DNA from: a virus
Length of the DNA: 28,367 bases
Virus record (IMG/VR): IMGVR_UViG_3300028008_000084
Coordinates: 1 to 28,367 of that record
Reading direction: 5' to 3' (one strand)
Shown: one piece after another, positions 1 to 28,367 of the stretch
How the letters are laid out: the number at the start of each line of letters is the position of its first letter
Numbering within the stretch: position 1 is the stretch's first letter
The notes under the pieces: model-generated
Database searches by the model: none
Told to the model about the DNA's origin: nothing
The model's input: only the letters and a program-made list of their open reading frames with translations
Translations under genes and position numbers: made by a program

Positions 1-1
1 C

Positions 2-118
2 TCCATCATGGAGCAGAAGAAATCTATCCTGATGTCGAAGGCGCGTAACCTGGACAGCCAGCAAAACACTACACGCAAACTAACGACATCGAGGTTCATC
101 AACGAAAGGCGGTCATAA
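2..118 (+). CDS. C-terminus of an upstream virion gene, possibly the tail adaptor (gp11-like)
   Basis: This open frame enters from the left edge and ends in TAA at 116-118, which shares its last A with the ATG of the next gene. The same TAATG coupling is used elsewhere in this genome (27495-27499, 24633-24637), which favours this frame over the other two. About 38 residues are visible, ending in FINERRS. The position directly before the gp12-like tail gene suggests the T7 gp11-like tail tubular adaptor. That identity is inference from gene order; the fragment is too short to show a domain. Confidence 0.5.
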   Translation, partial: SIMEQKKSILMSKARNLDSQQNTTRKLTTSRFINERRS

Positions 119-2340
119 TGGCTAAGCTAAAGATACCGCTTCACAGCTTTCAATACGGTGAACTAAGCCCATCCTTTACATCTCGTGTCGATGCCGCAGT
201 CTATCAGGCTGGCGGTCAAAAGGTGCGTAACTTTATTATTCTTAACGAGGGTGGTGTAAAGAAGCGTCCTGGTGGAGAGTTTATCTACAAGTTCTCTGAT
301 AGTGTAAACACAGCTAATCGTCTTGAAGTTCGCGCAGAGCCTTTTACTTTCTCTGATGATGAGGAGTACATTTTGTGCTTTAAGAACAATGCACTGGATA
401 TTTTCTTTATTAACCCCTCTACTGGTGTGGTTGATACAACGCCAGTTACTTTGAGTGGGTCAACGGATTGTCCCTGGACTACAGAAATTATTCCTAATCT
501 TACCCTTGCGTCTTCTGGTGATGTAACGATTATCTGTCACCCAACTATTCCAACGCGAATACTGCGCAGAACCGCCTTGAAAACATTCGTGTCAGAGGTA
601 TTTACTTTTGATAACAATGGTAGCGATGGAACTCCTACGCACCCGTATTTTAAGTTTCAGCCCCCTGGAATGACATTGACCCCTTCCGCTATTACAGGAA
701 CTGGTGTTACTGTTACATCTAGTGGAGATTATTTTGTTGCAGATCATGTTGGGTCGTACTTGCTGATTGGCAACACGCCTTGTGAGATTAAGACTTATGT
801 TAGTGCAACTGAAGTTACTGTGGACGTTACTGGAACAATTCTTCGTAGACTGCTTCCAGATTCTATTGAAGTGTTTGATGGCACTGATGTTGTTCAAGTT
901 ACTATGGCTTTGCATGGCTTGGCTGTTGGTAACTCTTTTACTATTGATCGTGTGGGTGCTTTGGGCGGCCTTAATGCAAGTCATATCGAAGGGACAAAAA
1001 CAGTAAGCCGTGTTATTGATCTAAACACATTTGAGTATACTGCTGGCTCCAACGCATCTTCTTCTGCTATTGGCGGCGGCTCAGTAGAGATTTCTTCTAC
1101 AGCCCCAACTCCTGAGTGGTACGAACAGTCTTACTCTACCTTGCGTGGGTATCCTGGCGCAGTTACATTCCACGAGGGCAGACTGTGGTTTGCTGGATCG
1201 ACAGCACAGCCTGGTCACGTTTGGGCCTCCAAGTCTGGTAGCTTCTTTAACTTTGACGTTGGTACTGGCCTCGATGATGATGGTATTGACCTTAACTCAA
1301 ACTTTGGTGAGTACTCCCAAATTCTTCATCTGGTAGTTAATCGTGACCTGCAAATTTTTTCTGCAAGTTCTGAGTCGTTTATCCCTGCCTTTAATGACCG
1401 CCCAGTTACCCCTGCAAACGCCATAGTGAAGCGTCAGACGCCGTTTGGGTGTTCCGCTATGCGACCCCAGCCGTTTGATGGCGCAACGCTCTATACGCAA
1501 GCCTCTGGCAAGATGCTGGGTTCTTATGTTTATAGTGAGGTGGAGCAAGCCTACAACACTGAGAATGTGTCTGTAACTGCTCAACACTTGATGCGTAACC
1601 CCATTCAGTCCTCAAGCATTAAGGGTGGCTTTGATCGAGCAGAGTCTTACTGCTTTATGGTAAACGATGACAACACTGTTTCTATCTTTTACTCCTCTCG
1701 TGGCGACCAGCGAGCAGGATGGATGCTTTGGGATACCCCTGGTAAATTCCACAGTATTTGCACTGTAGATCGCAATGTGTATGCCATTACTATTAGAGAC
1801 GATGGTAACGGCACTGATGCGTATTTCCTGGAGAAGTTTAACACTGAGATGCCTATGGACTTCTGTAATGAGTACAGTGGCACTGCTGGTGTCTTTACTG
1901 TCAGTTCGCAGTTTAGTGATGGTGCTGTTGTAAAAGTAGTTAGCGGCACAGATTACTTGGGTGAATTTACTGTATCTGGCGGTGAGGTGGATGTATCTGC
2001 TGTTAAGGAAGTTACTACTGCTTACATTGGATACCAGTTCAATCCTATCCTAGAAACTATGCCTATTGATGCGATGACATCTGGTGGGCCTATTACTGCT
2101 GGCCCTCGTAAGATTGATATGGTTACTCTCGATCTTGAGGACACATTGTCTGCCGCAGTCAATGGCAAGGATATGATTATTAGAAACACTACCGATGACT
2201 TCTCCCTTGATAGGAATAAGTTTACAGGTAGAAAAGAATTTAGGTTGATTGGAATTGGGCGTGACCCTACTGTGATTGTAACGCAGTCTGTTCCATTCGA
2301 CTTGCAGATTAACGGTATGGTAATTGAGGTAACATTTTAA
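118..2340 (+). CDS. Large virion tail protein, T7 gp12 (nozzle)-like
   Basis: This encodes 740 aa. The N-terminus carries the pattern GELSPSFTSRVD (about residues 14-25), followed by an NFI-x-EGGVKKRPG segment. This signature is common at the start of large tail or stabilisation proteins of T7-like and related podoviruses. The rest is beta-rich with many Thr, Val and Gly, and shows no signal peptide or membrane segment. T7 gp12 is 794 aa, so the size fits. The gene sits directly before gp14/15/16-like genes, as gp12 does in spirit in T7. It starts at ATG 118 after AAAGGCGG. The expected role is the tail tube/nozzle attached to the adaptor. The family assignment is moderately sure; the exact position in the tail is inferred. 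Confidence 0.7.
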   Translation: MAKLKIPLHSFQYGELSPSFTSRVDAAVYQAGGQKVRNFIILNEGGVKKRPGGEFIYKFSDSVNTANRLEVRAEPFTFSDDEEYILCFKNNALDIFFINPSTGVVDTTPVTLSGSTDCPWTTEIIPNLTLASSGDVTIICHPTIPTRILRRTALKTFVSEVFTFDNNGSDGTPTHPYFKFQPPGMTLTPSAITGTGVTVTSSGDYFVADHVGSYLLIGNTPCEIKTYVSATEVTVDVTGTILRRLLPDSIEVFDGTDVVQVTMALHGLAVGNSFTIDRVGALGGLNASHIEGTKTVSRVIDLNTFEYTAGSNASSSAIGGGSVEISSTAPTPEWYEQSYSTLRGYPGAVTFHEGRLWFAGSTAQPGHVWASKSGSFFNFDVGTGLDDDGIDLNSNFGEYSQILHLVVNRDLQIFSASSESFIPAFNDRPVTPANAIVKRQTPFGCSAMRPQPFDGATLYTQASGKMLGSYVYSEVEQAYNTENVSVTAQHLMRNPIQSSSIKGGFDRAESYCFMVNDDNTVSIFYSSRGDQRAGWMLWDTPGKFHSICTVDRNVYAITIRDDGNGTDAYFLEKFNTEMPMDFCNEYSGTAGVFTVSSQFSDGAVVKVVSGTDYLGEFTVSGGEVDVSAVKEVTTAYIGYQFNPILETMPIDAMTSGGPITAGPRKIDMVTLDLEDTLSAAVNGKDMIIRNTTDDFSLDRNKFTGRKEFRLIGIGRDPTVIVTQSVPFDLQINGMVIEVTF

Positions 2341-2783
2341 TGTCAGCATTAGTATTTGGTTTATCAGCAGTATCGGCTGGCTTTGGTTTAAGCGCAGGTC
2401 GTAAAGCCGCAAGAGAGACTCGCAAGGCGGGACAACGCCAGGCGGCTGAGATTATAAAGCAACGCTTTCTTGTTCGAGAGATTGCTACCCAGCAACACCT
2501 AAACAGGTCTGATCAGTACGCGCAAACTGCGTCATACAACAGGGCGGCGGCGGCTTACATGGGACGCAGTGACCGCAGTATTGCCGCGCTTCGTCGCCGT
2601 GAGGCAACGCTTTATGGTCGTGATGTTGAGCGTATTAGAACGCAAGAAGAAGCAGATGTTGCAAATCTTTATGCTCAAGCTGAAGGCACTATTGATAGAG
2701 CAAAAGCACAAGCAAGTGCAATCAAGGCACAAACTTACGGAAGTCTTCTTAACACTGCCATAACTGCGGCGGCTATAGCATAA
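2340..2783 (+). CDS. Internal virion protein, T7 gp14-like
   Basis: This encodes 147 aa. The ATG overlaps the TAA of the nozzle gene (TAATG). A short hydrophobic N-terminal stretch (about residues 3-18) is followed by a long Ala/Arg/Gln-rich helical middle and an apolar C-terminus (NTAITAAAIA). T7 gp14 (196 aa) has the same build and forms the pore in the outer membrane during DNA ejection. Position directly upstream of the gp15- and gp16-like genes supports the call. No catalytic motif is visible. The sequence itself is low in complexity, so the assignment rests on size, composition and gene order. Confidence 0.62.
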   Translation: MSALVFGLSAVSAGFGLSAGRKAARETRKAGQRQAAEIIKQRFLVREIATQQHLNRSDQYAQTASYNRAAAAYMGRSDRSIAALRRREATLYGRDVERIRTQEEADVANLYAQAEGTIDRAKAQASAIKAQTYGSLLNTAITAAAIA

Positions 2784-2800
2784 GGTAATGTAGGTGAATT

Positions 2801-4921
2801 ATGGTAGAGATTAAAAAAACAGCCGCAGGTCAATCTATCCTCAATCGCAGGATTGGGGTGGTAAACACACAAACTGGCAAAGAGGACGCATATAAGGCGC
2901 AAGCCAATGCTTTCTTCCAGCTCAGCCAAAGTGGTATGCGTCTTGCATCGCAACTAGGGCAGGCAGAGGCCAAAGAATATGCCATGGGCGCACCTCTTGA
3001 AGCTCGTGATGAAAACGGAAACCTTTTGCCAGCAGAGCTTCCTGATGACATTTGGTTTGGTCGTGCTGGTCGCGCTGATGCAAAGCAAATCCTAGACCAA
3101 CGCTACATGGCAAAGTGGAGGGTTGATGCGGCAGAACAATTTAATAATTACGCAAAAAACAACCCTACTAATGCAGACGGGTTTAAGCAGTTTTCTGCAA
3201 GTTACCTAGCCCAGACTCAAGGCCTTCTGAAAGAACAAGGAGATGAAGCGCTTGCTAATATCGTTGGCGCTCAAGGTTACACGCTTGCGGGAGAGTATGC
3301 CTTAAAACTAGAAACCAATGCCGCCCAACTAGAGCAAGAGCAAGGCCTTGCTGATGCCAAAGCAAACTACGACATGATCACTAGCGACATGGCTCAAAGG
3401 TTTGCTAATGGTGAAATTAGTTTTGAGCAAGCTGGTTCCTTAATTGATGACATGGCAAGAGACGCCCAGGTCATTTTTGGTGCAACACCTAGATATGCTC
3501 AAGACCTAAAGTCTACAACTAGACGCGCTTTGTTTGAAAGAAAAATGGCAGTGTCTTTTAGGGGCAAGTCTGAAACAGAAATTAATACAGCTATTCTCGA
3601 CCTTGTTACCAATAACACAGACAGCAAGATTGCCCAGGAAGAGCCAGATCTGTTTGTGTCTTTCCAACAGATTCCAGAATCATCAAGGGATGGTGCTGAG
3701 TCTGAGATGAACTCTGTTCGCCAAATGGTAGCTAATGAACGTGCAGTAAATAAGGAAGCAATAGAATTTCAAAGCTATGTTGGCAATGGATTTTATGGGA
3801 CAGGCGATCAATCTGCAAAAGCATTTGCTCAACTTACTGGTACAGACACCAACAGTATTAGTTCCTTTTTGCAAGATTTTGACCGTGAATCATTAGGTGA
3901 TCCTGGTGTACAAAAGTTTATGCGACAGGCAAGTAGTATGCCGACATTTATCAAAAATGCTATCTCCCAACTATCAACAGGCATGATTGATGGTTTCCCA
4001 GGTGGGGTAAACGGTGCTTTGGTTGCGGTTGAGCTTGCTCAAAACTTTACAATTAACCCTGATGGGACAAGACATTATAAAAATTTGAGCACTGATGAAG
4101 CATTTTTCTTGAATGGTTTTACCAATCTTATTGAAAGGTATGGTGTTGGAAGAGCCGCAGAGTTACATCAGGATGCTAGAAAAATAGTAAAAAATGATGC
4201 TGAATGGCTTGGCATTATTCATGCCCAGACAGAGTATGAAGGCACAAGTGTTTATGAGGGTGCTAAACAATCTTTAATAAAACATAACCCAGGAATCAAT
4301 ATAGCTGACCTTGAGGATTTTGTTTACCCTTACGCAAAACAGCTTGCCATACCAGGAATGGATGCAGAAACTGCCGCCGAGACCGTTGCTCAAATCCATG
4401 AGCAAAGGCATTTACAGTATTTTGGTTCGTATTTATTACCTGGACGAGAAACTGTAGCGTACTCTCCTGCTTATTACTTCCGAGACAACTCAGCAACAAG
4501 GCCAGGATTTATTCAAGATATAGTTTCTCCAGATAAATTTCGTCATGGTAGGCTTGGTAAATTTAATAATTACGTTCAGGATACCGTTAGGTCTGTTATT
4601 AAACAATTACCAGGTGGAACTTTTGGCACAATGCCCAAAAATCCCGCATATGGAACAGACTTTTTTGTTAAGCCAAGTCCTAATAATACTTCCGACAAAG
4701 GTAGTTTTATGGTTGTTAATCACGAGGGGACAACAATCTTAGACATTAATGGTGCTCCAATTAATATCACCACAAAGGGCGTTGAAAAAATGTTTAAGAT
4801 GAAAACAAACCAAGCCCTGATTGCTGAAAACTTAGAGTATGATATAGAAGTGCAAAAAGCTAAGGTAGAGCGTGAAGAACTTCAGCGCAGTCTTCCTCAG
4901 TTTGTTTTTGGTCCGCGCTAG
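2801..4921 (+). CDS. Internal virion protein, T7 gp15-like
   Basis: This encodes 706 aa, close to T7 gp15 (747 aa). The ATG at 2801 follows AGGTG with a 5-nt gap. The protein is mostly charged and helical, with Gln/Ala-rich stretches (about residues 20-60 and 125-200) and no membrane segment. It lies between a gp14-like and a gp16-like gene, which is the invariant order of the T7 ejectosome. In T7, gp15 forms the periplasmic tunnel part of the channel. No enzyme motif was found. Identity is by synteny, size and composition rather than a residue signature. Confidence 0.6.
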   Translation: MVEIKKTAAGQSILNRRIGVVNTQTGKEDAYKAQANAFFQLSQSGMRLASQLGQAEAKEYAMGAPLEARDENGNLLPAELPDDIWFGRAGRADAKQILDQRYMAKWRVDAAEQFNNYAKNNPTNADGFKQFSASYLAQTQGLLKEQGDEALANIVGAQGYTLAGEYALKLETNAAQLEQEQGLADAKANYDMITSDMAQRFANGEISFEQAGSLIDDMARDAQVIFGATPRYAQDLKSTTRRALFERKMAVSFRGKSETEINTAILDLVTNNTDSKIAQEEPDLFVSFQQIPESSRDGAESEMNSVRQMVANERAVNKEAIEFQSYVGNGFYGTGDQSAKAFAQLTGTDTNSISSFLQDFDRESLGDPGVQKFMRQASSMPTFIKNAISQLSTGMIDGFPGGVNGALVAVELAQNFTINPDGTRHYKNLSTDEAFFLNGFTNLIERYGVGRAAELHQDARKIVKNDAEWLGIIHAQTEYEGTSVYEGAKQSLIKHNPGINIADLEDFVYPYAKQLAIPGMDAETAAETVAQIHEQRHLQYFGSYLLPGRETVAYSPAYYFRDNSATRPGFIQDIVSPDKFRHGRLGKFNNYVQDTVRSVIKQLPGGTFGTMPKNPAYGTDFFVKPSPNNTSDKGSFMVVNHEGTTILDINGAPINITTKGVEKMFKMKTNQALIAENLEYDIEVQKAKVEREELQRSLPQFVFGPR

Positions 4922-4931
4922 AAAGAAAAAT

Positions 4932-7900
4932 ATGTCAGATAAAATTTACGATCTTTTTGAAAGAGGTTCATCTCCCGACATAGATGAGACTTTGCGTGAG
5001 CGTGGTTTTATGGAAAATCTTGGCGCGGCAATGGGCTATCAATTTGGGCCAATGACCTCTAGGGCACAAGAACTTTTTCTTTTTAACCAAACTACTGCTG
5101 ATGAAAACTACGACTTTAAGTCAGACCTTGAAGGCTATGAAAACTTTTATGCCGAACTTTCTCGCGCAACCAGCGCAGACCACGCTAAGTTTATTAAGCA
5201 TGGCATTAATGACAACATTCAACGCCGACGAGTTTTGGCAGAAACTTCTTGGTACTATCCATCACAGTTAATTGCTGGTGCTGTAGATTTAGCTAACCTT
5301 CCGTTTTACTTTCCTATTGTTGGTCAAATGGGGCTAGTCGCAAAAGGCGGCATGACTGTGGCTCAAGCGGCCAAGGCATCAGCCAAGGGTGGTTTGGCGG
5401 CAGGTGTGATTGCAGAAAGTTATCGCGCCCCTTTTGACCCGCTTGCAACTAAACAAGAGGTTCTTGCTAACTTAGTTACGACCACTGCCTTTGGTACTGT
5501 TCTTGGCTCAGTCCCTTCTGCGTACAGAAACTTTGGGCCAGCACTACGCAAAAGCGTAAACAACATCAAGAACATCCACACTGATACTGGTTCTTTCAAA
5601 GACAATATGTATGAGGGCACTAAGATCAATAGCACTCGTGACGATACATATAATGCCAACTATGATGAGCCAGCTACAGATGCAAAAATTGTAGTAGGTA
5701 ATACTGGCAGGATGCGTGGAAGTCGCTACATTCCTGCTTACTTCCAGCCCCAAAACAATACTATCTATATTGACTTAGAGTATATCGCTGGGACATTTGC
5801 AGACAAACCTTGGACTAAACCAAAGGTAAAGGGTGTGAAGCCCTTGGATGCTGACGAGTTTCTTGACGCAGAAGAGTGGGTTGAGTTTGTTAAGCTACAT
5901 GAAATTTTTCACACTATTAACAAAACTGAAGATCTGAGAAAAAGAAATCCAAATGTCCCCGATGCCGACTTCAAAGCATGGGTAGAGAATTTAATGAACT
6001 CTTATGCTTTGTCTGAAATCAGAAAACGACGCGAAAAACTTACTACTCCATTTCCAGTCAAGTTTGATAAAGATACAAATACCATTCATGTGAATGATGA
6101 ACTTATTGAAGATATGTTCGAGGAGGGTGCGTGGGTTGTGCCAGACGTTGAGGGAGCAACGCCTCTGCGAGACAGGGACATTAACAGCCCTAACGAATAT
6201 AAAAACTTTCTAATCCACCAGGCAAAGTTGCGCTCTGAAAAAAGTCGTGAACCTGGTGAAAGTAGCGCACAGTATAACGACAGAATTAATAAAGAAGCAC
6301 TTGCTAGAACCTATGAGGGGCACGGTCAAGACAAGAACGTGTTTACCAATAGTTTCTTTTACAAAATGATTACATCTCCTGGCAAACGCATACTTCTTAA
6401 TGACAGTATGCCAGATGTTGCAAAGAGAATATACAATATGCTTGCTGGTGGTGGTCGAATGGCTACCGAAAGAAATATGTTTGGCGATGGAACGCAGTCA
6501 GTAGAAGCAAGATCAAAGCGGCATGAAGCAAAAGGCTTGGCCGTTTTGTCTGCTATTCGACAAATTTATGACAAGCAAACAAGTCAAATCTCAAAGTTTG
6601 TGGGGGCAACAAGCCCACTTATTGAGCGTATGCGTGCTGGTATGACGTTTGATGAGTTCTTTGAATTTCATGCTGACCGTTACATTCGCAATAGCGAAGG
6701 CTCTTTTATGGGGCCAAAGCAAGAGTTTGAGTTAGAAGTTGATGGGTATTTTAACGAGTTCTTTAAGTTCTATAGAGAGTTCGCAGAAGACACTGGGGCG
6801 TTTAAGTCCTCGGGAGATTTGCTGGAATCTATCAAAGCCGCACAGCGTGAGATAGATAGAATACAAGCACAAACAGATTCTATTAATGCTCAATCAGCAC
6901 AAAAACAAGCTGACCTGGAGCGCATGAGAAAACAAAACGAATCTATTGAGGCTCAAGCCCGAGCAAATAATGATGCGTATAGCCAAAAGCAACTTGACCT
7001 TCTCAGGCGCAATGAAGAACGTATTAAGAAACTAGAAGAAGAAGGTACTGTTACACCAAGACAGCAACAACTTCTTGATCTTAACGAGAAAAGACTTGCA
7101 AGGCTAAATGAAGAATTTGAAACACTGTCCGTAATGCAACAAAACGGCATGGTTTCTGATCGCTTTTACTTCCCTATCTATTATGATAAGCAGCGATTAA
7201 AGGCAGAGCCAGAGTTTCGTGAACGCTTTAAGCAGGTTATTTCGCAACATATCGAAGAAAATCCAGAGCTGTTTACTAAATTTTATGACGAGGCTTCGGG
7301 TAAGTATGTAGACCGTGAAACCGTCCGTGACCCCGTTGCAATCGCTGATGAGATTGTAGAAAACATGATTGACGATCATGTGGCAGACTTGGATTACAAT
7401 GGCCCACCTTCTGCTAAGAGCCTTCGTGTTCGTCAACTTAATATTCCCGAGTGGAAGGTTGCTGACTTTACCATTAAGAACCCGCAAGTAATCCTACACT
7501 ATGCTCGTCAAATGGGTAATCGACTTGAGTATCGTAACAAGTTTGGCAGGGCAACCATTGATGACCTTCTTGATGACGCAGAATATGCGGCAATCGAAGA
7601 AGGCAAAATGACTGAGCCAGAGATTGCCCAAATGCGCCGCGACCTTACGTTTGATTATGAACGTGTAATGGGTATTCACTTAAGAAACCCAGAGCGTCTT
7701 GATGCTCGAATGGTAAGAATTATTCAAGACATTGCATCTGTGGCTTTCCTTGGTAAGGCTGGCATAGCGTCTGTTACTGATGCAGGTAACATCATTCTAC
7801 AGCACGGCTTTCAAAAGTCCTTTGATATGGGTCTTGCAAAGCATCAGTCAATGGGGCGGCTCGCATCTTTGGCAGAGTTGGAACAGTATGTGGTCGGCCT

Positions 7901-8975
7901 AGACCTTGCAGTGAATGGCGCACAACAACGTGTACTTGCTGATACAACAACACAAATTAATCCTAATTCTGTTGAACGTGCTTTCAATTCATTTACTGGT
8001 GCATTTTACAATATACCTCTTCTTGGCAACAACCTTGGCTTTGTAACCAGACTAGGCAAGCGTGTAGATGCACCTATGCGGATGAATCAAATTATTGAGG
8101 GTTCAATTAATTATGCAAAGCTAGATGATGCAAGTCGGCGTGACCTTGCAAAACTTGGCATTGATGAAATGACTGCTCGCAAGATTGCACAAATGCCATT
8201 TGAAGAGGTAGATGGTTTCTTTGTTGGCAATATGGATGCTTGGCCTTCTGCTACAAAGCTAGACAGAGAACTCAAGGCAAAGGTAGAAACTGCCCTAAAC
8301 ATTGGGGTTGGTAACTCTATTCTTATGGCAAACATATCTGAACGTCCGATTCTTATGGATGGCGTCTTGTATGTTGAATGGAAGCCTTGGATGGAAGCTG
8401 GTGGCTTTGTAATTGATGAGCGAGTTTCTACCAAAAACATTAAATACACGCGCCTTGAGTCTAAAGTAATGGGTATGCCGTTCCAGTTTATGAGTTACTC
8501 GCTTGCCGCGACCGCAGGTATTACTGGCGCAATGTTTGATCCTTATAAGAAACATCGCTTAATTGGTCTGGCATCACTAATTGGACTTGGTTATGTTGGC
8601 TTGCAGTTTAAGCACGAGGACTGGTGGTTTGAAAACAGAAGCAAGGGCGACCTGTTGTTGCGCTCTATTGATGCCTCTGGTGTCCCTGGCATTTATGGTG
8701 AGTTGGCATATACAGGTATACATGCGTTGATTGGTGGCGGTGTTATAGATACTGGCGGCAAGTATAAACCTACTGGTGTGGGTGAGGTATTTGGTGGTTT
8801 AGCAGGTGCTGGCCCTGGTCTGATGTACGATTATGCTAGAGGCCTAAAAGATTTGTTTGATGGTGGGGACACAGATCTAGCAGAGAGGCTTAAATACCTT
8901 CTTCCCATACCTCCTTTGTTTGGTATGAAAGATGATATGCAAGACCTTGTTGGTGATGCAATTAGTGGAAAATAA
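4932..8975 (+). CDS. Giant internal virion (ejection) protein, gp16-like, with an HExxH metallopeptidase motif
   Basis: This encodes 1347 aa from ATG 4932; an in-frame extension to 4872 would overlap the previous gene and lacks a good ribosome site. The size and position match T7 gp16 (1318 aa), which spans the inner membrane during ejection. Unlike T7 gp16, I see no N-terminal lytic transglycosylase motif. Instead residues 323-327 read HEIFH, a zincin HExxH, preceded by a strand-like segment (NNTIYIDLEYI) and followed by E352 in a helix (AWVENLMNSYA), a plausible third zinc ligand. A charged coiled coil rich in Gln, Glu and Lys lies at about residues 635-735. A Gly-rich hydrophobic segment (GLASLIGLGYVGLQF) lies near residues 1215-1230. 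Ejection role: likely. Protease activity: inferred from the motif only. Confidence 0.7.
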   Translation: MSDKIYDLFERGSSPDIDETLRERGFMENLGAAMGYQFGPMTSRAQELFLFNQTTADENYDFKSDLEGYENFYAELSRATSADHAKFIKHGINDNIQRRRVLAETSWYYPSQLIAGAVDLANLPFYFPIVGQMGLVAKGGMTVAQAAKASAKGGLAAGVIAESYRAPFDPLATKQEVLANLVTTTAFGTVLGSVPSAYRNFGPALRKSVNNIKNIHTDTGSFKDNMYEGTKINSTRDDTYNANYDEPATDAKIVVGNTGRMRGSRYIPAYFQPQNNTIYIDLEYIAGTFADKPWTKPKVKGVKPLDADEFLDAEEWVEFVKLHEIFHTINKTEDLRKRNPNVPDADFKAWVENLMNSYALSEIRKRREKLTTPFPVKFDKDTNTIHVNDELIEDMFEEGAWVVPDVEGATPLRDRDINSPNEYKNFLIHQAKLRSEKSREPGESSAQYNDRINKEALARTYEGHGQDKNVFTNSFFYKMITSPGKRILLNDSMPDVAKRIYNMLAGGGRMATERNMFGDGTQSVEARSKRHEAKGLAVLSAIRQIYDKQTSQISKFVGATSPLIERMRAGMTFDEFFEFHADRYIRNSEGSFMGPKQEFELEVDGYFNEFFKFYREFAEDTGAFKSSGDLLESIKAAQREIDRIQAQTDSINAQSAQKQADLERMRKQNESIEAQARANNDAYSQKQLDLLRRNEERIKKLEEEGTVTPRQQQLLDLNEKRLARLNEEFETLSVMQQNGMVSDRFYFPIYYDKQRLKAEPEFRERFKQVISQHIEENPELFTKFYDEASGKYVDRETVRDPVAIADEIVENMIDDHVADLDYNGPPSAKSLRVRQLNIPEWKVADFTIKNPQVILHYARQMGNRLEYRNKFGRATIDDLLDDAEYAAIEEGKMTEPEIAQMRRDLTFDYERVMGIHLRNPERLDARMVRIIQDIASVAFLGKAGIASVTDAGNIILQHGFQKSFDMGLAKHQSMGRLASLAELEQYVVGLDLAVNGAQQRVLADTTTQINPNSVERAFNSFTGAFYNIPLLGNNLGFVTRLGKRVDAPMRMNQIIEGSINYAKLDDASRRDLAKLGIDEMTARKIAQMPFEEVDGFFVGNMDAWPSATKLDRELKAKVETALNIGVGNSILMANISERPILMDGVLYVEWKPWMEAGGFVIDERVSTKNIKYTRLESKVMGMPFQFMSYSLAATAGITGAMFDPYKKHRLIGLASLIGLGYVGLQFKHEDWWFENRSKGDLLLRSIDASGVPGIYGELAYTGIHALIGGGVIDTGGKYKPTGVGEVFGGLAGAGPGLMYDYARGLKDLFDGGDTDLAERLKYLLPIPPLFGMKDDMQDLVGDAISGK

Positions 8976-9000
8976 ACTTAAATAGTGTTAGGATGCAGAC

Positions 9001-11259
9001 ATGACGATTTTAATTAGTGATAACAGCCCTCGTATCTCGTATACAGCCACAGCAGGGCAAACTGTATTTACAGTTCCGTTTGAGTTCTTTGATAACTCAG
9101 ACTTGAATGTGTATATCAACGATGTACTCAAGACCATTACTACCGATTACACTGTAACTGGTGGAGATGGATCAACAGGAACAGTGACGCTGGTTACTGG
9201 TGCTATCGTTGGTGATGCTGTTGTTATTACCCGCGATGTAACACTTGAGCGTGTTACTGACTTCCCTACTTCTGGCCCGTTCCAGGTTGCATCCCTGAAC
9301 GTAGAGTTAGATAAACTGGTTGCTATGGTTGCTGACTTGAAAGACCTGGCAAATCGTGGCCTTCGTCTTTCTGATTCAGACCTTACAGCAAGCCTAACTC
9401 TTGCATCTCCTGACGATCGCAAGGGAACTGTACTTGCATTTAACGAAACAACTGGTGATGCAGAGGTTGGCCCAACCATTTCTGATGTCTCTGGTTCGGC
9501 GGCTAATGCAAGTGCGGCGGCTTCCTCTGCTACTGCGGCGGCTTCTTCTGCGGTGTCTGCGGCAAACAGTGCGGCGGCGGCGGCGGCGGCTTTCGATAGT
9601 TTTGACGACACATATTTGGGTAGCTTTTCTTCTGATCCAACTACGGACAATGATGGCAATGCGCTTGTAGAGGGTGCTCTGTACTTCAATAGCCCTTCAA
9701 ATGAAATGCGTGTTTACGATGGTGCTAACTGGATTGCCGCCACCTCTGCTGGCGCGGCAACTATGAGCACATACAAGTACACCGCTACTGCTTCGCAAAC
9801 AACATTTAGCGGCTCTGACGATAATACCTCAACCCTGTCTTACTCACTTAATAACTTGATTGTTACACTTAATGGTCTTGTTTTGGAAAATGGTGCAGAC
9901 TACACAGCTACTGACGGGACTAGTATTGTTCTAACTGTGGCCGCTTCAGTAAATGACGAGTTAAACATTATTGCATTTACTTCCTTTACAGTAGGAGAGG
10001 TAAGTGTAGATAGCGTTAATGGTCAGAACGGTGTTGTTGTTCTTGATGCTGACGATATTTCTGATGCCTCAACAACCAACAAATATACCACTGCTGGCGA
10101 CATCTCAAAACTAGCTGGCATCGCGGCTGGTGCTGAAGTCAATGCTGTAGATAGTGTAAACACCCAGACTGGTGCGGTTGTATTGGATGCAGATGACATT
10201 TCAGACACATCAACAACCAACAAATACACCACTGCTGGCGACATTTCAAAGCTGGCTGGCATCGAAGCAAACGCTACAGCAGATCAGACTGCGGCTGAAA
10301 TTAAAACAGCTTACGAAAGCAATGCAGATACAAACGAGTTTTCAGATGCAGAGCAATCCAAACTAGCTGGCATTGAGGCAAGCGCAACAGCCGATCAAAC
10401 TGGGTCAGAGATTGCTTCTGCAATTAGCGGCGAAACCGTTGCCACTTTAGCTGTTACTAACCTTACTGCTGGCGGTTTATCTTACCCAACGTCAGACGGA
10501 ACTACTGACCAAGTTCTTAAAACGGACGGCTCTGGCAATATTTCTTTTACCACGGTTTCTAGCGGTGCTGTAGACAGCGTGAACACTCAGACTGGCACAG
10601 TCGTACTGGATGCGGCTGATGTAGGTGCGCTGGCACTTACTGGCGGCACATTGACTGGCGATGTAACTTTTGGCGACAGCAATAAAGCCATCTTTGGTGC
10701 TGGGTCTGACCTACAGATTTATCATAGTGGTTCCGATAGCTTTGTTAGTGATGTAGGAACAGGCGACCTGAACTTAGTTACCTTCGCGGGAAGCATAAGT
10801 TTGCTTGGTAATGGCGGCTTAGAAAATATGGCTGTGTTTACAAACAATGGGGCGGTTGAACTTTATTACGACAACGTATCTAAATTTGCTACCACCAGCA
10901 CAGGCGCTGATGTCGCTGGCGAGTTTATTGCAACAAGCTATAACGAAACGTATTACGCTTTGCTTGCTGGCTCTGCTGTTACCATTGATTGTCACTTAGG
11001 TAACTGCTTCAGCTTAACAACATCCACCAACACCACGTTCACATTCAGTAATCCACCAGCCTCGGGCACAGCATTTGGCTTTAGTCTTGAATTAACTGCG
11101 GGTGGAACGCACACGATCACATACCCAGCCGCTGTTGACTGGGCTGGCGGCTCTGCCCCCGATGCTCCTGCCTCTGGTGAAACCGATGTTCTTGTGTTTA
11201 CCACACATGACGGTGGAACTACTTGGTATGGCTTCCGCGCTGGAGACGCAATGGCATGA
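9001..11259 (+). CDS. Tail fibre with T7 gp17-type N-terminus and internal repeats
   Basis: This encodes 752 aa. The first ~125 residues (TVPFEFFDNSDLNVYIND, DYTVTGG, VVITRDVTLERVTDF) match the virion-attachment domain of T7-type tail fibres. Residues ~163-200 are almost pure Ala/Ser, likely a trimeric coiled-coil shaft. A module beginning VDSVNxQxGxVVLDADDISD starts at residues 336 and 383 and recurs in shortened form at 524. The first two copies also carry STTNKYTTAGDISKLAGI. The C-terminus (SLTTSTNTTFTFSNPP through HDGGTTWYGFRAGDAMA) resembles tips found on phage fibres. It is followed with ATGA overlap by two more tail-tip genes and a chaperone-like gene. Role: host recognition. The receptor is unknown. 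Confidence 0.85.
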   Translation: MTILISDNSPRISYTATAGQTVFTVPFEFFDNSDLNVYINDVLKTITTDYTVTGGDGSTGTVTLVTGAIVGDAVVITRDVTLERVTDFPTSGPFQVASLNVELDKLVAMVADLKDLANRGLRLSDSDLTASLTLASPDDRKGTVLAFNETTGDAEVGPTISDVSGSAANASAAASSATAAASSAVSAANSAAAAAAAFDSFDDTYLGSFSSDPTTDNDGNALVEGALYFNSPSNEMRVYDGANWIAATSAGAATMSTYKYTATASQTTFSGSDDNTSTLSYSLNNLIVTLNGLVLENGADYTATDGTSIVLTVAASVNDELNIIAFTSFTVGEVSVDSVNGQNGVVVLDADDISDASTTNKYTTAGDISKLAGIAAGAEVNAVDSVNTQTGAVVLDADDISDTSTTNKYTTAGDISKLAGIEANATADQTAAEIKTAYESNADTNEFSDAEQSKLAGIEASATADQTGSEIASAISGETVATLAVTNLTAGGLSYPTSDGTTDQVLKTDGSGNISFTTVSSGAVDSVNTQTGTVVLDAADVGALALTGGTLTGDVTFGDSNKAIFGAGSDLQIYHSGSDSFVSDVGTGDLNLVTFAGSISLLGNGGLENMAVFTNNGAVELYYDNVSKFATTSTGADVAGEFIATSYNETYYALLAGSAVTIDCHLGNCFSLTTSTNTTFTFSNPPASGTAFGFSLELTAGGTHTITYPAAVDWAGGSAPDAPASGETDVLVFTTHDGGTTWYGFRAGDAMA

Positions 11260-12032
11260 GTACTGCTCAGAAACTTCAGATGGCGGCGGCTGGCGTGGGT
11301 GAGGCAGGATTTAGTCCTGCCGACATTAACGACCTTCACTTATGGCTCGACGCTACTGACTCTTCGACCCTGTTCCAAGACACATCTAAGACCACTAGTG
11401 CGTCAGCAAACAACGATCCGATCGGTTGCTGGGCTGACAAGTCTGGCAATGGATTTGACCACGATCAAAGCACAAACGCTTACAGACCTTACTTGGACAC
11501 TGGCACAATGAGCCTCAATAGCCTTAGTCTTGATAAGACTTTGAATTCAAATTATGGACAGTGGTTAGAAAACTCTACTTGCACAAATACCATAACAGTA
11601 TTTCAGGTTGTACGGTTTCCAAATAGTTCCAACTGTGGAGTTAGTCTTGGTATGGGTGCAAGTGCAAATGCGTATGCTCACTTTTTTTCTGGTAGTAGTG
11701 GTGTTTCAGTCTACACATCTGCTCCTAACTACAGAACGATTAGTGGAACCTTTAGTCGCCTAAACTTGCAAGATGTTATTTATTCATGCGATATGGTTAA
11801 TTTTATCCGTCAGAATGGTGTGCAAAATGCGATCAATAATCCCTATAATTATCCAACGGGGAGTAGTACTCTTGTCGGTTCATACGTTGGACGTCGAGGT
11901 TTAACACCTACTAACCATGCGGCCTTCGACGGAAACATAGGGGAAATTATTGCCTATGATAGGCGACTATCATCAAGCGAAATTGGTCAGGTTGAAAGTT
12001 TTCTATCCGCAAAATGGAGTATCACAATATGA
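11256..12032 (+). CDS. LamG/concanavalin-like lectin domain tail protein
   Basis: This encodes 258 aa from ATG 11256, whose ATGA overlaps the stop of the fibre gene; the longer in-frame start at 11223 would overlap by 37 nt. The pattern LHLWLDATDSSTL, then CWADKSGNGFDHDQS, then a C-terminal GEIIAYDRRLSS-xE-xxxVESFLSAKW is typical of LamG-like jelly-roll domains in phage tail and adhesin proteins. These domains bind sugars or cell-surface glycans in other systems. No signal peptide is present. As a separate protein after the main fibre it probably forms a distal or accessory adhesin. Base composition differs slightly from the structural genes upstream, which would fit exchange of tip modules. 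Confidence 0.7.
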   Translation: MSTAQKLQMAAAGVGEAGFSPADINDLHLWLDATDSSTLFQDTSKTTSASANNDPIGCWADKSGNGFDHDQSTNAYRPYLDTGTMSLNSLSLDKTLNSNYGQWLENSTCTNTITVFQVVRFPNSSNCGVSLGMGASANAYAHFFSGSSGVSVYTSAPNYRTISGTFSRLNLQDVIYSCDMVNFIRQNGVQNAINNPYNYPTGSSTLVGSYVGRRGLTPTNHAAFDGNIGEIIAYDRRLSSSEIGQVESFLSAKWSITI

Positions 12033-12463
12033 TTTATGTAAAAGTAGTTAATGGTGAGGCGAGTGTCTTTCCTTACGATCTGCGCAAATTACGCGCTGAC
12101 AATCCAAACACATCCTTTCCAAAAGAAATAAGCACTGAAATGCTGGAGGAATATGGTGTCTTTGCAGTAGTAGAAAACAGACCTGAGTTTGATACTTATG
12201 TTCAGACGCTGTCTGCTGAAATGCCTGTTTTGCGCGACGGTCAATGGCAAGTTGATTACACCGTTCTCAATCTTCCAGAAGAAGATGCAAAAGAAATAAT
12301 CCGAAATGCTCGATTTGAGATGCTTTACGCAACTGACTGGCTTGCTTTGTCGGATGTAGTTATGTCGGAAGATATGGCTGTGTATCGCCAAGCCCTTCGT
12401 GATATTCCACAGCAAGAGGGCTTTCCATTTTCAGTAGTGTGGCCCACAAAACCAGAGGTTTAA
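12029..12463 (+). CDS. Tail fibre assembly/chaperone-like protein
   Basis: This encodes 144 aa from ATG 12029, overlapping the stop of the lectin gene as ATGA. The C-terminal half contains ARFEMLYATDWLALSD, then YRQALRDIPQQEGFPF and VVWPTKPEV. This R-x(4)-L-x(2)-TDW ... YRQ-LRDIP-Q ... FP ... WP-KP pattern recurs in short proteins next to phage tail fibres, many annotated as fibre assembly proteins or carrying the related conserved domain. Location between two tail-tip genes supports a helper or chaperone role. It could instead be a minor structural subunit. Confidence 0.6.
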   Translation: MIYVKVVNGEASVFPYDLRKLRADNPNTSFPKEISTEMLEEYGVFAVVENRPEFDTYVQTLSAEMPVLRDGQWQVDYTVLNLPEEDAKEIIRNARFEMLYATDWLALSDVVMSEDMAVYRQALRDIPQQEGFPFSVVWPTKPEV

Positions 12464-12466
12464 GGT

Positions 12467-13120
12467 ATGACTAAAACTAGAGATATTTCTAAAATCCTTC
12501 AGGGTGTTACGGTTGATGGCAATGTAGTTGCCGATCAATATATCGGTAATACTGTTACTGTTGGCACGGCTAACATTACTGGTACTGCAACTATGGATAC
12601 GGCTAATCCCGAGTTTATGCGGATTACTGGAAGCGATAATACTGGTTACGCTCAGTTTAGTTTTGGTTCATCCTCATCTCCAGCCACTACTGGGACGCAC
12701 ATGATTAATACTGCGGCTGGTTTGTTCCAAATCAAAACGGGCAATCCATCTCAAGCATCAGCCCAGAAGCAACTAGAAATTGATACTAGTGGCAATATGG
12801 ATGTGACTGGTGATCTTACAATGTCAGGTAATGACGTTCTTGCTGTCATAGCGGAGAGCCTGACAAGCAATGGTTATGTTACACTTAGCAATGGTTTGAA
12901 AGTTCAATGGGGTAGCTTGAACACTACATCGCAAACTGGAACGGTTACTTTCCCAGATGCTTTTACGTCTGCATGTTGGACTGTGCAGGTTACTTCTGAT
13001 TATGCAGTTGATAAGTTTGCCTCAACTGTCACATCAGTAAGCACCTCATCATTTAACTACAGGGTCGGCGGGGGCTATGTATCTGGGACAGATATTTATT
13101 GGCTCGCTATTGGAAACTAA
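12467..13120 (+). CDS. Receptor-binding/tail tip protein with gp53-like C-terminal domain
   Basis: This encodes 217 aa. The N-terminus is a beta-repeat with VTVGTANITGTATMDTAN, as in fibre shafts. The C-terminal ~85 residues (SNGYVTLSNGLKVQWG, TVTFPDAFTSACWTVQV, SSFNYRVGG, DIYWLAIGN) match the common gp53-like fibre-tip domain, which trimerises and usually carries host specificity. It starts 4 nt after the chaperone-like gene, with AAGGT ahead of the ATG. This is the last of the tail-tip cluster before the lysis-type membrane genes. Function as a receptor-binding tip is inferred from the domain. Confidence 0.7.
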   Translation: MTKTRDISKILQGVTVDGNVVADQYIGNTVTVGTANITGTATMDTANPEFMRITGSDNTGYAQFSFGSSSSPATTGTHMINTAAGLFQIKTGNPSQASAQKQLEIDTSGNMDVTGDLTMSGNDVLAVIAESLTSNGYVTLSNGLKVQWGSLNTTSQTGTVTFPDAFTSACWTVQVTSDYAVDKFASTVTSVSTSSFNYRVGGGYVSGTDIYWLAIGN

Positions 13121-13135
13121 AAGATAGGATTTGTT

Positions 13136-13309
13136 ATGCCCACTGAAGAGACGAAAACAACTATTGATATGGCCGCAGGCGGCGTAACTCTAGGTGCTTA
13201 CTTTAGCTGGATACCTGAGTTTACTGCGGTTGCCTCATTGCTTTGGGTGCTGTTACGCATTTACGAAACTGAGACTGTGAAAGCGTTAATAAAAAAATAT
13301 AAAGGCTAG
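13136..13309 (+). CDS. Small membrane protein, class II holin-like
   Basis: This 57-aa gene is too short for ordinary gene calls. It starts at ATG 13136 after AGGA and ends in TAG 13307-13309. The N-terminus is polar. A weakly hydrophobic helix (GGVTLGAYFSWI, residues 15-26) and a stronger one (FTAVASLLWVLLRIY, residues 29-43) follow, then a basic tail KALIKKYKG. Size, two-helix topology and charged tail match T7 gp17.5-type holins. It is followed after 2 nt by a second membrane gene. Lysis function is inferred; no lysozyme is adjacent (it lies at 22858). Confidence 0.6.
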   Translation: MPTEETKTTIDMAAGGVTLGAYFSWIPEFTAVASLLWVLLRIYETETVKALIKKYKG

Positions 13310-13311
13310 TC

Positions 13312-13674
13312 ATGTTAAATGTAATTGGTGCTGTCAGTAGTATTGCAGGAACATGGCTTCAGGGTAGACAAAAGAAAGCAGAGGTCAAAGCTAAACTTGA
13401 AGTAGCTAAGATCGAAGCAACAGTTAAACGTGTTAAGAGCGATGCGAACTGGGAAGAGACTGCAATGTCATCTTCGAACGGATCATGGAAAGACGAGGCT
13501 TGGACAATATGCTTTATCTCACTTATCTTGTGTTCATTTATACCCCCTCTCCAGCCATATATGGAAGCTGGGTTTAACTTCTTGAGGACTGCGCCCGAAT
13601 GGTTACAGTACGGAATCTTGGCGAGTATTGCCGCCAGCTTTGGAATAAAGTCGATTACACAATTAAAGAAATAA
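13312..13674 (+). CDS. Membrane protein, putative holin
   Basis: This encodes 120 aa. An N-terminal amphipathic segment (MLNVIGAVSSIAGTWL) and a charged helix (residues ~20-50) precede SSNGSWKDEAW. After this come two hydrophobic helices at about residues 63-80 (WTICFISLILCSFIPP) and 98-115 (LQYGILASIAASFGIKSI). The combination of a helix rich in Lys/Glu, an S-x-SWKDE motif and two C-terminal membrane helices is seen in phage proteins annotated as holins of the three-TM, gene-transfer-agent type. It pairs with the 57-aa holin-like gene and precedes a strong hairpin terminator. A spanin or anti-holin role cannot be excluded. Confidence 0.55.
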   Translation: MLNVIGAVSSIAGTWLQGRQKKAEVKAKLEVAKIEATVKRVKSDANWEETAMSSSNGSWKDEAWTICFISLILCSFIPPLQPYMEAGFNFLRTAPEWLQYGILASIAASFGIKSITQLKK

Positions 13675-13678
13675 AATA

Positions 13679-13750
13679 GGGGCCAGACTCAGGAGGAAAT
13701 GACTGGCCCCCTGCCAGGGAGAAAGGGGATCGACCTGGCATTTCTTTTTA
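13679..13750 (+). terminator. Tandem hairpins with U-tract ending the structural transcript
   Basis: Hairpin 1 pairs GGGGCCAG (13679-13686) with CTGGCCCC (13703-13710). Hairpin 2 pairs TGCCAGG (13712-13718) with CCTGGCA (13734-13740) and is followed by TTTCTTTTTA, a good intrinsic terminator. The four arms share GCCAG/CTGGC, so arms 2 and 3 can also pair with each other (CTGGC, 5-nt loop, GCCAG at 13703-13717), which would break both hairpins. The loop of hairpin 1 carries AGGAGG. The element lies directly after the holin-like gene. Confidence 0.75.
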
Positions 13751-13777
13751 TAGACAATTATCGAAACACTGTCTAGT
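13751..13777 (+). promoter_or_regulatory. Dyad TAGACA/TGTCTA upstream of the 62-aa gene
   Basis: TAGACA at 13751-13756 is mirrored by TGTCTA at about 13770-13775, separated by 13 nt, in the gap between the terminator and the next gene start at 13808. The placement suits an operator or a promoter with weak sigma-70 similarity. TAGAC-type words also occur in the divergent control region near 21926 and 22055-22095. This is a sequence observation; function is inferred and weak. Confidence 0.25.
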
Positions 13778-13807
13778 TTTAAGCTATGAACAACTGAGGG
13801 AACAGTC

Positions 13808-13996
13808 ATGGACTTAGAAGTATTAGGTGATCACGAAGAACTAGACTTCAAAATGTATCTAGTAAAAGGAGAAGAGGGCAATCCTTTAATTGTTCTGGAG
13901 TTTGCTGGCATCAAGACAATGGAGCGAGCAGAAGTTTTGGCAGAGGAAATTTACAATACCCTTATGCCAGAAGATAAAGATAAAATAATTAACTAG
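13808..13996 (+). CDS. Small acidic hypothetical protein
   Basis: This encodes 62 aa from ATG 13808, with a clear ribosome site (GAGGGAACAGTC before the ATG). The protein is acidic, with no membrane segment, and reads like a compact alpha/beta fold (KMYLVKG, PLIVLEFAGI, then a helix ERAEVLAEEIYNTL). I do not recognise a family. It is the first gene after the terminator and is followed 10 nt later by the metallophosphoesterase gene, so the two are probably co-transcribed. Confidence 0.6.
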   Translation: MDLEVLGDHEELDFKMYLVKGEEGNPLIVLEFAGIKTMERAEVLAEEIYNTLMPEDKDKIIN

Positions 13997-14006
13997 GAGT
14001 ACGGTT

Positions 14007-15053
14007 ATGTCTGGAAAAGAAATACCAGAAGATATTCTGCTTTCATGCGTTGATATGTATTACAAGATTGGTAGCGAGCAAGGTGCGGCAAAGGCATTGA
14101 ACTTGTCCCGATCTACATATCGTCACCGATTGATGACTGCTCGCAAGAAAGGTCTTATGGACGAGGGTGTCGTTGAGACAGACACATACAAAAAGAACAT
14201 CCTCCCACCCAGCGACGAGCCGATCGAGGACATCATCGACCACCTGACAAGCAGGTACGAATCGCGCAAGTCACACGTCGATGCCAAGCAATGGCAACGA
14301 GTGACGATGAAGTCAGACGAACCAATCGGTCTTCTCTGGTTTGGCGACCCGCACCTTGATGACAACTTCTGCGACTGGCCTGTCTTGCGGAGCCACGTTG
14401 ACCTGGTAAAGAACAATGATGGCGTGTACGGTTGCGGTCTTGGTGACTACCAGAATAACTGGATTGGTCGCTTGTCTCGTTTGTATGCCGAACAAGATAC
14501 ATCTCATCACACCGCATGGCGGCTGGTTGAATGGTTTGTTCGTGAGATTAATCCCCTTATCCTTATTGGTGGCAACCACGATATGTGGTCTGGCCCAGGT
14601 GATCCACTACAGTGGATGACTGAGCCTCACACTATCAGCGAGGACTGGTCTGCACAAATTGCTATTGAGTTCCCCAATGGGCAAGAGTGTAAGATTCATG
14701 CGGCACACGACATGCCAGGGCACAGTCAATGGAACCCGTTGCATGGTCAGAAAAAGATGGCAATGTTCCGAAGCAACGCACACCTATACATTGCTGGCCA
14801 CAAGCACAACTGGGAACTAGCCCAGATGGAGCAAGTGGAAGAAGGTCATGTATCTTGGCTTGCCAGGGCGCGTGGTTACAAAGCGCATGATACCTATGCA
14901 ATGGTACGTGGGTATGAAGAACAGAACTTTGGTCAGGCTATCTTGCAAGTGATCAACCCGAAGACAAAGACTCCAGAAGGTTTCAGTCATTGTTTTGTTG
15001 ATGTTGAAACTGGCGTTGAGTTTCTCAACTACCTTCGTTCTTCCACAAAGTAG
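14007..15053 (+). CDS. HTH plus calcineurin-like metallophosphoesterase
   Basis: This encodes 348 aa. Residues ~10-50 look like a helix-turn-helix (YKIGSEQGAAKALNLSRSTY). The C-terminal ~240 residues carry a complete metallophosphoesterase motif set: GDPH (D114, H116), GDY (D147), GNHD (N190, H191, D192), an IHAAHD segment near residue 230 and GHKHN (H265, H267). These ligate two metal ions and hydrolyse phosphomonoesters or diesters. Similar HTH-MPE proteins occur in many phages, where they may act on DNA ends or nucleotides. The ribosome site is TAGGAG. The 3' end overlaps the convergent gene on the other strand by 29 bp. Substrate is unknown. Confidence 0.85.
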   Translation: MSGKEIPEDILLSCVDMYYKIGSEQGAAKALNLSRSTYRHRLMTARKKGLMDEGVVETDTYKKNILPPSDEPIEDIIDHLTSRYESRKSHVDAKQWQRVTMKSDEPIGLLWFGDPHLDDNFCDWPVLRSHVDLVKNNDGVYGCGLGDYQNNWIGRLSRLYAEQDTSHHTAWRLVEWFVREINPLILIGGNHDMWSGPGDPLQWMTEPHTISEDWSAQIAIEFPNGQECKIHAAHDMPGHSQWNPLHGQKKMAMFRSNAHLYIAGHKHNWELAQMEQVEEGHVSWLARARGYKAHDTYAMVRGYEEQNFGQAILQVINPKTKTPEGFSHCFVDVETGVEFLNYLRSSTK

Positions 15054-15477
15054 TAAACTTTTTAACCGAGAGGTGGACGCAAGGCTCATCCTTGTGGTCT
15101 GCCCCTCGAGGCTTTCTGCGCTTGGGGTAGCTTAACCCCTCGTTTTCTTTTGTTAGTTTTATGTAGGCACATTCGTCTGCCCACTGCACTACAAACAAAG
15201 ATGGCATGGCTGTTACATCGCTCATTGAAAGCATGTTCTTATACTTGTTGAGGCTAATAAAAATCGTATCGTACCTGAAGCGATTAGTTGATCGAACTCG
15301 TATCTCGCAAAATGCAACGCCTTGAGGCAGTCCATCTACAACTCCTCTTGTTAGAATGAAGTCAGCATAACTGAACCCAGACATTTTTTCTGCGTCACAT
15401 TTCCAAATCTTTTTTATTTCTTCAATGATTTTTATTTCATTGTCTAGGTCTGATTGATACTCATACTTCCAAGACAT
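15025..15477 (-). CDS. Putative PD-(D/E)XK-fold nuclease-like protein
   Basis: This encodes 150 aa. The pattern is an N-terminal helix, ADFIL (D39), a strand CEIRVR (E58, R60/R62), then YDTIFISLNKYKNML and a strand PSLFVVQWADECAYIKL. That order of D, E-x-K-like strand and helix resembles the restriction-endonuclease fold of small phage proteins, though the catalytic Lys is replaced by Arg, so activity is doubtful. It starts at ATG 15477 after GGAG. The gene lies just downstream of a hairpin terminator of the leftward operon, so it would need read-through. Its 3' end overlaps the convergent phosphoesterase gene by 29 bp. Confidence 0.55.
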   Translation of the reverse strand: MSWKYEYQSDLDNEIKIIEEIKKIWKCDAEKMSGFSYADFILTRGVVDGLPQGVAFCEIRVRSTNRFRYDTIFISLNKYKNMLSMSDVTAMPSLFVVQWADECAYIKLTKENEGLSYPKRRKPRGADHKDEPCVHLSVKKFTTLWKNEGS

Positions 15478-15490
15478 TTCTTTCTCCAGT

Positions 15491-15522
15491 AAAAAGGGGC
15501 GACTTGATTGCCGCCCCTTTTA
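15491..15522 (-). terminator. Hairpin terminator at the end of the leftward operon
   Basis: AAAAGGGGCG (from 15492) pairs with CGCCCCTTTT (to 15521), with a ~10-nt loop. Both flanks are A/T runs, so it can work in both directions. On the minus strand it directly follows the stop of the 76-aa gene. It also sits just ahead of the ribosome site of the 150-aa gene. Confidence 0.75.
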
Positions 15523-15523
15523 A

Positions 15524-15754
15524 TTACTCTATGTCCATGTCCTCGATGGGACGCTTATCAAATTCTTTCATATACTTTAGCCCCAACTGGACAATGTTCT
15601 CCAGTTGGTTTTGTGTCACAACGACTACAAAGAAATCGTTACCATGCTTGACGCACATCTCCGCAGGGAAGCGGCGCATTGGTGATGGCCTTATGTAACA
15701 TAGGTCTGGTGTATCTGAACGTTCTGCCATTTCAAATTTCTCATCATCTGACAT
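15524..15754 (-). CDS. Hypothetical protein
   Basis: This encodes 76 aa. An acidic N-terminus is followed by RPSPMRRFPAEM, a strand DFFVVVVTQNQLENIVQLGL and an acidic tail. Its start overlaps the end of the HTH gene by 11 nt, so translation is probably coupled. I recognise no family. It is the last gene before the operon terminator, within a recombination/replication operon. Confidence 0.55.
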   Translation of the reverse strand: MSDDEKFEMAERSDTPDLCYIRPSPMRRFPAEMCVKHGNDFFVVVVTQNQLENIVQLGLKYMKEFDKRPIEDMDIE

Positions 15755-15968
15755 ATTGTACCGTCATCTTTCTGATTAGGTCTTCAAGACTTTCATCTGT
15801 CATTCGTATCTTGTGCCCTATCTTTACTACAGGGACGCCATATTTACGACATAGTTTCTTAACGTCTTGAGGGGGGACGGTCAATGTCGCCCCCACCTCT
15901 TCGATCGTCAGCAACTTAGAACGGGATTGAGTCGTCGATTGGTTGCTGTTGTTGTCCATTGGGTGCAT
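15744..15968 (-). CDS. Small HTH (excisionase/MerR-like) DNA-binding protein
   Basis: This encodes up to 74 aa. LLTIEEVGATLTVPPQDVKKLCRKY, then VPVVKIGHKIRMTDESLEDLI, is the layout of excisionase-type winged helix proteins: helix-turn-helix followed by a wing with K-x-G-x-K-x-R. The start is uncertain. ATG 15968 has GGAAGG close by but makes the gene overlap the SSB-like gene by 53 nt; TTG 15914, 1 nt past the SSB-like stop, would begin exactly at the HTH. With no integrase in the window, a transcriptional or replication role is more likely than excision. Confidence 0.6.
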   Translation of the reverse strand: MHPMDNNSNQSTTQSRSKLLTIEEVGATLTVPPQDVKKLCRKYGVPVVKIGHKIRMTDESLEDLIRKMTVQYVR

Positions 15969-16287
15969 TACCTTCCATCTTGTCGCTAAAGCTGAGTGAC
16001 ATATAGTTCATGTTGTCTTTAGACTTGCGCCATGCGGCTACTCGTCGTGTCCCAACTGGCCCTGTAAAGTCAGGGGCTTTTGCATTGTCCCCCTTCTTGT
16101 CATTGGGGAAGAGTGTCCCAGTTTTCTCGTAGATGTCCATAATTACACGGCCATCAGGGAGTGTAGACTTTGTGACAATGACTTGAGAGTCATGTCCGTT
16201 GTTGTTTGCCTTGCCAGACAGGATCATCTGGTGGTTGTCACGGGGTGGGAATACCGCCCCGCTATCTGTGTTGTCGTATTGGCTCAT
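15916..16287 (-). CDS. ssb: SSB-like single-stranded DNA-binding protein
   Basis: This encodes 123 aa from ATG 16287, which overlaps the TAA of the annealing gene (TAATG) with GGAG 7 nt upstream. The body is beta-rich with aromatic strands (RVIMDIYEK, RRVAAWRK, MNYMSLSFSD), followed by a Gln-rich linker and the C-terminal tip DDSIPF. That acidic tip ending in IPF is the hallmark by which bacterial SSBs bind partner proteins. It is shorter than E. coli SSB (178 aa). The immediate neighbours are an annealing protein and an exonuclease, which fits a recombination set. A different OB-fold-like DNA-binding family is possible. Confidence 0.6.
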   Translation of the reverse strand: MSQYDNTDSGAVFPPRDNHQMILSGKANNNGHDSQVIVTKSTLPDGRVIMDIYEKTGTLFPNDKKGDNAKAPDFTGPVGTRRVAAWRKSKDNMNYMSLSFSDKMEGNAPNGQQQQPIDDSIPF

Positions 16288-16730
16288 TACCATTCTCCAT
16301 TCGTAGGTTTACTATCTGCCGCATACTTGTTGTCGTGTTCTCCAAGGAACACATCAGCGTTGAAACCAAGGTGCGACAATGCCTTGGTCAGCCCATCTGT
16401 TACAGCCATCTTGGGTGCGTCCTCTGCAATGCGCTCCTTCTTGTAGAAGGTACGGCATCCAGTGAATGGCCCAAAGCTGTTCTCATCGCATCCGTGCCAC
16501 ACTGTAACGTGTGCCAGGAACGCGACATCACCATTCGACATAGTGATTGTTTCTGTTTCTGACTTCCATCCCCAGCCCTGTCCTACTGGGCCGAAGGCGC
16601 GTGTCGCCTCCCGCACCTGGTACATTGGGTCAATGCTGGTGAATGATCGTGAACCGAAGCTCACTTTTTTGAGATACTGCCCGTCAGATTGTGCAACACT
16701 ATCCCATATTTTCATGTTATCATTAGTCAC
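16287..16730 (-). CDS. Rad52-like single-strand annealing protein
   Basis: This encodes 147 aa with the probable start at GTG 16730, which has AGGAG 8 nt upstream; the in-frame GTG at 16748 is inside that ribosome site. The pattern is DPMYQVREATRAFGPVGQGWGW, then DVAFLAHVTVWHG, then EDAPKMAVTDGLTKALSHLGFNADVFLG. An aromatic-rich strand, a conserved AVTDGLTKAL-x-LGF helix and a final ADVF are shared by phage Rad52/ERF/Sak-type recombinases. These anneal complementary strands during phage recombination. It sits beside a lambda-exonuclease-type gene and an SSB-like gene, the classic two-component recombination set. Confidence 0.72.
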   Translation of the reverse strand: MTNDNMKIWDSVAQSDGQYLKKVSFGSRSFTSIDPMYQVREATRAFGPVGQGWGWKSETETITMSNGDVAFLAHVTVWHGCDENSFGPFTGCRTFYKKERIAEDAPKMAVTDGLTKALSHLGFNADVFLGEHDNKYAADSKPTNGEW

Positions 16731-16744
16731 TGTGGTTTCTCCTT

Positions 16745-16978
16745 TCACACGGTGCTGGTCGATGCGTCTACTCCCGCATCGGCCAGTTTGTATTCAGCAT
16801 ACTTTCTTCCTGCAATGCGAATGGTCTCAATGAAGTGACCATCAGATCGCAGGTCGTGTATACGACTAGCCAATCGAAAGCAACCAAAGTGGTTGAGCGC
16901 ATCCATTGGCGAGATGCTGTTGCCTTCTTCCAAGTAGGAAAGAATCTTATCGTTTTGTGTTTCGTTATCTTTACTCAT
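16745..16978 (-). CDS. Winged helix-turn-helix protein
   Basis: This encodes 77 aa. NDKILSYLEEGNSISPMDAL, then HFGCFRLASRIHDLRSDGH and ETIRIAGRKYAEYKL is the standard phage helix-turn-helix domain in which the R-x-I-x-DLR helix contacts DNA and the last strand forms the wing. A short Ser/Thr tail follows. It has AAGGAG before the ATG and overlaps the exonuclease stop by 8 nt. In similar operons such proteins lie between exonuclease and annealing genes and are likely regulators; the target is unknown. Confidence 0.7.
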   Translation of the reverse strand: MSKDNETQNDKILSYLEEGNSISPMDALNHFGCFRLASRIHDLRSDGHFIETIRIAGRKYAEYKLADAGVDASTSTV

Positions 16979-17795
16979 CTGTGTACTCCTTGTTTACGTT
17001 GATGCGTAGTGAGCCGTTCTTGGCTCGCTTGAGGGTAACAACGTCTGAATAAACTTCCCTTTCGTTTGTTGCTACCATTGCTTTGAGTTGCTTCTTAGCG
17101 GACTCATGCTCCTTTGCGGCTTGCATTGTCGAGACATACTCATGCGCTTGGTGCATGAACTCGTTGTCTTGTCGTGCATCCCGCGCCACCATATCGTCGA
17201 TGGCAATCTGGTCGATGCCTGTGGTGATGTGTGGCGTTGATTGTGGTGGTTCTTCTTCTCGTTCTACATAGCCCCAGAACTCTTTGAGGTGGACATACAT
17301 AGTGTTGAGATAGTTTTGATCCTTGGCAACCTTGACATATTCATAGCGGCGATTGCCAAACAGGTTTGCAAAGTACATGTAATCCAAAGCGGCAACCTGC
17401 ATGTATAACTGTAGCTGTGGCATGTAACGCTCTAGTTGTTTTCGCATAGTATTCATCTCGAATGTATGCTTTACCTCCAGCCCGATACGTTCTCCGTGAT
17501 ACCAGAACTCACCGTCCAGTGTGCCACGGCAGGGCACTGCTCCCCACTTGTAGTGGTAGCGCACCTGCTCTTGAACCTCCACACCCATGTCCTTTCTGAA
17601 CAGGCCAATGTTGAATGGCTCTGTCCAGATACCCAACTGCACTGGCAAGACATCAGACAGGTCATCGCGTTCACGATAGCCCATCTTGTCAAGCCAAAGT
17701 TTGTGCCAGTCACCCTCCATTATTCGTAACGCACAACTACCTCCAATGGTTTGTCGTCGTAATTCGTCTTCTGCTTTTTGGTTTATATCGGTCAT
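16971..17795 (-). CDS. YqaJ/lambda exonuclease-type nuclease
   Basis: This encodes 274 aa. Motifs in order: GGSCALRIMEGDW (substrate-site segment near residues 18-30), QLGIWTEPFN (E59), GTLDGE (D94), LEVKHT (E107, K109) and PQLQLYMQ (Q127-Q132). This is the D-E-x-K core of YqaJ-type viral recombinases, 5'-3' exonucleases that make single-stranded tails for an annealing partner. Residues after ~180 form a charged helical tail. The ATG follows AAAGGG. The annealing and SSB-like genes follow in the same operon, so the three likely act together in repair, recombination and concatemer formation. Confidence 0.85.
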   Translation of the reverse strand: MTDINQKAEDELRRQTIGGSCALRIMEGDWHKLWLDKMGYRERDDLSDVLPVQLGIWTEPFNIGLFRKDMGVEVQEQVRYHYKWGAVPCRGTLDGEFWYHGERIGLEVKHTFEMNTMRKQLERYMPQLQLYMQVAALDYMYFANLFGNRRYEYVKVAKDQNYLNTMYVHLKEFWGYVEREEEPPQSTPHITTGIDQIAIDDMVARDARQDNEFMHQAHEYVSTMQAAKEHESAKKQLKAMVATNEREVYSDVVTLKRAKNGSLRINVNKEYTDE

Positions 17796-17829
17796 GTTTG
17801 ATCCCTTTCAATACTAAATCTAGTCATTT

Positions 17830-18366
17830 CTACTCTGTTTGTCCAGACTTAATTAACCGTTCTTTTGCTTTCATTGGTATGCGAATCAGCACATTGCCCA
17901 TGTGGATGTTAAGTTTTTTATCCTTCATCATCTGCTTGGTCATGGCGATATGCTCGTCGCACTTCTCGATAGTCCAGCCCATTGTTTCTGGCCTAGACTT
18001 GTCACCCTTGGGCCGATCTTTCTCTTGGCCCTCGTAAGTAAGATTGAACTTTGCGTCTAGTGCTTTCTGCCTGGCAATAAAGTCTGCGGATATTTTAGCC
18101 GCAACCTTTGATACTGTGGCTGGCAAGAACCACACACGATAGGTGTTATCCTGGACGCACTTGTCCCATACCTTGTCTAGCAGAAGGTCAAATGTTTCGT
18201 CGTTTATATTTGTTGGCAATCTGCTGTTGATTGCTCGACGCAACTCTTGGCTGTAGACTTGCTGTGCATCTCTGTCATGTTTGATATTGTTTGGTGGGCC
18301 ATATAGCTTACCCATCTTGATGACAAATTTAGTATGGATTGCATGTTCACGCTGATCGTAGTTCAT
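17830..18366 (-). CDS. Hypothetical replication-operon protein
   Basis: This encodes 178 aa. It is helical and charged with no membrane segment. A middle block (DETFDLLLDKVWDKC, then YRVWFLPATVSKVAAKI) is followed by a linker rich in Lys, Asp and Pro and a C-terminal helical part. Placement between the DnaA-domain gene and the exonuclease, plus size and helical nature, recall helicase loaders or organisers of phage replication, but I see no Walker motif or diagnostic residues. The start at ATG 18366 has AAGGGA upstream and overlaps the previous gene by 20 nt. Function unknown; the loader idea is speculative. Confidence 0.6.
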   Translation of the reverse strand: MNYDQREHAIHTKFVIKMGKLYGPPNNIKHDRDAQQVYSQELRRAINSRLPTNINDETFDLLLDKVWDKCVQDNTYRVWFLPATVSKVAAKISADFIARQKALDAKFNLTYEGQEKDRPKGDKSRPETMGWTIEKCDEHIAMTKQMMKDKKLNIHMGNVLIRIPMKAKERLIKSGQTE

Positions 18367-18652
18367 TTTGTTCCCTTCTTTTTTGTTTGTTGTTTCGTTC
18401 TGTGATTCGTTTCAGATGTTGTCTCTTGCCCCATAGGACTGTGGTGTGATCTCTGTTTAGAAACGCTCCTATCTCTGGCAGTGAGTGGCCCCTGATGTGC
18501 AGTTCATAGAACAGTTTCTGGCGCAATTTAATTACCCAGTTTCTGTTGCGTCTGCGCTCAACAATAGACATAAACTCTACATTGTGTTCTTCGCAAAACT
18601 CTCTGACATATTCGTACATACGAATGTTTTTAATTTCTTTTTCATCAATCAT
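18347..18652 (-). CDS. Protein with DnaA domain IV (DnaA-box-binding) fold
   Basis: This encodes 101 aa from ATG 18652, with AAAGGTG 6 nt upstream; the GTG at 18661 lies inside that ribosome site. Residues ~40-82 read LRQKLFYELHIRGHSLPEIG, then AFLNRDHTTVLWGKRQH. SLPEIG-x-x-x-x-RDHTTV-x-x-x-x-R-x is the signature of the bacterial DnaA C-terminal domain, which binds DnaA boxes in origin DNA. The AAA+ ATPase part of DnaA is absent: this is domain IV only, with an added basic tail. It is encoded in the replication operon, so it may mark the phage origin, recruit host factors, or compete with host DnaA. Confidence 0.8.
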   Translation of the reverse strand: MIDEKEIKNIRMYEYVREFCEEHNVEFMSIVERRRNRNWVIKLRQKLFYELHIRGHSLPEIGAFLNRDHTTVLWGKRQHLKRITERNNKQKRREQNELRSA

Positions 18653-18983
18653 TGGATTCACCTTTGTTCAAAATCTTTTCGACGATATAGTCTGGTATGA
18701 TTAGCACCCACTTGGGTGCGTCTGGCTCTGTCTTGCCTAGCTTGAATAGCGCAACGTCCCTGTTCTTTAGGACAGTGAAGGGGGATGGAAAGCCTTTCTC
18801 TTTCCGATACTTTACCTCGACGATATACTCAGTGCCTTCGATGCTGACAACCAAGTCACCTGAGTATTCGCCACCTAGTGCGCCCGACAGGGGCTGGCGC
18901 TTGACTGCCAACCCCCAGGACTTGAACAGCTTTACGAAATAGTTCTCGTGGTATGTGCCCTTTGCTTTGCTCTTGCTAGTCAT
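18645..18983 (-). CDS. PD-(D/E)XK nuclease, Holliday-junction-resolvase-like
   Basis: This encodes 112 aa. ATG 18983 is chosen because its ATGA couples it to the stop of the small gene upstream; the longer in-frame start at 19022 lacks support. Motifs are GTYHENYF (E13), then SGDLVV (D43), then YIVEVKYRK (E56, K58), and a helix FTVLKNRDVALFKLG. This E...D...E-x-K order is the archaeal-Hjc/VRR-NUC type restriction-endonuclease core. It could cut branched recombination intermediates before packaging, which fits a genome that carries exonuclease and annealing genes. Exact substrate is inferred. Confidence 0.72.
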   Translation of the reverse strand: MTSKSKAKGTYHENYFVKLFKSWGLAVKRQPLSGALGGEYSGDLVVSIEGTEYIVEVKYRKEKGFPSPFTVLKNRDVALFKLGKTEPDAPKWVLIIPDYIVEKILNKGESND

Positions 18984-19135
18984 TTTACTTTTTCCACCAG
19001 ATCTATAATTTCCCTGGCACACTCTTCAATTCTTGACATTCGATTGCCATACTCTTCGCCATACAATAGCTGGTCGTATTCATAGCGCATCTGTTCAATA
19101 ACATTATGAATGTTCTGTAGTGCAAATGTTTTCAT
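18980..19135 (-). CDS. Small helical hypothetical protein
   Basis: This 51-aa gene runs from ATG 19135 (GGAGG in the upstream CCTCC complement, good spacing) to a TGA that overlaps the ATG of the resolvase-like gene. It is one charged helix pair (NIHNVIEQMRYEYDQLL and MSRIEECAREIIDLVEKV) with no membrane segment. The strong ribosome site and the ATGA coupling at both ends support a real gene. Function unknown. Confidence 0.65.
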   Translation of the reverse strand: MKTFALQNIHNVIEQMRYEYDQLLYGEEYGNRMSRIEECAREIIDLVEKVK

Positions 19136-19399
19136 TTAATAGTTCCTCCCGATTCTTTCATGCAGACTACCTCGATGTTCATTGGCAACCTCTTCCATGT
19201 AGTCCACTATCTCATGTTTATATTCCAATACCTTCTGCTCTAGCGGGTGTTCGTTGAGCCAGTAGGTTCGTTCATCTCGTGAACTTCCAATAAGTCGCCT
19301 TGCAATGTTTCGACGCTCTCTTTCAGCAACAGTCTTACTGCAAAAGGTACGGCGAACAAATGAATCGCCTTCACCAAACTTAAATGTATAAACAATCAT
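19136..19399 (-). CDS. Hypothetical protein
   Basis: This encodes 87 aa, starting at ATG 19399 inside an ATGA overlap with the previous gene, with GAGGTG upstream. It has a short N-terminal beta hairpin (MIVYTFKFGEG, SFVRRTFCSK) and then charged helices rich in Arg and Glu. No family is recognised. It belongs to the cluster of small unknowns between the ArdC gene and the resolvase-like gene. Confidence 0.6.
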   Translation of the reverse strand: MIVYTFKFGEGDSFVRRTFCSKTVAERERRNIARRLIGSSRDERTYWLNEHPLEQKVLEYKHEIVDYMEEVANEHRGSLHERIGRNY

Positions 19400-19614
19400 T
19401 GATTCACCTCGATATAAATATTGTCAGGTAGGTTTCGTTTCTCCCAGTGAGACACTGCCTTGCTTACAAATACCCCACGCTTGAAGGCTGGGTTGTCCTG
19501 CTCTAGCAAGTCAGCCAGTCGCTCAGCGTCTGTTGGTGTTGATAGTAGTGGGCCTACTTGTTCTGCTAAGAACTCGTAGTGCCGACGAAAGAACATTGTA
19601 TTTTGTTTGCTCAT
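19396..19614 (-). CDS. Hypothetical protein
   Basis: This encodes 72 aa from ATG 19614, which overlaps the preceding stop as ATGA and has GGAG upstream. The sequence FFRRHYEFLAEQVGPLL, then TDAERLADLLEQDNPAFKR, FVSKAVSHWEKRN looks like a small all-helical protein; related short proteins occur in other phages and plasmids, but I assign no function. Confidence 0.6.
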   Translation of the reverse strand: MSKQNTMFFRRHYEFLAEQVGPLLSTPTDAERLADLLEQDNPAFKRGVFVSKAVSHWEKRNLPDNIYIEVNQ

Positions 19615-19886
19615 TTGTTTATCTCCATGTAGGTGTTACCGAAGTCAATAAGATGGCGGCGTACATTGTGGTACAGTAACTCTGATACCTTGCCGCCTTC
19701 ATCAAACTGGTTGAGTGTGTATGGGTCTGTAGCGTACAGCACGGACAGAAACCCTAGCTGGTCGTTCTTTGGGGCAGTCTTTTGAACTGCCTCAAGAACT
19801 TGAAGCTGACTCAATTCATTCTTGAGTCGTGCTTCTCGTAACAATTTAATCATCATATCTTCTAAGTCTGATAGTGTTGGTGTCAT
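19611..19886 (-). CDS. Hypothetical protein
   Basis: This encodes 91 aa from ATG 19886, chosen over the in-frame start at 19937 because AAGGAG lies 7 nt upstream of 19886. It is all-helical (LSDLEDMMIKLLREARL, LSQLQVLEAVQKT), with no membrane segment. It is the first gene after the GC-rich intergenic hairpin below the ArdC gene. Function unknown. Confidence 0.6.
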   Translation of the reverse strand: MTPTLSDLEDMMIKLLREARLKNELSQLQVLEAVQKTAPKNDQLGFLSVLYATDPYTLNQFDEGGKVSELLYHNVRRHLIDFGNTYMEINK

Positions 19887-19935
19887 CTTTCTACTCCTTT
19901 TAGATGAACGGCGATTGACCACAGCCGCCGCCCTC

Positions 19936-19963
19936 ACATGGGCGGGGCGGAGGATGTGGACAA
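19936..19963. other. GC-rich hairpin with an adjacent DnaA-box-like word
   Basis: In the 84-bp gap between two minus-strand genes, CCGCCC pairs with GGGCGG around a 6-nt loop (within 19927-19948). It is followed at 19955-19963 by TGTGGACAA, whose complement TTGTCCACA differs from the E. coli DnaA box TTATCCACA at one base. No T-run follows, so it is not an intrinsic terminator. Because this operon encodes a DnaA domain IV protein, this is a candidate binding site or origin element. That link is inference. Confidence 0.3.
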
Positions 19964-19970
19964 CGCCTGA

Positions 19971-20849
19971 TTAAGCGGCTTTGTCTACCGCAGTTTGGCT
20001 GTAGCTGTTCAAGTGTTTCATTGCTTTTTCTGCATCAGCCATAGCTTTCATAATAACCCGTGGGTTATCGTAGATTGCTTGTCGCCAAGAGTTTAGATAC
20101 TTGGCGTGGTCTGCTGTTGGTGTCTTGGCTATACCTAGATGGACAGACATCAGCACTGAAGTCAGTTCTGCAACGAGCTCCTCGTATGCGTATGACTTCT
20201 TGTCGAAGTTGTTTGGGAATCTATCCAGGCGTGACTTGTGCCCCGTCCAGTGGGCGTGTTCATGCAACAGTGTTGAGTAATAGTTTTGCGTTGCTGTTGC
20301 GTCATCTGTATTGATGAATGACTTGGCAGGTGGCATCATAATGTAGTCAGATTCTTTTTCGTAGTAGGCTCTCGATTCACCTGTCTTTACATTTGATGGG
20401 ATGCTTTCAATGAACAGATCGACAGCGCGAAGCGCATCGACCTCGTTCATTTTCTCTTCTAAGTCTTCTGGTTGGTAGTCAACCAACTGTTCAGCATTGA
20501 ACACTGTACTCAATCGCATAACGTGATAGTCGTCACCATCATCTTTTTCTACTTTACTGTAGAAGATTGAGAAGGCGTTAGACTTCTGACCCTTCTCGAC
20601 TTGTTTGCCGATTGATTCCCATTGCTTGTACGTTGCCCATTCATTTGATTTGTATCCATCGTTAGCACCCTGTATCCACAGGCCAAATACATTTGCGCCA
20701 GTGTATTGTGCTTTACGCGCTGGATTGTATGGAATACCACCGCCCTGACCAATCCAGGGCTTAGTCCAGTTGGTGCCGTGTTCTTCCATCAGCTTTTCAA
20801 TTTGCTTTGCAATCTTATTTACAAAGTCTTTCGTTGTTGTCTTAGTCAT
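19971..20849 (-). CDS. ardC: ArdC-type anti-restriction protein with zinc peptidase domain
   Basis: This encodes 292 aa with both ArdC parts. The N-terminal ~130 residues (WTKPWIGQGGGIPYNPARKA, YTGANVFGLW, WATYKQW, GQKS) are the ssDNA-binding domain. The C-terminal part has LLHEHAHWTGHKSRL (H196, E197, H200 as HExxH) and the downstream YEELVAELTS (third ligand, E224 or E228). Known ArdC-family proteins from plasmids coat incoming single-stranded DNA and protect it from restriction. Its place early in the leftward operon fits a host-defence role soon after infection. AAGGGG precedes the ATG. Protease activity on a host target is possible but unproven. Confidence 0.85.
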   Translation of the reverse strand: MTKTTTKDFVNKIAKQIEKLMEEHGTNWTKPWIGQGGGIPYNPARKAQYTGANVFGLWIQGANDGYKSNEWATYKQWESIGKQVEKGQKSNAFSIFYSKVEKDDGDDYHVMRLSTVFNAEQLVDYQPEDLEEKMNEVDALRAVDLFIESIPSNVKTGESRAYYEKESDYIMMPPAKSFINTDDATATQNYYSTLLHEHAHWTGHKSRLDRFPNNFDKKSYAYEELVAELTSVLMSVHLGIAKTPTADHAKYLNSWRQAIYDNPRVIMKAMADAEKAMKHLNSYSQTAVDKAA

Positions 20850-20859
20850 TTGTTTCCCC

Positions 20860-21078
20860 TTATGAAATAATTACTTCGCCAGTACACGCCCACAAGACTG
20901 AGCCCGTGTCGTGATTCAATTCATCGAAGATGTATTGCTCAATCTCTTCCGTTCTATTGTCACCAGTAATCATGTCGTATGGTATTTCCCACGGATTGAG
21001 TTTGTATATGTACGTTGTCTCCCCGTCGATGACGGTGAGTACAAAGTACTTGTCCAGGTCTAGTTTTTCGCAAGTCAT
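20860..21078 (-). CDS. Hypothetical protein
   Basis: This encodes 72 aa. It is acidic, with a beta pattern YFVLTVIDGETTYIYKLNPW followed by a helical EEIEQYIFDEL and a C-terminal strand. No family is recognised. It starts at ATG 21078 (AAAGGGA upstream), overlapping the stop of the 49-aa gene as ATGA, and lies 10 nt before the ArdC gene, so it may be an early-function protein. Confidence 0.6.
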   Translation of the reverse strand: MTCEKLDLDKYFVLTVIDGETTYIYKLNPWEIPYDMITGDNRTEEIEQYIFDELNHDTGSVLWACTGEVIIS

Positions 21079-21224
21079 TTTATCCCTTTCATGTATACGA
21101 TACTAAGAATTAACCAATCATTATCTTCTTGAAAACATTCCAATTCTAATTCGTTTTCACAGATAAAAGATTCTACATCACCACCGTCTTGTGGCTCGCA
21201 CACGACTAACGCATATGCACTCAT
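21075..21224 (-). CDS. Small acidic hypothetical protein
   Basis: This 49-aa gene runs from ATG 21224 (TTAGGAG upstream) to a TGA coupled to the next ATG. The protein is acidic (SAYALVVCEPQDGGDVESF, then ENELELECFQEDND, WLILSIVYM) and resembles a small ferredoxin-like fold only in outline. The strong ribosome site and overlap support it as real. Function unknown. Confidence 0.6.
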   Translation of the reverse strand: MSAYALVVCEPQDGGDVESFICENELELECFQEDNDWLILSIVYMKGIK

Positions 21225-21225
21225 T

Positions 21226-21321
21226 TTATGCTCCTAAGAACACATAACTAAAAAGTAATACACTGTATACTGCACCCAGTATCAGCATTACGTTTGCGGT
21301 TTTCACTAATAGTTGAATCAT
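21226..21321 (-). CDS. Tiny single-pass membrane protein
   Basis: This 31-aa gene starts at ATG 21321 (AAAGGGA upstream) and ends in TAA 21226-21228, whose downstream ribosome site for the next gene it contains. Residues ~9-29 (ANVMLILGAVYSVLLFSYVF) form one hydrophobic helix, with a Lys at residue 7. It would sit in the inner membrane. It is the first gene after an internal promoter candidate. A role in superinfection exclusion or host takeover is possible but not shown. Confidence 0.5.
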   Translation of the reverse strand: MIQLLVKTANVMLILGAVYSVLLFSYVFLGA

Positions 21322-21346
21322 TTTATTCCCTTTCTATTCCTCTCTT

Positions 21347-21377
21347 CTGTGGTAGCAATTACTACACAGCTTGTCAA
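21347..21377 (-). promoter_or_regulatory. Promoter/operator candidate inside the leftward operon
   Basis: Reading leftward, a perfect -35 TTGACA (21377-21372) is followed after 17 nt by TACCAC, a weak -10. Overlapping this is a dyad with outer arms CTGTG/CACAG and inner TAG-x-AATT-x-CTA, at 21347-21369. The position, just after the terminator and just before the 31-aa gene, fits a repressible second promoter. The sequence is seen; function is inferred. Confidence 0.4.
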
Positions 21378-21389
21378 CAGGGTATGAGC

Positions 21390-21422
21390 AAAGAAAAAGG
21401 GCGACCTCTTTCGAGATCGCCC
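21390..21422 (-). terminator. Intrinsic terminator after the first leftward gene
   Basis: GGGCGA (21399-21404) pairs with TCGCCC (21417-21422) around a 12-nt loop. On the minus strand the hairpin is followed by TTTTT (21398-21394) and CTTT. It lies 9 nt past the stop of the 120-aa gene, so only part of transcription would reach the rest of the operon unless antitermination occurs. Confidence 0.75.
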
Positions 21423-21430
21423 TGGCCTTT

Positions 21431-21793
21431 CTATTTGGCTTTAGGTTGGTATGCTTCTTGCGAAGGAAGTTTGAAGGCCGTGTGGACCTCGATGGAGGCT
21501 TCGAGTTCTGCACGCAACTCTGTTGCTTGCTGTTGCGCTCGCTCTAAGCGTTGCTCAAGGCGCATCAGCTTGATGCTTTCAGTGCCTGTTCGCATGTCTT
21601 CAGTAGCTTCATCGAGTTCAGCTACCATGTCGGCGACTTGTTTAAGTACCCAAGTCAGCGCGTTATCTGCTGTGTAGCAGTGACCGCGAGCAATCTGCGA
21701 GCGTGTAAAATCATCACTAAACATACTTAGGTAATTAATTTTAGATTCAACAAGGGTGTTGTTCAAGGTTACTTTGGTTTGAGATTTAGACAT
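21431..21793 (-). CDS. Coiled-coil hypothetical protein, first gene of the leftward transcript
   Basis: This encodes 120 aa from ATG 21793 with AAGGAG upstream. A Thr/Asn-rich N-terminus (KVTLNNTLVESKINYL) precedes a long Glu/Arg/Gln helix (ADMVAELDEATEDM through RLEQRLERAQQQ), likely a coiled coil. No membrane segment or enzyme motif is visible. Its leader and first ~15 codons are duplicated in mirror image at 21909-22041, so the flanking control DNA was copied together with the gene start. It is followed by its own terminator, which suggests separate control, as for an early regulator. Function unknown. Confidence 0.65.
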   Translation of the reverse strand: MSKSQTKVTLNNTLVESKINYLSMFSDDFTRSQIARGHCYTADNALTWVLKQVADMVAELDEATEDMRTGTESIKLMRLEQRLERAQQQATELRAELEASIEVHTAFKLPSQEAYQPKAK

Positions 21794-21893
21794 AGTTCTA
21801 CTCCTTAGATGTGGTTGGGACTATCCCAACCTTACAGCCCCAACATAAACCGCCCAGCGACATAGGGTCTAGCGACAGCGACCCCCAACACGG
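21754..21893 (-). repeat. Left arm of the inverted duplication
   Basis: Read leftward, this arm covers the 5' leader, ribosome site (AAGGAGTAG) and first codons of the coiled-coil gene. It aligns with 21909-22041 read rightward over ~130 bp with gaps. Shared words include TAGACC, GGGCGG, TATGTT, GGGG, CTGT, GGTTGG, AGGAGTAG, CTAAATC, AAGTAACCTTGA and CAACACCC. It also contains a perfect 7-bp hairpin GGTTGGG/CCCAACC at 21813-21831. Confidence 0.8.
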
Positions 21894-21908
21894 TCGGGCG
21901 AAGCCCGA
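21894..21908. other. Apical hairpin at the centre of the inverted duplication
   Basis: TCGGGC and GCCCGA are perfect complements separated by GAA. The symmetry axis of the two ~130-bp arms falls exactly here, so a transcript or an extruded cruciform would be closed by this triloop. Confidence 0.7.
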
Positions 21909-22041
21909 GTGGTGCGGGCGGGGGGTAGACCATATGGCGAGGGGCGGTATGTTAGGGGACTGTTGGTTGGTGGTAGTCACTAGCACTTCTTAGGAGTAGT
22001 GACGCAACTAAATCGGGCCGAAGTAACCTTGAGCAACACCC
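21909..22041 (+). repeat. Right arm of the inverted duplication, with a degenerate gene start
   Basis: This arm mirrors the leader of the leftward coiled-coil gene but reads rightward. It keeps the ribosome-site word TAGGAGTAG at 21991-21998 while the ATG is lost (GTGACG in its place). The following frame from GTG 21999 still spells VTLSNT where the coiled-coil protein has VTLNNT. The frame stays open to TAA 22137-22139 (46 codons), but nothing later in it resembles the left protein, so it is more likely a remnant than a gene. Confidence 0.7.
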
Positions 22042-22053
22042 GCTATCTAGCTG

Positions 22054-22103
22054 TTAGACTGCCCTTTAGACTGTTGCATGTTTTACGCAATAGACTGTTG
22101 CAT
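22054..22103 (+). repeat. Three TAGACTG direct repeats upstream of the TerS-like gene
   Basis: TAGACTG occurs at 22055, 22067 and 22091. The last two copies extend to TAGACTGTTGCAT. Spacings are 12 and 24 bp, so they lie on a similar face of the helix. The block lies between the right arm and the TerS-like gene. This resembles an operator or iteron array for a phage or host protein. The stretch 21794-22203 holds no convincing protein gene. Confidence 0.55.
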
Positions 22104-22140
22104 AATTGCCACTTGATTTTACTTGACGAACCCTCTTAAA

Positions 22141-22167
22141 CTCCGCTTAAGGAGCTTCTTCAGAAGC
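22141..22167 (+). other. Nested short hairpins in the TerS-like gene leader
   Basis: CTCC (22141-22144) can pair with GGAG (22151-22154), and directly after it GCTTCT (22154-22159) pairs with AGAAGC (22162-22167). Both lie in the leader of the TerS-like gene, whose ribosome site is GAGG near 22194. A mild effect on message stability or translation is possible. Confidence 0.3.
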
Positions 22168-22203
22168 GAGTTATAGGATTATGTGTTAGCATCGAGGTAT
22201 AGA

Positions 22204-22581
22204 ATGGGCGACTTGACGGAGCGTAAATTGACGAGCAAGCAGGAGGCACTGGTTGAGCACCTCGTAGCAAATGGTGGAACGATAAAAGATGCCAGTCAAG
22301 TCGCTGGATATGCAGAGGGTGAGAGTGGAAGAGTAAGTGCTTCCAAGGCTTTAGCACTACCACACGTCCAAGCGTATATGATGCAGAGGATAAGGGATGA
22401 ATTGGGAACTCGTGCAACGCTGGCCCTATCCACGGTGACGAGTCTAGCGAGGACAGCAAAGAGTGAGTATGTGCAGTTGGAAGCGTCGAAAGACCTGCTC
22501 GACAGAGCAGGGCTGAAGGCGCCTGACAAGCACATGCATCTACATGCTGGAGACATCAAGGTAGAGATTGACCTGGGCTAA
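22204..22581 (+). CDS. TerS-like (terminase small subunit) HTH protein
   Basis: This encodes 125 aa from ATG 22204, with GAGG 7 nt upstream; the upstream GTG at 22183 has no ribosome site. LTSKQEALVEHLVANGGTIK, then DASQVAGYAEGESGRVSASK and a helical SEYVQLEASKDLLDRAGLKAPD is the layout of phage small terminase subunits: N-terminal HTH that binds the packaging site, then an oligomerisation helix. Nearly 2.7 kb separates it from TerL, which is unusual, but the two are on the same strand and region. A general HTH regulator is the main alternative. Confidence 0.58.
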   Translation: MGDLTERKLTSKQEALVEHLVANGGTIKDASQVAGYAEGESGRVSASKALALPHVQAYMMQRIRDELGTRATLALSTVTSLARTAKSEYVQLEASKDLLDRAGLKAPDKHMHLHAGDIKVEIDLG

Positions 22582-22590
22582 TCGCCCAGG
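22572..22590 (+). terminator. Hairpin across the stop of the TerS-like gene
   Basis: CCTGGGC (22572-22578) pairs perfectly with GCCCAGG (22584-22590) around a 5-nt loop that contains the stop codon. No T-run follows, so it is at best a factor-dependent or weak terminator, or protects the 3' end. Confidence 0.4.
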
Positions 22591-22645
22591 GCTTCTGCTA
22601 AGCGCGGAGTTGAAACGGACATGTTCGGCGTGAGCCTCACATGAC

Positions 22646-22708
22646 TCTGTGTAGAGGATGCGGGTCGCCATAGGGGCGACGTCGCATATCCTCGCGGCAA
22701 CATACAGA
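22646..22708 (+). ncRNA. Candidate structured RNA or packaging-site element
   Basis: The 276-bp gap between the TerS-like and lysozyme genes has no convincing gene. Its middle folds in tiers: TCTGTGT (22646-22652) with ATACAGA (22702-22708), GAGGATGCG (22654-22662) with CGCATATCCTC (22683-22693, 2-nt bulge), and GTCGCC (22664-22669) with GGCGAC (22675-22680) closing a 5-nt loop. GTAGG and CCTAC further right (near 22719 and 22768) could pair as well. Role as RNA, pac site or transcription control is inferred. Confidence 0.35.
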
Positions 22709-22785
22709 ATCGTTGTGATGTAGGGGTGGGGGGCCAAAAAGCGGGAGTCGCGGACATAGCCCAGGTCCTACCCACGAATTATTTC

Positions 22786-22814
22786 TTCTCAAGGCTCGTA
22801 AAAAAAAGTATACT
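22786..22814 (+). promoter_or_regulatory. Sigma-70-type promoter for the lysozyme/packaging transcript
   Basis: TTCTCA (22786-22791, 4 of 6 to TTGACA) and TATACT (22809-22814, 5 of 6 to TATAAT) are spaced by exactly 17 bp. An A-run lies in the spacer. The start would be near 22821, leaving a ~37-nt AT-rich leader before the lysozyme gene. This is the best host-type promoter I see in the window. Confidence 0.6.
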
Positions 22815-22857
22815 GCATTGAAGTCGAAATATATTTTTTTAGCCAAAGGTGCGTCTA

Positions 22858-23994
22858 TTGGCATATGATCCAAAGAAAGCTGTCATGGTTCAGGAGGGTT
22901 TTGTTCCTTCCTTCTACTTTGACCATCTAAAGAAACTGACCATTGGTGTTGGGCATCTTGTTCAAGAGGGTAGTCCTTACTACAAGGACAAGACTATTCT
23001 CAAACGCGCCAAGGCTATCCTGGCAGAGAACGGCGGGGATATTAAGAAGACCAACGCTTTGCTTGCTAAAGACCCTTTCTTTCAAAGACCGAAGGAAGAG
23101 TTAATGAAGGTGTTTGATGAGGACTATGCCTATATGGAAGGCTTGGCCCGTAAGAACTACCCTGGGTTTGATCAGCATCCCCAGAATGTTCAGGACTCTT
23201 TAGTAAACATGACCTTCCAGTTAGGGAATAAACCCACACGCTGGCCTAGTTTTAACAAGGCTTTGAAGGCCAGGGACTATGAAGAGGCCGCATACCACCT
23301 TGCTGACAGCGACTGGTTTGCAGTCCAGACTCCTAATCGCGCCGCCGCAGTCATTGACCGCTTTGCTTATGGCACTGAGTATATAGAAAAGCCAAGGGAA
23401 CAGCAGGTTAATCGTACCTATATGCGCGACAATGTGCTGAAACGCATTGGGGAAAACCCCAAGCACTTTTATTATGGAGCAAAAAGTGGTAATCTTGGCG
23501 AAGTTAATTCTAACTTGGGTGCAGGTGAAACAATGGTAAAGCAAGAAAACGTGGGTATACAGGGGGATTATTCTTCCTATGCCGTTGCTGGCGCATTTAA
23601 TACCCTGCGTGACCAGTTGTTTAGCGTGGGTGATATTGACCCAGATAAAGTTCCAGTAGAGTTCACCCAGTTTATGCGGCGGGGCATCCAGGAACATATT
23701 GCTAAAAATCCTACTACCTCTGCCTTCCCTCTTGCGGATGTTGATTTGCCCGATGCCAATATGAATACAGACTTCCTTGTAGGCTCTGTTGTTGTGCCGA
23801 CAGAGGAGGGGCATGTTATTGCTAATGAAGACCTTGAGTTCCAGATTCCAATAGCATCGCGCGAGCGTCCAGTTGGTCGCATCCCCGATGTTAGCTTTAC
23901 TGTTGACGCAGAAAACCCTCGTGTCCCTGCTGTGATTAAAAGTGACGAGGCCATTGCCTTGTCCCAGAGCGTAGTGGATAGTTACTATGTCTAA
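22858..23994 (+). CDS. T4-lysozyme-type muramidase with C-terminal extension
   Basis: This encodes 378 aa if TTG 22858 is used (AAGGTG 6 nt upstream); GTG 22849 lies inside that ribosome site and ATG 22885 is another option. E13, D22 and T28 have the exact spacing of the T4 lysozyme triad (E-x8-D-x5-T), inside QEGFVPSFYFD and TIGVGHLV. The lysozyme domain ends near residue 165. About 200 further residues carry no known motif, end in QSVVDSYYV and have no membrane segment. Stand-alone phage lysozymes are ~150-180 aa, so the tail may anchor the enzyme in the virion or regulate it. It cuts peptidoglycan at lysis or entry. Both holin-like genes are far away. Confidence 0.8.
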   Translation: MAYDPKKAVMVQEGFVPSFYFDHLKKLTIGVGHLVQEGSPYYKDKTILKRAKAILAENGGDIKKTNALLAKDPFFQRPKEELMKVFDEDYAYMEGLARKNYPGFDQHPQNVQDSLVNMTFQLGNKPTRWPSFNKALKARDYEEAAYHLADSDWFAVQTPNRAAAVIDRFAYGTEYIEKPREQQVNRTYMRDNVLKRIGENPKHFYYGAKSGNLGEVNSNLGAGETMVKQENVGIQGDYSSYAVAGAFNTLRDQLFSVGDIDPDKVPVEFTQFMRRGIQEHIAKNPTTSAFPLADVDLPDANMNTDFLVGSVVVPTEEGHVIANEDLEFQIPIASRERPVGRIPDVSFTVDAENPRVPAVIKSDEAIALSQSVVDSYYV

Positions 23995-24268
23995 GTCTTT
24001 GTTGGATCGCATTGGGGTAAGTGGGTATAATAAACCTAAAAGAACTCCTAACCACCCCACTAAATCCCACGTTGTAGTTGCCAAGGTGGGCAACAAGATC
24101 AAAACCATCCGCTTTGGTGAGCAGGGTGCTAAGACTGCTGGCAAGCCCAAGAAGGGTGAGTCAGAGAAGATGAAAAAGAAACGTGCAAGTTTCAAAGCGC
24201 GTCATAGGAAAAACATTGCCAAGGGCAAACTGTCTGCGGCATACTGGGCAAACAAGGTTAAATGGTGA
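23987..24268 (+). CDS. Small basic conserved phage protein
   Basis: This encodes 93 aa. SGYNKPKRTPNHPTKSHVVV, then KTIRFGEQGAKTAG and a C-terminal FKARHRKNIAKGKLSAAYWANKVKW form a pattern I recall from many marine phage genomes, annotated only as a domain of unknown function. It is rich in Lys and Arg. Its ATG lies inside the end of the lysozyme gene (8-nt overlap). It opens a run of five basic mini-proteins before TerL, perhaps DNA-binding or packaging accessories. Function unknown. Confidence 0.75.
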   Translation: MSKSLLDRIGVSGYNKPKRTPNHPTKSHVVVAKVGNKIKTIRFGEQGAKTAGKPKKGESEKMKKKRASFKARHRKNIAKGKLSAAYWANKVKW

Positions 24269-24273
24269 TTGAT

Positions 24274-24393
24274 ATGCCTCAAGTTGGTAAAAAGAAGTTC
24301 CCCTATACTCCTGCTGGTCTGATGAAGGCTAAGATGGAGCGTAAGAAAAAAGATGAGAAAAAGAAATCTATGCTGAAGGGCTATGGTAAATGA
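24274..24393 (+). CDS. Tiny Lys-rich protein
   Basis: This 39-aa gene (ATG 24274; GTG 24265, overlapping the previous stop as GTGA, is an alternative start) begins MPQVGKKKFPYTPAGLMKAK and continues as nearly pure Lys/Glu/Met helix. The KKFPYTPAG motif recurs in short proteins of aquatic phages. Its TGA overlaps the ATG of the next gene. Likely a nucleic-acid or virion-associated peptide; that is inference from charge. Confidence 0.65.
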   Translation: MPQVGKKKFPYTPAGLMKAKMERKKKDEKKKSMLKGYGK

Positions 24394-24635
24394 GCAAGCT
24401 GTACAAGGTAACTGGTGCTGAATACATCGGTAAGGACTTCGTAATGACAGCAGATGGTCGCGCCCACTCAGGCAAGACCTTTACTGCTGACAGTGAGCGT
24501 CTGTTTACTGCGGAAGAGTTGGATGCTCGTGGGATCAAAAGTGTTGCACATGTGCCACAGAAGCGACCACAAAAAGTTAAAACAAAAAATACTCCTACCT
24601 CCCTCCGCAAGTTAGGAACAGAGGCGACAGACTAA
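24390..24635 (+). CDS. Small hypothetical protein
   Basis: This encodes 81 aa from ATG 24390 (ATGA overlap). The N-terminal half is mixed (YKVTGAEYIGKDFVMTADG, then KTFTADSERLFTAEELDARG) and the C-terminal third is basic and disordered (QKRPQKVKTKNTPTS). No family is recognised. It is part of the tightly overlapping mini-protein run before TerL. Confidence 0.65.
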   Translation: MSKLYKVTGAEYIGKDFVMTADGRAHSGKTFTADSERLFTAEELDARGIKSVAHVPQKRPQKVKTKNTPTSLRKLGTEATD

Positions 24636-24799
24636 TGGCTGTTAATGCGGCAGGAAACTATACTAAGCCCACAATGCGGAAGAGTTTGTTTAACCGCATT
24701 AAGGCTGGTGGTAAGGGTGGAAGACCAGGCCAGTGGTCTGCTCGCAAAGCCCAGATGCTCGCCAAGCAATACAAAGCAAAGGGCGGAGGCTATCGGTAA
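24635..24799 (+). CDS. Tiny basic conserved phage protein
   Basis: This 54-aa gene starts with TAATG coupling to the previous gene and ends with TAATG coupling to the next. RPGQWSARKAQMLAKQYKAK, then GGGYR, is a pattern seen at the end of many small marine-phage proteins. Gly- and Lys-rich, with no membrane segment. Function unknown. Confidence 0.7.
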   Translation: MAVNAAGNYTKPTMRKSLFNRIKAGGKGGRPGQWSARKAQMLAKQYKAKGGGYR

Positions 24800-25053
24800 T
24801 GGCGTTAGCTAAATCACAGAAGTCTCTTGTGAAATGGGGAAAGCAGAAGTGGCGCACCAAGTCTGGTAAGCCTAGCACCCAAGGGCCGAAAGCCACAGGT
24901 GAACGCTATCTGCCAGAGAAGGCCATCAGGTCTTTGACATCTGCTGAGTATGCTCGCACTACTGCCGCTAAACGCAAGGCTACCTCTGCTGGCAAGCAAG
25001 TATCTAAACAGCCTAAGAGCATTGCAAAGAAGACTCGAAAGTATAGAACATGA
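24799..25053 (+). CDS. Basic conserved protein of unknown function
   Basis: This encodes 84 aa from ATG 24799; a longer in-frame start at 24733 would overlap most of the previous gene. SLVKWGKQKWRTKSGKPST, then GERYLPEKAIRSLTSAEYAR, then a basic tail ending KKTRKYRT is a pattern I recall from phages and large algal viruses, annotated only as unknown function. The strong positive charge fits DNA binding. It has TAATG coupling upstream and ATGA coupling to the next gene. Confidence 0.75.
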   Translation: MALAKSQKSLVKWGKQKWRTKSGKPSTQGPKATGERYLPEKAIRSLTSAEYARTTAAKRKATSAGKQVSKQPKSIAKKTRKYRT

Positions 25054-25244
25054 GTTTCCTTCACACGATTAATGAAGAAGAGCGCCGCATCTTGCGAACT
25101 ATCGTCAAGCAGGTTCACTTGAAGCACCACCCAAAAGACTTTGTAAATGATTACGAGGCTGATAAGATTATATCCGCTATTGCACCAGACGTTGTAGATC
25201 GTCTGATGAAAGTAGGTAAGGATATGAAAATTGACAGCCTTTAA
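25050..25244 (+). CDS. Small hypothetical protein before TerL
   Basis: This encodes 64 aa from ATG 25050 (ATGA overlap with the previous gene). It is all-helical: EEERRILRTIVKQVHLKHH, then FVNDYEADKIISAIAPDVVD and RLMKVGKDM. The 3' end overlaps the TerL start by 14 nt. It may act with the terminase, which is inferred only from position. Confidence 0.65.
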   Translation: MSFLHTINEEERRILRTIVKQVHLKHHPKDFVNDYEADKIISAIAPDVVDRLMKVGKDMKIDSL

Positions 25245-26748
25245 GTATAAACCAGACGGTGACGTATTAAAACAATTTATGAAGGATGATACATTCTTCC
25301 GAGGCATCCGTGGGCCTGTAGGCTCTGGCAAATCGGTGGGGTGCTGTGTTGAGGTATTTAGACGTGCGCTACAGCAAGAGAAAAACAGTGAGGGTATTCG
25401 CCGTTCTCGTTGGGCTATTATTCGTAATACAAACCCACAGCTTAAAACAACCACAATCAAGACCTGGTTGGACTGGTTTCCCGAAGATCAGTGGGGAAGG
25501 TTTCGCTGGGAAGTTCCATACACCCACCACATTAAGCAAGGCGACCTTGACCTAGAGGTTATCTTTCTTGCTCTCGATCGTCCAGAGGACGTAAAGAAAC
25601 TGTTGTCCTTGGAACTCACGGGCATTTGGATTAACGAGGCGAGGGAATTACCTAAGTCAATCATTGATGCTTGCACCATGCGTGTTGGCCGTTTCCCCTC
25701 TATGCGGGACGGTGGCCCCAGTTGGACTGGGGTTATCGCTGATACTAACGCTCCTGAAGAAGATCACTGGTGGCCTATCATGTCTGGCGAAGTGCCAGTG
25801 CCAGACCATATCTCAGCAGATGAGGCTAAGATGTTAGTGGCCCCAGATAACTGGGTATTCTACACCCAGCCTCCTGGCATGACCGAGGAAAAGGATGAGT
25901 CTGGCTCTGTAAAAGATTATGTGCCTAATGATAAGGCAGAAAACAGAAACAACATGATGAAATCCTACTACCCCAATCTTATTCAGGGTAAGACAAAAAG
26001 CTGGATTGATGTCTACGTTATGAATAAACTGGGGGCTATCAACGAAGGAAAGCCTGTATACCAAATGTTTGCACCTGACTTACACATTGCCAAAGAAGAA
26101 ATACCAGTGGCCTCTGGTGTTCCAGTCTTTGTGGGCCTCGACTTTGGCCTGACCCCTGCGGCTGTGTTTGGGCAGAAGGTTCGTGGTCGGTGGCTTATCC
26201 TGCAAGAAATCGTGGCCTTTGATATGGGAATCGTGCGGTTCTCAGAACTGCTTCGGGCAGAGATAGCTACACGCTATGCTGACTGCGAGGTGTCAATTAT
26301 TGGCGACCCTGCGGGTGACTTCCGCGCACAGACTGATGAAAGCACCCCGTTCCAGGTATTGCGAGGGGCTGGCTTGGTTGCAAGGCCAGCGCAGAGCAAT
26401 GACGTTGCGCTTCGCATTGAGGCTGTAGCCGCAACTTTGAACAGGCTTGTTGATGGAAAATCTGGTATACTCATCGACCCTAGATGCAAGGAACTTATAA
26501 AGGGCTTCGATGGAGGTTATGGTTATAGGCGTATGCAAGTTAGTGGTGAGCGTTTCGACGATAAGCCTGACAAGAATAGGTTCTCTCACATTCACGATGC
26601 TTTGCAGTATTTGATGCTCGGTGGTGGCGAGGGCAGGGAGGTGCTCGGGCATCAGAAAACTGCCAAGCCATTTACTATGAAGCGCGAATTTGATATATTT
26701 ACTAGGAAATCTAAGCAACCAAAGAAATCTTTCTGGAATAGGATGTAG
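25231..26748 (+). CDS. terL: Terminase large subunit
   Basis: This encodes 505 aa, starting at TTG 25231 with AAGG nearby; ATG 25279 is a shorter option but would clip the conserved FFRGIRGPVGSGKS region's lead-in. Walker A GPVGSGKS spans residues 28-35; Walker B is the strand GIWINE with E136 as the likely catalytic acid. The RNase-H-like nuclease has D304 (VGLDFG), D359 (IIGDPAG) and D456 (SHIHDALQY). Together they describe a complete packaging motor that translocates DNA into the prohead and cuts concatemers. It is followed 2 nt later by the 248-aa gene and then the portal. Confidence 0.95.
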   Translation: MTAFKYKPDGDVLKQFMKDDTFFRGIRGPVGSGKSVGCCVEVFRRALQQEKNSEGIRRSRWAIIRNTNPQLKTTTIKTWLDWFPEDQWGRFRWEVPYTHHIKQGDLDLEVIFLALDRPEDVKKLLSLELTGIWINEARELPKSIIDACTMRVGRFPSMRDGGPSWTGVIADTNAPEEDHWWPIMSGEVPVPDHISADEAKMLVAPDNWVFYTQPPGMTEEKDESGSVKDYVPNDKAENRNNMMKSYYPNLIQGKTKSWIDVYVMNKLGAINEGKPVYQMFAPDLHIAKEEIPVASGVPVFVGLDFGLTPAAVFGQKVRGRWLILQEIVAFDMGIVRFSELLRAEIATRYADCEVSIIGDPAGDFRAQTDESTPFQVLRGAGLVARPAQSNDVALRIEAVAATLNRLVDGKSGILIDPRCKELIKGFDGGYGYRRMQVSGERFDDKPDKNRFSHIHDALQYLMLGGGEGREVLGHQKTAKPFTMKREFDIFTRKSKQPKKSFWNRM

Positions 26749-26750
26749 TA

Positions 26751-27497
26751 ATGCCAGCAGACGCGCTAATAAAACGTAGACGCGAAGAACAGCGACTAAA
26801 GAACATTGCTAGTCAAAAATCCTTTTTGGCAAAGCAAGGCATTAGTGTTCGTGAGGGCGCAGTCCTTGATCCTAAGAGTGCTGACTTTGACTATGAGGAA
26901 TATCAAAAGTCTCAGGCCATTGAGTCTTTTGTTGCCGCCAAACCTTTTAGCCCTACTCGCCGCCAGTCCAGCCCACTGCAATATGAGAAGTTAAAAGAAC
27001 GCTCCTTGATGGAGCAATACAATAAGATTCTGGCTACTAAGAAAAAGTTTGCTGTTTCGGGTGAGCGACTTGAAGAGGCTCGCGGCGCAGGCTCAGACCC
27101 TAGAACAGTCCAGGCTTATGTCGATGAAAGCAATCGACTGACGGGAGAGTATGAGAGAATCCAGGCGAGGGCCAGAAAATCTCGTGGTGCTGTTGGTCAA
27201 TCCTATGGCAAGCGCGTAGAGACTATCAGGGAAACTGGGCGCGATCTTTACAGTGGCGAATACTTTGGCGGCGAAAATGTTGGGATGCTTGGGACTAACC
27301 TTTCTCTTTTGCAAGCAGACCTTGAGGGGCGAGCACAGTCTGAGGCAAAAATTCAAGGCTCTTTGGGGGAGGTTCGTCAACGCCGTAAATCATTTATTGA
27401 ACGTGCACAAGAGCAACTTTCTGGCAGGGGCGGTCGATCTGCCCTACTTTCAAGCCAAGCAGGTGGATCAGGATTTCTACAAGGATACTTTAAGTAA
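26751..27497 (+). CDS. Coiled-coil hypothetical protein between TerL and portal
   Basis: This encodes 248 aa. It is highly charged and helical (RRREEQRLKNIASQKSFL, YERIQARARKSRG), ending with a Gly/Ser tail GGRSALLSSQAGGSGFLQGY that resembles the C-termini of some podovirus internal or tail proteins. No membrane segment. It starts 2 nt after TerL and its TAA overlaps the portal ATG. A head, scaffold-like or ejected protein is plausible; I do not assign one. Confidence 0.7.
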   Translation: MPADALIKRRREEQRLKNIASQKSFLAKQGISVREGAVLDPKSADFDYEEYQKSQAIESFVAAKPFSPTRRQSSPLQYEKLKERSLMEQYNKILATKKKFAVSGERLEEARGAGSDPRTVQAYVDESNRLTGEYERIQARARKSRGAVGQSYGKRVETIRETGRDLYSGEYFGGENVGMLGTNLSLLQADLEGRAQSEAKIQGSLGEVRQRRKSFIERAQEQLSGRGGRSALLSSQAGGSGFLQGYFK

Positions 27498-28367
27498 TGG
27501 ATCAGATAGCTAAGAACTACCTAAAGAAGTATGAGTCAGCCAAGGCTTTAAGAACACCCTTTGAGGACTTGTTCCAAGAGTGCTATGACTATGCCCTGCC
27601 ACAGCGCGAGGGCTTTTATTACAATGCGCCAGGGCAACGCCGCGATGATCGCATCTTTGATGAGACTGCCGTAGTTGGTGTGCAAGAGTTTGCGTCCCGC
27701 TTGCAGTCTGGACTCGTTCCTAACTTTGCTCGTTGGGCTGACCTACTTGCTGGCAGTGAAGTCCCGTCCGAAGAAGCTGATGAAGTAAACAACAGCTTAG
27801 ATGAAGTCACTGAGTATATCTTTGAGATTCTGGCTAACAGTAACTTTGCACAAGAAGTACATGAGTCCTTTATGGACTTGGCTGTGGGCACTGGATGTCT
27901 TCTGGTTGAAGAAGGCGATGCTGTAAACCCTATCCGCTTTAATGCAGTTCCACTTCCTAAGGTAGTTCTTGAGAACGGCCCAGACGATAAGATTGACCAC
28001 GTTTATCGTGAGCGTGAAGTTCGTTACCGCGATATTACCACGGCGTTTAAGAAGCCTAAGATTTCTCCAAAGTTGCAGGATAACATCAACAAGAAGCCTG
28101 ACGAAAAGGTTAAGTTGCTTGAGGTTGTCTGCCGCTTGTATGATAAGCCCAACCAAGAGCGTCACGCATATTATGTAATCGACAAGACAAACAAAGAGTG
28201 CGTGGTTGAAGAAGTCTTTGAGGGCGTAGGCAGTAATCCGTTTGTATGTTTCCGTTGGTCTAAGGCGGCTGGCGAAGTGTATGGTCGTGGGCCGTTGGTC
28301 AATGCCCTGTCTTCTATTAAGACTACAAACCTTACCATCCAGCTCATCCTTGAGAACGCTCAGATGG
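27497..28367 (+). CDS. Portal (T7 gp8-like head-tail connector), cut by the window end
   Basis: The first 290 codons are present from ATG 27497 (TAATG overlap); the frame is open at the right edge. T7-type connectors are ~500-540 aa, so a little over half is here. Conserved features are an N-terminal helical region with FEDLFQECYDYALPQ, then SGLVPNFARWADLL, a SFMDLAVGTGCLLVEE segment and YGRGPLVNALSSIKTTNL near residue 262, typical of this family. It forms the dodecameric ring through which DNA enters and leaves the head. Confidence 0.92.
   Translation, partial: MDQIAKNYLKKYESAKALRTPFEDLFQECYDYALPQREGFYYNAPGQRRDDRIFDETAVVGVQEFASRLQSGLVPNFARWADLLAGSEVPSEEADEVNNSLDEVTEYIFEILANSNFAQEVHESFMDLAVGTGCLLVEEGDAVNPIRFNAVPLPKVVLENGPDDKIDHVYREREVRYRDITTAFKKPKISPKLQDNINKKPDEKVKLLEVVCRLYDKPNQERHAYYVIDKTNKECVVEEVFEGVGSNPFVCFRWSKAAGEVYGRGPLVNALSSIKTTNLTIQLILENAQM

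Follow-up and report, generated by a model that had tools for sequence, protein, structure and literature searches.

A long imperfect palindrome mirroring the start of a divergent gene recurs beside the terminase small-subunit gene of a large group of mostly marine phages

Introduction

The single-strand origins of rolling-circle plasmids are large, imperfect, noncoding hairpins that are read on one strand. The phage palindrome described here resembles them in being a large imperfect hairpin and in its single-strand reading, but the ORFs scanned included no rolling-circle initiator, it reaches 1.37 kb and it overlaps a gene. A second precedent comes from nematodes, in which inverted repeats are conserved in arrangement more than in sequence and active maintenance has been inferred (Zhao et al. 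2007, PMC1803023). In the phages, too, the inverted-repeat arrangement outlasts the sequence. However, the nematode repeats are nearly perfect, consist of homologous gene pairs plus intergenic DNA and belong to animals, whereas the phage palindrome has a noncoding mirror, arms that are only ~80% alike and rich in indels, and a single locus. Obelisks (PMC11922315) offer an analogy only: they are likewise ~1 kb in size, rod-like, self-paired and equipped with a protein gene, but the palindrome lies within a DNA phage genome, carries its gene on the strand opposite the favored fold and gives no sign of RNA replication. Finally, fold-back inverted duplication at palindromes (PMC3315005) is a plausible origin of the mirror copy, but does not account for how the arms later covaried, each with its partner, while indels persisted. 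Literature searches on pelagiphage palindromes and long phage hairpins, with subscription journals mostly outside their scope, returned nothing relevant; so far as these searches reach, maintained inverted repeats have not been described in phages or with a noncoding mirror of one gene.

A gene start duplicated in inverted orientation

The window, meaning the whole 28,367-bp IMG/VR virus record that was analyzed, contains a 288-bp imperfect palindrome at positions 21754–22041. Its parts and the gene that it overlaps are as follows.

21431–21793, minus strand: gene X (120 aa), which opens the leftward operon
21754–21893, plus strand: left arm, antisense to X from its leader through the ribosome site to codon 13
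21798–21805, minus strand: ribosome-binding site of X (AGGAGTAG)
21813–21831, minus strand: X leader hairpin, GGTTGGGA-TAG-TCCCAACC
21894–21908, no strand assigned: apical hairpin, TCGGGC-GAA-GCCCGA
21909–22041, plus strand: right arm, a noncoding mirror copy of the left arm
21992–21999, plus strand: mirrored AGGAGTAG in the right arm

A preliminary description of this DNA had proposed that the start of gene X is duplicated here in inverted orientation, and the duplication proved to be far beyond chance. The reverse complement of 21754–21900 aligned with 21903–22041 over its full length with a local score of 107, compared with 19 ± 3 and a maximum of 31 in 1000 dinucleotide shuffles; the core, trimmed of its hairpin and outermost 24 nt, still scored 72 against a null maximum of 37. 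The window arms are 77% identical over aligned positions, a scan of the whole window found no second palindrome as strong, and all 288 bp recur identically in contig L003. The triloop hairpin was likewise found exactly where it had been described, and the mirror copy does retain AGGAGTAG but lacks an ATG where the mirrored one would lie. At 21999 a GTG is in frame with the VTLSNT reading, yet it lies just 2 nt past AGGAG. The left arm includes 40 nt of the X coding start. As judged from the sequence, the X leader hairpin is mostly lost from the right-arm copy. What the preliminary description missed was the locus-specific recurrence of the palindrome in a large phage group, the mirroring of the whole gene and the covariation of the arms, to which we turn below.

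The protein encoded by X is predicted with a mean pLDDT of 90 to form a helical bundle (helices 10–22, 28–66 and 72–107). It had no match in Pfam, PHROG or NCBIfam, and a structure search gave no informative PDB match and viral matches that are uncharacterised. Among relatives, BLAST sorts X into three families, to which that of Hodr (the phage isolate introduced below) is added, and a faint common C-terminal motif, judged by eye, suggests that these families may form one superfamily. In most relatives a short stem-loop of differing sequence lies just upstream of the X ribosome-binding site. Synonymous constraint over X codons 1 to 22–29 was strong within clades and faded between them; we set it aside because module exchange accounts for it equally well.

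Recurrence at one locus

A TerS-based scan gave 80 contigs and, with the window and Hodr counted, 74 loci with enough upstream sequence. Self-complementary scores of at least 60 occurred upstream of TerS at 30 of the 74 loci but in 0 of 502 background stretches of 900 bp from the same contigs. The palindromes, 276–1240 bp long across IMG/VR contigs, sit between the divergent gene X and TerS, with the X start within the left arm. All of X is mirrored in L054, L069, L077 and L087–L099, as is most of it in L010 (885 bp) judging from coordinates; the mirror copies examined contain no long ORF. The left edge is fixed within each clade, falling 66–67 nt into X in the B group, 86–87 nt in the A group and 481–482 nt in the C-long group.

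The isolate Pelagibacter phage EXVC031P Hodr (L086) carries a 612-bp palindrome (11984–12595) that overlaps the starts of both the divergent gene and TerS. The locus tags of its record, OQ414635, say EXVC032PBaldr. Palindromes of 1372 and 1357 bp were found in two metagenome-assembled genome (MAG) contigs, L130 and L131 (TerS 57% identical). Their phage loci, both of this group, are very similar, yet one contig is binned to a Rhodobiaceae MAG and the other to a Euryarchaeota MAG, and at least one of them is therefore probably mis-binned. In L132, a Caldovatus aquaticus genome with a TerS relative (40%), the palindrome is weak and doubtful (score 102 against a local background of 69), and L129 and L133 have none upstream of TerS. 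Across a large group of mostly marine phages, one of which infects SAR11, the palindrome thus recurs at the same locus. Relatives that keep the gene without a mirrored copy or arm pairing had been named as the finding that would count against the proposed duplication; the comparison was run, and its outcome favors the proposal.

Inverted chimeras occur in amplified metagenomes. Nevertheless, a chimera of assembly or amplification is so improbable here as to be practically negligible: many contigs have a palindrome at the same position, L003 is identical to the window, the isolate has a palindrome of its own, and the arms have diverged and covary. An assembly artifact was rejected on the number of contigs, the isolate and the diverged arms.

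The two arms change together

The clearest view of arm evolution came from L054 and L069. Within each of these phages the left and right arms are 80–81% identical, compared with 66% for left against left, 67% for right against right and 65% for left against right between them. Site patterns were own|own at 116 positions, shared by arm at 8 and crossed at 2. The two phages have arm-specific indels in common, several of them flanked on both sides by covarying sites 2–11 nt away. Because these indels are common to diverged phages and lie amid covarying sites, the palindrome must be older than their split, and the arms must have been re-matched base by base or via very short tracts. One old duplication in neutral decay was accordingly rejected, own|own patterns far exceeding crossed ones though the indels are shared.

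Double substitutions told the same way in larger samples. Across 12 disjoint phage pairs, those keeping and those breaking a pair numbered 54:7, where slid controls keep 1–10; 45 of the 54 came from the single diverged pair L098 and L094. The corresponding ratio was 224:46 in the C-long group (slid controls keep 12–37; counted over related sequences) and 35:10 between L130 and L131 (slid controls keep 0–8). The last pair showed 24 own|own, 70 by-arm and 3 crossed patterns, with 29 common indel events. In several groups, by a rough comparison, between-arm substitutions fell below the number predicted from indels and between-phage ratios, and the Hodr arms differ by 36 gap openings and 16 substitutions. 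Compensatory changes therefore exceed slid controls, as in conserved paired structures, and provide strong evidence that base pairing of the arms is maintained. The self-paired structure that the preliminary description had listed among its options is likely.

We also considered whether bulges are evenly spaced through selection against long helices. Spacing looked suggestive against random placement; against realigned simulations only the longest run was low (11.75 vs. 13.67 ± 0.86) and the spacing variance was not significant, and the idea was rejected.

Profiles between relatives show that X bodies, centers and outer arms have been exchanged. The window shares its apex (21881–21926) at 95.7% identity with L055, in which X belongs to another family. 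In L078 (1381–2225), the left arm and center of L111 (437 nt identical) are fused to an L072-type outer right arm, and the outer arms are unmatched for that reason; other contigs with an L111-type X (L110, L111, L113, L114 and L117) retain the arm match. L078 shows that recombination is able to break the match.

These data bear on the reading in which a fold-back inverted duplication is simply re-matched by template switching or arm conversion and has little or no function. Both ingredients have precedents, in the fold-back inverted duplications known at palindromes (PMC3315005) and in the active maintenance inferred for nematode repeats (PMC1803023), and the transition-to-transversion mix of compensated changes equals that of single changes. 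However, conversion tracts should erase indels, whereas shared indels persist a few nucleotides from covarying sites; the outer arms of L078 remain unmatched; the left edge is constant per clade; and single G.U changes in the constrained left arm are strand biased (see below). We consider mutational upkeep rather unlikely.

A proposed single-stranded form, most likely of the TerS strand

If the arms pair within a nucleic acid strand, mismatches may reveal which one. On the TerS strand, arm mismatches in 21 phages comprised 246 of G.U type and 49 of A.C type. The right arm is skewed toward G over C, which accounts for much of this bias; in a log-linear fit with separate arm compositions, the G.U effect was +0.32 ± 0.08 and the A.C effect −0.16 ± 0.14. 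Among single transitions between close relatives, those that kept the plus-strand RNA pair outnumbered those that lost it in both arms: 21:6 on the left (p 0.006), where there is little GC skew, and 28:9 on the right (p 0.003). All 28 palindromes of this set folded more stably on the TerS strand, with 71–84% of bases paired and a margin of just 1 kcal/mol in Hodr. The plus-strand fold was also the more stable in L130, L131 and L132, the two strands being almost equal in L130 and L131.

Three lineages gave no strand bias of G.U over A.C: Hodr (3 vs. 4), L130 (8 vs. 12) and L131 (9 vs. 9). Because of these lineages and the G skew of the right arm, we scaled back the raw G.U count as proof of RNA. 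Compensated pairs comprised 25 transitions and 29 transversions, so transitions are not enriched, unlike the prediction for stepwise change via G.U. Taken together, the evidence that the relevant form of the palindrome is a single strand is moderate, and the best single guess is that it acts as TerS-strand RNA. A search of Rfam 15 with the window and seven relatives gave no match above the gathering score.

The TerS side and the genome context

To the right of the palindrome lie two further features.

22096–22145, plus strand: conserved promoter-like stretch in the gap between palindrome and TerS, TTGATT-18-TAAACT plus TTGACGAACCCTCTTAAACTCCG
22204–22581, plus strand: terminase small subunit (TerS) gene, ATG start with GAGG upstream

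The listed TerS ORF starts at a GTG at 22183. The stretch 22096–22145 is 86–94% kept in several relatives whose TerS is 75–84% identical (e.g., L008, L009, L013, L017 and L018); most other relatives have TTGACA and then a G-rich tract at this position (GGGGGGGAACACAAGGGGGGG in the B group). An exact 13-nt direct repeat, TAGACTGTTGCAT, lies between palindrome and TerS at 22067–22079 and 22091–22103.

The structural genes of the window are of podovirus type, and the rightward late genes begin with TerS. The leftward genes include RecE-like and other exonuclease matches, an SSB-like match, a RusA-like or PDDEXK resolvase match and ArdC. The ORF at 14007–15053 matches PHROG 7339, "DNA repair exonuclease," and no Pfam or NCBIfam family; judging by this match, such a phage nuclease could affect how stable the palindrome is. 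The ORFs scanned yielded no DNA polymerase, helicase or primase. The same ORFs included no rolling-circle Rep; several are matchless, and the record may be incomplete. All window ORFs longer than 400 aa have tail, virion or TerL matches, except 2801–4921, which has no PHROG match. Nor was a protelomerase gene found in the window ORFs, with the same proviso that the record may be incomplete, and the palindromes, whose arms are 72–87% identical with many indels, differ from the near-perfect short central palindrome of an N15-type protelomerase site.

A rival reading is a DNA element. The hairpin would then form while phage DNA is single-stranded, or as a partial cruciform, and would act beside terS as a site for replication initiation or packaging; X might be the protein that works with it. 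The palindrome adjoins terS; GC skew rises here, although divergent transcription could produce the rise; polymerase, helicase and primase are missing from the scanned ORFs while exonuclease, SSB and resolvase matches are present; and covariation with no G.U bias in L130 and L131 fits a DNA structure. Set against this are the one-strand G.U preference of the main clade, since a cruciform would treat both strands alike, and the mirroring of an entire gene, for which such a site has no evident need. Full cruciform extrusion is unlikely because the arms are only ~80% alike with many indels, whose bulges would make extrusion poor. We regard a DNA element as a serious alternative, but an unlikely one, with the cruciform version among the weaker readings.

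Promoter signals

A two-way promoter had also been suggested, on the grounds that both arms keep TAGACC followed by TATGTT. The motifs are indeed present in each arm, at spacings of 16 and 18, but in the window they are no better than in shuffled sequence (z 0.2 and 0.9), which leaves the suggestion weak. Across the group, sigma70 −35/−10 pairs in the two arms were not above chance either (mean z −0.31 and 0.84). A conserved promoter-like motif does lie to the right of the palindrome, or within the right arm in Hodr. The right arm of Hodr contains a strong TTGACA-17-TATACT. Left of the left arm, no consistent sigma70-like promoter was detected (mean z −0.26). The promoter-pair reading is further weakened because it leaves whole-gene mirroring unaccounted for.

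A related proposal treats the right arm as a second X control region, either a duplicated promoter or leader that drives or tunes rightward transcription or a decoy that mimics X mRNA for a common regulator. Ribosome-site and leader-like motifs are kept in the right arm, and a rightward RNA begun near the center would look like the 5′ part of X mRNA. But the window arms carry no promoter signal above shuffles, the X leader hairpin is largely gone from the copy, and mirroring of the whole gene is again unexplained, which together make this proposal improbable.

Discussion

This stretch very probably owes its importance to the folding of an RNA or DNA strand and not to coding for protein. Our leading explanation, held tentatively and at a little under even chances, is a long imperfect hairpin whose pairing is under selection and which acts single-stranded, most likely as RNA transcribed toward TerS. 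In its favor we counted recurrence at the locus, the match of each arm to its own partner, covariation, strand-biased G.U changes and fold stability. Against it we counted the lack of a consistent sigma70-like promoter left of the left arm, the three lineages without G.U bias (Hodr, L130 and L131), compensated pairs without an excess of transitions, and an abundance of indels that selection for stability alone does not favor.

In such a mechanism, the TerS strand would be transcribed through the left arm to give a rod-shaped RNA. Its left half would be antisense to the X leader, ribosome site and first codons, and its right half would be an imperfect mimic of the same part of X mRNA. The RNA could silence X, the first gene of the leftward operon, by covering the ribosome site when rightward transcription dominates. 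The mimic arm might keep the antisense half folded and tunable, with mimic and bulges setting the ease of opening, and the bulges would limit RNase III cutting. More speculatively, and still short of probable, the palindromes may represent a new class of phage hairpin RNA, 0.3 to 1.4 kb long, in which a gene is joined to a permanently noncoding mirror and X is turned off as the packaging operon starts.

In bacteria, a long inverted repeat is as a rule unstable; mostly marine phages nonetheless keep this palindrome at a fixed place and re-match its arms as the gene evolves. Because the isolate Hodr exists, the RNA, DNA and correction readings can be separated at the bench. If the palindrome acts as RNA, it would add a new type of large phage RNA and a new form of early–late control; if it acts as DNA, it would mark a novel type of origin or packaging site; and if neither, it would be a natural record of arm-to-arm correction.
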